From Acidobacteriota bacterium (GTDB taxonomy: Bacteria; Actinomycetota; Acidimicrobiia; Acidimicrobiales; Ilumatobacteraceae): a stretch of 43,286 nucleotides of DNA. Under the pieces are notes generated by a model. That model made no database searches. It was not told where the DNA came from and saw only the letters and a program-made list of their open reading frames with translations. The stretch lies in assembly GCA_018969685.1 (NCBI GenBank), contig JAGWXX010000007.1, forward strand, positions 1 to 43,286, read 5' to 3'. The translations under genes were made by a program, and so were the position numbers. Positions 1-43,286 of this stretch are shown one piece after another. The number at the start of each line of letters is the position of its first letter. The stretch's first letter is position 1.

Positions 1-530
1 ATGTCGGGGCGCGACACGATCTCCACGAGCGGCACGCCCGCGCGGTTGAAGTCGACGAGCGAGTGGTCGCTGCCGTGGATGCGCCCCGAGGATCCGCCCA
101 CGTGCGTCGACTTGCCCGTGTCCTCCTCGAGGTGCGCGCGCTCGATGCCGATCCGTACGTCGCCCGGCAGGTCGAGCCATCCCTCGACGTTCAGGGGCTG
201 GTCGTACTGGCTGACCTGGTACGCCTTCGGCAGGTCGGGGTAGAAGTAGTTCTTGCGGTGGAACGTGCAGCGCTGCACGCGGCAGTTCAGGGCGAGCCCC
301 AGCCGCATCGCGAGCTCGACGGCTGCGCGGTTGAGCACGGGGAGCGCACCGGGCAGGCCCAGCGTGACCGGGTCGATGTTGGTGTTGGGCGGGTCGCCGA
401 ACCGGTTCGGACTCGCAGAGAAGAGCTTCGTCGCCGTCGCCAGCTCGACGTGCACCTCGAGGCCGACGACCATCTCCCAGCCGGCCGGAAGCGCCGCGGC
501 GTTCGAGGGGGCGGTCGACGCGTTGCTCAT
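1..530 (-). CDS. gatB: Asp-tRNA(Asn)/Glu-tRNA(Gln) amidotransferase subunit B, N-terminal part
   Basis: GatB is the kinase-like subunit of GatCAB. It activates the misacylated Glu or Asp on tRNA-Gln or tRNA-Asn before amidation. The 176 visible residues contain the family N-terminal core: [13 protein letters not shown], then [11 protein letters not shown], then [19 protein letters not shown], the [19 protein letters not shown] stretch, and [11 protein letters not shown]. The gene runs off the left edge, so most of the protein is not in the window. The ATG at 530 overlaps the gatA stop (ATGA), as expected for translational coupling in a gatCAB operon. Confidence 0.97.
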
Positions 531-1945
531 GCCGCGCGCTCCAGCTCGCCCGCGACTCGGAACATCGCGACCTCGCCCAGCGCGGGGGCCAGCACCTGCA
601 CCCCGACGGGCAGGCCGTGCGCGCCGGTGCGGAACGGGACGCTCATCGCCGCGTGCCCGGCGAGGTTCGTCGGGATGGTGAACACGTCGCAGAGGTACAT
701 CGCCAGCGGATCGGACGTCTTGTCGCCGAACGGGAAGGCGACGGACGGCGACGTCGGCGTGAGGATCGCATCGCAGGAGGCGTACGCGGCCGCGAAGTCG
801 TCGGCGATGAGCCGGCGCACCTTCAGCGCCTTGCCGTAGTAGGCGTCGTAGTAGCCCGCCGACAGCGCGTACGTGCCGAGCATGATCCGCCGCTTGACCT
901 CCGCGCCGAACCCCGCCGCCCGCGTGGCGGCGTAGGTCGCGTTGAGGTCGCCGGCCTCGACGCGCAGGCCGTAGCGCACGCCGTCGTAGCGGGCGAGGTT
1001 GCTGCTCGCCTCGGCCGGCGCCACGAGGTAGTAGGCCGTGAGGCCGTACTGCATCGACGGCATCGCGACGTCGACGATGGTGGCGCCGGCGCGCTCGAGC
1101 GCGGCGAACGCCTCGTCGAGCCTCGCCAGCACGTCGGGCTCGCTCCCCTCCGGCAGGTCCGACACGCGGCCGATGCGCATGCCCGCGACGCCCTCGTCGA
1201 CGGCGCGGCGAACCGGCGGCACCGGCGAGGGCAGCGAGGTCGAGTCGAGCGGATCGTGGCCCGCGATCACCTCGAGCACGAGGGCCGCATCGGCCACCGT
1301 GTGGGTGAAGGGACCGATCTGGTCGAGGCTCGACGCGAACGCGACGAGGCCGAGCCGGCTCACGAGGCCGTAGGTGGGCTTCACCCCGACCAGGCCGCAC
1401 AGCGCCGCCGGCTGCCGGATGCTGCCGCCGGTGTCGCTGCCGAGGCTCGCCGCCGCGAAGCCCGCCGCGACCGCCGCGGCGCTGCCGCCGCTCGATCCGC
1501 CGGGTACGCGGCTCGTGTCGAGCGGATTGCGCGTGGGACCGAACGCAGAGTTCTCGGTGCTCGAGCCCATGGCGAATTCGTCGAGGTTGGTCTTGCCCAC
1601 CACGACCGCACCCGCCCGCCGGAGCCGCTCGACGACCGTGGCGTCGTACGGCGGCTTCCAGCCCTCGAGGATCCGCGACGAGCACGTCGTCGGCACGCCC
1701 CGCGTGCAGAGGTTGTCCTTGAGCGCGACCGGCACGCCCGCCAGCGGGCCCGGGTCCTCGCCGCGCGCCACGGCGGCGTCGATGGCCGCCGCGTCGCGGC
1801 GCGCCGCGTCCGCCGTCACCAGGTTGAACGCGTGGATCTCGCCCTCGCGCGCATCGACGCGCGCCAGGTGCTGCTCGAGCGCACCGGCCGCCGTCGTCGA
1901 TCCGGCGCGCACCGCGCCAGCGAGCTCGATGACCGACGGGAACAC
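527..1945 (-). CDS. gatA: Asp/Glu-tRNA amidotransferase subunit A
   Basis: GatA is the amidase subunit. It releases ammonia from glutamine for transamidation of Glu-tRNA-Gln or Asp-tRNA-Asn. The 472-residue product has the amidase-signature catalytic Lys in [13 protein letters not shown] and the Gly/Ser-rich stretch [14 protein letters not shown] followed by [14 protein letters not shown], which supply the Ser-cisSer-Lys triad. The length is normal. The frame is open further upstream, but gatC ends at 1951. The GTG at 1945 gives a start ([15 protein letters not shown]) that fits the family N-terminus, five bases after the gatC stop. Confidence 0.97.
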
Positions 1946-1950
1946 GCCGG

Positions 1951-2274
1951 CTACTCCGTGAACCCGACGACCGGCGGCACGCGGAAGCGGCCGTCCTCGG
2001 CCGCGGGAGCCGCGGCGAGCACCTCGTCGCGGTCGAGGCACGGTGCCGGCACGTCGTCGCGCATCACGTTCACCAGCGGCAGCGGCTGCGCCAGCGGCTC
2101 GACGCCGTCCAGGTCGAGGCGGTCGACGTCGGCGAAGTGCTCGAGCATGCCCGAGAGCTGCTCGGCCATGCGCGCCGCCTCGTCGGGGGCGAGGTCGAGG
2201 CGGGCCAGCCGTGCGACCTTCGCCACCGTGTCGGGGCCGATGCGCCGCGAACGTCCCCCGTCAGCGCCCGCCAC
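1951..2274 (-). CDS. gatC: Asp/Glu-tRNA amidotransferase subunit C
   Basis: GatC is the small subunit that stabilises the GatA-GatB interface. The 107-residue product has the family pattern: [18 protein letters not shown] at the N-terminus, a helix around [19 protein letters not shown], and the C-terminal block MRDDVPAP...[12 protein letters not shown] chose the GTG at 2274 because a TAGCAT hexamer lies eight bases upstream. The TAG of that hexamer is also the stop codon of lgt. The gene may therefore have its own leaderless promoter inside the lgt-gatCAB operon. Confidence 0.93.
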
Positions 2275-2282
2275 GGGGCGAG

Positions 2283-2288
2283 ATGCTA
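2283..2288 (-). promoter_or_regulatory. Candidate -10 hexamer for gatC
   Basis: TAGCAT on the minus strand, eight bases before GTG 2274. Its TAG doubles as the lgt stop codon (2286-2288). No clear -35 element is visible because the upstream sequence is lgt coding DNA. Confidence 0.45.
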
Positions 2289-3113
2289 CCCAGCCTCCGT
2301 CGGAGCCCGCTCTGCCGGCCGCCGGTTCCGCGTCGCGACCAGCGCGACGACCGCGGCGGCGAACACCACGATCGACGTCCACTGGTTGAGACGGAGGCCC
2401 CCGGCCTCCTTCGCCTCGTCGATGCGCAGGCCCTCGATGAAGAACCGGAACGACGTGTACCCCATGACGTATGCGGCGAAGAGCCTCCCCGGGCGCATCG
2501 GCCGCATGCGGTCCCACCGCAGCAACACGGCTCCGAGCAGCGCGCACGCGATCGACTCGTAGAGGAACGTCGGGTGGAACGTGGTCCCGGCTGCGTAGCC
2601 CGCGTGGTCCGCCGTGCGCGCCGACACCTCGAGCGCCCACGGCAGCGTCGTGGGGCGCCCGAAGAGCTCCTGGTTGAACCAGTTGCCCCACCGTCCGATC
2701 GCCTGCGCGAACGCGAGCGCGGGTGCCACGCACGTGAGCGCCGCACCGACCGGGATCCCGCGGCGTCGCGCGACCATCAGGCCGACGACGACGCCGAGTG
2801 CGATGCCGCCCCACACCCCGAGGCCGCCCTTCCAGATGCGCAGGATCGCCGCGGGATCATCCGAGAACCGCTGCCAGTCGGTGGCCACGTGGTACAGCCG
2901 TCCACCCACCACGCCCGCCGGCACGGCCCAGATCGCGATCGAGCTCGCGTCGTCGCGCGTGCCGACGCCCCTCGCCTCGAAGCGCCGGCCCGTGAGCCAT
3001 GTCGCGACGACCACGCCGAGCGCGATCAGCGCCCCGTAGGCGTTCAGGCGGAGCGGCCCGAGCGAGACCGATCCGCTGCCCGGGCTCGGCAGCGAGGCGA
3101 GCAGCGCGATCAC
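2286..3113 (-). CDS. lgt: Prolipoprotein diacylglyceryl transferase
   Basis: Lgt transfers diacylglycerol from phosphatidylglycerol to the lipobox cysteine of prolipoproteins, the first step of lipoprotein maturation, in the cytoplasmic membrane. The 275-residue product is rich in membrane segments. It has the Lgt landmarks LRLNAYGALIALGVVV, GGRLYHV, WKGGLGVWGGI (the HGGLGIWG-type box, here with Lys for His), and the signature AQAIGRWGNWFNQELFGRPT near the middle, followed by PTFLYES. The GTG start at 3113 overlaps the stop of the upstream hydrolase (GTGA). Lnt, acting later in the same pathway, lies in the divergent operon about 1.8 kb away. Confidence 0.96.
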   Translation of the reverse strand: MIALLASLPSPGSGSVSLGPLRLNAYGALIALGVVVATWLTGRRFEARGVGTRDDASSIAIWAVPAGVVGGRLYHVATDWQRFSDDPAAILRIWKGGLGVWGGIALGVVVGLMVARRRGIPVGAALTCVAPALAFAQAIGRWGNWFNQELFGRPTTLPWALEVSARTADHAGYAAGTTFHPTFLYESIACALLGAVLLRWDRMRPMRPGRLFAAYVMGYTSFRFFIEGLRIDEAKEAGGLRLNQWTSIVVFAAAVVALVATRNRRPAERAPTEAG

Positions 3114-3865
3114 GGTGCGACCATCGATGCGAAGCCGACCGCGCGCTCGAAGATGACGTGCTTGTCGTAGTCCTGCGTCGCGACGTGGAAGCTCCGCTCC
3201 AGCGCGACCCGCTCGACCGGGCCGCCGTAGGCACCCGCGAGGAACTCGCTGTGCGACGGATCGACGACGTGGTCGTTGACGGAGGTGAACAGCTGCAGCG
3301 GCATCCGCATGGCGCCGTAGGCCGCGGAGAGCGGGGCGACGCCGTCACGGAACATCGAGATGAGCGCGGCGACCGGCGTCGCGTCGTACGAGCTCTCCGT
3401 GACCTCCGGATCGGCGATGTCGCTGCCGATCGCGGGGAAGGTCTCGACGCCCTGGTCGGCCATGCCGTGGAGGGCGCCCATCATCTCGTCGGGCAGCGGC
3501 ATCGTGGCCGGATTCACGCACACCAGGCCGGCGATCTCGGGGTGGCGCGCCCCGAGCCACAGCGTCAGCGAGCCGCCCATCGACAACCCGGCGACGACCA
3601 CCGAGCGGCAGCGCGACGCGATCCGCGCATATGCGGCGTCGGCGTCGCGCGACCAGTCCGACCAGCGCGTCGGCACCATGTCGGCGACCGACGTGCCGTG
3701 GCCCGCCAGCCGCGGCAGCTCGACGTCGAAGCCCGCGGCCGCGAACGCCTCGGCAAGGCCCCGCATCGACGAGGGATTCCCCGTGAACCCGTGGACGACC
3801 AGTGCCCCGCGGGCCCCGCCCGCGACGTGGGACCACTCCTCGGCACCCGCGACGACTCCCGACAC
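3110..3865 (-). CDS. Alpha/beta hydrolase, carboxylesterase/monoacylglycerol lipase type
   Basis: A 251-residue single-domain alpha/beta hydrolase resembling the Est30/monoglyceride lipase group. Visible elements are the oxyanion-loop motif LVVHGFTGNP (about residues 22-31), the nucleophile elbow GLSMGG with Ser95, the acid Asp198 in SVNDHVVD, and His227 in RSFHVAT. The triad is complete. I chose GTG 3865 because GGGAGG lies five bases upstream; an in-frame GTG at 3946 would add 27 Arg-rich residues unlike the family. It is first in the operon with lgt and overlaps it by four bases. The substrate cannot be read from the sequence, though short-chain esters or acylglycerols are typical. Confidence 0.88.
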   Translation of the reverse strand: MSGVVAGAEEWSHVAGGARGALVVHGFTGNPSSMRGLAEAFAAAGFDVELPRLAGHGTSVADMVPTRWSDWSRDADAAYARIASRCRSVVVAGLSMGGSLTLWLGARHPEIAGLVCVNPATMPLPDEMMGALHGMADQGVETFPAIGSDIADPEVTESSYDATPVAALISMFRDGVAPLSAAYGAMRMPLQLFTSVNDHVVDPSHSEFLAGAYGGPVERVALERSFHVATQDYDKHVIFERAVGFASMVAP

Positions 3866-3979
3866 GACGACCTCCCGTCCCCGGATGGCCCGCAGGCCCC
3901 GGCACCCGTGCAGCACTGCGCGCCGCGACCATATCCGAGCGACCACGCACGGAACCCCGCGCTTGGTTGAATTGGGGCG

Positions 3980-4894
3980 ATGGCGGCGGGATCACGGCGA
4001 CTCGACTGGTCCGCGATCACGGCGTTCGCACCGTTGGTCGCCCTGGCGCCGCCGTGGCTGGTCGCCATCGCCGTGTTCTGGGTTCCGTTCGGGGTGTGGG
4101 GCGACGTCACGTTCCAGCTCTTCGCAGCGGCCCACCTCGCGCTCGGCATCGTGCTCTTCTCCCGGCCGGTGCAGCGCCTCGTCTTCGCCCGCATGCTCGG
4201 GGCGCGGAACCCGACCCGTGCCGAACTGGACGTCCTGCAGCCGGCGTGGACCGAGGTTGCCGAGGCCAACCGGATGCAGCCCGCGAGGTTCGTGCTCGCC
4301 GTCGTGGAGGGCGACGACGTGAACGCCTTCGCGTGCGGCGGGCACCTGCTCGTCGTCTCCTCGTTCGCCGTCGAACGCCTCTCGCACGACGAGCTGTGCG
4401 GCGTCCTCGCCCACGAGCTGAGCCACCACCTCGGCGGGCACACCATCGCGCTCACGATCGCCCAGTGGATGAGCCTGCCGGTGCTCTTCCTCGCACGCGT
4501 CGGGTTCGCGCTCCGCGACCTGAGCATCGGCATCACGAACGCCGTCGCCTACCGGTGGCCGCTCGTCAGGCTGGTGGGCAGCATGGTCTGGCTGGTGCTC
4601 ACCGTCGCGTCGCTCGTGCTGCTGATCGGCCCCAACCTCTCGCGCATCCTCAGCAACATCGTCGGACGACCCGCGGAGTTCCAGGCCGATCGCCGGGCGT
4701 TCCGGATGGGATTCGGCAACGAACTGATGTCGGCGCTGCAGCGGATGATCGGCACCGAGGAGCGGCGAACCATCGGTGCCGCCTTCCTCACCTCGCATCC
4801 CCCGGCGATCGACCGCGTCGTGCGGCTCGACGCGATGATCCGTCGCGACGCGCGACGCGGCCGCCGCGGCGGCTTCCCGAACGCCCCGCGATGA
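3980..4894 (+). CDS. M48 family (HtpX/Ste24-like) membrane zinc metallopeptidase
   Basis: A 304-residue membrane peptidase. Two hydrophobic segments lie near the N-terminus (about residues 16-60), followed by the zinc site HELSHH (His145, Glu146, His149). A further hydrophobic pair follows (about 160-225). Glu233 in EFQADR is the expected third zinc ligand, which matches the M48 layout. HtpX-like enzymes degrade damaged membrane proteins, but the substrate here is unknown. The ATG overlaps nothing upstream. A TTGAAT sequence seven bases before it may be a weak -10 element. It is followed by lnt with an ATGA overlap, so the two are co-translated. Confidence 0.93.
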   Translation: MAAGSRRLDWSAITAFAPLVALAPPWLVAIAVFWVPFGVWGDVTFQLFAAAHLALGIVLFSRPVQRLVFARMLGARNPTRAELDVLQPAWTEVAEANRMQPARFVLAVVEGDDVNAFACGGHLLVVSSFAVERLSHDELCGVLAHELSHHLGGHTIALTIAQWMSLPVLFLARVGFALRDLSIGITNAVAYRWPLVRLVGSMVWLVLTVASLVLLIGPNLSRILSNIVGRPAEFQADRRAFRMGFGNELMSALQRMIGTEERRTIGAAFLTSHPPAIDRVVRLDAMIRRDARRGRRGGFPNAPR

Positions 4895-6345
4895 TCCGCT
4901 CCCGGGCAGCGGCGTCCCTCGGCGCCGGCGCGCTCGTGGCGCTGGCCGTGCCGCCGTGGGGATGGTGGCCCCTCGCGTTCGTCGGTGCCGCGCTCCATGC
5001 CGCCATCGTGCGCCGGTCGCGCGAGGGTGCGTTTCGCTGTGGCCTCGCGTTCGCGGCGGGCTGGCTCGCGCCTGCGACGGGGTGGATGTGGTTCCTCGTT
5101 CCCGCAGGGTGGCCCGTCGCCGTCGGCATGTTCGCCGCCGCCCACGGACTCGCCGCATTCCTCGCGGCACGCGCCGCCAAGCCATGGCTCGCCGCGCCGC
5201 TCCTGCACGCGCTCGCCGAGGCGCTGCGCTGGTCGGTGCCGTTCGGAGGCGTGCCGCTCGCCTCGCTCGCCATCGCCACGGCGTCCTCGCCGCTGGCGCC
5301 CGTCGCACGAATCGGCGGGCCGCTGCTCCTCACGCTCCTCGTCCTCGCCACGGGGTTCGCCGCCGCCGAGCTCGTCGCGCGCCTGAGCGCGGGATCCACG
5401 GCCACCGGACCGTTGCGCGCCCTCGCCGCCGCCGCGCTCGTCGCGATTGCCGGCGCCGTCGCCCCCCATGGCCGCGACACCGGCACGGTGCTGCGCGTGG
5501 CGGCCGTGCAGGGGGGAGGGCCGCAGGGCACGCTGGCGATCGAGACGTCGCCGCGCGACGTCGTCGAGCGCCACCTCGCCGCGACCCGCACGCTCGACCC
5601 GGGCGCGGGCGTCGACGTGGTGGTGTGGCCGGAGAACGTGGTCACCGTCCGCGACTTCTCGTCGAGCACCGAGCGGGAGGAGATCGCCGCCGAGTCCGCC
5701 CGGCTCGGCGCGCCGATCCTCGTCGGCATCACCGAGCGCGCCGGCGACCGCGGCTTCACCAATGCGCAGGTCGTCGTCCTCGGCGACGGCACCGTGACCG
5801 GACGGTACGACAAGGTGCGGCGGGTGCCGTTCGGCGAGTACGTCCCGCTGCGCGGCACGCTGTCCGCACTCGGCGCACCGGTCGGCCGCGTGCCGCGCGA
5901 CGCAGTCGCAGGCACCGGCCCCGCCGTGCTGGACGTGGCGGGCACGCGGATGGCCGTGGCGATCTCGTGGGAGGTGTTCTTCCCGGGGCGCGCCAACGAG
6001 GGCGTGGAGTCGGGCGGCGCCGTCGTGCTCAATCCCACGAACGGCGCGAGCTACACCGGCACGATCCTGCAGACGCAGCAGGTCGCCTCCTCGCGGCTGC
6101 GGGCGATCGAGACGGGACGCCACCTCGTGCAGGTCGCACCCACCGGCTTCAGCGCGTTCGTCGGACCGGACGGCTCCGTGCACGACCGGACCGGCGTCGG
6201 CGAGCGCGCGGTGATCGTGCGCGACGTGCCGTTGCGCGCGGGACGCACGATCTACTCGCGCACCGGCGATCTCCCGTGGATCGCGGCGATGGTCGGCGCC
6301 GCCGCGTGGCTGTCGCGTCGGCGCCGCTTGCCGACCGGTCAGTAG
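4891..6345 (+). CDS. lnt: Apolipoprotein N-acyltransferase (Lnt)-like protein with Ser in place of the catalytic Cys
   Basis: Lnt N-acylates the modified cysteine of lipoproteins using a phospholipid donor, through a nitrilase-fold domain. The 484-residue protein has an N-terminal membrane domain (about residues 5-195), then the nitrilase-like domain. Aligned to the E. coli triad Glu267-Lys335-Cys387, it has Glu248 (VVVWPENVV), Lys308 (YDKVRRVPFGEYVP) and, where Cys is expected, Ser359 (AVAISWEVFFPG). The accessory glutamates corresponding to Glu343 and Glu389 are present as Glu316 and Glu361, and the spacing is close to E. coli. Either a serine acyl-enzyme is used or N-acylation is lost. The start codon overlaps the M48 stop, and a TM segment lies near the C-terminus. 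Confidence 0.88.
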   Translation: MIRSRAAASLGAGALVALAVPPWGWWPLAFVGAALHAAIVRRSREGAFRCGLAFAAGWLAPATGWMWFLVPAGWPVAVGMFAAAHGLAAFLAARAAKPWLAAPLLHALAEALRWSVPFGGVPLASLAIATASSPLAPVARIGGPLLLTLLVLATGFAAAELVARLSAGSTATGPLRALAAAALVAIAGAVAPHGRDTGTVLRVAAVQGGGPQGTLAIETSPRDVVERHLAATRTLDPGAGVDVVVWPENVVTVRDFSSSTEREEIAAESARLGAPILVGITERAGDRGFTNAQVVVLGDGTVTGRYDKVRRVPFGEYVPLRGTLSALGAPVGRVPRDAVAGTGPAVLDVAGTRMAVAISWEVFFPGRANEGVESGGAVVLNPTNGASYTGTILQTQQVASSRLRAIETGRHLVQVAPTGFSAFVGPDGSVHDRTGVGERAVIVRDVPLRAGRTIYSRTGDLPWIAAMVGAAAWLSRRRRLPTGQ

Positions 6346-6348
6346 GCT
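6343..6348 (+). promoter_or_regulatory. Candidate -10 hexamer for the GT4 operon
   Basis: TAGGCT ends six bases before ATG 6355. Its TAG is also the stop codon of the lnt gene (6343-6345). Confidence 0.6.
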
Positions 6349-6354
6349 GACTCA

Positions 6355-7638
6355 ATGGCGCCGCCGGTGGACCGCGACGGCCCGCTCCGGATCGCCTACC
6401 TCACGTACCGCGGCAAGCCGCACGTCGGCGGGCAGGGCGTCTACACACGCCACCTCACCAAGGCGCTCGTCGACCTCGGCCACCACGTCGAGGTGTTCGG
6501 CGGCCAGCCCTACCCGGTGCTCGACCCGCGCGTGCCGCTGCACCGCCTGCCCAGCCTCGACATCTTCAACGACCAGTACCCCGGCCGCTTCCCCGCGTAC
6601 TGGGAGATCCGCGACCAGGCGAGCCTCGTCGAGACCGCCGAGTTCCTGCGGGGACGCTTCGGCGAGCCCCGGGCCTTCGCGCTGCGGGCGCTGCGGGCGC
6701 TCGAGCCCCGCGCGCACGAATTCGACCTGGTCCACGACAACCAGTGCCTCGGCCACGCGATCCGGCGCATCGAGCGGCTGATCCCGACGATCGTCACCCT
6801 GCACCACCCCATCACGAAGGACCGCCGCCTCGAGATGGACCATGCGAAGTCCTGGTGGAAGCGGCGCGCGGTGTCGCGCTGGTACGGATTCGTGCGGATG
6901 CAGGGCCGCGTCGCATCCCGGATGCCCCGGATCGTCGTCGTCAGCGAGAACTCGATCGCCGACATCCACGCGGACATGGGCGTCCCGCTCGACCGGATGC
7001 GCCTCGTGCCCGTCGGCGTCGACCCCGACCTGTTCGCACCCGTGCCGGGCGTCGCACGCAAGCCCGGCCACCTCATCACCACCGCATCCGCCGACGTCGC
7101 GCTCAAGGGGCTCTCGTACCTGCTCGAGGCGCTCGCGGTGCTGCGCCGCGAGCGCGACGTGCACCTCACGATCATCGGCCGGCCGCGCGAGGGGGCAAAC
7201 GCCGACCTCATCAGGTCGCTGGGCCTCGGCGACTGCATCACGCACGTGTCGGGCGTGAGCGACGAGCGGATCGTCGAGCTCTACGCCGAGAGCGAGCTCG
7301 CCGTCGTGCCGAGCCTCTACGAGGGATTCAGCCTCCCCGCGATCGAGGCGATGTCGACCGGCACCTGCCTCGTCGCCACGACCGGCGGCGCACTGCCCGA
7401 GGTGACCGGCCGCGACGGCGAGACCGTCCTGTCGTGCCCGGCCGGCGACGCAGCGGCGCTCGCCGCCGCGATCCGCCGCGGCCTCGACGACGCCGCGCTG
7501 CGCCAGCGCATCGGCGCCGCGGGACGCGCGCGAGTCGCCGAGCGCTGGAGCTGGCGGCGGTGCGCCGAGCTGACCGTCGACCAGTACCGCGAGGTGCTCG
7601 CAATGCCGCACAACGCAGCGCGCCGCAGGCAGCGCTGA
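6355..7638 (+). CDS. GT4-family glycosyltransferase
   Basis: A 427-residue GT-B glycosyltransferase of family GT4. The N-terminal Rossmann domain begins [20 protein letters not shown], with the Gly-rich loop that contacts the acceptor and sugar nucleotide, and contains LVHDNQCLG. The C-terminal donor domain has [26 protein letters not shown] and the EX7E retaining motif in [15 protein letters not shown]. It is predicted to be cytoplasmic, with a retaining mechanism by family rule. It is first of three overlapping genes, so its product probably feeds the methyltransferase and toroid protein that follow. Donor and acceptor are not identifiable. Confidence 0.93.
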
Positions 7639-8360
7639 TGCTGACCGTCAGGTTCGAACGGCTCGGACTGGATCGGGGTTCGGCGTTCCTCGACGCCGGC
7701 GCGGGATTCGGGCGCCACGCGTTCGAGGCGGCGCGCCGAGGCGCAAGGGTCGTCGCGCTCGACTGGGCCGACGACGAGGTGCGCACGACCCGCAACACCT
7801 TCGCCGCGATGCTCGCGGCGGGCGAGATCGGGCCCGAGGCGCTTGCCGGCGCGCTCCGTGGCGACGCGACGAAGCTGCCGTTCGCCGACGCGTCGTTCGA
7901 TTGCGTGGTCACCTCCGAGGTCCTCGAGCACATCCCCGACGACGGCGCCGCGATCCGCGAGCTCGTCCGCGTGCTGAAGCCCGGCGGCACGTTCGCGGCG
8001 ACCGTCCCGTCGTGGCTGCCCGAGCGCATCAACTGGGCCCTCTCGGACGAGTACCACGCGCCGTTCGTCCCCGGCGGACACGTCCGGATCTACCGGCGTC
8101 GGCAGCTCGCCGGCGCGCTGCAGCGGGCGGGACTGCGCATCACCGGCTCGCACCGCGCGCACGGACTCCACTCCCCGTACTGGTGGCTGCGGTGCCTCGT
8201 CGGACCCGCGCGCGAGGATGTCGCGGCTGTCCGCGCCTACCGCCGGTTCCTCGAGTGGGACATCGTCGCGCGGCCGCTGCTCACCCGCATCCTCGAGCGC
8301 GCGACGGCACCCGCCATCGGCAAGAGCCTCGTGCTGTACGCCGTGAAGGACGCCGCATGA
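7638..8360 (+). CDS. Class I SAM-dependent methyltransferase
   Basis: A 240-residue Rossmann-fold methyltransferase. The SAM-binding motif I is [19 protein letters not shown] (about residues 16-34), followed by [31 protein letters not shown] and the post-motif [15 protein letters not shown], a typical Methyltransf_11 order. The ATG shares one base with the TGA of the glycosyltransferase, and the gene ends in an ATGA overlap with the next. The C-terminal half (from about 130) has aromatic-rich segments ([22 protein letters not shown]) that could bind a lipid or sugar acceptor. Small-molecule O-methylation is the likely role, with unknown substrate. Confidence 0.9.
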
Positions 8361-9391
8361 CCGCCTTCGACGACGCGCCGCTCGGCGGCGCCGTCACCGC
8401 CGCCGAGCTCGCCGACACGGCAGCGTGGATCGCCGGACTGCAGCAACCCGACGGCATGATCCTCTGGAACGAGGACGGCCACTGCGACCCGTGGAACCAC
8501 GTCGAGACGGCGATGGCCCTCGACACCATGGGCCTGCACGACCGGGCCGTCCTCGCCTACCGGTGGCTCGCCGATTCGCAGCGCGCCGACGGCTCCTGGC
8601 ACAACTACTACCTCGGCGACGGCTCGGTGAAGGACCCGAAGCTCGACACGAACGTGTGCGCCTACGTCGCCACCGGCGCCTGGCACCACTGGCTGTGCAC
8701 CGGCGACGCCGCGTTCGTCGCGGAGATGTGGCCGGTCGTGCGGCGCGCGCTCGAATGGGTGCTGTCGATGCGCCGCCCCGACGGCCTCGTCATCTGGGCG
8801 CGCGAGGTCGGCGCCGCGCCGTGGGACTACGCGCTGCTCACGGGATCGTCGTCCATCCGCCACGCGCTGCACTGCGGGGCCAACCTGGCGGCCGTGGCCG
8901 GCCAGCACCAGCCCGAGTGGCGCGCCGTCGCCGACCACCTCGACGCCGCGATCTGCGGCACCCCGGAGGTGTTCGAGCCGAAGGACCGGTGGGCGATGGA
9001 CTGGTACTACCCCGTGCTCACCGGCGCGGTCACGGGGACCGACGCGTCGTCGCGCCTCGAGCGGCAGTGGGACGAGTTCGTCATCGAGGGCCGCGGCGTC
9101 CGCTGCGTGTCGGACGAGGACTGGGTGACCGCGGCCGAGACCGCGGAGTGCGCGCTCGCCCACGCGGTCGTCGGCGACCGGGCGCGCGCACTCGACCTGC
9201 TGTCGTGGACCAGGGCGCACCGGCTGGAGTCGGGCGCATACCTGACCGGCATCGTGTACCCGCACCGCACGGTCTTCCCCGCGGACGAGGTGTCCGCCTA
9301 CACCGGCGCGGCCGTGATCCTCGCGGCCGACGCGATCGCCGGTTCGTCGCCCGCCAGTGCGCTGTTCGGCGGGCTCGCCGTGCTGGACTGA
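8357..9391 (+). CDS. Alpha/alpha-toroid protein (prenyltransferase/terpene-cyclase-like or GH15-like fold), function unknown
   Basis: A 344-residue protein with repeated helix-loop units ending in Q-x3-DG-x-W/I-type motifs, such as [15 protein letters not shown] and [17 protein letters not shown]. Further Trp-rich segments follow: [15 protein letters not shown] and RWAMDWYYP. Such repeats occur in (alpha/alpha)6 barrels: squalene cyclases, prenyltransferase beta subunits and some glycoside hydrolases. Databases often label such proteins prenyltransferase, but I see no clear DDxxD or DxDD catalytic motif. It is encoded as the last gene of the GT4-methyltransferase operon with an ATGA overlap. 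A carbohydrate-active role fits the context equally well. Confidence 0.75.
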
Positions 9392-9416
9392 CGCTCCCAC
9401 CGACGAAAGGACCGAC

Positions 9417-10004
9417 GTGCCCGCACTCGACCGATCCGCCTGCGCCCTGCTGTTCTCCGGGGCCCACACCGCCCATGCGTTCGGGGACGAACCCGTGACC
9501 GATGCGCAGATCCGCGAGCTCTGGGACCTCGTCTCGCCCGCTCCGACCGCCTTCAACAGCCATCCGATGCGCATGGTGCTGGTCCGCTCGGCCGCCGCCC
9601 GCGAACGGCTCGTGTCGCACATGTCCGAGGGCAACAAGGCCAAGACGGCCGCCGCTCCGCTGAGCGTCGTGCTCGCGTGGGACGACGCGTTCCCCGCCAC
9701 GCTGCCGCGCGTGCTGCCGCACAACCCCGCGGCCGCGGGCTTCTTCGGCGACGACGAGCGGCGCCGGACGTTTGCCGTGCAGCAGGCGTGGCTGCAAGCC
9801 GGGTACTTCATCGTCGGCGTCCGCGCCATCGGGCTCGCCGCCGGTCCGATGCTCGGGTTCGACGCACCGGGGGTCGACGCCGACCTGCTCGCCGGCACCT
9901 CGCTGCGGTCGATCTGCGTCGTCAACGTCGGCGCCCCGTCCGCCGACTCCTACAAGCCGCGGTCGCCCCGGCTGGCCTACGACGAGGTCGTCACCGTCCT
10001 CTAG
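9417..10004 (+). CDS. Nitroreductase-family FMN oxidoreductase, RutE/malonic semialdehyde reductase-like
   Basis: A 195-residue nitroreductase-fold protein, close in length to E. coli RutE (about 196). It carries the RutE/HadB-type sequence TAHAFGDEPVTDAQIRELWD, then APTAFNSHPMRMVLV for FMN binding, and QQAWLQAGYFIVGVRAIGL in the dimer-core helix. RutE reduces malonic semialdehyde in pyrimidine breakdown, but no other rut gene is present, so the substrate here is uncertain. The start is GTG 9417 with a Shine-Dalgarno AAAGGA about five bases upstream. It is one of the few leadered genes on this strand. Its TAG stop overlaps the stop of the opposite gene in a shared CTAG. Confidence 0.85.
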   Translation: MPALDRSACALLFSGAHTAHAFGDEPVTDAQIRELWDLVSPAPTAFNSHPMRMVLVRSAAARERLVSHMSEGNKAKTAAAPLSVVLAWDDAFPATLPRVLPHNPAAAGFFGDDERRRTFAVQQAWLQAGYFIVGVRAIGLAAGPMLGFDAPGVDADLLAGTSLRSICVVNVGAPSADSYKPRSPRLAYDEVVTVL

Positions 10005-10639
10005 GCGGGCGCAAGGAGGACGCGGAGCGATCCGCAGCGCGACACCTCGACGAAACCCGCCCGCACCGCCGGCTGGTGGATCTCCTCGAACGGAGCCTGT
10101 CCGCCGTCCGCCGGATCCTCGAAGACGTCGTGGATGGCGAGCAGGCCGCCCGGTGCCACCTTCGGCGACCACGCGAGCCAGTCGGCGCGGGCGACGTCGC
10201 GTCCATGGCCTCCGTCCACGAAGACGAGCGACGCGGCACCGGTGAGGCGCGCGGCGACGGCCGTCGACTCGCCGATCGCCTCTCGTACGACGTCGCCCAG
10301 GCCGGCCCGCGCGATGGTCGCGCGGAAGTGCGGCAGGGTGTCGATGCGGCCCGTCGCCGCGTCGACGAGCGACGGGTCGTGCCACTCCCATCCCTCCTGG
10401 TTCTCCTCCGAGCCGCCGTGGTGGTCGACGGCGTGCACGACGGTGCCGCACGCGCGGGCCGCCGCGCCGAGCCACACCGTGCTGCGACCGCAGTACGAGC
10501 CGACCTCGACGAACGGACGTCCCGGGACGCGTCGCGCCGCGTCGATCGCCGCCGCAAAGAGCGCGTCGCCCTCGTCGGGCGGCATGAAGCCCTTCGTGCC
10601 GATCGCCACGTCCCTCAGGACCGGATCCATCCCCCGCAC
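10001..10639 (-). CDS. Class I SAM methyltransferase (cephalosporin hydroxylase/CmcI or MTase_24-like)
   Basis: A 212-residue Rossmann methyltransferase. FVEVGSYCGRSTVWLG is the SAM-binding loop, VVHAVDHHGGSEENQ holds the acidic strand-2 end, and SLVFVDGGHGRDVARADW is the strand-4 motif with the Asp-Gly-Gly-His seen in the Methyltransf_24 group. VAPGGLLAIHDVF completes the core. It appears soluble. GTG 10639 is chosen over ATG 10630 because a TAGCGT hexamer ends seven bases before it. It stands alone between two plus-strand genes. The substrate is unknown. Confidence 0.85.
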   Translation of the reverse strand: MRGMDPVLRDVAIGTKGFMPPDEGDALFAAAIDAARRVPGRPFVEVGSYCGRSTVWLGAAARACGTVVHAVDHHGGSEENQEGWEWHDPSLVDAATGRIDTLPHFRATIARAGLGDVVREAIGESTAVAARLTGAASLVFVDGGHGRDVARADWLAWSPKVAPGGLLAIHDVFEDPADGGQAPFEEIHQPAVRAGFVEVSRCGSLRVLLAPA

Positions 10640-10646
10640 CGTGGCG

Positions 10647-10652
10647 ACGCTA
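10647..10652 (-). promoter_or_regulatory. Candidate -10 hexamer for the 10639 methyltransferase
   Basis: TAGCGT on the minus strand, seven bases before GTG 10639. A weaker plus-strand CAACAT at 10664-10669 is six bases before the tesB GTG, so the two divergent starts lie 36 bases apart. Confidence 0.5.
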
Positions 10653-10675
10653 CCCGTGCGTGCCAACATGGATCG

Positions 10676-11536
10676 GTGCACTCGGCCCTCGACGAGCTCG
10701 TCTCGCTGCTCGACCTCGAGCAGATCGAGATCAACATCTTCCGTGGCCGGCCCTCGGACGAGAACCGGCAGCGGGTGTTCGGCGGACAGGTTGCGGGGCA
10801 GGCGCTCATGGCCGCGGCACGCACCATCGACGAACCCGACCGGCGCGTGCACTCGCTGCACGCCTACTTCCTCCGCGCGGGCACGCAGGGCAGGCCGATC
10901 CTCTACGAGGTCGACCGCATCCGCGACGGCACCAGCTTCTCCACCCGGCGGGTCGTCGCGATCCAGCACGGCAAGGCGATCTTCAACCTGCACGCGAGCT
11001 TCCAGCGCCGCGAGGACGGACTCGAGTACCAGGTCGACGCGGACGGGGGCGTGCCGGACCCCGAGTCGCTGCCCGACTTCACGACGCGCATGGAGCCGTT
11101 CCGCGAGCAGCTGGGCGACTGGTACCTGCGCCCGCGCCCGATCGACCAGCGCTACTGCGACGGGAGCCCCTTCGACAGGCGGGGCAACCCGCTGCCGGGC
11201 CAGCGGGTCTGGTTCCGCGCGGACGGCAGGCTCCCCGACGACGTGGTCCTGCACGACTGCGTCGCCACCTACGCCAGCGACATGACCCTGCTCGACACCG
11301 CGCTGCTCCCGCACGGACTCTCGTGGTTCGACGGTTCGGTCCAGATGGCCAGCCTCGACCATGCGATGTGGTTCCACCGCGACTTCCGCGCCGACGACTG
11401 GCTGCTGTACCAGCAGGCGTCGATCTCGACGTCGGGATCCCGCGGCCTTGCGGAGGGCCGGATCTACTCGCGCGACGGGCGCCTCGTGATCACCGTGGTG
11501 CAGGAGGGGCTGACCCGCCTGACGCGCAGCCGCTAG
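10676..11536 (+). CDS. tesB: Acyl-CoA thioesterase II
   Basis: TesB hydrolyses medium- to long-chain acyl-CoA to free fatty acid and CoA. The 286-residue length is exactly the usual one. It is a double hotdog protein. The N-terminal hotdog has NIFRGRPSDENRQRVFGGQV and HSLHAYFLRAG, then GTSFSTRRVVAIQHGKAIF. The C-terminal hotdog has YASDMTLLDTAL, SLDHAMWFHRDFRADDWLLY and the terminal GLAEGRIYSRDGRLVITVVQEGL, which carries the family Gln. GTG 10676 gives the standard N-terminus ALDELVSLLDLEQIE. The stop shares a CTAG with the mreB stop. Confidence 0.95.
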   Translation: MHSALDELVSLLDLEQIEINIFRGRPSDENRQRVFGGQVAGQALMAAARTIDEPDRRVHSLHAYFLRAGTQGRPILYEVDRIRDGTSFSTRRVVAIQHGKAIFNLHASFQRREDGLEYQVDADGGVPDPESLPDFTTRMEPFREQLGDWYLRPRPIDQRYCDGSPFDRRGNPLPGQRVWFRADGRLPDDVVLHDCVATYASDMTLLDTALLPHGLSWFDGSVQMASLDHAMWFHRDFRADDWLLYQQASISTSGSRGLAEGRIYSRDGRLVITVVQEGLTRLTRSR

Positions 11537-12540
11537 CCGATGCGCTTGTCCATGAAGAGGTCCTCGAGCGCGTCGAAATTCTCGATGCAGTGACCGGCGC
11601 CGAGCACGACGGCCTCGAGGGGCTGCTCCGCGAGCACGACCGGCACCTTCGTGTCGCGGGCGATCCGGACGTCGAGGCCGCGCAGCATGGCCCCGCCGCC
11701 GACGAGGTACATGCCGCGCGACAGGAAGTCCTGGTGCATCTCGGGGTTCGCCTTGCCGAGGAGCGTGCCGACCGATTCGATCATCTGCTTCAACACCGGA
11801 TTGATCGCCTCGCGGATCTCGGCCGCGGTGAGCACGACGCTCTTCGGGAGCCCGCTCGCCATGTCTCGGCCGCGCACCTCGGCATCCTGCTCGTCGGGCA
11901 TCTCCACCGCGGTGCCGATGCTCTTCTTGATCTCCTCGGCCGTGCGCTCGCCGATGGCGAGGCCATGGGCACGGCGGGCGTGGGCCTGAATGGCCGCGTC
12001 GATGTCGAAGGAACCCTTCCGCAGCGCCTCGATCCACACGATGCCGCCCAGGCTGATGATGGCCGACTCGGTCGTGCCGCCCCCGATGTCGATCACCACG
12101 TTGCCCGTCGGCTCGTCGAGCGGGAGGTCGGCGCCGATGGCTGCGGCCATGGGCTGCTCGATCAGTCGCGCCTCCGAGGCGCCGGCGCGCCGCGTGGCGA
12201 CCGTGACCGCGCGGCGCTCCACCTCGGTGATCGCCGACGGCACGCAGATCAGCACCCGCGGCCGCGAGAACCGCGACACTCCGGCCCGCTGCAGCAGGAG
12301 TCGGATCATCTTCTCGGTCACCTCGAAGTCGGTGATCGCCCCGCCGCGCAGGGGACGGACGGCGACGATGAACTCCGGCGTGCGGCCGATCATCGACCAC
12401 GCATCGTTGCCCGTCGCCAGCACGTCGCCCGTCTTGCGGTTCATCGCGATGACGGAGGGTTCGTTGATGACGATGCCCTCACCCTGCTTGTAGACGAGCG
12501 TGTTGGCGGTGCCGAGATCGATGGCGAGGTCCCGCGCCAC
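11533..12540 (-). CDS. mreB: Rod-shape-determining actin homologue MreB
   Basis: A 335-residue MreB, normal in length. The phosphate-1 loop is LAIDLGTANTLVY, followed by the phosphate-2 loop VVIDIGGGTTESAIISLGG. Other landmarks are VLICVPSAITEVERRAV, EQPMAAAIGADLP and the adenosine-binding GMYLVGGGAMLRGLD near the C-terminus. MreB filaments organise lateral wall synthesis. The usual partners mreC, mreD and rodA are absent. It sits third in an operon behind moaE and a 65-residue membrane protein, three bases after the latter. Many actinomycetes lack mreB and grow from the pole, so its presence suggests a lineage with lateral elongation or another filament role. Confidence 0.95.
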   Translation of the reverse strand: MARDLAIDLGTANTLVYKQGEGIVINEPSVIAMNRKTGDVLATGNDAWSMIGRTPEFIVAVRPLRGGAITDFEVTEKMIRLLLQRAGVSRFSRPRVLICVPSAITEVERRAVTVATRRAGASEARLIEQPMAAAIGADLPLDEPTGNVVIDIGGGTTESAIISLGGIVWIEALRKGSFDIDAAIQAHARRAHGLAIGERTAEEIKKSIGTAVEMPDEQDAEVRGRDMASGLPKSVVLTAAEIREAINPVLKQMIESVGTLLGKANPEMHQDFLSRGMYLVGGGAMLRGLDVRIARDTKVPVVLAEQPLEAVVLGAGHCIENFDALEDLFMDKRIG

Positions 12541-12543
12541 GGC

Positions 12544-12741
12544 CTACCTTCCCCGCCCGAGGGACCGCACGCTGCCCCGGACGTTCGAGCGCGACTCGAG
12601 CGACAGCGCGTCGAGGTGCCTGCGGAAGCGGGCGACGCCGGTCCTGCTCTGGAACGTCCTCTCCTCGCGCCTCACCACGAGCAGCAGCAGCACCGACGAC
12701 AGCACCGACACCGCCATCAGCCCGGATGCGACCGCGTTCAC
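12544..12741 (-). CDS. Small single-pass membrane protein between moaE and mreB
   Basis: A 65-residue protein not recognised by family. Residues 3-22 (AVASGLMAVSVLSSVLLLLV) form one strong transmembrane helix, followed at once by RREER and a basic, probably cytoplasmic tail ending SVRSLGRGR. By the positive-inside rule the C-terminus is cytoplasmic. The GTG start overlaps the moaE stop (GTGA), and only three bases separate its stop from the mreB start, so all three are co-translated. A membrane anchor or adaptor for MreB is a plausible role by position only. Confidence 0.75.
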   Translation of the reverse strand: MNAVASGLMAVSVLSSVLLLLVVRREERTFQSRTGVARFRRHLDALSLESRSNVRGSVRSLGRGR

Positions 12742-13235
12742 GCCGTGCCCTGCGCGTCCACGAAGTCGCGGAGGTCGACCACCTGCCGGGCGGATCCCGC
12801 CCATTCGGTGCCATCCCTCCACGTCTCGCGCTTCCAGATGGGGACCGTCGCCTTCAGTGCGTCGATGCCGAACCTCGCCGCAGCGAAGGCATCGGGACGG
12901 TGCGGCGCGCCCACCACGACGACGACCGAGGACTCCCCCACGGGCACGTCGCCGGTGCGGTGCAGCATCGCGACGCGGACGACCGACGGGTGGCGACGGC
13001 GGATCTCGGCGACGATCTCGGCCATCCGCGGAAGGGCTGCGTCCTCCCACGCCTCGTAACTGAGGGCGCTCACGCCGTCGCGGCCCTCCGAGTGGTCGCG
13101 GGCGGTGCCGGAGAACAGCACGACGGCGCCGCACGACGGGTGGACCGCCCAGTCGTAGGCGCGGCCGACGTCGAGCCGGTCGGGGGAGATCGCCAGGAGC
13201 GTCCTGTCCTCGTCAGGCTCGGTGTGCGCAGCCAT
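12738..13235 (-). CDS. moaE: Molybdopterin synthase catalytic subunit MoaE
   Basis: MoaE, with thiocarboxylated MoaD, inserts the dithiolene sulfurs into precursor Z to form molybdopterin. The 165-residue product has the family order: CGAVVLFSGTARDHSEG, then LSYEAWEDAALPRM, then HRTGDVPVGESSVVVVVGAPHR. The catalytic-lysine segment VPIWKRETWRDGTEW lies near the C-terminus. The start is ATG 13235, six bases after a TACGCT hexamer. There is no moaD or other cofactor gene here. It heads an operon with the small membrane protein and mreB, an unusual pairing that may be only positional. Confidence 0.95.
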   Translation of the reverse strand: MAAHTEPDEDRTLLAISPDRLDVGRAYDWAVHPSCGAVVLFSGTARDHSEGRDGVSALSYEAWEDAALPRMAEIVAEIRRRHPSVVRVAMLHRTGDVPVGESSVVVVVGAPHRPDAFAAARFGIDALKATVPIWKRETWRDGTEWAGSARQVVDLRDFVDAQGTA

Positions 13236-13241
13236 TGCTTC

Positions 13242-13247
13242 AGCGTA
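13242..13247 (-). promoter_or_regulatory. Candidate -10 hexamer for the moaE-mreB operon
   Basis: TACGCT on the minus strand, six bases before ATG 13235. It faces away from the plus-strand hexamer at 13286-13291, with 38 bases between them. Confidence 0.55.
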
Positions 13248-13285
13248 CCGTCGGGCAGTGAAGCCGCCGGAGCGACGGCGGTCGT

Positions 13286-13291
13286 TAGTGT
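13286..13291 (+). promoter_or_regulatory. Candidate -10 hexamer for the S1C-like protein
   Basis: TAGTGT, eight bases before GTG 13300. It is the reason GTG 13300 was preferred over in-frame GTGs at 13258 and 13288. Confidence 0.45.
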
Positions 13292-13299
13292 CGCCGGCG

Positions 13300-14118
13300 G
13301 TGACCGACGGGCTGGGTGCCGGCGACAACGACGAACCTTCGGGAGGCCTCCCTGCTCCGCTGCCGCTCCACGAGCGCACGTGGATCCATCCATCGGAGCT
13401 CGGAGCGATCCACGCAGCCGATCGCGCCCGCGCAGGCGACACCGTCAAGCAGGCCAGCATCCTCGTCGCCGTCGCCAGCGTCGTGCTCTCGCTCCTCTTC
13501 GTCCAGGCGGTGAACCCCGCGAGGCGCCCGGCACCGCGTGCGCGCGCATTCGACACCACCCCGGTGTCGGGGACGTCGGGGACGCCGGGACCGCGCCGGG
13601 CGGAACTCGTGGGCTCGGTGGCCGCGACCGGTGCGCCCGTCGCGGCGCTCGGGGACGGCGCGGTGATGGTCGCACCGTCCGGGCAGGGCGAACCGGGGAG
13701 CACGGTGTCCGTGGCGTTTCGCGGCGGGGTCATCGACGCCACGGTGCTCGGGACGGAGAACGGGTACGGGTTGCAGCTGCTGTCGATCCCGGCGGACGGC
13801 GGTTCCGCCGCCGGTACCCCGTTCGTCCCGCCCGTCGCCGAACCCGCACCGGAGCCGAGCCGCGGCGACACGATCACCGTCCACGGCGCGAACGACGCGG
13901 TCGGCACCGCCACGATCGGCATCGCCAGTGGCGCGCTCCATCCGTTGCTGCCGGTCGATCCAGGGCTCGACCATCCCGACGGGGGTGGACCGGCGTTCGA
14001 CGACGAGGGACGGTTGTGCGGGTGGGTCGTGGTGGTGAACGGCGCGCACCTGCTCGTCCCGGTCGCGGAGCTGCTCGCGGCCGTCCCTAGGCTCGCCGCA
14101 GATGCCGGACGAACCTGA
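13300..14118 (+). CDS. Membrane-anchored degenerate S1C/HtrA-like protease-fold protein
   Basis: A 272-residue protein with a short cytoplasmic tail carrying ERTWIHPSEL (residues 25-34). That motif precedes the membrane helix in many actinobacterial HtrA-type proteases. The TM helix follows at about 52-71, then an extracytoplasmic domain rich in Gly, Val and Pro. Near its end, residues 227-231 read DGGGP where a trypsin-like protease would have DSGGP, so the nucleophile position is Gly228. The following strand (EGRLCGWVVVV) also fits the S1 fold. No His-Asp pair is obvious. I infer a non-catalytic homologue. The gene overlaps the next one by 17 bases, and start choice is uncertain. Confidence 0.65.
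   Translation: MTDGLGAGDNDEPSGGLPAPLPLHERTWIHPSELGAIHAADRARAGDTVKQASILVAVASVVLSLLFVQAVNPARRPAPRARAFDTTPVSGTSGTPGPRRAELVGSVAATGAPVAALGDGAVMVAPSGQGEPGSTVSVAFRGGVIDATVLGTENGYGLQLLSIPADGGSAAGTPFVPPVAEPAPEPSRGDTITVHGANDAVGTATIGIASGALHPLLPVDPGLDHPDGGGPAFDDEGRLCGWVVVVNGAHLLVPVAELLAAVPRLAADAGRT
14088..14093 (+). promoter_or_regulatory. Candidate -10 hexamer for the DUF2342 protein
   Basis: TAGGCT inside the end of the preceding gene, eight bases before ATG 14102. It suggests an internal promoter in a two-gene unit. Confidence 0.5.
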
Positions 14119-15286
14119 CGATCCCTTCGGCAAGCTGCCGTTCTTCGGCGACCTTGCACGGGCCATGTCGGGACAGGGTCCGGTCAACTGGGACGTCGCG
14201 CGCCAGGTTGCGTTCACGTCCGCGGCGCAGGGAGCCACGAGCGAGCCGAACGTCGATCCCGCATCGCGGATCTCCATCGAGCGGTCGTTCGCCGAGGTCG
14301 ATCCGCACGTCCGCGCGCTGACCGGGTTGTCCACCGGTGCCGGGGGCCGTCCGCCGGCGATCCTCGCAGTCAACCGCTCGACGTGGGCGCACCACACGCT
14401 CGAGGCCTACCGTCCGATCGTCGCGGGACTCGCCGACGCACTTGCGCCCGGCGCCGGGCGCGACGGGGTCGAACGCGACGGCTCGGACAATCCCATGGCG
14501 GCGCTGCTCTCCCGCTTCTCCTCGATGATGGCCCCCGCCATGCTCGGCATGGCCGTCGGCACGCTCGTCGGCCAGCTCGCGCAGCGCGCGTTCGGCCAGT
14601 ACGACCTGCCGCTGCCGCGCGAGCCGCGCGGCCAGGTACTGGTCGTCCCCGCCACGATCGACGCCTTTGCAGCCGACTGGAGCATCGAACCGGACCACAT
14701 GCGCCGGTGGGTCGCGGTGCACGAGCTCGTCGTGCACGCCGTGTTCGGCGTCGACCACGTGCGGTCGGCCATCGACGGCGCGGTCCGCCGCTACGTCTCG
14801 GGGTTCCGCTCCGATCCTGCGTCGATCGCGGATCGGATGGCCGGCATCGCCGACGCGGGCGGGGATCCCGCGGCCGCGCTCCAGCAGCTCCTGTCCGATC
14901 CGACGCTGCTGCTCGGCGCCGTCCGTTCCGCCGAACAGGACGCACTCGCCCCCGAACTCGACGCGATGGTCGCCGCGCTCATCGGCTACGTCGACCGCTG
15001 CGTCGACACCGTCGCGGCAGCGGTCGTCCCCTCGGCGTCCGCGGTCGGCGAGGCCGTGCGGCGGCGGCGCATCGAGTCGGGGCCGCACGACCGGTTCGTC
15101 GAGCAGCTGCTGGGACTCCGGCTGACGCGGGACCAGGTGGCGCGCGGCTCGGCCTTCGTCAACGGCGTGATCGAGCGCGCCGGCAACGACGGCCTCGCCC
15201 GGCTCTTCGAGGCCCCCGGATCGCTCCCGACCCCGAGCGAGGTGGACGCACCGGGACTGTGGCTCGCCCGGCTCGGGGAGCGCTGA
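14102..15286 (+). CDS. Zinc-dependent metalloprotease-like protein (DUF2342/TIGR03624 type)
   Basis: A 394-residue protein of the actinobacterial DUF2342 family, whose members are often called zinc-dependent metalloprotease or F420 biosynthesis-associated protein. The key sequence is AVHELVVHAVF, where His207, Glu208 and His211 form an HExxH zinc site. It follows a hydrophobic stretch, MMAPAMLGMAVGTLVGQL (about 140-157). The N-terminus has DPFGKLPFFGDLARAMSGQGPVN, typical of the family. Other parts are mostly helical, with WSIEPDHMRRWVAVHE leading into the site. The substrate is unknown. It ends one base from the opposite-strand response regulator. Confidence 0.85.
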   Translation: MPDEPDDPFGKLPFFGDLARAMSGQGPVNWDVARQVAFTSAAQGATSEPNVDPASRISIERSFAEVDPHVRALTGLSTGAGGRPPAILAVNRSTWAHHTLEAYRPIVAGLADALAPGAGRDGVERDGSDNPMAALLSRFSSMMAPAMLGMAVGTLVGQLAQRAFGQYDLPLPREPRGQVLVVPATIDAFAADWSIEPDHMRRWVAVHELVVHAVFGVDHVRSAIDGAVRRYVSGFRSDPASIADRMAGIADAGGDPAAALQQLLSDPTLLLGAVRSAEQDALAPELDAMVAALIGYVDRCVDTVAAAVVPSASAVGEAVRRRRIESGPHDRFVEQLLGLRLTRDQVARGSAFVNGVIERAGNDGLARLFEAPGSLPTPSEVDAPGLWLARLGER

Positions 15287-15287
15287 C

Positions 15288-15995
15288 TCAGGACCGTTCG
15301 AACTTGTAGCCGAGCCCGCGGATCGTCACGATCCGCGCGGGGTTCGACGGATCGGACTCGACCTTCGCCCGCAGGCGCTTGACGTGCACGTCGAGCGTCT
15401 TGGTGTCGCCGAAGTAGTCGGATCCCCACACCTTGTCGATCAGCTGGTCCCTCGTCAGGACCCGGCCCGCGTGGGACATCAGCACCCAGAGCAGCTCGAA
15501 CTCCCGGAGCGGCAGCCGCACCGGCTCCCCGCGCACCGTCACCACGTGCCGCTCGGGGTCGATCGTCACGTCGCCCACGGCGACGGCAGACCCCGATCCA
15601 TCCGCGCCGTCGTCGGACGGGCGCTCGGCCCGGCGCAGCACGGCGCGGACGCGCGCCACCAGCTCGCGCAGGCGATACGGCTTGACCACGTAGTCGTCGG
15701 CACCCACCTCGAGGCCGACCACCGCGTCGATCTCCGCCCCCTTCGCCGTGACCATGATGATCGGCACCTGGCTCGTGCGCCGGATCTCGCGGCACACGTC
15801 GGTGCCGGACAGCCGCGGCAGCATCACGTCGAGCAGGATCACGTCCGGTGCAGACGCGGCGAACTCGTCCAGGGCCTCCGCTCCGTCGCGCGCCACGCGC
15901 ACCTCGAACCCCTCGCGCGACAGTCCCACCTGCAGGGCGTCGACGAAGGACTCCTCGTCGTCCACGACGAGCACGACCGGCCTGCGCTCAGGCAC
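15288..15995 (-). CDS. OmpR/PhoB-family response regulator, RegX3-like
   Basis: A 235-residue two-domain regulator. The receiver has the acidic pair Asp12-Asp13, phospho-acceptor Asp56 (ILLDVMLP), the Thr in MVTAKG and Lys in YVVKPY. The winged-helix DNA-binding domain follows (VTIDPERHVVTVRGE through TIRGLGYKFE), with the recognition segment TLDVHVKRLRAKV. GTG 15995 is chosen because GGGAGG lies five bases upstream; it overlaps the kinase gene by eight bases. With phoU and the kinase next door it most likely controls the phosphate-starvation response, as RegX3 does in mycobacteria. Confidence 0.93.
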   Translation of the reverse strand: MPERRPVVLVVDDEESFVDALQVGLSREGFEVRVARDGAEALDEFAASAPDVILLDVMLPRLSGTDVCREIRRTSQVPIIMVTAKGAEIDAVVGLEVGADDYVVKPYRLRELVARVRAVLRRAERPSDDGADGSGSAVAVGDVTIDPERHVVTVRGEPVRLPLREFELLWVLMSHAGRVLTRDQLIDKVWGSDYFGDTKTLDVHVKRLRAKVESDPSNPARIVTIRGLGYKFERS

Positions 15996-17031
15996 CGGCA
16001 CCTCCCGACGACGGCAGCGACACCGTGAAGGTGCTCCCACGCCCCTCCTCCGACCGCACCGTCACCGTGCCGCCGTGGTTGTCGACGACGTGCCGGACGA
16101 TCGACAGGCCGAGCCCCGTCCCCCCGGTGGCCCGGCTGCGCCCCTTGTCGACCCGGTAGAAGCGCTCGAAGATCCGTTCGTGGTCGGCGGCCGCGATGCC
16201 GATCCCGTGGTCGGCGACGGACACGACGACGCGGCCGTCCGACGTCCGGCACGTCACGTCGACCTCCCCGCCCCGGTTCGAGTACTTCACCGCGTTCTCC
16301 ACGAGGTTCGACACCGCGGACACGAGCTGGCTGCGGTCCCCCAGCACGGTGCATTCCCCGCCCACGGACACGGACACGGACACCGCCGACTGCTGCGCAG
16401 TGTGCTGCTGCTGGCCGACGGCCTCGCGCACGACGTCGGCCATGTCGAGCGGCTCCATGTCGCCCGATCCGAACTCGATGCGCGACAGGTCGAGGAGGTC
16501 GTCGACGATCGCCGCCATGCGGTGCGCCTCCGAGACGATGCGGCCGGCGAGACGGCGGACCGTCTCCGGGTCGTCCTCGCCCACGAGCGCGTCGCTCAGC
16601 GCCGCCACGCCGCCGATCGGCGTCTTCAGCTCGTGGCTGAGGTTGGCGACGAAGTCCGTCCGGACCGCGTCGATGCGCTTCCGGTCGGTCACGTCCTCGA
16701 TGCGCGCGACCGCACCCGACGGCGACAGACGGCTGCTCCGGATGACGAAGTGCCGGGGGGGCGGGCCCGCCACCACGATCTCGCGCTCGGCGTCGCCCGC
16801 GGCGAGCTGCTCCTGCGCCGCTCGCCACACGAGCACGTCGACGTGCCGCACGCCGGTCATCGCGGGTGCGCGACGGTTCTGCAGCACCCTGCCGTCCGGC
16901 AGTGCCACGACGACGCCGATCGGGATCTCGTCGAGCGCGGCGACCACGGTCCGTTCGTCGACGACGGGTTCGGTGGCGGCGTCACCGGGGCGCCCCTCCC
17001 CGTCGCCGCGGCGCCCGGGCCATGCGGGCAC
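15988..17031 (-). CDS. PAS-type sensor histidine kinase, SenX3/PhoR-like
   Basis: A 347-residue kinase. The N-terminal part (about 27-115) looks like a degenerate PAS domain (IPIGVVVALPDGRVLQNRRA ... IEDVTDRKR). The dimerisation domain carries the phospho-acceptor His133 in NLSHELKTPIGGV. The HATPase domain has the N box LVENAVKYS, the G1 box VADHGIGIA, the F box IFERFYRVDKGRSR and G2 GTGLGLSIV. No clear transmembrane segment is visible, unlike SenX3, so it may be soluble or tethered by partners. The GTG start follows the phoU TAG with no gap, and the gene overlaps the response regulator. Confidence 0.92.
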   Translation of the reverse strand: MPAWPGRRGDGEGRPGDAATEPVVDERTVVAALDEIPIGVVVALPDGRVLQNRRAPAMTGVRHVDVLVWRAAQEQLAAGDAEREIVVAGPPPRHFVIRSSRLSPSGAVARIEDVTDRKRIDAVRTDFVANLSHELKTPIGGVAALSDALVGEDDPETVRRLAGRIVSEAHRMAAIVDDLLDLSRIEFGSGDMEPLDMADVVREAVGQQQHTAQQSAVSVSVSVGGECTVLGDRSQLVSAVSNLVENAVKYSNRGGEVDVTCRTSDGRVVVSVADHGIGIAAADHERIFERFYRVDKGRSRATGGTGLGLSIVRHVVDNHGGTVTVRSEEGRGSTFTVSLPSSGGAGA

Positions 17032-17736
17032 CTACGAACCCGCTGGGGTCTGCCGTTCGTGGAAGCGGTTCGCGCCCTTGTGCTCCGGCTTCCACCCGGT
17101 GAGGAGGAAGCGCGTGCGCTCGGAGACGTTGACCGCGTGATCCCCGATCCGCTCGTAGAAGCGGGCGACGACGGCGAGCTGCACGGCGACGCTGAGTTCG
17201 ATCTGCTCGCGGGAGTGGATCTCGAACATCTCCTGCAGGAACTGCCGGTGCAGTCCGTCGAGGAACGAGTCCATGTCGTCAATCGCCGCCGCCTTGGGCG
17301 CATCGTTGGTCTCGAATGCGTCCATTGCCGCGATGTAGAGCTGCTGGGCCTGCTCGCTCATCTTGCTGATCAGTCCGCGCAGCACCGGGTCGATCGGGTG
17401 CCCGTAGATGCGTCGCGCGGCCTTGCAGATGTTCACCGCGAGGTCGGCGGAGCGCTCGAGCTCGCCGGAGATCTTGATGATCGCGACGAGTTCGCGCAGG
17501 TCGCGGGCCACGGGAGCCTGCAGCGCCAGCGCGCGGAAGCACCGGTCCTCGATGTCCACGGAACGGGCGTCGATCTCGTCGTCGGACTGCACGAGGTAGT
17601 CCGCACCCTCGAGGTCGCCGCTCAGGAGCACCGCGGTCGCGCGGGGAATGGCCTCGATGACGGAAGCCCCGAGCAGCAGCACCTCGCCCCGAAGTGCCTC
17701 GAGCTCCTGATGGAACGTCCTGCGCAGCTCTTCCAT
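17032..17736 (-). CDS. phoU: Phosphate-signalling protein PhoU
   Basis: A 234-residue PhoU, the all-helical protein that relays phosphate status from the Pst transporter to the sensor kinase and also affects persistence and polyphosphate levels. It has the repeated three-helix units with metal-ligand motifs: QSDDEIDARSVDIEDRCFR in the first repeat, and ARFYERIGDHAVNVSERT in the second. The ATG at 17736 has GGAGG about four bases upstream and a -10-like TAGCGT further up, so unlike its neighbours this gene has a short leader. It heads the phoU-kinase-regulator operon. Confidence 0.96.
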   Translation of the reverse strand: MEELRRTFHQELEALRGEVLLLGASVIEAIPRATAVLLSGDLEGADYLVQSDDEIDARSVDIEDRCFRALALQAPVARDLRELVAIIKISGELERSADLAVNICKAARRIYGHPIDPVLRGLISKMSEQAQQLYIAAMDAFETNDAPKAAAIDDMDSFLDGLHRQFLQEMFEIHSREQIELSVAVQLAVVARFYERIGDHAVNVSERTRFLLTGWKPEHKGANRFHERQTPAGS

Positions 17737-17764
17737 GCGACCTCCGTGACCCGTGGCGACTCCG

Positions 17765-17770
17765 ACGCTA
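17765..17770 (-). promoter_or_regulatory. Candidate -10 hexamer for the phoU operon
   Basis: TAGCGT on the minus strand, 28 bases before ATG 17736. It leaves a short untranslated leader holding GGAGG, and is one of the few leadered promoters visible here. Confidence 0.45.
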
Positions 17771-17788
17771 CTGCCGCATGGTGACGCA

Positions 17789-17810
17789 CCGGCGACCGAC
17801 GGGTTGCCGG
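17789..17810 (-). terminator. Candidate hairpin downstream of ppk1
   Basis: Nine-base arms at 17789-17797 and 17802-17810 pair with one imperfect position around a four-base loop. It lies between the ppk1 stop and the phoU promoter. There is no T tract. Confidence 0.35.
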
Positions 17811-17827
17811 CGGGTGAACTGCCGCGG

Positions 17828-19864
17828 CTACTTCACCTGCGAGTTGCGCACCCATTCGTAGAGACGCTGCTGGGCGTCGGACGTCCCGACGATCCGCTCC
17901 CACGTCCCGTCGGGCCGCATCTCGAAGCGCGCCGCCGAGGCGTCGAGCAGGTACCCGAGCGCCCGATCGAGCCACGCACGGTGCTTGGGGTGCGTCACCG
18001 GTACGAGCACCTCCACCCTGCCGTCGAGGTTCCGCCCCATCAGGTCGGCGGACCCGATGAGGTGCAACGGCTCCCCGTCGAGGCCGTGGCCGAACCGGTA
18101 GATGCGCGAGTGCTCGAGGTAGCGGCCGAGGATCGAGCGCACCCTGACGCCCTCGGACAGGCCCGGCACGCCCGCGCGCAGGCAGCAGATTCCACGCACC
18201 ACCAGGTCGACGGATGCGCCAGCGGCGGCCGCACGGTAGAGCGCCTCGATGACCTCGGAGTCGGAGATCGAGTTCAGTTTCAGCGTCACCGACCCCTCGG
18301 AGCCGTGCGACGCCTCGCCGTCGATGAGCTCCACGATGCGACGCCGCAGCCGTTGTGGCGCCGCGATCAGCGTCCGGTAGTCCGGTCGGCGGGCGTATCC
18401 CGTGAGCGAGTTGAACAACTCGGTGGCATCGGCCCCCACGTCGTCCTCGCACGTGAAGTAGCCGAGGTCCTCGTACGACCGCGCAGTGACCGAGTTGTAG
18501 TTGCCCGTCCCGAGGTGCACGTACCGGCGCAGGCCGTCGGCCTCGTTCCGCACGACGAGGATGCACTTCGCGTGGGTCTTGAGGCCGACGAGCCCGTACG
18601 TCACGTGCACTCCGGCGAGCTCGAGTTCCTTCGCCCACGAGACGTTCCGCGCCTCGTCGAAGCGCGCCTTCAGCTCGAGCACGGCGGCGACCTGCTTGCC
18701 TGACTCGGCGGCGGCGATCAACTGGCGCGCGATCGACGAATCGCCCGAGGTCCGGTACAGCGTCGCCTTGATCGACTGCACGTGCGGATCGGCGGCAGCC
18801 TGCGCGACGAACGCCTCGGTCGACGACGAGAACGACTCGAACGGATGGTGGACCAGCAGCTGCCGCTCCCTGATGACGTCGAACATCGAACGGCCGGTCT
18901 CAGCCGCGTCGACGAGCCGCCCCGCGGTGACCGGCGGCCAGGGCCGGTGCCTGTGCATCGGCCGATCGAGGACCGCGATCTGGTTGAGGGCGGTGAAGTC
19001 CAGGAACGTGCGGTGGCGGACGACGTCGTCGCGCGACAGTTCGAGCTCGTCGAGCAGCAACCGGAGCACGTCGTCGGGGACGTCATCCTGCACCTCCAGC
19101 CGCACCGCACGGCCGAAGCGACGGCGGCGCAACTCGAGTTCGACCGCCTCCAGCAGATCCTCTGCGTCCTCGTCGTCGAGCGACAGGTCGGCGTTGCGGG
19201 TGACGCGGAAGACGTGGCTGCCCTCAATCTCCATTCCCGGGAAGAGCCGGGGCAGATGGGCCCGCACCGCCTCCTCAAGGAGCACGAACCGGTCGGCCGC
19301 CCCGGTCGGGACGACGCGCGCGAAGTTCGCCGGCATCTTCACGCGCGCAAACCTGCGCCCGTCGTTCGTGGGGTCGCGCACGAGGACCGCGAGGTTGAGC
19401 GCGAGGTTCGAGATGTACGGAAACGGGTGTGCGGGATCGACGGCGAGCGGCGTGAGGACGGGGAAGATGCGCGAGTCAAAGACGCGGCCCACCGTCTCGC
19501 GCTCGCCGTCGGACAGGGCATCCCATCCGAGCACCTCGATTCCCGCCCCCCGGAGGGCGGGCGACAACGAGTCGGACCAGAGGCGTTCCTGGCGGGCCAC
19601 CATCCCGCGCACGCGCACCGCGATCTCCGCGAGCTGCTGCGCCGGGGAGCGCCCGTCGGGCGACGGCGTCGCCACCTCCGCCGCGACCTGGTCCTTCAGC
19701 GCCGCGACGCGAATCTGGAAGAACTCATCGAGATTGCTGGAGACGATCGCCGCGAACCTGCAGCGCTCGAGGAGCGGCGTCGCCGACTCCTCGGCGAGGA
19801 CGAGCACCCTCTCGTCGAAGTCGAGCCAGCTCAGTTCGCGGTTGAGGTACCGCTCGTCGCCCAC
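17828..19864 (-). CDS. ppk1: Polyphosphate kinase 1
   Basis: PPK1 polymerises the terminal phosphate of ATP into polyphosphate. The 678-residue product shows all four domains: the N-domain (ERYLNRELSWLDFDERVL), the head domain, and the two phospholipase-D-like catalytic domains. His431 in GLKTHAKCILVV is the autophosphorylated residue (E. coli His435). His585 in RYLEHSRIYRFG matches E. coli His592. The signature YVHLGTGNYN is present. It lies 12 bases after orf94, with which it probably shares a promoter. Nearby phoU, a SenX3/RegX3-like pair and a divergent ppx place it in a phosphate-response module. Confidence 0.97.
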   Translation of the reverse strand: MGDERYLNRELSWLDFDERVLVLAEESATPLLERCRFAAIVSSNLDEFFQIRVAALKDQVAAEVATPSPDGRSPAQQLAEIAVRVRGMVARQERLWSDSLSPALRGAGIEVLGWDALSDGERETVGRVFDSRIFPVLTPLAVDPAHPFPYISNLALNLAVLVRDPTNDGRRFARVKMPANFARVVPTGAADRFVLLEEAVRAHLPRLFPGMEIEGSHVFRVTRNADLSLDDEDAEDLLEAVELELRRRRFGRAVRLEVQDDVPDDVLRLLLDELELSRDDVVRHRTFLDFTALNQIAVLDRPMHRHRPWPPVTAGRLVDAAETGRSMFDVIRERQLLVHHPFESFSSSTEAFVAQAAADPHVQSIKATLYRTSGDSSIARQLIAAAESGKQVAAVLELKARFDEARNVSWAKELELAGVHVTYGLVGLKTHAKCILVVRNEADGLRRYVHLGTGNYNSVTARSYEDLGYFTCEDDVGADATELFNSLTGYARRPDYRTLIAAPQRLRRRIVELIDGEASHGSEGSVTLKLNSISDSEVIEALYRAAAAGASVDLVVRGICCLRAGVPGLSEGVRVRSILGRYLEHSRIYRFGHGLDGEPLHLIGSADLMGRNLDGRVEVLVPVTHPKHRAWLDRALGYLLDASAARFEMRPDGTWERIVGTSDAQQRLYEWVRNSQVK

Positions 19865-19876
19865 GGCCGCCCCGGG

Positions 19877-20161
19877 TCAGAAGTGGCGGGTATCGGTGAG
19901 GACCGGAATGTCGGGTTCCCACTCCACCGTGATGCGCTCGCGCCGCGCGTCGTTGTCGATGCGCACGCGGTTGCGGCGCACCTGCGGGTCGCGGGGCGTG
20001 ATCAGCACGAGCCGGGCCAGCACCCGCGCACGGAAGTCCTCCATGTGGTTCGGATCGCCGTAGTCGGCGTACACCTCCCAATGGGGCGCCACGGGGCCCA
20101 GGTACACGATCCGCGCGTGCCCGACCGGGGGCAGGACGTCCTGATACTCCATGTGCGACAC
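19877..20161 (-). CDS. Conserved-looking 94-residue protein upstream of ppk1, function unknown
   Basis: I do not recognise this family. The product is soluble, with no signal or membrane segment. It is rich in charged and aromatic residues: YLGPVAPHWEVYADYGDP, then a basic stretch ITPRDPQVRRNRVRIDND and the strand-like ERITVEWEPDIPVLTD. It may be a small alpha/beta domain. GTG 20161 is used rather than ATG 20152 because a TAGCCT hexamer ends seven bases before it. It is the first gene of the unit with ppk1 and divergent from whiB-ppx, so a role in polyphosphate control is a reasonable guess by position only. Confidence 0.7.
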   Translation of the reverse strand: MSHMEYQDVLPPVGHARIVYLGPVAPHWEVYADYGDPNHMEDFRARVLARLVLITPRDPQVRRNRVRIDNDARRERITVEWEPDIPVLTDTRHF

Positions 20162-20207
20162 GCTGGACAGGCTACCGACGGAGGGGACGAGTAGGGTGTC
20201 CAGCACG
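20162..20207. promoter_or_regulatory. Compact divergent promoter region between orf94-ppk1 and whiB-ppx
   Basis: The 46 bases hold two outward-facing -10-like hexamers. TAGCCT (minus, 20169-20174) is seven bases from GTG 20161. TAGGGT (plus, 20192-20197) is ten bases from GTG 20208. Only 17 bases separate them, so their upstream polymerase contacts must overlap. Confidence 0.6.
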
Positions 20208-20489
20208 GTGAAGGACTTCTCCACAGACCCGTCTGCGGTGGTCCGGTCGACCGACTGGATGCAGCAGGGCAACTGCCGGGACACGAACCCGGCCGTCTTC
20301 TTCCCCTCTGACGGGGCGGGGGTCGAGCGCGCCCGCGCGGTCTGCGTCAACTGCCCCGTTGCGGCCCAGTGCCTGGAGTACGCCCTCGCCCTGCACATCG
20401 ACCACGGGGTCTGGGGCGGCTGCTCCGAGCGCGAGCGCCGGCGCATCGCCAAGCGCCGCCGCCTCGAGGCCGAGCGCCGCGCCAGCTGA
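20208..20489 (+). CDS. WhiB-family iron-sulfur transcriptional regulator
   Basis: A 93-residue Wbl protein. Cys23, Cys46, Cys49 and Cys55 form the C-xn-C-x2-C-x5-C 4Fe-4S site. HGVWGGCSERERRR (about 66-79) is the sigma-factor-contacting G(V/I)WGG turn followed by a basic tail (AKRRRLEAERR) for DNA contact. An extra Cys72 follows the GVWGG motif, where most family members have another residue. Start choice is uncertain: GTG 20208 fits the promoter best, while GTG 20196 overlaps it. The stop is ten bases before ppx, so the redox-sensing regulator and exopolyphosphatase are co-transcribed. Confidence 0.9.
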   Translation: MKDFSTDPSAVVRSTDWMQQGNCRDTNPAVFFPSDGAGVERARAVCVNCPVAAQCLEYALALHIDHGVWGGCSERERRRIAKRRRLEAERRAS

Positions 20490-20499
20490 GCAGCCCGCC

Positions 20500-22026
20500 G
20501 TGGCCGGCTTGGACCTGATCGCCGCGATCGACGTCGGCACCAACAGTTTCCACATGGTCGTCGCCCGGGCGGTGCCGAACGGCTTCGAGGTCGTCACCCG
20601 CGAGAAGGAGACCGTCCGCCTCGGCACCGGTTCGGGCGAGATGTCCCGACTCGACGAGGCGCGGATGGACCGCGGGGTCGCCTGCCTCGCACGGATGGCG
20701 GACGTCGCCGCGTCGCACGGCGCGGAGGTCCGCGCCGTCGCCACCAGCGCGGTCCGGGAGGCCCGGAACCGCGGCGAATTCGTCAAGCGCGTCCGCCGCG
20801 AGGCGGGCATCGAGCTCGAGGTCATCTCCGGCGTGGAAGAGGCGCGGCTCATCCACCTGGGCGCGTCCCGGGCGATCGGCGGAAGCGCACGGATGCTCCT
20901 CTGCGACATCGGTGGCGGCTCGACCGAGATCGTGATCGGCGGAGCCGACGAGGAACTGCTGGCCCGCAGCTTCAAGCTCGGCGCGGTGCGACTCACGGAG
21001 CGGTTCTTCTTGGACGACTCCCTGCACCCCGCCGCCATCAGCGCATGCCGGGCCTACGCCCGGTCGCGGCTCGTCGCCATCGAGCGCGACGTGGCGGCAC
21101 TCGGCTTCGACGTGGCGGTGGCGTCGTCGGGCACGGCCGAGACGGTGGCGCGGCTCGTCGCCACCGCGGGCGGACAACCCGAGCCGCACAACCTGAACCG
21201 GTTCGCATTCAGCCGTAGCGACGTCTCAACGACCGTCGCGCGGCTCGCCGCGCACCGCACGGCCGGCGAGCGCTCCGCCGCCCTCGGCATCGACCGCAAC
21301 CGCGCAGAGATCATCATCGCCGGCGCCGTCATCCTCGAGGCGGTCGCCGACGTCTTCCGCGTGCAGGAGTTCGTGTTCAGCGACTACGCACTCAGGGAGG
21401 GCCTGCTCATCGACACCCTGCGCCGGCGCGGCCTCTCGCCCGCCGCGGGCGACCCTGCGATGCACAGCGTCGAGCAGCTGGCACGGCGCTGCGACGACCG
21501 TCCCGAGCACTCGCGCCACGTCGCCCGGCTGGCGGTGCGCCTGTTCGACCAGCTCCGCGACGACCTCGGCGTCGACGCCTCGGCCCGCAGGCTGCTCGAG
21601 GCCGCCGCCCTGCTCGCCAACGTCGGCGTCGTGGTGTCGCACACGCGCCACCACCACCACTCGTACTACGTGATCCGCAACTCCGAGCTGGTCGGCCTCA
21701 GCGACCGCGAGATCGAGGTGATCGCACAGGTCGCGCGGTACCACCGCAAGGGCGCCCCCAAGGCCGACCACCCCGAGTTCGCCGCGCTGCCCGCCCGCGA
21801 CCAGCACCTGGTGCGCGCGCTCGCCGGAGTGCTGCGCATCGCGATCGGCCTCGACCGCACGTTGGACGGACGGGTGACGGACGTGACCGTCGAGCGCGGC
21901 ACGGATGCCCTCGTGCTCTGCTACTCGGCGGCGGGCGCGAGGGACGTGATCGACTACGCCGTGAAGGAACGCTGCGGGCTGATCGCCGACGTTCTGGGTC
22001 GCGACATCGAGGTCGCGACCTCCTGA
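20500..22026 (+). CDS. ppx: Exopolyphosphatase, Ppx/GppA family
   Basis: Ppx/GppA enzymes remove phosphate from polyphosphate or pppGpp. The 508-residue product has the ASKHA core: phosphate loop AAIDVGTNSFHMVVAR, then ATSAVREARNRGEFVKRV, then CDIGGGSTEIVIGG and VASSGTAETVARL. This is a long form with a C-terminal HD-type domain (from about 320): HSRHVARLAVRLFDQLRDD and SHTRHHHHSYYVIRNSEL, then ARYHRKGAP. The HD dyad position reads LLANVG where family members usually have LHDVG or LHEVG, so metal binding there is doubtful. GTG 20500 follows whiB by ten bases. Confidence 0.93.
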   Translation: MAGLDLIAAIDVGTNSFHMVVARAVPNGFEVVTREKETVRLGTGSGEMSRLDEARMDRGVACLARMADVAASHGAEVRAVATSAVREARNRGEFVKRVRREAGIELEVISGVEEARLIHLGASRAIGGSARMLLCDIGGGSTEIVIGGADEELLARSFKLGAVRLTERFFLDDSLHPAAISACRAYARSRLVAIERDVAALGFDVAVASSGTAETVARLVATAGGQPEPHNLNRFAFSRSDVSTTVARLAAHRTAGERSAALGIDRNRAEIIIAGAVILEAVADVFRVQEFVFSDYALREGLLIDTLRRRGLSPAAGDPAMHSVEQLARRCDDRPEHSRHVARLAVRLFDQLRDDLGVDASARRLLEAAALLANVGVVVSHTRHHHHSYYVIRNSELVGLSDREIEVIAQVARYHRKGAPKADHPEFAALPARDQHLVRALAGVLRIAIGLDRTLDGRVTDVTVERGTDALVLCYSAAGARDVIDYAVKERCGLIADVLGRDIEVATS

Positions 22027-22041
22027 CGGGCCTCTAGCCCG
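22027..22041. terminator. Short hairpin between convergent ppx and tatA
   Basis: CGGGC and GCCCG arms around a five-base loop, immediately after the ppx stop and 28 bases beyond the tatA stop. The stem is only five pairs and has no T tract, so it is weak. Confidence 0.35.
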
Positions 22042-22068
22042 CCGGAACTCAGAAGGACGGTCGCAGCG

Positions 22069-22248
22069 CTACTGCGCTGCGGGCGGCGTGGAGCTGCCCT
22101 GCTGGTCGGAACCCTGCCCAGCCTGCGACTGACCCTTCTTGAACTCCTGCTGCGCCTGGCCGAGATTGCGTGCGATCTTCGGCAAACGCGAGCCGAACAA
22201 CGCCACGGCAATGACCAGGACGACGATCCATTCCCATCCGCTTGGCAT
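22069..22248 (-). CDS. tatA: Sec-independent translocase subunit TatA
   Basis: A 59-residue TatA. A short N-terminal transmembrane helix (EWIVVLVIAVALFG, residues 6-19) is followed by the hinge FGSRLPKIARNLGQAQQEFKKG, here spanning 18-39, with the conserved Phe-Gly, Leu-Pro and Phe-Lys-Lys. A low-complexity Gln/Gly/Ser tail follows. TatA multimers form the export path for folded proteins. No tatB or tatC is nearby, which is common in actinomycetes. It sits at the 3' side of ppx on the opposite strand, with its own leaderless-type promoter. Confidence 0.95.
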   Translation of the reverse strand: MPSGWEWIVVLVIAVALFGSRLPKIARNLGQAQQEFKKGQSQAGQGSDQQGSSTPPAAQ

Positions 22249-22255
22249 GTCCTGC

Positions 22256-22261
22256 AACCTA
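22256..22261 (-). promoter_or_regulatory. Candidate -10 hexamer for tatA
   Basis: TAGGTT on the minus strand, seven bases before ATG 22248. Confidence 0.55.
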
Positions 22262-22290
22262 GCAGCACGGGCCGCCGATGCGATAGAGAG

Positions 22291-23091
22291 ATGTCCGTGC
22301 TGGAGTGCGTGGTGAACGTGAGCGAGGGATCCGACCGGCGGGTGCTGGCGGCCCTGACCGAGGCCGCCGGCAGCGACCTGCTCGATGTCCACAGCGACGG
22401 GGACCACAACCGCAGCGTCTTCACGATGGTCGGCACCGAGGCGCCCCGGCGGCTCGCGCGCCGCACCGTCGAGCTCCTCGACCTCTCCCGCCACGAGGGC
22501 GTCCACCCGAGGGTCGGCGCCGTCGACGTCGTGCCATTCGTCCCGCTCGCTCCGACGACCTGGGCCGAGGCGCTGGCCGCACGCGACGACTTCGCCCGCT
22601 TCGCCGCGGACGAGCTGGGCGTGCCGTGCTTCCTCTACGGGCCAGAGCGCACCCTTCCCGACATCCGCGCGCACGCCTTCGGCGGGTTGCTGCCCGACCA
22701 CGGTCCGTCGACGCCGCACCCGACCGCAGGGGCGATGTGCGTCGGCGCGCGGGAGATCCTGGTCGCCTACAACGTGTGGCTCGACAACGGCGACGTGGAC
22801 CTCGCGAAGTCGATCGCGCGCGAGCTGCGCAGTCCGTCGGTGCGCGCGCTCGGCCTGCTGGTCGGGAAATGGGCGCAGGTGAGCATGAACCTCATCGCGC
22901 CCGACGTCACCGGCCCCGCTGCGGTCTACGACGCAGTGGCGGCGCGGGCTCCGGTACGGCGCGCAGAACTGGTCGGCCTGGCGCCGTCGCGCACGCTCGC
23001 CTCGATCGACCGGAGCCGATGGGCGGAACTGGATCTTGCCCCGGACCGCACGATCGAGTCCCGGATCGCGGGTCGCAGCATTCCCCGCTGA
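22291..23091 (+). CDS. Glutamate formimidoyltransferase-like protein (FtcD N-terminal type)
   Basis: A 266-residue protein matching the formiminotransferase N- and C-subdomains: ECVVNVSEGSDRRVLAALTE at the start, then DVHSDGDHNRSVFTMVG, then HEGVHPRVGAVDVVPFVPL and GVPCFLYG. Later come HPTAGAMCVGAREILVAYNVWL and ALGLLVGKWAQVSMNLI. The family transfers formimino groups from formiminoglutamate to tetrahydrofolate in histidine breakdown. No hut gene or cyclodeaminase domain is present. Such stand-alone proteins are common in actinomycetes and their substrate is often uncertain. Confidence 0.9.
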   Translation: MSVLECVVNVSEGSDRRVLAALTEAAGSDLLDVHSDGDHNRSVFTMVGTEAPRRLARRTVELLDLSRHEGVHPRVGAVDVVPFVPLAPTTWAEALAARDDFARFAADELGVPCFLYGPERTLPDIRAHAFGGLLPDHGPSTPHPTAGAMCVGAREILVAYNVWLDNGDVDLAKSIARELRSPSVRALGLLVGKWAQVSMNLIAPDVTGPAAVYDAVAARAPVRRAELVGLAPSRTLASIDRSRWAELDLAPDRTIESRIAGRSIPR

Positions 23092-23120
23092 CCGTCGGCT
23101 GTGCGGCGCCAGAGCGCCGG

Positions 23121-23155
23121 GACGGACCACGCCCGGCTCGGGCGGGAGGTCCGTC
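23121..23155. terminator. Strong bidirectional hairpin between the formiminotransferase-like gene and whiB2
   Basis: Outer arms GACGGACC (23121-23128) and GGTCCGTC (23148-23155) and inner arms CGCCCG (23130-23135) and CGGGCG (23139-23144) give 14 base pairs with a small internal bulge. It sits between two convergent stops and serves either direction. There is no long T tract. Confidence 0.65.
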
Positions 23156-23158
23156 GGG

Positions 23159-23437
23159 TCAGGCGGTGGCTGCGGTGCCCGTGCCCTCTTCGCGCTGCTT
23201 GCGGCGCAACTTGCGCCGCTCGCGCTCGGACAGCCCGCCCCAGATGCCGAACTTCTCGCCGTTCGCGAGCGCGAACTCGAGGCAATCCTGCTTCACCACG
23301 CAGCCCCTGCACACTTCCTTGGCCTCACGGGTGGACGCGCCGCGCTCCGGGAAAAACAAGTCGGGATCGACGCCCAGGCAGTTCGCCTGGTCCTGCCACT
23401 GACGGTCGCCGACGAGCGGCGGCATTCCACCTTCCAC
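23159..23437 (-). CDS. whiB2: WhiB2-like (WhmD-like) iron-sulfur regulator
   Basis: A 92-residue Wbl protein close to WhiB2/WhmD, which controls septation and cell division in mycobacteria and streptomycetes. Cys20, Cys43, Cys46 and Cys52 ligate the cluster. The regions WQDQANCLGVDPDLFFPERG, STREAKEVCRGCVVKQDCLE and FGIWGGLSERERRKLRRKQR are characteristic of that subgroup. It is a single gene, read from a longer leader than most genes here, with AGGAGG ten bases before the GTG start. A sigma70-like promoter and a perfect palindrome lie upstream. Confidence 0.93.
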   Translation of the reverse strand: MEGGMPPLVGDRQWQDQANCLGVDPDLFFPERGASTREAKEVCRGCVVKQDCLEFALANGEKFGIWGGLSERERRKLRRKQREEGTGTAATA

Positions 23438-23516
23438 GATGTTCGATCCTCCTGCGATCCGCGCGCCGTCTCGGCGCTGCTGGTTGTGGGCGGCACCCCC
23501 AGGGCCGCGACACCCC

Positions 23517-23526
23517 TGTAATTACA
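23517..23526. promoter_or_regulatory. Perfect 10-base palindrome near the predicted whiB2 transcription start
   Basis: TGTAATTACA is an AT-rich exact palindrome in a GC-rich genome. It lies about 80 bases upstream of the whiB2 GTG, just after its predicted -10, where a regulator could block initiation. The regulator is unknown. Confidence 0.4.
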
Positions 23527-23534
23527 ACGGTGCG

Positions 23535-23563
23535 ATTCTGACAAGAAGCGACCGGAATTGCAA
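23535..23563 (-). promoter_or_regulatory. Sigma70-type promoter candidate for whiB2
   Basis: On the minus strand, -35 TTGCAA (23558-23563), a 17-base spacer and -10 CAGAAT (23535-23540). Initiation near 23528 would give a leader of about 90 bases. The 23438-23646 stretch between whiB2 and the VWA gene holds this promoter and no gene. Confidence 0.5.
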
Positions 23564-23646
23564 ATGCCTGCGCCGAATTCGGGACCAACGGTCTGGGGCT
23601 CGGCCAGCCCGGCCGTCACCGGCCGCCGGGTCGCCCTGCTGATCCG

Positions 23647-25659
23647 TCAGCCGGCGCGTCGCCCGCGTCGCTCGACGCGACGACGGTGCTCGAGGAAGTC
23701 GACGAGGACGTAGCCGCCGAGGGTCTCGTGGGTCGTGAAGAACGCCCGGCCGCCGTTGATCGTGGCCATCCTCTCCACGAAGTGCTGGAGGCCCGAATCG
23801 GCGTCGAGCATGAAGGTGTTGATGGTGATCCCGGCGCGGGTGCAGCGGCGCACCTCCCCGATGGTCGCCTCCACCGTCTCGCGCGCGGGGGGATAGTGGA
23901 AGTAGACGTCGCCCCGCGCGGTGACGTGCGCGGTCGGCTCGCCGTCGGTGACCATGATCACCTGCTTGCTGCCCCCGCGGCCGTCGAGCAGGCGACGGGC
24001 GAGCGCAAGCGCATGGTGCATGTTGGTGCCGTAGGCGAAGTCCCACGACGCCTCGGGCAGCGACTCCGGGCGCAGCTCGCGGGCCGTCTCGCCGAATCCG
24101 ACGAGACCGAGGAAGTCGCGCGGATACTGCGTCGCAATGAGGTGGTGCAGGGCGATCGCCACCTTCTTCGCGGGGAGGAAATTGCCGCGCATGGGCATCG
24201 ACATCGACAGGTCCAGCAGCAGCACGGTCGAAGCCCGGGTCTGGTGCTCCATCTGCTCGATCTCGAAGTCGTCGGGCGACAGGCGGATCGGCAGCCCGGG
24301 TCCGCCGCGCCGCACGGCGTTGCGCAGCGTGCGGTGGAGGTCGAGGTTGAACGGATCGCCGTACTGGTAGGCGCGCGAGTCGGGCGCGCGCTCGTGGCCG
24401 TTGCCGAGCGCGTCGAGCGCGTGCTGCCCGGCGAGGTCGCGGCGCAGTTCGCCGAACAGGTCGCGCAGCGCGTCCGCGCCGAGCCGGCGGATCGCCGCCG
24501 GCGTGAGCGACAACCTCCCGTCGCGCTGGTCGATGAGCCCCGCCTCCTCGAGCAGCTTCGTCAGCTCCGCCAGCCGGCCGAGCGACTGGGCCGCGTCGGG
24601 ACCGGCGAGTTCCGCAAGGCGCTCGAGGTCGACCTCGGAGAGCGCCGCCGGCGACGTCGCCTGCCCGAGCATCTGCTCCAGACCCTCGAGGTCCTGCAGG
24701 TCGCGCACCGCCTGCATGGCCCGCCCGAAGCCCATCGGTTCGCTGCCGGTGAATCCCTGGTCGGAGCCCCAATCGAGCTCGCCGTGCAGCGCCTGCAGGT
24801 GCCCGGCCAGCTGCTCCATCTGCCAGCGCAGGTCCATGTCCTCGAGCAGCTGGTCGGACAGCCGCTGCAGCTGCTCGCGCTGCTCGGGGGTCATGGACGC
24901 GAGCATCTGACGCGCCGCCGCCATCTGCCGTGCCATCTGCTCGAGCAGCTGGTCGAGGGTCTCCGGGCGGTCCGGGAAGAAGTCGCCGAAGCGCTCCATG
25001 AACTCCTCGAAGCGCGGGTCCTCTCCCCGCGCGCGCCGATCGAGCATCTCGTTGAGGGCAGCGAGCATGTCCTTCATGCGGGCGAGGTCGCCCGGCTGCA
25101 TGCCGTCGACCGCCGACGACACCTGGTCGAGGTGCTGCTGGACGACCTGCTGGCGCAGCCGCTCGACGAGGTCGTCGAACCTCCGCTGCGCCGCGGCCGA
25201 CTCGAAGTCGTACGACTGGAGCGACGACACGCGCCCGGCGAGGTCGTCGGGCAGGAGGTCGAGCTGGATGCCCCGCTCGGCAGCCGACGCCTGCGCGGTC
25301 GCGGCGCGGCGCTCGTCGCCCGACGCGCGCGCCTCGTCGAGCCGACGGTCGATCTCGTGGCGCTCCTCGTCGACGATGTCGGCGAGCTCGTCGGCGATCT
25401 CCTCGTACACGCCACCCAGGTCGCCGCTCTCGCGGATCTCCTCGCGCCGCTGCCGCAGCCGCTCCATGATCTCGCGGAGCCCCTCGATGCGCCCGCCGTC
25501 CGGACCGTCCATGCCCTCGCGCATCAGCCGTGCGAGCGCGCTCGCGGGATCGCCGTGGTACAGCAGGTCGTCGCCGATGCGGCGCATGACGTCGTCGGCA
25601 TCGAGTTCGAAGCCGCGCTGCGTTCCGTCCCAGCGCGAGTAGGAGAATCCGGCACCCAT
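23647..25659 (-). CDS. Von Willebrand factor A domain protein, partner of the MoxR ATPase
   Basis: A 670-residue protein. A long, mostly helical, charged N-terminal region (about 1-430) contains coiled-coil-like stretches such as RIEGLREIMERLRQRREEI. The C-terminal VWA domain (about 450-640) has an intact metal-ion-dependent adhesion site: DLSMS (Asp-x-Ser-x-Ser), Thr in YGTNMHHAL and Asp in VTDGEPT. It resembles the D-type subunits that work with MoxR or chelatase-like ATPases in metal insertion or complex assembly. The ATG at 25659 follows the MoxR stop by 23 bases. The frame is open far upstream, but that part is antisense to other genes. Confidence 0.85.
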   Translation of the reverse strand: MGAGFSYSRWDGTQRGFELDADDVMRRIGDDLLYHGDPASALARLMREGMDGPDGGRIEGLREIMERLRQRREEIRESGDLGGVYEEIADELADIVDEERHEIDRRLDEARASGDERRAATAQASAAERGIQLDLLPDDLAGRVSSLQSYDFESAAAQRRFDDLVERLRQQVVQQHLDQVSSAVDGMQPGDLARMKDMLAALNEMLDRRARGEDPRFEEFMERFGDFFPDRPETLDQLLEQMARQMAAARQMLASMTPEQREQLQRLSDQLLEDMDLRWQMEQLAGHLQALHGELDWGSDQGFTGSEPMGFGRAMQAVRDLQDLEGLEQMLGQATSPAALSEVDLERLAELAGPDAAQSLGRLAELTKLLEEAGLIDQRDGRLSLTPAAIRRLGADALRDLFGELRRDLAGQHALDALGNGHERAPDSRAYQYGDPFNLDLHRTLRNAVRRGGPGLPIRLSPDDFEIEQMEHQTRASTVLLLDLSMSMPMRGNFLPAKKVAIALHHLIATQYPRDFLGLVGFGETARELRPESLPEASWDFAYGTNMHHALALARRLLDGRGGSKQVIMVTDGEPTAHVTARGDVYFHYPPARETVEATIGEVRRCTRAGITINTFMLDADSGLQHFVERMATINGGRAFFTTHETLGGYVLVDFLEHRRRVERRGRRAG

Positions 25660-25682
25660 GTCCGGTCCGCCCGTCCCGCGGC

Positions 25683-27086
25683 CTAGGCCCGCGCGCGGTA
25701 CGTGCTCGACGAGCCCGCGACGTCCTTGTTCAGCCGCTTGCCGAGGTGCAGCCCCTCGAGGATGAACTCCGCCGCCGACGCCGCGACCGGCGCCGCCGCC
25801 GACCCACCGACGAGCCCCTCGACGAGGTGTGCCAGGCCCGGCACGGACGCGATCATCCCGCCGTAGCGGTCGACGGTCACGTCGTCGCCGCCGTGCACGA
25901 CGAGGCCCTCGTCGAACGCGGCGACGACCTCGCCGAGCCGCTCGGACACGACCCTCCGCCGGAACACCTGCAGGACGGCTGCCGACACCAGCGACTGCAG
26001 GATCGCGCCATCGCGCCCCTCTTCCATCGCCTCGACCTCGATCTTGCCCGCCATCGCCGGCGCGAGCGCGGCGAGGTCGCCGACGCGCGGCGCGACCTCG
26101 CGCTCCCCGAGGCGCAGCGCCCGCCGCACCGCGTTGGCACCCAACAGCTCGCGGTTCGCCACCGTGAGCCGGACGCTGACGCCGCTGCGCTGGTTGACGT
26201 GGCTGCTCGCCCGTGCGGCCTGGCTGATCGTCGCGACGACGTCCTCCATGAACTCCGGCCAGTGCACCTGCACGTCGGCGATGGTCGACGCGCGCGCCTC
26301 CGCGCGCACGATGGCCATCTCGGTCGCGGCGTCGCGCGGGTAGTGCGTCCGGATCTGGCTGCCGAACCGGTCCTTCAGCGGCGTGATCATGCGGCCGCGG
26401 TTCGTGTAGTCCTCGGGGTTCGCCGACGCGACGAGCAGCACGTCCAGCGGCAGGCGGACCCGGTAGCCGCGGATCTGCACGTCGCGCTCCTCGAGCACGT
26501 TGAGCAGGCCCACCTGGATGCGCTCCGCGAGGTCGGGCAGCTCGTTGATCGCGAAGATGCCGCGGTTCGTGCGCGGCACGAGCCCGTAGTGGATCGTCAG
26601 CTCGTCGCTGAGGTAGCGGCCCTCGGCCACCTTGATCGGGTCGACCTCGCCGATGAGGTCGGCGATCGAGGTGTCGGGGGTGGCCAGCTTCTCCCCGTAG
26701 CGGTCGTCGCGGTGGACCCACTCGATCGGGGTGGCGTCGCCGTGGTGCGCCACGAGGTCGCGCGCGTGGCGCGACACCGGATGGAAGGGGTCGTCGTTGA
26801 TCTCGCTGCCGGCAACCACCGGCATCCACTCGTCGAGCAGCCCCGTCAGCGAGCGGATCATCCGCGTCTTGGCCTGGCCGCGCTCGCCGAGGAACACGAC
26901 GTCGTGACCCGCGAGCAGCGCGTTCTCGAGCTGCGGCATGACCGTGTCCTCGTAGCCGAGTACGCCCGCGAACAGCGGCTGTCCTGCCGACACGCGCGCG
27001 ACGGCGTTGCGCCGCATCTCTTCCTTCACCGGAACCGACTGCCACCCCGATGCGCGGAGCTCGCCGAGCGTGCTGGGTCGTGCCAT
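25683..27086 (-). CDS. MoxR/ChlI-family AAA+ ATPase
   Basis: A 467-residue AAA+ ATPase of the MoxR/magnesium-chelatase-like group. The Walker A is FLGERGQAKTRM (about residues 64-75). The insertion and Walker B region reads GIFAINELPDLAERIQVGLLNVLEERDVQIRG with the usual Asn-Glu acidic pair, then VLLVASANPEDYTNRGRMITPLKDRFGSQI supplies sensor 1 and the arginine finger. It is encoded just before its VWA partner. Such pairs act as chaperones for metal insertion or protein-complex maturation; the client here is unknown. It has its own leaderless-type promoter. Confidence 0.92.
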   Translation of the reverse strand: MARPSTLGELRASGWQSVPVKEEMRRNAVARVSAGQPLFAGVLGYEDTVMPQLENALLAGHDVVFLGERGQAKTRMIRSLTGLLDEWMPVVAGSEINDDPFHPVSRHARDLVAHHGDATPIEWVHRDDRYGEKLATPDTSIADLIGEVDPIKVAEGRYLSDELTIHYGLVPRTNRGIFAINELPDLAERIQVGLLNVLEERDVQIRGYRVRLPLDVLLVASANPEDYTNRGRMITPLKDRFGSQIRTHYPRDAATEMAIVRAEARASTIADVQVHWPEFMEDVVATISQAARASSHVNQRSGVSVRLTVANRELLGANAVRRALRLGEREVAPRVGDLAALAPAMAGKIEVEAMEEGRDGAILQSLVSAAVLQVFRRRVVSERLGEVVAAFDEGLVVHGGDDVTVDRYGGMIASVPGLAHLVEGLVGGSAAAPVAASAAEFILEGLHLGKRLNKDVAGSSSTYRARA

Positions 27087-27092
27087 GGGCGG

Positions 27093-27098
27093 AGGCTA
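27093..27098 (-). promoter_or_regulatory. Candidate -10 hexamer for the MoxR-VWA operon
   Basis: TAGCCT on the minus strand, six bases before ATG 27086. It faces away from the SDR promoter 33 bases to the right. Confidence 0.6.
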
Positions 27099-27131
27099 CC
27101 CACGGGGGGATTCGCGCGCCGTAGCGGGCCA

Positions 27132-27137
27132 TAGGCT
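27132..27137 (+). promoter_or_regulatory. Candidate -10 hexamer for the SDR gene
   Basis: TAGGCT, seven bases before GTG 27145. Confidence 0.6.
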
Positions 27138-27144
27138 CGCGGCC

Positions 27145-28080
27145 GTGACGATCGCACTGCCCGGACCCGTGCGTCCCGGCGGATACCCCGCACCGGTCGC
27201 GGTCGTGACGGGTGCGAACTCGGGCATCGGCCGCGCCACGGCCGTGCACCTCGCGGAACTCGGATTCACCGTGGTCGCCACTGTGCGCAGCGCCGACAAG
27301 GCGGGCAAGTTGCTGGCGCTCGCCGCGGCCCGTGGCACGTCGGTCGCCATCGAGGAGCTCGACGTCGCCGACGACCGGTCGGTGTCCGCGGGGTTCGGCC
27401 GCATCATCGGGACGTTCGGCGGCGTCGACGTGCTCGTGAACAACGCCGGCATCGGCGGGAACGGCGCCGTCGAGGAGTCGTCGCCGGCGCAGTTCCACGA
27501 GTCGTTCAACGTCAACGCCGTCGGCGCCGTGCGGTGCGCGGCGGCCGTGCTGCCGGGCATGCGCGGGCGCGGGCGCGGCGCCATCGTCAACGTGTCGTCC
27601 GTCGTCGGGCGGATCGGGGCAGTGGCCCAGGCCCCGTACGTCGCCTCGAAGTGGGCGGTCGAGGGCATCAGCGAGCAGCTCGCCCACGAGGTGGCCCCGT
27701 TCGGCGTGCGCGTCGCCGTGGTCGAGCCGGGGATCACCCGCTCGTCGATCTTTGCGAAGAACGTCGACGCTCCCAACGCCACCGGCGCCTACGCGGTGCA
27801 CTACCGGCGGATGTTCGCGTTCTATGCCGCCGGCCTCGAGGGTGCGACGCCCGCAGAAGACGTCGCCGGCGTGATTGCACGGGCGATCACCACCGACGAA
27901 CCGCGCCTGCGCTGGGTGTGTTCGTGGGGCGGACCGGGCATCGTCGACGGACGCACCGCGATGACCGACGAGGAATGGGTCGCGCTCGGACTGCACGACG
28001 ACGACGCCGGATACGCCGACGAGTTCGCGGCGCGGTTCGGCGTCGACCTCTCTGCGCACCTTCCTCCGTCGGACCACTGA
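27145..28080 (+). CDS. Short-chain dehydrogenase/reductase
   Basis: A 311-residue classical SDR. The cofactor loop is VVTGANSGIGRAT (about residues 20-32), followed by DVLVNNAGIGGNG, the catalytic Ser in VNVSSVVGRIG and the YxxxK pair in APYVASKWAVEGISEQLA. The post-catalytic VEPGITRSSIF has the usual Pro-Gly. The C-terminal extension of about 60 residues (AMTDEEWVALGLHDDDAGYADEF onward) is longer than in core SDRs. Because the second-strand Asp is not clear, NADP or NAD cannot be told. It is transcribed alone from its own leaderless-type promoter; the substrate is unknown. Confidence 0.93.
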   Translation: MTIALPGPVRPGGYPAPVAVVTGANSGIGRATAVHLAELGFTVVATVRSADKAGKLLALAAARGTSVAIEELDVADDRSVSAGFGRIIGTFGGVDVLVNNAGIGGNGAVEESSPAQFHESFNVNAVGAVRCAAAVLPGMRGRGRGAIVNVSSVVGRIGAVAQAPYVASKWAVEGISEQLAHEVAPFGVRVAVVEPGITRSSIFAKNVDAPNATGAYAVHYRRMFAFYAAGLEGATPAEDVAGVIARAITTDEPRLRWVCSWGGPGIVDGRTAMTDEEWVALGLHDDDAGYADEFAARFGVDLSAHLPPSDH

Positions 28081-28085
28081 GCGGT

Positions 28086-28100
28086 ACGCGCGTCGCGCGT
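28086..28100 (+). terminator. Short hairpin after the SDR gene
   Basis: ACGCGC and GCGCGT arms around a three-base loop, five bases after the SDR stop. The stem is short and lacks a T tract, so it is weak. Confidence 0.3.
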
Positions 28101-28149
28101 CGTTCCTCCCCCTTCGCCCCGCGACCGACCTGCGTCCACCCTCAACCCG

Positions 28150-28155
28150 TAGAAT
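28150..28155 (+). promoter_or_regulatory. Candidate -10 hexamer for the ABC transporter operon
   Basis: TAGAAT, seven bases before ATG 28163 and the closest match to the classic consensus among these sites. An in-frame ATG at 28154 overlaps it and was therefore rejected as the start. Confidence 0.6.
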
Positions 28156-28162
28156 GCCGCGC

Positions 28163-28888
28163 ATGGCCACCGCAGCAGCAGCCCGTGAGGCATCGAAGGT
28201 GTACGGACACGGCGACAACGAGGTCCGCGCGCTCGACGGCGTGACGGTCGAGTTCGAACAGGGCAGGTTCACCGCCATCATGGGGCCGAGCGGCTCGGGC
28301 AAGTCGACGCTGATGCACTGCGTCGCGGGGCTCGACTCGCTCTCGTCGGGGTCGGTCACCATCGGCGAGCACGAGCTGACGTCGATGTCCGACGGCGACC
28401 TCACCCGGCTCCGCCGGACGCAGGTCGGGTTCATCTTCCAGGCCTTCAACCTCATCCCCACGCTCAGCGCGCTCGAAAACATCGTGCTGCCGTTGTCGCT
28501 CGCGGGCCAGGCCGGCGACCAGCAGTGGATCGACCAGGTGATCGACACCATCGGCCTGCGCGACCGGCTCGGCCACCGGCCGAGCGAGCTGTCCGGCGGC
28601 CAGCAGCAGCGCGTCGCCGTCGCCCGCGCCCTCGCCAGCAAGCCCGCGGTGATCTTCGCCGACGAGCCGACGGGCAACCTCGACTCGCGCACGGGGCACG
28701 AGGTGCTCGGCTTCATGCGCCGCGCGGTCACCGACCTCGGCCAGACGATCGTCATGGTCACGCACGACGCCGTCGCGGCGAGCTACGCCGACCGCATCGT
28801 GTTCCTGAAGGACGGGAAGATCGCCGGCGAGATGCTCGCGCCGACGCCCGAGAAGGTGCTCGACAAGATCAAGAACCTCGGGGAGTAG
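28163..28888 (+). CDS. ABC transporter ATP-binding protein, MacB/LolD/FtsE type
   Basis: A 241-residue nucleotide-binding subunit. It has Walker A GPSGSGKSTLMH (about 44-55), the Q loop FIFQAFNLIPTLSALEN, signature LSGGQQQRVAVARALASKP, Walker B AVIFADEPTGNLDSRTG and the H loop VTHDAVAASYAD. The FNLIPTLSALENI pattern is typical of the MacB/LolD group of mechanotransmission transporters rather than importers. The FtsX-type permease follows two bases later, so the two make a complete transporter. Confidence 0.95.
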   Translation: MATAAAAREASKVYGHGDNEVRALDGVTVEFEQGRFTAIMGPSGSGKSTLMHCVAGLDSLSSGSVTIGEHELTSMSDGDLTRLRRTQVGFIFQAFNLIPTLSALENIVLPLSLAGQAGDQQWIDQVIDTIGLRDRLGHRPSELSGGQQQRVAVARALASKPAVIFADEPTGNLDSRTGHEVLGFMRRAVTDLGQTIVMVTHDAVAASYADRIVFLKDGKIAGEMLAPTPEKVLDKIKNLGE

Positions 28889-28890
28889 CG

Positions 28891-31419
28891 GTGCTCCGCC
28901 TCGCATCGAAGATGGCCATGGCCCGCAAGGGCCGCCTGGTGCTGACCTCGCTCGCCATCATCCTCGGCACGAGCTTCCTGTCCGGGACGTTCATCTTCTC
29001 GGACACGATCACGAAGACCTTCGACCGGCTCTTCACCGACGTGTTCCGCGACGTCGACGCCTACGTGCGCTCGTCGTCGTTCATCGAGGTGCCGTTCGGC
29101 GGCGAGCAGCGCGGCAGCACGCCGATCGACGCCCTCCCGACGGTGCTCGAGGCGCCCGGCGTCGCCGATGCGACCGGCGACATCCAGGCCTTCGCACGAA
29201 TCATCGGCAAGGACGGCGAGCCCATCGGGCTCGACAACGGCCCGCCCACGTTCGGCGGCATCGCCTCTGCGAGCGTGGCCGGGCTCTGGACGATCGAGGA
29301 GGGCCGCCTGCCGGAGGGCCCGAGCCAGATGGTGATGGACCGCGCCAGTGCCGACGACGGCGGGTTCACCGTCGGCGACACGGTCCGCGTGAACGCACAG
29401 TCGGGCAGCCGCGAGTTCGAGCTGGTCGGCATCGCCTCGTACGGCGACATCTCGTCGCCGGGTGGCGCCACGTTCGCGCTCTTCGACCAGCCGACCGCGT
29501 CGGAGTTCCTGCTCAAGCCCGGCAACGTGGACGCGTTCCTCGTGCAGGGAGACGGATCCATGAGCCAGGAGGAGCTGGCGGCCTCCATCCAGTCGCGCCT
29601 CGACCCCTCGCTGAAGCTCGAGGTGCTGACCGGCGCCCGGATCGCGGAGGAGACCAAGGACCAGATCGGCCAGGCGATCGGCTTCCTGACCACCTTCCTC
29701 ACCATCTTCTCGCTCATCGCGCTCGGCATCGGTTCGTTCGTCATCTACAACGTCTTCTCGATCACGACCGCCCAACGGCTCCGCGAGAACGCGCTGCTCC
29801 GGGCGATCGGCGCGGAGCGCGGCCAGGTGACCCGGATGCTGCTGGTCGAGGCGGTCGCCATCGGCGTGGTCGGGTCGCTGCTCGGATTCCTCTCCGGCAT
29901 CGCGATCTCGCAGGGGTTGAAGGCGCTGCTCGCCGCCTTCGGCGGCGAGATCCCCTCGCAGGGACTGTCGATCGCGCCGAGCGCGGCGGTCATCACGATC
30001 GTGGTCGGCACCGTGGTGACGATCGTCGCGGCGATCCTTCCCGCGCTGCGCGCCGGACGCGTTCCGCCGCTGGCCGCCATGCGCGACACCGCGATCGAGA
30101 CGGTCGGCACGGGCCGCACTCGGCTGGTGATCGCGCTCGTCGCGCTCGCCGCCGGCGGAGCGGCCGTCGCCGCGTCGCTCGCCGGCGCCGACAACCTGGT
30201 CCTCGGCCTCGGCGTGATGCTCGTCTTCGCCGCGGTGATCACCGCCGGTCCGCTCCTCGCGAAGCCCGTCGGCCTCGGCATCGGACGGCCGATCGCCGCG
30301 CTGCGGGGCATCACGGGCTCCATGGCGCGGCAGAACGCCGTGCGGAACCCGAAGCGCACCGCCCGCACCGCCGCGCCCGTGCTCATCGGCGTCGCGCTCG
30401 TCACCGCGTTCACCGCCTTCGCCGCCAGCGTGCGCACCCAGGTGCGCGACGCGATCGGCGAGCAGTTCCGCGGCGACTACGCGGTCAGCTCCCCGCAACA
30501 GGGGTTCGGCGGGCTGCCAGTGTCGCTGGCCGACGAGGTCGCGGCCGTGCCCGGCGTCACCCAGGCGACGGGGCTCGGATTCGTCGCCGTCAAGATCGAC
30601 GGTGAATCGCGGTTCGTCGCCGTGATCGACCCCACCAGCGCATCGGGACTCGTCGACTACAAGATGGTGCAGGGCGACCAGCGGTCGCTCGACGCCGGCG
30701 GCATCCTCGTGACGCAGAGCCGCGCCGAGGCCAAAGGATGGGCGCTCGGCGACGTCCTCGACGTGCAGCTCGTGGATGGCACCGAGCGGCCGCTCGCCAT
30801 CCGCGGCACGTTCGATGCCGAGGGGTTCCTCGGCTCGTACGTCGTCAACCAGGAGGTGTTCGCCGGCAGCGACACGACGCTGTTCGACCAGTTCGTCTAC
30901 GTGACGACCGACGGGTCGGAGGGCGTGCGGGACGCACTGTTCGACGCGACGGAGGCGCGGGGGCTCGGCAGCCTGCAGAGCCGCGACGAGTTCATCGACG
31001 ACCAGTCGGGGCAGATCAACCAGATCCTCGCGCTGATCAACGCGCTGCTCGGCCTGTCCATCATCATCGCGGTGGTCGGCATCGTGATCACCCTGCTGCT
31101 CTCGGTGTACGAACGGAGGCGGGAGATCGGCCTCCTCCGCGCGGTCGGCATGACCCGGAGCCAGACGTGGGGCACCGTCACCTGGGAGAGCGTGATCACC
31201 TCGCTCTACGGCGCGGTCTCCGGCGTCGCGCTCGGCATCGGGATGGGGGCGCTGCTGATCGGCGTGCTCGCCGACGACGGCATCTCCGCGTTCACCCTGC
31301 CCATCGGCGGAACGATCGTGATCCTCGTGATCTCGTTCGTCATCGGCGTGCTCGCTGCGATCTACCCTGCGTGGCGCGCGACGCGCACCGACATCATGCA
31401 GGCGATCTCGACGACCTGA
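28891..31419 (+). CDS. FtsX/MacB-type ABC transporter permease
   Basis: An 842-residue permease with two copies of the MacB/FtsX architecture: an N-terminal TM helix (LVLTSLAIILGTSFLSGTF, about 13-31), a first extracytoplasmic domain (about 35-250), then a three-helix FtsX core (about 260-395, including LRENALLRAIGAERGQVTRM). A second set follows after about residue 410. It has a periplasmic-type domain and closing helices with RRREIGLLRAVGMTRSQ and AIYPAWRATRTDIMQAI. The two coupling motifs that contact the ATPase are both intact. A role in lipoprotein, lipid or antibiotic export is typical, but the substrate is unknown. The GTG start is two bases after the ATPase stop. Confidence 0.93.
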   Translation: MLRLASKMAMARKGRLVLTSLAIILGTSFLSGTFIFSDTITKTFDRLFTDVFRDVDAYVRSSSFIEVPFGGEQRGSTPIDALPTVLEAPGVADATGDIQAFARIIGKDGEPIGLDNGPPTFGGIASASVAGLWTIEEGRLPEGPSQMVMDRASADDGGFTVGDTVRVNAQSGSREFELVGIASYGDISSPGGATFALFDQPTASEFLLKPGNVDAFLVQGDGSMSQEELAASIQSRLDPSLKLEVLTGARIAEETKDQIGQAIGFLTTFLTIFSLIALGIGSFVIYNVFSITTAQRLRENALLRAIGAERGQVTRMLLVEAVAIGVVGSLLGFLSGIAISQGLKALLAAFGGEIPSQGLSIAPSAAVITIVVGTVVTIVAAILPALRAGRVPPLAAMRDTAIETVGTGRTRLVIALVALAAGGAAVAASLAGADNLVLGLGVMLVFAAVITAGPLLAKPVGLGIGRPIAALRGITGSMARQNAVRNPKRTARTAAPVLIGVALVTAFTAFAASVRTQVRDAIGEQFRGDYAVSSPQQGFGGLPVSLADEVAAVPGVTQATGLGFVAVKIDGESRFVAVIDPTSASGLVDYKMVQGDQRSLDAGGILVTQSRAEAKGWALGDVLDVQLVDGTERPLAIRGTFDAEGFLGSYVVNQEVFAGSDTTLFDQFVYVTTDGSEGVRDALFDATEARGLGSLQSRDEFIDDQSGQINQILALINALLGLSIIIAVVGIVITLLLSVYERRREIGLLRAVGMTRSQTWGTVTWESVITSLYGAVSGVALGIGMGALLIGVLADDGISAFTLPIGGTIVILVISFVIGVLAAIYPAWRATRTDIMQAISTT

Positions 31420-31427
31420 CCGCGGAT

Positions 31428-31449
31428 CGCTGCGCCGTCAGGCGCTGCG
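31428..31449. terminator. Hairpin at the convergent permease and Fpg/Nei junction
   Basis: Nine-base arms (31428-31436 and 31441-31449) pair with one mismatch around a four-base loop that contains the Fpg/Nei stop codon. It could end transcription of both genes. Confidence 0.45.
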
Positions 31450-32310
31450 GCGCCACGGCGCGCGGCCGAAGAACCACTGCGCGGCGGGGTGCGGATCATC
31501 GACCGACGGCACCGGCCCCGTCGACATCGGCGTCCAGTCGGCGCGCGCGTACGGCGCGTGGCCGGTCTGGCACTCCGGGCACCAGTAGGCCACCCGGCTC
31601 GCCTCGCCGTGGTGCAGCACCTTGATCGCGCCCCCACAGCGCCGGCAGCCCCTGCCCTGGCGCCCGTACACCTGCAGCGCAGCAGCATCCATCGGCATCG
31701 CCGCGACCATCTCGGTGATGAGCGCGACGATCGACGCGCACTCCGCATCCGTCACCACGCCGATCGGCGCCCACGGGTTCATCTCGACCGCCCACAGCGC
31801 CTCGCACCGCGCGACGTTGCCGACGCCCCGCACGACCCGCGAGTCGGCGAGCACCTCGCTCACCGGTACGTCGCGCTCCTCGTACGCCCGCATGCGCCGC
31901 ACGCACTCCGCGAGGTCGGCGCCGGGAACCGAGACGTCCGGGCCCGACGGACCGGACCGCGGGTGGCGACGCGGGTCGTAGTCGCGGTGCATCTCGACCG
32001 TCGCCGCGCCGCGGCACACCGCGAGCACGTCGCCGATGTCGACCACGGCGTTCACCTCCTGCAGCCGCCACCTGTCGGCCTTGTGGAGGATGCGCCACCT
32101 CCCGAGCGGCCAGAGCGCGGTGTGCAGCACGACGCCGTCGTCCCACACGAGGTCGATGGAGCGCCCGCGCTGGCGGACCTCCTCGATCGTGCTGCCGGCC
32201 CTCGGCCGGATCGAGCTCGGCGCCGCAACCTCGACCGAGATCGTCTCCTTGTTCAGGAGTGCCGTCCGCAGCGATGTCGCCATCCGGTAGGGGGCGTATC
32301 GCAAGGGCAC
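31438..32310 (-). CDS. Fpg/Nei-family DNA glycosylase-like protein lacking the N-terminal Pro-Glu catalytic dyad
   Basis: A 290-residue protein of the formamidopyrimidine-DNA glycosylase fold. The helix-two-turn-helix is clear in SRVVRGVGNVARCEALWA. A C-terminal zinc finger reads CRRCGGAIKVLHHGE ... YWCPECQTG with two Cys-x2-Cys pairs. Family members start MPEGD or MPELP, the Pro2 amine being the nucleophile. This one starts MPLRYAPYRMATSL, so Pro2 remains but Glu3 is Leu. An in-frame TAG lies four codons before the GTG, so no longer N-terminus exists. It may bind DNA without excising, or use a changed mechanism. Confidence 0.8.
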   Translation of the reverse strand: MPLRYAPYRMATSLRTALLNKETISVEVAAPSSIRPRAGSTIEEVRQRGRSIDLVWDDGVVLHTALWPLGRWRILHKADRWRLQEVNAVVDIGDVLAVCRGAATVEMHRDYDPRRHPRSGPSGPDVSVPGADLAECVRRMRAYEERDVPVSEVLADSRVVRGVGNVARCEALWAVEMNPWAPIGVVTDAECASIVALITEMVAAMPMDAAALQVYGRQGRGCRRCGGAIKVLHHGEASRVAYWCPECQTGHAPYARADWTPMSTGPVPSVDDPHPAAQWFFGRAPWRRSA

Positions 32311-32316
32311 GGTAGA

Positions 32317-32322
32317 ACACTA
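32317..32322 (-). promoter_or_regulatory. Candidate -10 hexamer for the Fpg/Nei-like gene
   Basis: TAGTGT on the minus strand, six bases before GTG 32310. Its TAG is the in-frame stop that limits the N-terminus of that protein. Confidence 0.55.
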
Positions 32323-32354
32323 GGGAGCGCCGACCCGCCGGTGCGCCACGCTGC

Positions 32355-32723
32355 ATGACGAACGACCCGAGCGACGACACCCTTCCCGGGCGCACCGGCG
32401 GCCCCGCGGACGACGACGGCGGTCCCGACGACGGACGCGACAATGGACGCGACGAGGGCGACGCCATGGTCCGCCGGGCGGCACAGCGCTACGGCTTCAG
32501 CGGCGCGATGCTCGCCGGCGGGATGGTCGCCTTCGACCGCCTGCTCGGCCGCCGCGAACAGGAGGACCCTCCCGTCATCGCCGAAGCCCCCGACGAGCCC
32601 GTCGACATCGACCGCGACGGCATCGTGCTGCGGGTCGACGACTCGACCACCGTGGTTGCCCGGGCGCCGGAGTCGGTGCCGGGACCGGTCAGGCGGGTCC
32701 GCCGCCGCAGACGGCCGCGCTAG
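32355..32723 (+). CDS. Small acidic-to-basic protein, function unknown
   Basis: A 122-residue protein I do not recognise. The first 36 residues are Asp/Gly-rich and probably disordered (DDDGGPDDGRDNGRDEGD). A short helical segment (RRAAQRYGFSGAMLAGGMVAFDRLL, about 40-64) is the only hydrophobic part and might be an amphipathic or re-entrant membrane helix. The C-terminus is strongly basic (VRRVRRRRRPR). A charged bipolar layout is compatible with a nucleic-acid or membrane-surface protein, but nothing more can be said. Its TAG stop shares a CTAG with the NUDIX gene on the other strand. No -10 hexamer is clear. Confidence 0.65.
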   Translation: MTNDPSDDTLPGRTGGPADDDGGPDDGRDNGRDEGDAMVRRAAQRYGFSGAMLAGGMVAFDRLLGRREQEDPPVIAEAPDEPVDIDRDGIVLRVDDSTTVVARAPESVPGPVRRVRRRRRPR

Positions 32724-33256
32724 GGCAGGCGGCCGGCAGACGCGAGGGCGAGGCGGACCAGCCGGTCGTGCCCGCCCGTCATGTCGCGGCGCATGTCGGC
32801 GGCCACGACCTGCTCGGGCGTGAACCAGCCGAGGTCCAGCGCCTCCTGCGTCGGATTGCAGTCGCCCGACACGGGCACGACGAACGCGAGGCTCACCGCA
32901 TGGTGGCGCGGATCGTGGAAGCCGCTGATCGACGGGTCGGGGAAGTACTCCACGACGGTGAACGGCGCGGGCTCCGGCGGGATCCGCGGAAGGGCGAGCG
33001 GACCCAGGTCCTTCTCGAGGTGTCGGAGGAGCGCCTCGCGCACGCGCTCGCCCAGCAGGACGCGTCCCGACACCACGGTCCTGCTGATGCTGCCGTCGGG
33101 TGCCTGCCGCAGCAGCATGCCCACGTGGGTGATCTGGCCCATGTCGTCGACGCGCACCGGCACTGCGTCCACGTAGACGAGCGGCACCTGGCCGCGGACG
33201 GCGGCCAGCGCCTCGGGGTCGAGCCAGTTGGTGCGGGTGTCGATGCCGTCGCTCAC
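32720..33256 (-). CDS. NUDIX-like hydrolase, DUF4916 type
   Basis: A 178-residue protein of the NUDIX superfamily, DUF4916 type. The degenerate NUDIX segment is SGRVLLGERVREALLRHLEKDLG (about 64-86), where the family GX5EX7REUXEEXGU box keeps the first Gly, the REA and the final Leu-Gly but loses several acidic metal ligands. The rest, FTVVEYFPDPSISGFHDPRHH and ALDLGWFTPEQVV, is typical of the subgroup. Hydrolysis of a nucleoside diphosphate derivative is uncertain given the lost ligands. GTG 33256 has GGAG seven bases upstream and follows a six-codon leader frame. Confidence 0.8.
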   Translation of the reverse strand: MSDGIDTRTNWLDPEALAAVRGQVPLVYVDAVPVRVDDMGQITHVGMLLRQAPDGSISRTVVSGRVLLGERVREALLRHLEKDLGPLALPRIPPEPAPFTVVEYFPDPSISGFHDPRHHAVSLAFVVPVSGDCNPTQEALDLGWFTPEQVVAADMRRDMTGGHDRLVRLALASAGRLP

Positions 33257-33279
33257 GCCGTCGCTCCGTGCATGCGGTC

Positions 33280-33285
33280 ATCGTA
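33280..33285 (-). promoter_or_regulatory. Candidate -10 hexamer for the NUDIX gene
   Basis: TACGAT on the minus strand, six bases before an ATG at 33273 that opens a six-codon frame. That frame ends in a TGA overlapping the NUDIX GTG at 33256. Confidence 0.4.
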
Positions 33286-33320
33286 CGGTGCCGGCGCGCC
33301 CGCCGGCTCCGCGCGGGGCG

Positions 33321-34742
33321 TCACCAGGAGCCGGCGACGTACTTCGTCTCGAGGAACGCGAGCAAGCCGTCGTGCGCTCCCTCCCTGCCGAGTCCCGACG
33401 CCTTCACGCCCCCGAACGGCGCGGCGGGATCGGACACGAGGCCGCGGTTCGCGCCCACCATTCCGGACTCCATGGCCTCGGCGGTGCGCATGACGCGGCC
33501 GAGGTCGCGGCCGTACACGTACGACACCAGTCCGTGCTCGACGCCGTTCGCCATCGCGACGACGTCGTCCGAGTCGCCGAACCGGACGATCGGGGCCACC
33601 GGGCCGAAGATCTCCTCGCGCAGGATCGGGTTGTCGGGGCGAACCCCGGTGAGCACCGTCGGCTCGTAGCCGAACGCGGGGGACGACGTCGGCCGGCCGC
33701 CGCACGCGACCGATGCACCCGCGGCCACTGCGGCCCGCACGAGCCCGTCGACGCGGGACTGCTGTGCCGCGCTGATCAACGGGCCGACGGTCGTGGCGGG
33801 ATCGAGACCGTCGCCGGGCACGAGCGCGGTCATCCGCGCGACGAGCCCGTCGGTGAACTCGCGCTCGACCCGCTCGTGCACGAGGAACCGGTTGGCGGCC
33901 GTGCAGGCGGCGCCGCCGTTGCGCATCTTCGCGAGCATCGCGCCGTCGACGGCGGCGGCGACGTCCGCGTCGTCGTGGACGATGAATGGCGCGTTGCCCC
34001 CGAGCTCCATCGAGCAGTTGATGACGCGCTCCGCCGCCTGCGCGAGGAGCAGCGACCCCACGCGCGTCGAGCCGGTGAAGCTCAGCTTCCGGATCGTCCC
34101 GGACCCGAGCATCGCCGCCACCGCCGCACCCGGCTGGTCGGTCGTCACGACGTTCACCGTGCCTGCCGGCGCACCCGCCCGCTCCAGGACGTCGGCGATC
34201 GCGAGCGCCGTCAGCGGGGTCTCGTGCGCGTGCTTCAGCACCACCGTGCAGCCGGCCGCGAGCGCCGGTCCGATCTTGCGGGTCGCCATCGCGGCGGGAA
34301 AGTTCCACGGGGTCGCGAGCAGCGCGGGGCCGACGGGCTGGCGGCTGACCATCAGCCAGTTCGCGCCACCGGGAGCGCGGCGGTAGTCGCCGTCGATCCG
34401 CACCGCCTCCTCCGAGAACCAGCGGAAGAACTCCGCCGCGTACAGCACCTCGGCGCGGGAGTCGGCGAGCACCTTGCCCATCTCCATCGTGATGGTGCGC
34501 GCGAGCGGCTCGAGCTCGGCCACCATCAGCTCGTAGGCGCGCCGAAGCACCTCGCCACGGACGCGCGGTGCGGTCGACCGCCACGCGGGGAAGGCGGCAC
34601 CGGCCGCGCCGACCGCGTCGAGGCAGTCGTCCACCGATGCGACGGACACCTCGGCGAACGGCGTCCCCGTCGCGGGGTTGACCACCTCGATCCGCCGTGC
34701 GCCCTCGCGCCAGGTTCCGCCGATGAACAGTCCGGTGCGCAT
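33321..34742 (-). CDS. NAD(P)-dependent aldehyde dehydrogenase, succinate-semialdehyde dehydrogenase-like
   Basis: A 473-residue aldehyde dehydrogenase of the GabD/SSADH group. The cofactor region has PWNFPAAMATRKIGPALAAG and VVLKHAHETPL, where most relatives have a Lys-Pro pair. The catalytic Cys lies in NGGAACTAANRF, and Glu in ELGGNAPFIV. The fingerprint EEIFGPVAPIVRF is intact. It starts 51 bases from a divergent MFS gene, each with its own -10 hexamer. The C-terminal PFGGVKASGLGREG is typical of this subfamily. The substrate is an aldehyde, likely succinic semialdehyde or a relative. Confidence 0.93.
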   Translation of the reverse strand: MRTGLFIGGTWREGARRIEVVNPATGTPFAEVSVASVDDCLDAVGAAGAAFPAWRSTAPRVRGEVLRRAYELMVAELEPLARTITMEMGKVLADSRAEVLYAAEFFRWFSEEAVRIDGDYRRAPGGANWLMVSRQPVGPALLATPWNFPAAMATRKIGPALAAGCTVVLKHAHETPLTALAIADVLERAGAPAGTVNVVTTDQPGAAVAAMLGSGTIRKLSFTGSTRVGSLLLAQAAERVINCSMELGGNAPFIVHDDADVAAAVDGAMLAKMRNGGAACTAANRFLVHERVEREFTDGLVARMTALVPGDGLDPATTVGPLISAAQQSRVDGLVRAAVAAGASVACGGRPTSSPAFGYEPTVLTGVRPDNPILREEIFGPVAPIVRFGDSDDVVAMANGVEHGLVSYVYGRDLGRVMRTAEAMESGMVGANRGLVSDPAAPFGGVKASGLGREGAHDGLLAFLETKYVAGSW

Positions 34743-34748
34743 GCGACG

Positions 34749-34754
34749 AGGCTA
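34749..34754 (-). promoter_or_regulatory. Candidate -10 hexamer for the 34742 aldehyde dehydrogenase
   Basis: TAGCCT on the minus strand, six bases before ATG 34742. It is 27 bases from the outward-facing MFS hexamer. Confidence 0.55.
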
Positions 34755-34781
34755 CGAGGGCCGTCGCCGGACCCGCGCCAC

Positions 34782-34787
34782 TACTGT
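34782..34787 (+). promoter_or_regulatory. Candidate -10 hexamer for the MFS pair
   Basis: TACTGT, six bases before GTG 34794. Confidence 0.5.
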
Positions 34788-34793
34788 CGCACG

Positions 34794-35984
34794 GTGCCCG
34801 CGACGAGGATGCCCGCCATCTCCGTCCGGCCGGCGGGTCTCATCCTCTCGCTGCAGATCGTCTACGGGCTCCTCGCGAGCGCCTACGGGCTCATGTTCAC
34901 CCTGCTCGACGACTGGCGCGGCGCGTACGGCATCGCGGAAAGCCGGCTCGGCGCGATCATCGCGATCGGGTTCTTCACCACGTTCTTCTCGCAGGTCGTC
35001 CTCGCACCGATCGCCGACCGGGGCCGCACGCGCGGATCGGTGATCCTCGGCTGCGGCCTGATCGCACTCGGGGCGGCCGTGATGGCGCTCGGGTCGTCGT
35101 TCCCGCCGTTCTTCGCCGGCAGGTTCGTCTCGGGCATCGGCATCGGCCTGGTCCTCCCGGCGATGCGGCGCGTGGTCATCGTCGCCGATCCCGGACGGGT
35201 GGGGCGAAACCTCGGGCGCGGCGTCGCCATCGAGGTCGCCGGCTTTGCGATCGGCCCGTTGATCGCGCTCGCCACCGTCGGGCCGCTCGGGCTCCGTGCG
35301 CCCTTCGTCGTCATGACCGCGCTGACCGTCGCGCTCACCGCGTTCGTCGCGCTCCTGCCCATCCCGGAGGTGCCCACCGAGGGCCGCACCGACGAGCGCT
35401 TCGCCTTCGACCTGCTGCGCCGCCGCGAATTCGCGGGCACCGTGCTGCTGGGCGTGGCCTTCTTCCTGAAGATCGGCGTCAGCGACGCGCTGTGGGTCGT
35501 CATCCTCGACGACATCGACGCACCGTCGTGGATGAGCACGCTCAGCGTCGCGTCGTTCGCACTGCCGTGGCTGCTGTTCGGCGCCGTCGGGGGCCGCGTC
35601 GCGCAGCGCGTGGGCGCGTTCCGGTCCGCGCTCGTCGGCGCGGTCTGCACCGTCGGGTTCATCAGCTTCTACGGAGTGACCGATTCACCGGCCACGATGA
35701 TCGCCGTCTCGCTGGTGCAGATCTCGCTCGACGCCTTCACCTTCCTCGGCGTCAACATCATGGTCGCCCGGATCACGGCAACCGAGCGGCAGGCCGGCGC
35801 CGCCGGGCTGCTGGGCGGCTCGCAGTCGCTCACCGCCGGAGCGAGCGCGATCGCCGCGGGCGTCCTCTACGAACGGATCGGACGGGCCGCCACCATGGGC
35901 ACGATGGCACTCACCATCCTGGTCATCGCGACCGTCGCCGTGGCCGTCGCCGGTCGCGGGGCGTTCGTCGCCGAGCGCGCATGA
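34794..35984 (+). CDS. MFS transporter, first of a tandem pair
   Basis: A 396-residue major facilitator with about 12 membrane segments. The loop 2-3 motif appears as LAPIADRGRTRGSVILGC, with the usual Asp-Arg and Arg. It begins with LILSLQIVYGLLASAYGLMF, and the second half opens near LLRRREFAGTVLLGVAFFLK. The C-terminal segment resembles that of the next gene throughout. Its ATGA overlap with the following gene makes the two translationally coupled. Substrate and direction are unknown; an efflux role is typical for such short families. Confidence 0.92.
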   Translation: MPATRMPAISVRPAGLILSLQIVYGLLASAYGLMFTLLDDWRGAYGIAESRLGAIIAIGFFTTFFSQVVLAPIADRGRTRGSVILGCGLIALGAAVMALGSSFPPFFAGRFVSGIGIGLVLPAMRRVVIVADPGRVGRNLGRGVAIEVAGFAIGPLIALATVGPLGLRAPFVVMTALTVALTAFVALLPIPEVPTEGRTDERFAFDLLRRREFAGTVLLGVAFFLKIGVSDALWVVILDDIDAPSWMSTLSVASFALPWLLFGAVGGRVAQRVGAFRSALVGAVCTVGFISFYGVTDSPATMIAVSLVQISLDAFTFLGVNIMVARITATERQAGAAGLLGGSQSLTAGASAIAAGVLYERIGRAATMGTMALTILVIATVAVAVAGRGAFVAERA

Positions 35985-37198
35985 CCGGCGTCCGGGGCGG
36001 GTCCGACAGCCCCCGTGCCACGGTGCGACCCGAGCGCCTGATCCTCCTGCTGCAGGGTGCGCTCGGCCTGCTCGCCGCCGGCTACGGCGTGATGTTCACC
36101 ATGCTCGACGACTGGCGCGGGGACTTCGGCGTGAGCGAGACGGAGCTCGGCCTGATCGTCGCGATCGGCTTCTTCACGTCGTTCGCCGCGCAGCTCGGCA
36201 TCGCGCCGCTCGCCGACCGCGGACGCGCGCGGCAGCTGATGATCCTCGGCTGCGTGCTCAACGCCACGGGGTCGCTCGTCATGGCGGCGGGGTCCTCGTT
36301 CCCCGTCCTCTTCCTCGGCCGAATCGTGATCGGCGTGGGCGCCGGCATGGCGATCCCCGCCATCCGCCGCATCGTGATCGTGGTGCAGCCCGACCGGGTG
36401 GGCCGCAACCTCGGGCGCACGCTCGCCATCGAGGTCGGGGGCTTCGCCCTCGGACCGCTGCTGTCGGCGGCCCTGGTGCCGCTGCTCGGCATCCGGTCGC
36501 CGTTCCTCGCGATGGCCGCCGTGCTCACCGTGGTGACGCTCGCAGTGTCGGCGCCGCGCATCCCCGAGACTCCCGCCGAGTCGCAGTCGACGGAGCGCTT
36601 CGCATTCGACCTGCTGCGCAACCGCGCGCTCGCCGGCGCGGTGTTCGTGGGCCTCGCGCTGTACGTGATGATCGGCTCGTTCGACAGCCTCTGGGTGCTG
36701 ATCATGTCCGACCTGCGCGCACCCGGCTGGGTGGGCAACGCCGGCATCGCGGTGTTCGGCCTCCCGTTCATTCTCTTCGGGACCCTCGGGGGCACCGTGG
36801 CGCAGCGCATCGGGCCGATCCGCGCGAGCGCAACGGGTCTCGTGTGCGGCGCCGTCTTCATCGCGGCCTACGGCGCGCTCGGCTCGCCGTACGCGATCTT
36901 CGCGCTCGCCATCGTGCACATGACGATCGACGCGTTCTCGGTGACGGGCACCGGGATCATGGTCGCCGAGACCGCGCCGCCCGAGCGCCAGGCTGCGGCG
37001 ACGGGACTGCTCGGCGGCATGCAGACGCTCACCGGCGGGATCACCGCCACGCTCGCCGGCGCGGCCTACGAGGCGTTCGGACGGACCGCCACGATGTCCG
37101 CGACCGCCGCGACGATGGTCGCGCTCGTCGCCACCGGGCTCGTGCTCGTGGGGCGCGGGTGGATCGTCACGCCCCGCCCGGTCACGACGGGCCGCTGA
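35981..37198 (+). CDS. MFS transporter, second of a tandem pair
   Basis: A 405-residue paralogue of the previous protein, sharing blocks such as MFTMLDDWRGDFGVSETELG versus MFTLLDDWRGAYGIAESRLG, and VAIGFFTSFAAQ versus IAIGFFTTFFSQ. The order of membrane segments is identical, so it is a tandem duplication. The two may form a heterodimer or have split substrates. Its last 17 bases overlap the 3' end of the acyl-CoA dehydrogenase gene on the other strand. Confidence 0.92.
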   Translation: MTGVRGGSDSPRATVRPERLILLLQGALGLLAAGYGVMFTMLDDWRGDFGVSETELGLIVAIGFFTSFAAQLGIAPLADRGRARQLMILGCVLNATGSLVMAAGSSFPVLFLGRIVIGVGAGMAIPAIRRIVIVVQPDRVGRNLGRTLAIEVGGFALGPLLSAALVPLLGIRSPFLAMAAVLTVVTLAVSAPRIPETPAESQSTERFAFDLLRNRALAGAVFVGLALYVMIGSFDSLWVLIMSDLRAPGWVGNAGIAVFGLPFILFGTLGGTVAQRIGPIRASATGLVCGAVFIAAYGALGSPYAIFALAIVHMTIDAFSVTGTGIMVAETAPPERQAAATGLLGGMQTLTGGITATLAGAAYEAFGRTATMSATAATMVALVATGLVLVGRGWIVTPRPVTTGR

Positions 37199-38501
37199 AC
37201 GTCACGGAACGGTCGGAGGAGCCGGGCGCCCGCTCCTCGCCCTCGTAGCGGGCGATCTCGGCGCGGCCGACGACGTGCCAGTGCACCTCGTCCGGTCCAT
37301 CGGCGAGGCGCAGCGTCCGCTGCGAGGCGTACAGGCGCGCCAGCGGCGTCCACTGCGAGATGCCCGTCGCCCCGTGGACCTGGATGGCCTCGTCGATGAT
37401 GCGGCACACGCGCTCGGGCACCATCGCCTTCACCGCGCTCACCCACACGCGCGCCTCGGCGTTGCCCATCGTGTCCATGGCCTTGGCCGCGCGCAGCACC
37501 ATCAGCCGCATCGCCTCGATCTCGATCCGCGCCTTCGCGATCGTCTCGGTGTTCTTCCCCAGGCGGGCGATCGGCTTGCCGAACGCCTCGCGGGAGAGCC
37601 CGCGCCGGACCATCAGCTCGAGCGCGCGCTCCGCCGCCCCGATCGACCGCATGCAGTGGTGGATGCGCCCCGGCCCGAGGCGGACCTGCGAGATCTCGAA
37701 GCCGCGCCCCTCCCCGAGGAGGACGTTCTCCTTCGGCACGCGAACGTGGTCGAACCGCAGGTGCATGTGGCCGTGCGGCGCGTCGTCCTCGCCGAACACC
37801 TCCATCGGCCCGAGCACCTGCACGCCGGGAGCGTCCATCGGCACGAGGATCTGCGAGTGGCGCCGGTGCGGCGGACCGTCCGGGTCCGTCAGCACCATGC
37901 AGATCATGATCCGGCACCGCGGGTCGCCCGCGCCGGAGATGTAGAACTTCTCGCCGGTGATCACCCACTCGTCGCCGTCCAGGGTCGCGCGGCACTGCAG
38001 GTTCTTCGCGTCCGACGAGGCGACGTCGGGCTCGGTCATGGCATAGGCCGAGCGGATCTCGCCGGCCAGCAGCGGCGCGAGCCACGCGGCCTTCTGCTCC
38101 GGTGTGCCGACCCGTTCGAGCACCTCCATGTTGCCGGTGTCCGGCGCGCTGCAGTTCAGGCACTCCGAGGCGATCGGGTTCTTCCCCAGCTCGGCCGCGA
38201 TGTACGCGTAGTCGAGGTTCGACAGCCCCTCGCCCGTCTCGGAGTTCGGCAGGAAGAAGTTCCACAGTCCGCGCGCCTTCGCCTTCGCCTTCAGGCCCTC
38301 GAGGATCTCCAGCTGTCCCGGCGCGTACTGCCAACGGTCGGGACGGCCCTCGCCGAGCCGGAAGTACTCCGCCGTGCGCGGCTCGACCTCGCGCGCGACG
38401 AAGTCGACCACCGCCTCGTAGAGCGGGACCGCACGGGCCGACATGGCGAGGTTCATGGCGTCGTCGGTGGAGACGCCGGAGTGCAGTCCGGGGCGTGGCA
38501 T
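37182..38501 (-). CDS. Acyl-CoA dehydrogenase, ACAD10/11-like
   Basis: A 439-residue flavoprotein of the acyl-CoA dehydrogenase family. The FAD-binding block reads AYAMTEPDVASSDAKNLQC and EWVITGEKFYISGAG. The alpha-helical end has RIHHCMRSIGAAERALELM, EAFGKPIARLG, HGATGISQWTPLA and RLADGPDEVHWHVVGRAEI; the Gly-Pro-Asp-Glu segment matches the ACAD10/11-like subgroup. It catalyses alpha,beta-dehydrogenation of an acyl-CoA and passes electrons to ETF. The chain length cannot be read. The start is ATG 38501 with a leaderless-type promoter. Confidence 0.93.
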   Translation of the reverse strand: MPRPGLHSGVSTDDAMNLAMSARAVPLYEAVVDFVAREVEPRTAEYFRLGEGRPDRWQYAPGQLEILEGLKAKAKARGLWNFFLPNSETGEGLSNLDYAYIAAELGKNPIASECLNCSAPDTGNMEVLERVGTPEQKAAWLAPLLAGEIRSAYAMTEPDVASSDAKNLQCRATLDGDEWVITGEKFYISGAGDPRCRIMICMVLTDPDGPPHRRHSQILVPMDAPGVQVLGPMEVFGEDDAPHGHMHLRFDHVRVPKENVLLGEGRGFEISQVRLGPGRIHHCMRSIGAAERALELMVRRGLSREAFGKPIARLGKNTETIAKARIEIEAMRLMVLRAAKAMDTMGNAEARVWVSAVKAMVPERVCRIIDEAIQVHGATGISQWTPLARLYASQRTLRLADGPDEVHWHVVGRAEIARYEGEERAPGSSDRSVTFSGPS

Positions 38502-38507
38502 GCCGCC

Positions 38508-38513
38508 AACCTA
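38508..38513 (-). promoter_or_regulatory. Candidate -10 hexamer for the acyl-CoA dehydrogenase
   Basis: TAGGTT on the minus strand, six bases before ATG 38501, within the 47-base gap after the deazaflavin oxidoreductase gene. Confidence 0.55.
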
Positions 38514-38548
38514 GTTGCGGTGCCCCACCATCCCCGTTGGCGGAGCGC

Positions 38549-38980
38549 TCAGATGGCTGGCGACAGCACGACCAGCGGGATCTCGCGCTGCGTGCGGCGC
38601 TGGTACGACGCATACCCGCGGTAGGCGCGCACGACCTCGGGCCACATCGCCGCGCGCTCGTCGGCGGACGCCGTGCGCGCGACCATCGGCTGCGCCGGTC
38701 CCCCCGCCACCGACACCGAGACCCGCGGCTCGGCCACCATGTTCTTGTACCAGTCGGGGTGGTCGGGATAGCCGCCCTTCGATGCGACCAGCACGAATTC
38801 GCCGTCGCGCGCGATGGGCGAGGTGAGCAGGACGGTGCGGGGCTGGCCCGACGTGCGTCCCGTCGTCGTCACCTCGAGCACGGTCATGGTGCCGAATTTC
38901 CAGCCGACGCGGCCGCGCGTCGCGGCGAGGAGGATGCGGTGCGACCCGTTGAGGGCCTTCATGAATGCGTTGCCCGGCAC
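38549..38980 (-). CDS. Nitroreductase-family deazaflavin (F420)-dependent oxidoreductase
   Basis: A 143-residue split-beta-barrel protein of the Ddn/AOR group. It has VLEVTTTGRTSGQPRTVLLT, then SKGGYPDHPDWYKNMVAEPRVSV and the C-terminal RTQREIPLVVLSP. The Gly-Arg-x-Ser-Gly and the Pro-x-Trp-Tyr-x-Asn region are the usual F420-phosphate and dimer contacts. It implies F420 chemistry in this organism, as expected for actinomycetes. The substrate is unknown. The GTG start has a leaderless-type promoter; it is upstream of the acyl-CoA dehydrogenase, which has its own. Confidence 0.92.
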   Translation of the reverse strand: MPGNAFMKALNGSHRILLAATRGRVGWKFGTMTVLEVTTTGRTSGQPRTVLLTSPIARDGEFVLVASKGGYPDHPDWYKNMVAEPRVSVSVAGGPAQPMVARTASADERAAMWPEVVRAYRGYASYQRRTQREIPLVVLSPAI

Positions 38981-38987
38981 GCCCGCG

Positions 38988-38993
38988 ACCCTA
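38988..38993 (-). promoter_or_regulatory. Candidate -10 hexamer for the deazaflavin oxidoreductase
   Basis: TAGGGT on the minus strand, seven bases before GTG 38980. Confidence 0.55.
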
Positions 38994-39015
38994 CGTCACC
39001 GGGACGCGCAGCTGC

Positions 39016-40176
39016 TCACTGGGTCGGCTGCCACGTCGCCGCTCCACCCGTCTGGAGCACGCAGGTGAACTCGCCGTCGGCCGTGGTCTTGCGGGCGCCC
39101 ACGGTCTCGCCCGTGCACGGGGTCCACTCGGGCGGCTCCCCCAGCGTGCGCAGCATCTGCTCGCGCCACCGGTCGCCCTCGTAGTGGTCGTCGAGCGGGG
39201 TCCGGTTGAACCGGCCGTCGCAGGGCGACGCATCGCGCACGTGCCGCGGAATCTCCGCGCGGACGGGGTCGAACCCTGACGCGCGCCACTGTTCGGCGAC
39301 CGCGTCGGAGAGGTGCGCGACGAACGACGCGAGGAGCGGCTCGGCACCCGGGCGCGGGATGGGCGGCGTCCAGCGCAGCACGACGTCGATGGACACCGGC
39401 TGGTTGGCGAGCCCCGCGGTGGTGCCGTCGAGGAACTCGACCTCGTCCCAGTCCGAGGGCGGTGCGGTCCCAATGCGCTCGCCGGCACGGACGCGGTCCC
39501 CGACCTCGACCGTGGGGTACACGCGGCGGAACGTCGCCGACCACGAGCCGGTGACGGGGATCCCCGTTTGCACGATCGTCACCTCGGACACGTAGTTCCC
39601 CTGTCGCCGGAATCCGGCCTTCTCGCCGACGTCGCCCGGGCCCTCGTCGAGGACCGTCCGGGTGACCACGCCGTCAAAGGGTGCTGCGACCGCCACCTCC
39701 GCGCCGTCGCGGTGTGCCGGGGCGAGCGTCAGCACGTGCGCGAGGTTGCGGTCGCGCTCGACCTCGTCCGGCCGCTCGATGGATGTGCCGCTCCGCGCCT
39801 GGCCCGCGCACGCGCGGTAGTAGGTGACGTCGCGGATCAACCCGGGGTCGACGGGGCTCGCGACGATGGACGGCGCCGTCGGGCCCAGCACCGACGCCAC
39901 GACGACGGCGAACGCGACGTACCCGGCCGCGGACTGGAGCAGCAGGAGGGCCGGGAGCCACCGGCGCGCGACGAGCAGTCCGACGATCCACGCCAGCAGC
40001 GCGCCGACGAGGGACACCATCGCCAGCCCGGCGAATTCGGTGCGCGACACCACCCACGGCAGCGCAACGGTCGCGGCGGCCGCGAGCGCGACCAGCACCC
40101 GACCCACGACGCGCACCCAGCGGCGCGATCCACCCCGGGAGCGCGAACGAAGCCTCGACCTGCGGCGACGGCGCAC
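39016..40176 (-). CDS. Membrane protein with a lipoyl/PSD-like barrel domain, function unknown
   Basis: A 386-residue protein I do not recognise. A very basic start (RRRRRSRLRSRSR) is followed by three hydrophobic helices (about 25-110). An extracytoplasmic domain follows, with the pair AAPFDGVVTRTV and EVGDRVRAGERIG (about 165-245). These resemble the two half-motifs of lipoyl-type barrels, M23-like barrels, or phosphatidylserine decarboxylase (SPADG ... GDRV-AGER-G). The decarboxylase self-cleavage Gly-Ser-Thr is not evident. Near the end, Cys-rich stretches (DASPCDGRFN, TPCTGETVG, EFTCVLQ) could form disulfides. The GTG start has a TATCGT hexamer six bases upstream. Confidence 0.65.
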   Translation of the reverse strand: MRRRRRSRLRSRSRGGSRRWVRVVGRVLVALAAAATVALPWVVSRTEFAGLAMVSLVGALLAWIVGLLVARRWLPALLLLQSAAGYVAFAVVVASVLGPTAPSIVASPVDPGLIRDVTYYRACAGQARSGTSIERPDEVERDRNLAHVLTLAPAHRDGAEVAVAAPFDGVVTRTVLDEGPGDVGEKAGFRRQGNYVSEVTIVQTGIPVTGSWSATFRRVYPTVEVGDRVRAGERIGTAPPSDWDEVEFLDGTTAGLANQPVSIDVVLRWTPPIPRPGAEPLLASFVAHLSDAVAEQWRASGFDPVRAEIPRHVRDASPCDGRFNRTPLDDHYEGDRWREQMLRTLGEPPEWTPCTGETVGARKTTADGEFTCVLQTGGAATWQPTQ

Positions 40177-40182
40177 GCGCCG

Positions 40183-40188
40183 ACGATA
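40183..40188 (-). promoter_or_regulatory. Candidate -10 hexamer for the 40176 membrane protein
   Basis: TATCGT on the minus strand, six bases before GTG 40176, in the 27-base gap after the pirin stop. Confidence 0.5.
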
Positions 40189-40203
40189 GACGCGCGGCGG
40201 GGA

Positions 40204-41163
40204 CTACCCGCGCGGACCGCGGTACGGGCGGATGCCGTCTGCCGGCACGGTGCCCAGCCTGCCCTGCTGGAAGTCGTCGAACGCCTGCTGCAGCTCGGCG
40301 CGCGTGTTCATCACGAACGGCCCGTACGCCGCGACGGGCTCGCCGATCGGCTGTCCGCCGAGCAGCAGCACGTCGAGCGCCTCGGACTGCGAGGCGCGCA
40401 ACGTGAGGGCGTCGCCGTCGACGAGCACCGCCAGCTGGCCGGTGCGGATCGGGGCGGCGTCGGCACCCGCCGAACCGCTGCCCGACAGCGCGTAGGCGAG
40501 CGCATTGAAGCCGGCCGGCCACGGCAGCGTCACCTGCGCCGACGGCGACACGGTGACGTGCGCGACGACGATCGGCGTGTGGGTCGAGCCGGGGCCGCGG
40601 AGACCACCCAGGTCGCCCGCGATGAGCCGCACCAGCGCGCCGCCGTCGGCGCTGGACGCGAGCGAGACCACGCGGGCCTCGAGGTTCTGGTACGCGGGCT
40701 CGATCATCTTCGAGCGGCCGGGGAGGTTCACCCACAGCTGGACGCCGTGGAAGAGCCCGCCGCGGACGACGAGATCCTCGGGCGGCGTCTCGATGTGCAG
40801 GATGCCCCGGCCCGCCGTCATCCACTGCGTCGCACCGTCGGCGATGACGCCCCCGCCTCCGTGGCTGTCCTGGTGCACGAACGTGCCATCCATGATGTAC
40901 GTGACGGTCTCGAATCCGCGGTGCGGGTGCCAGTCGGTGCCACGCGGCTCGTACGGCGCGTAGTGCACCTCGCCCATCTGGTCCATGTGGATGAACGGAT
41001 CGAGGTCGGCGAGGCCGACCCCGGCGAAGGCGCGGCGCACCGGGAATCCCTCCCCTTCGTGGCCCGACGGGGCGGTGGTCACCGAGCGCACGCGGCGGTC
41101 GCGACTGTCGAGCGGGGCGACGATCCTCGGCAGCGTCGCGGTGTCGGCGGTGACGGCGGGCAT
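40204..41163 (-). CDS. Pirin-family protein
   Basis: A 319-residue bicupin of the pirin family. The N-terminal cupin has the metal-binding HPHRGFETVTYIMDGTFVHQDS, with His, His and Glu, and DGATQWMTAGRGILHIETPP with a further His. The C-terminal cupin follows (FNALAYALSGSG ...). Bacterial pirins act as quercetinases or as modulators of metabolic enzymes and redox responses. The ATG at 41163 is used because an AGAGGA Shine-Dalgarno lies about six bases upstream; the open frame continues upstream without support. A palindromic operator candidate overlaps its promoter. Confidence 0.92.
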   Translation of the reverse strand: MPAVTADTATLPRIVAPLDSRDRRVRSVTTAPSGHEGEGFPVRRAFAGVGLADLDPFIHMDQMGEVHYAPYEPRGTDWHPHRGFETVTYIMDGTFVHQDSHGGGGVIADGATQWMTAGRGILHIETPPEDLVVRGGLFHGVQLWVNLPGRSKMIEPAYQNLEARVVSLASSADGGALVRLIAGDLGGLRGPGSTHTPIVVAHVTVSPSAQVTLPWPAGFNALAYALSGSGSAGADAAPIRTGQLAVLVDGDALTLRASQSEALDVLLLGGQPIGEPVAAYGPFVMNTRAELQQAFDDFQQGRLGTVPADGIRPYRGPRG

Positions 41164-41199
41164 GTTCGGTCCTCTCCGGCCGGCTCCGGCACCGACCGA

Positions 41200-41217
41200 T
41201 AGTTGAGTGCGCAACTA
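41200..41217. promoter_or_regulatory. Inverted-repeat operator candidate upstream of the pirin gene
   Basis: TAGTTGAGTGCGCAACTA has perfect six-base arms with a six-base centre and resembles MarR- or HxlR-type boxes. A minus-strand TACGGT (41217-41222) would be the -10, with initiation inside the repeat, so binding should repress the gene. No such regulator is encoded in the window. Confidence 0.55.
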
Positions 41218-41248
41218 CCGTACCGGCGGCGGACGAGCCGGCGCCACC

Positions 41249-41287
41249 CGGAGGGGCCGCCGCTTCGTGCAGCCGGCGGCCCCTCCG
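41249..41287 (-). terminator. Strong hairpin terminator after the 41303-41782 gene
   Basis: Fourteen perfect base pairs (41249-41262 with 41274-41287) close an 11-base loop, 16 bases beyond the stop of the small membrane protein. It separates that gene from the pirin promoter. A T tract is missing, as is common in GC-rich actinomycetes. Confidence 0.75.
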
Positions 41288-41302
41288 CGATCGGTGCCCG
41301 TG

Positions 41303-41782
41303 CTACTTCGCGGTGCGGCGGCGAAACGCTCCCGTGAGCTTCGTCGTGTCGGTGAGATCCGAGACCTTCCCGCCACCGGCAACGAAGGCGCTCAGCGCCC
41401 CCGCGAGGGTGAACAGCGTCGACACCGCCGACAGCCAGAGACCCGCGCCACGGCCGAGGTCGACGCCGGCCTCGTCCGGTCCGGTCAGCAGCAGCAGCCC
41501 CATCAGCAGCGCAGCCGCTCCCGACCCACCGAGCATGCCGAGCGTCCACGGCATGCCCTCGTCCTTGAGGGCGCCGAGGTCGCGCAGGACTGCGACGGCG
41601 GCGACGGCCACCACCAGCAGGAACGACAGCGTGCCGCGCGTCCAGTCGAACGCGTTGCCGGACGACACCGAGACGCCGAAGGCCTCGAACGTCGACCAGT
41701 CGACGAAGAGGCCGAAGACGACCATGCCGAGCGCCCCGACGACCATGAGCCATGTGTGGAAGGTGAGTTTCAGTGTGTTCAT
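41303..41782 (-). CDS. Four-helix membrane protein, function unknown
   Basis: A 159-residue integral membrane protein. I see four hydrophobic segments: about residues 9-27 (TWLMVVGALGMVVFGLFV), 48-66 (GTLSFLLVVAVAAVAVL), 80-100 (LGMLGGSGAAALLMGLLLL) and 112-137 (GLWLSAVSTLFTLAGALSAFVAG). The C-terminus is basic (TGAFRRRTAK). The topology resembles small DUF membrane proteins of actinomycetes with a conserved DW near the first loop (VDWSTFEAFGVSVSSGNAFDW), but I cannot assign a family. The ATG at 41782 has a TACGGT hexamer seven bases upstream and is divergent from the aldehyde dehydrogenase. Confidence 0.8.
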   Translation of the reverse strand: MNTLKLTFHTWLMVVGALGMVVFGLFVDWSTFEAFGVSVSSGNAFDWTRGTLSFLLVVAVAAVAVLRDLGALKDEGMPWTLGMLGGSGAAALLMGLLLLTGPDEAGVDLGRGAGLWLSAVSTLFTLAGALSAFVAGGGKVSDLTDTTKLTGAFRRRTAK

Positions 41783-41789
41783 GGGCGGG

Positions 41790-41795
41790 ACCGTA
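41790..41795 (-). promoter_or_regulatory. Candidate -10 hexamer for the four-helix membrane protein
   Basis: TACGGT on the minus strand, seven bases before ATG 41782. Confidence 0.5.
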
Positions 41796-41828
41796 CCGAC
41801 GCCGTTCCGGCGATTCGGGCGCCACTGG

Positions 41829-41834
41829 TACCGT
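41829..41834 (+). promoter_or_regulatory. Candidate -10 hexamer for the class-3 aldehyde dehydrogenase
   Basis: TACCGT, six bases before ATG 41841. It is 33 bases from the outward-facing hexamer at 41790-41795. Confidence 0.5.
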
Positions 41835-41840
41835 CCTGCC

Positions 41841-43250
41841 ATGACTTCCGTCCTCGATCCCGCATCCTCCGCCGCTCCTGCGGCGTCCCCGGCCGACACC
41901 GTCGCCGCGCTCCGCGCCACCTTCGAGCGCGGCGTCACCAGGCCGCTCGCGTGGCGCCGCAGCCAGTTGGAGCGGATGGTTGCGATGCTCGAGGAGCACG
42001 AGGACGAGTGGCTCGCCGCGCTCGCCGCCGACCTCGGCAAGCCGCGCATGGAGGGCTACGTCGCCGACATCGCCTTCGTCACCGGCGAGATCCGGCTGAT
42101 GCTGAAGAACCTGCGCAAGTGGAACCGCACCGAGCGCGTCCGCACCCCGCTCGTCAACCGACCCGGATCGTCGCGGCGGATCCCCGAGCCGCTCGGCACC
42201 GTGCTGGTGATCGCGCCGTGGAACTATCCCGTGCAGCTCCTGCTCGTGCCGGCCGCGGGGGCGGTCGCCGCAGGGAACACCGTCGTCATGAAGCCGTCCG
42301 AGGTGACCGCCGCGACGTCGGACCTGTTCGTGCGCCTCGCGCCCGCATACCTCGACCAGGACGCGATCCGCGTGGTCCCCGGCGGCGTGCCCGAGACGAC
42401 CGCCCTGCTCGAGCAGCGCTTCAACCACGTCTTCTTCACCGGCAGCACCGCCGTGGGGCGCGTCGTGATGGCCGCCGCCGCAAAGCACCTCACCCCCGTG
42501 ACGCTCGAGCTGGGCGGCAAGAGCCCCGTCATCGTCGACCGCTCCGCGAACCTCAAGGTCGCCGCACAGCGGATCGCCTGGGGCAAGTGGCTGAACGCCG
42601 GCCAGACGTGCGTGGCGCCGGACTACGTGCTCGTCGACCGCGCGGTCGAGCAGCAGCTGATCGACGAGCTGCGCCGCACGGTCGCGTCGTTCTACGGATC
42701 GGACCCGAAGACCAGCGCCGACTACGGACGGATCGTCTCGTCTCGCCACTTCGACCGGCTCGTCGCGCTCATGCGCGACGGGACGCCCGTGGTCGGTGGC
42801 GAGTCGGACGCGCAGTCCCGCTACATCGCGCCGACGGTGCTGACCGGCGTCGACCCCGGTTCGAGGATCATGTCGGAGGAGATCTTCGGCCCGCTGCTGC
42901 CGGTCTTCGGCATCGACGGCATCGACGAGGCCGTCGCGACCATCCGGTCGAGGCCGCACCCGCTGGCGCTGTACGTGTTCGCGGAGGACGGGCGCGTCGT
43001 CGACGACGTACTGGCTCGCACCACGGCCGGCGGCGTCACCGTGAACGGCACCGTGCTGCACCTGACCAATCCGCACCTGCCGCTCGGCGGCGTGGGCGAC
43101 AGCGGCATGGGCTACTACCACGGCAAGGAAAGCGTCCGGGTGTTCCAGCACCTCAAGCCGGTGCTGCGGCGCGGCACGCGGCTCGACCCGCCGATCGTCT
43201 ACCCGCCGTACTCGGAGCGGAAGATGAAGCTGCTCCGCAAGGCGCTCTAG
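41841..43250 (+). CDS. Class-3 aldehyde dehydrogenase (fatty-aldehyde type)
   Basis: A 469-residue ALDH3-family enzyme. Markers are VLVIAPWNYPVQLLLVPAAG and VVMKPSEVTAATS for cofactor binding, then FFTGSTAVGRVVM. The catalytic Glu is in TLELGGKSPVIVD and catalytic Cys in LNAGQTCVAPDYVLV. EEIFGPLLPV and NGTVLHLTNPHLPLGGVGDSGMG are ALDH3 features, and the C-terminus (YPPYSERKMKLLRKAL) is the basic, membrane-associating tail of the group. It likely oxidises medium- to long-chain or aromatic aldehydes. It lies at the right end of the window and is transcribed from its own promoter. Beyond 43250 only 36 bases remain, with nothing recognisable. Confidence 0.94.
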   Translation: MTSVLDPASSAAPAASPADTVAALRATFERGVTRPLAWRRSQLERMVAMLEEHEDEWLAALAADLGKPRMEGYVADIAFVTGEIRLMLKNLRKWNRTERVRTPLVNRPGSSRRIPEPLGTVLVIAPWNYPVQLLLVPAAGAVAAGNTVVMKPSEVTAATSDLFVRLAPAYLDQDAIRVVPGGVPETTALLEQRFNHVFFTGSTAVGRVVMAAAAKHLTPVTLELGGKSPVIVDRSANLKVAAQRIAWGKWLNAGQTCVAPDYVLVDRAVEQQLIDELRRTVASFYGSDPKTSADYGRIVSSRHFDRLVALMRDGTPVVGGESDAQSRYIAPTVLTGVDPGSRIMSEEIFGPLLPVFGIDGIDEAVATIRSRPHPLALYVFAEDGRVVDDVLARTTAGGVTVNGTVLHLTNPHLPLGGVGDSGMGYYHGKESVRVFQHLKPVLRRGTRLDPPIVYPPYSERKMKLLRKAL

Positions 43251-43286
43251 CGCCGCTCGGGGACTACGTCGGCCGATTCACCCAGA

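Follow-up and report, generated by a model that had tools for sequence, protein, structure and literature searches.

In the window, by which we mean the whole 43,286-nt stretch of DNA analysed here, taken from a draft genome of 1.96 Mb in 124 contigs, a gene for making polyphosphate and a gene probably for degrading it are read in opposite directions from an intergenic region of 46 bp. As far as sequence and gene order can tell, this divergence is real, is conserved in three genera of the family and is repeated in a fourth. We give an even chance to the reading that the compact, overlapping divergent promoters of this region work as a competition device; the arrangement suggests that polyphosphate synthesis and breakdown may be balanced by the placement of RNA polymerase on DNA. 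The original prediction had proposed opposing genes on overlapping promoters with a WhiB regulator as the switch between them; the opposing divergent genes and the overlapping promoters are supported, the WhiB switch is not. Genera of the family are given under working labels: g1 (the window's genus), g173, g178, g8 and g9.

The predicted distance of 46 bp between the start of orf94 (minus strand) and that of whiB (plus strand) was confirmed on the sequence, as was the separation of 17 bases between two -10-like hexamers, TAGCCT on the minus strand and TAGGGT on the plus strand. The features of the locus are the following:

15288–16040, minus: OmpR/PhoB-type response regulator (Pfam and NCBIfam domains).
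15988–17031, minus: PhoR/SenX3-like sensor histidine kinase (HisKA and HATPase domains).
17032–17736, minus: phoU (TIGR02135, 172.9 bits).
17828–19864, minus: ppk1, polyphosphate kinase 1 (GTG start at 19864; TIGR03705, 742.7 bits).
19877–20161, minus: orf94, uncharacterised, 94 aa (GTG start at 20161).
20162–20207: the 46 bp that separate the divergent genes orf94 and whiB, with both predicted promoters inside.
20169–20174, minus (read 20174–20169): predicted -10 of orf94–ppk1, TAGCCT, 7 nt before the GTG, with CGG ahead.
20192–20197, plus: predicted -10 of whiB–ppx, TAGGGT, 10 nt before the whiB GTG.
20208–20489, plus: whiB, Wbl family (GTG start at 20208; C23, C46, C49 and C55 plus GVWGG).
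20500–22026, plus: ppx, encoding a long phosphatase of the Ppx/GppA family that includes domain III (GTG start at 20500).
22291–23091, plus: FTCD_N-domain gene, often found behind whiB or ppx in relatives.
23159–23437, minus: second Wbl gene (closest solved chain, Streptomyces WhiB).

The ppk1 start lies 12 bases past the orf94 stop, and the ppx start 10 bases past the whiB stop. The ppk1 product belongs to the PPK1 family, its 742.7 bits against TIGR03705 exceeding the cut-off of 465.85, and the whiB product is a Wbl protein with four cysteines and a G[VI]WGG motif (PF02467, 81.9 bits, E 4.9e-23). For the ppx product, the best-matching solved chains bear the name exopolyphosphatase (221 bits) and the best GppA chain reaches 177 bits; against the curated Ppx model TIGR03706 it scores 258, below the cut-off of 307. 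By its nearest solved chains the enzyme is probably an exopolyphosphatase, and GppA activity is also possible. The same genome encodes a second, short Ppx/GppA protein (G000:C83:209-1147). Behind ppk1, phoU and a two-component pair, described as SenX3/RegX3-like in the original prediction, are borne out by domain matches and gene order. The best curated model for the kinase is PnpS (264.5, below its cut-off of 400) and for the response regulator YycF (272.4, below 340); the PhoR and PhoB models are likewise below cut-off, and no SenX3 or RegX3 model appears among the best 25 NCBIfam matches listed. In the related loci L197, L198 and L201–L206, no sensor-kinase match lies between phoU and the response regulator, which directly follows phoU and may be an orphan.

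A survey of 150 genomes of the family included 37 from three genera, and in 34 of these the long ppx and orf94 were divergent neighbours (10/13 in g1, 12/12 in g173 and 12/12 in g178). The exceptions are G304, where ppx sits at a contig start and no orf94 is present, G310, where the contig ends within whiB, and G317, where neither gene was found. At the fetched loci ppk1 lies behind orf94 in 41/41 cases and ppx is in place in 40/41, the contig of L201 ending first. Only 11 of the 41, all from g1, have whiB in between, the window being a further whiB-bearing case; in every fetched whiB-less group ppx lies directly against the orf94–ppk1 promoter. Conservation of the whiB–ppx/ppk1 arrangement in relatives, the lack of which the original prediction had named as a refutation, is found for the ppk1/ppx divergence and not for the whiB–ppx unit, whiB being often absent.

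Another 27 genomes of the family possess a long ppx and orf94 that are not side by side. In 25 of them ppx is on another contig, so the two genes could still adjoin at contig ends there; in G344 they are about 700 kb apart, and in G395 ppx is 2.4 kb from orf94 with an inverted ppk1 between. Left out before this count were G327, G415 and G430, which have no orf94, and G328, G331 and G350, which have a partial ppx. On a ppk1 tree g1, g173 and g178 fall into a single clade (100/100), in which the window is the earliest branch and groups that lack whiB are interspersed among whiB-bearing sequences. The fork setting the window apart is supported at 95/94 (81/92 in a smaller ppk1 tree), and the inner order is partly resolved. 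The simplest reading of these data would be one arrival of ppx behind whiB, followed by two or three losses of whiB.

The orf94 element, CGG-TAGCCT, is of the CGN-TANNNT class and stands at the distance typical of actinobacterial leaderless promoters, in which about 7 nt separate TANNNT from the start codon. In M. tuberculosis, according to the available part of PMC3898074, a TANNNT -10 is present at 73% of primary start sites, often after CGN, no -35 motif was found at these sites, and of the genes for which a primary start site is known, about one quarter give leaderless transcripts. The orf94–ppk1 mRNA is predicted to be leaderless or nearly so; the whiB -10, lying 10 nt before the start, predicts a short leader of a few nucleotides. 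The start sites, predicted by a 7-nt rule, are about 42 bp apart. A scan of 19500–21000 for TTGACA/TATAAT returned 0 promoters, so the window promoters would be of a -10-only type, which is not to be judged from one genome. As a promoter test this sigma-70 consensus scan was discarded as uninformative, an empty result being expected for actinobacteria.

Comparison across relatives supports both predicted -10 elements, with conservation far above that in shuffled sequences. TANNNT occurs 6–8 nt before an in-frame orf94 start in 18 of 18 distinct g1 loci (shuffle mean 0.73, maximum 3). Elsewhere in the order, 36 of 92 distinct loci have it at this distance (shuffle mean 0.90, maximum 5). The same spacing is found in 0/11 loci of g178 and 1/11 of g173, the latter before a TTG, because a short leader, with a stretch resembling a Shine-Dalgarno sequence, apparently precedes orf94 there; the hexamer itself is still present. 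CGR-TANNNT precedes orf94 in 40/40 distinct loci, a pattern that the script required and that was set from sequences already seen, and no locus failed. On the opposite side, TANNNT stands 10–14 nt before the whiB start in 12/12 distinct g1 loci, nine of them recognised by script (shuffle mean 0.86) and three by reading, with the spacing range set post hoc. Where whiB is missing, every distinct locus of three groups (11/11, 11/11 and 6/6) has TANNNT 6–9 nt before the ppx start (shuffle means 0.41, 0.62 and 0.26, respectively). No leaderless -10 was found before ppk1 in the 16 loci inspected (L187 offers no candidate start), which is in line with an orf94–ppk1 operon.

The window and L196 have 17 bp between the two -10s; the gap is 15 bp in 6/6 loci, 21 bp in 6/6 and 19 bp in 11/11 loci of g173, where nine distinct spacers differ at 1–8 of the 19 positions. 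Spacing fixed within groups may reflect descent alone. In the whiB-bearing loci L197–L200 the gap widens to 57 bp (two loci) and 93 bp (two loci), so that tight overlap is neither universal nor required by all relatives. At the other extreme, the gap is -2 in 11/11 distinct loci of g178: the plus-strand hexamer TATCGT and the minus-strand hexamer, TAGC(C/G)T or TAGTCT, share a TA, and the predicted start sites are 23 bp apart. The g178 region is thus predicted to be a bidirectional promoter, and its shared central TA, which would be read in both directions, apparently goes back to a single base change, from the TATCGG or TATCGC of relatives to TATCGT, beside the old orf94 -10.

In the E. coli ppk–ppx operon the kinase and exopolyphosphatase genes are also linked, but they are co-directional there and divergent here. 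Closer parallels come from promoter geometry. The bidirectional promoters of E. coli described by Warman et al. 2026, in the available part of PMC12825309, likewise produce divergent mRNAs from -10s that overlap or are pseudo-symmetric, with polymerase binding one way at a time; their common start-site distances are 18, 10 and 23 bp. By the definition used there, divergent starts within a shared -10 or on either side of it, only g178 would count as bidirectional, by prediction, with its shared TA and its predicted distance of 23 bp. The window falls outside that definition: with its -10s 17 bp and its starts about 42 bp apart, it holds two overlapping divergent promoters and not one bidirectional promoter. 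Juxtaposed leaderless promoters of mycobacteria, as presented in the available part of PMC3898074, resemble the locus in having TANNNT after CGN, no -35 and leaderless transcripts; they serve other genes, whereas the pair here encodes opposing enzymes. An actinobacterial two-component system that controls polyphosphate genes is known from Microlunatus phosphovorus, in which PolS–PolR exerts oxygen-linked control of ppk (available part of PMC6754071). The regulator in the window is a different one, and no exact PolR-like GTTCA half-site occurs on either strand of 20101–20300. We found no published report of divergently transcribed ppk and ppx and no paper on an Ilumatobacter polyphosphate kinase with phoU, in a search with most subscription journals outside its range; in the available part of PMC3353115, the ppk/ppx divergent-promoter terms occur in the reference list only.

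A second ppk1/ppx pair is found in genus g8. In three genomes of this genus ppx and ppk1 are divergent and adjacent, with likely starts about 100 bp apart, at these positions:

L219, 2953–6651: ppx and ppk1, divergent.
L220, 5196–8887: ppx and ppk1, divergent.
L221, 5360–9022: ppx and ppk1, divergent.

TANNNT lies 6–7 nt before the ppk1 start in these pairs. On the ppx side none was found near ppx in L220 and L221, and in L219 it stands 24 nt ahead of the likely start, so that promoter sharing or overlap in g8 is at most a possibility. One ppk1 was found in each of these g8 genomes; in G374 and G434 it and orf94 are on different contigs, and in G395 (the genome of L219) it is beside orf94, inverted, between ppx–phoU and orf94. 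The g8 ppk1 sequences form a clade of their own (100/100) apart from that of the window, which implies that close ppk1/ppx divergence arose at least twice in the family. In 12 other fetched ppx neighbourhoods ppk1 was absent, L222 being cut by a contig end.

We hypothesize that one promoter of the window serves orf94–ppk1, perhaps together with phoU and the sensor pair, and that the other serves ppx, with or without whiB before it. Both would be -10-only TANNNT promoters whose mRNAs have no leader or almost none. Given the predicted distance of about 42 bp between starts, a polymerase on either promoter would cover the -10/-35 zone of the other, so only one side would be engaged at a time; joint occupancy by two polymerases is probably precluded at gaps of 15–21 bp. 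The original claim that polymerase cannot occupy both promoters fits this estimate, but exclusion of occupancy, on our analysis, is not exclusion of expression. At low activity both sides would fire independently. Once an activator raised one side, the other would be pushed down, and the cell would be biased to making or to using polyphosphate. The likeliest activator would be the response regulator for phosphate or else a signal of growth state, with the neighbouring two-component pair a candidate by position. The sequence anatomy, the conservation of the -10s and of gene order, the single clade, the whiB losses within it and the separate ppk1/ppx divergence are observations; where transcription starts, which genes share an operon, steric exclusion, how the locus is regulated and what it does for the cell are inferred. 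Its strongest form, an antagonistic switch that operates without a dedicated regulator because the promoters of opposing enzymes exclude each other, seems to us rather unlikely.

Ordinary compact divergent promoters without interference, each side regulated alone in a streamlined genome, are a serious alternative that we hold possible, although at less than an even chance. The draft genomes of these genera are small (0.9–2.2 Mb), and their genes may be tightly packed without any regulatory purpose; close divergent promoters are common in the M. tuberculosis transcriptome, according to a figure legend in the available part of PMC3898074. Furthermore, the five E. coli bidirectional promoters tested by Warman et al. 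2026 showed no competition at basal activity, which was too low for it, and competition appeared only once one direction was activated (available part of PMC12825309). The 57- and 93-bp gaps of L197–L200, the 27 genomes in which ppx and orf94 do not adjoin, the weak ppx-side evidence in g8, the second, short Ppx and the missing GTTCA half-site also count against a competition device. Simple compaction accounts less readily for close ppk1/ppx divergence in two separate clades of the family and in different settings, or for the position of ppx directly against the orf94–ppk1 promoter in every fetched group without whiB.

If the overlap does act as a competition device, it would be a minimal answer, by promoter geometry, to the problem of avoiding simultaneous making and degrading of polyphosphate. 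Overlapping divergent promoters are already known; what the present case adds is that the enzymes oppose each other, that the pairing arose repeatedly and that its spacings form a graded series. The natural series of gaps (-2, 15, 17, 19, 21, 57 and 93 bp) with the same genes amounts to a ready-made experiment on interference versus spacing, for which the separate g8 pair offers a comparison.

The original prediction further proposed that WhiB, whose gene comes first in the ppx unit, could respond to redox state and so decide which side is active. The protein does retain the four cysteines and GVWGG, and sigma region 4 is a partner of several Wbl proteins (available part of PMC6282962), which would suit a promoter-bound switch. 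The divergence of whiB and orf94 is also widespread in the order: among named loci with sufficient flank (from the best 80 of 391 by orf94 similarity, a biased sample), a divergent whiB lies no more than 2.1 kb upstream of orf94 in 66/69, ppk1 follows orf94 in 33/75 and ppx is near in 0/59. In L064, L080, L095 and L106 an ORF of 1.3–1.6 kb on the orf94 strand lies between orf94 and whiB. Since whiB accompanies orf94 across the order without ppx, it is an old neighbour of orf94 and not a ppx regulator by descent, and its product may still act on this promoter.

Against a WhiB switch, whiB is absent at the locus in all fetched loci of g173 and g178 and in part of g1, and the divergent promoter and ppx persist there. 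In none of the 14 searched genomes without whiB at the locus was an orthologue found elsewhere, these being drafts 67–98% complete. Identity of the orthologue is 75–77% in those whiB-bearing g1 genomes that were searched, 59% in g8 and 68% in g9; the best other Wbl match in the 14 whiB-less genomes reaches at most 57%. As that value is close to the 59% of the g8 orthologue, a Wbl tree was made, in which the best candidates from 8 of the 14 genomes (their best non-WhiB_b matches) all fall outside the whiB clade (100/100), although with 71 columns and odd long branches the tree is weak. Judged by gene content, the iron-sulfur regulator is dispensable at the locus, and we regard WhiB as the switch as improbable.

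It is very improbable that orf94/whiB is the conserved unit, with orf94 the main controlled gene and ppk1 and ppx as passengers: the order-wide counts above and the presence of orf94 in 284 of 298 genomes of the order speak for it, but it leaves unexplained both the retention of ppx where whiB was lost and the ppk1/ppx pairs away from orf94 (L220, L221).

Within the phylum, orf94 was found in 24 of 296 genomes, all of the same order or class. The family has invariant GPVAPHWE and DPQ motifs, and an AF2 model (mean pLDDT 84) predicts an E-E-H-H-E fold. The protein has no Pfam or NCBIfam match (among 43 members the best Pfam E value is 0.032, in one member only), no solved relative by sequence (best E 0.98) and no Foldseek match of its model at E ≤ 0.001. 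An RNase J C-terminal-domain fold was considered and rejected, as the top VIA-align Z score of 6.4, against 4.4 for the next protein, is below the trust level.

Among candidate regulatory motifs, an apparent inverted repeat in the promoter arms, TAGCCTGTCCAGCGTG / TAGGGTGTCCAGCACG, was dropped because by eye it is not retained in the relatives inspected. GACAC, a WhiA-type motif, was located at 20157, at 20280 and, on the opposite strand, at 20196–20200. The second Wbl gene lies about 3 kb from the locus on the opposite strand; among solved chains its product matches Streptomyces WhiB at 99 bits, and the gene is 79–93% identical wherever it is found beside the locus in relatives.
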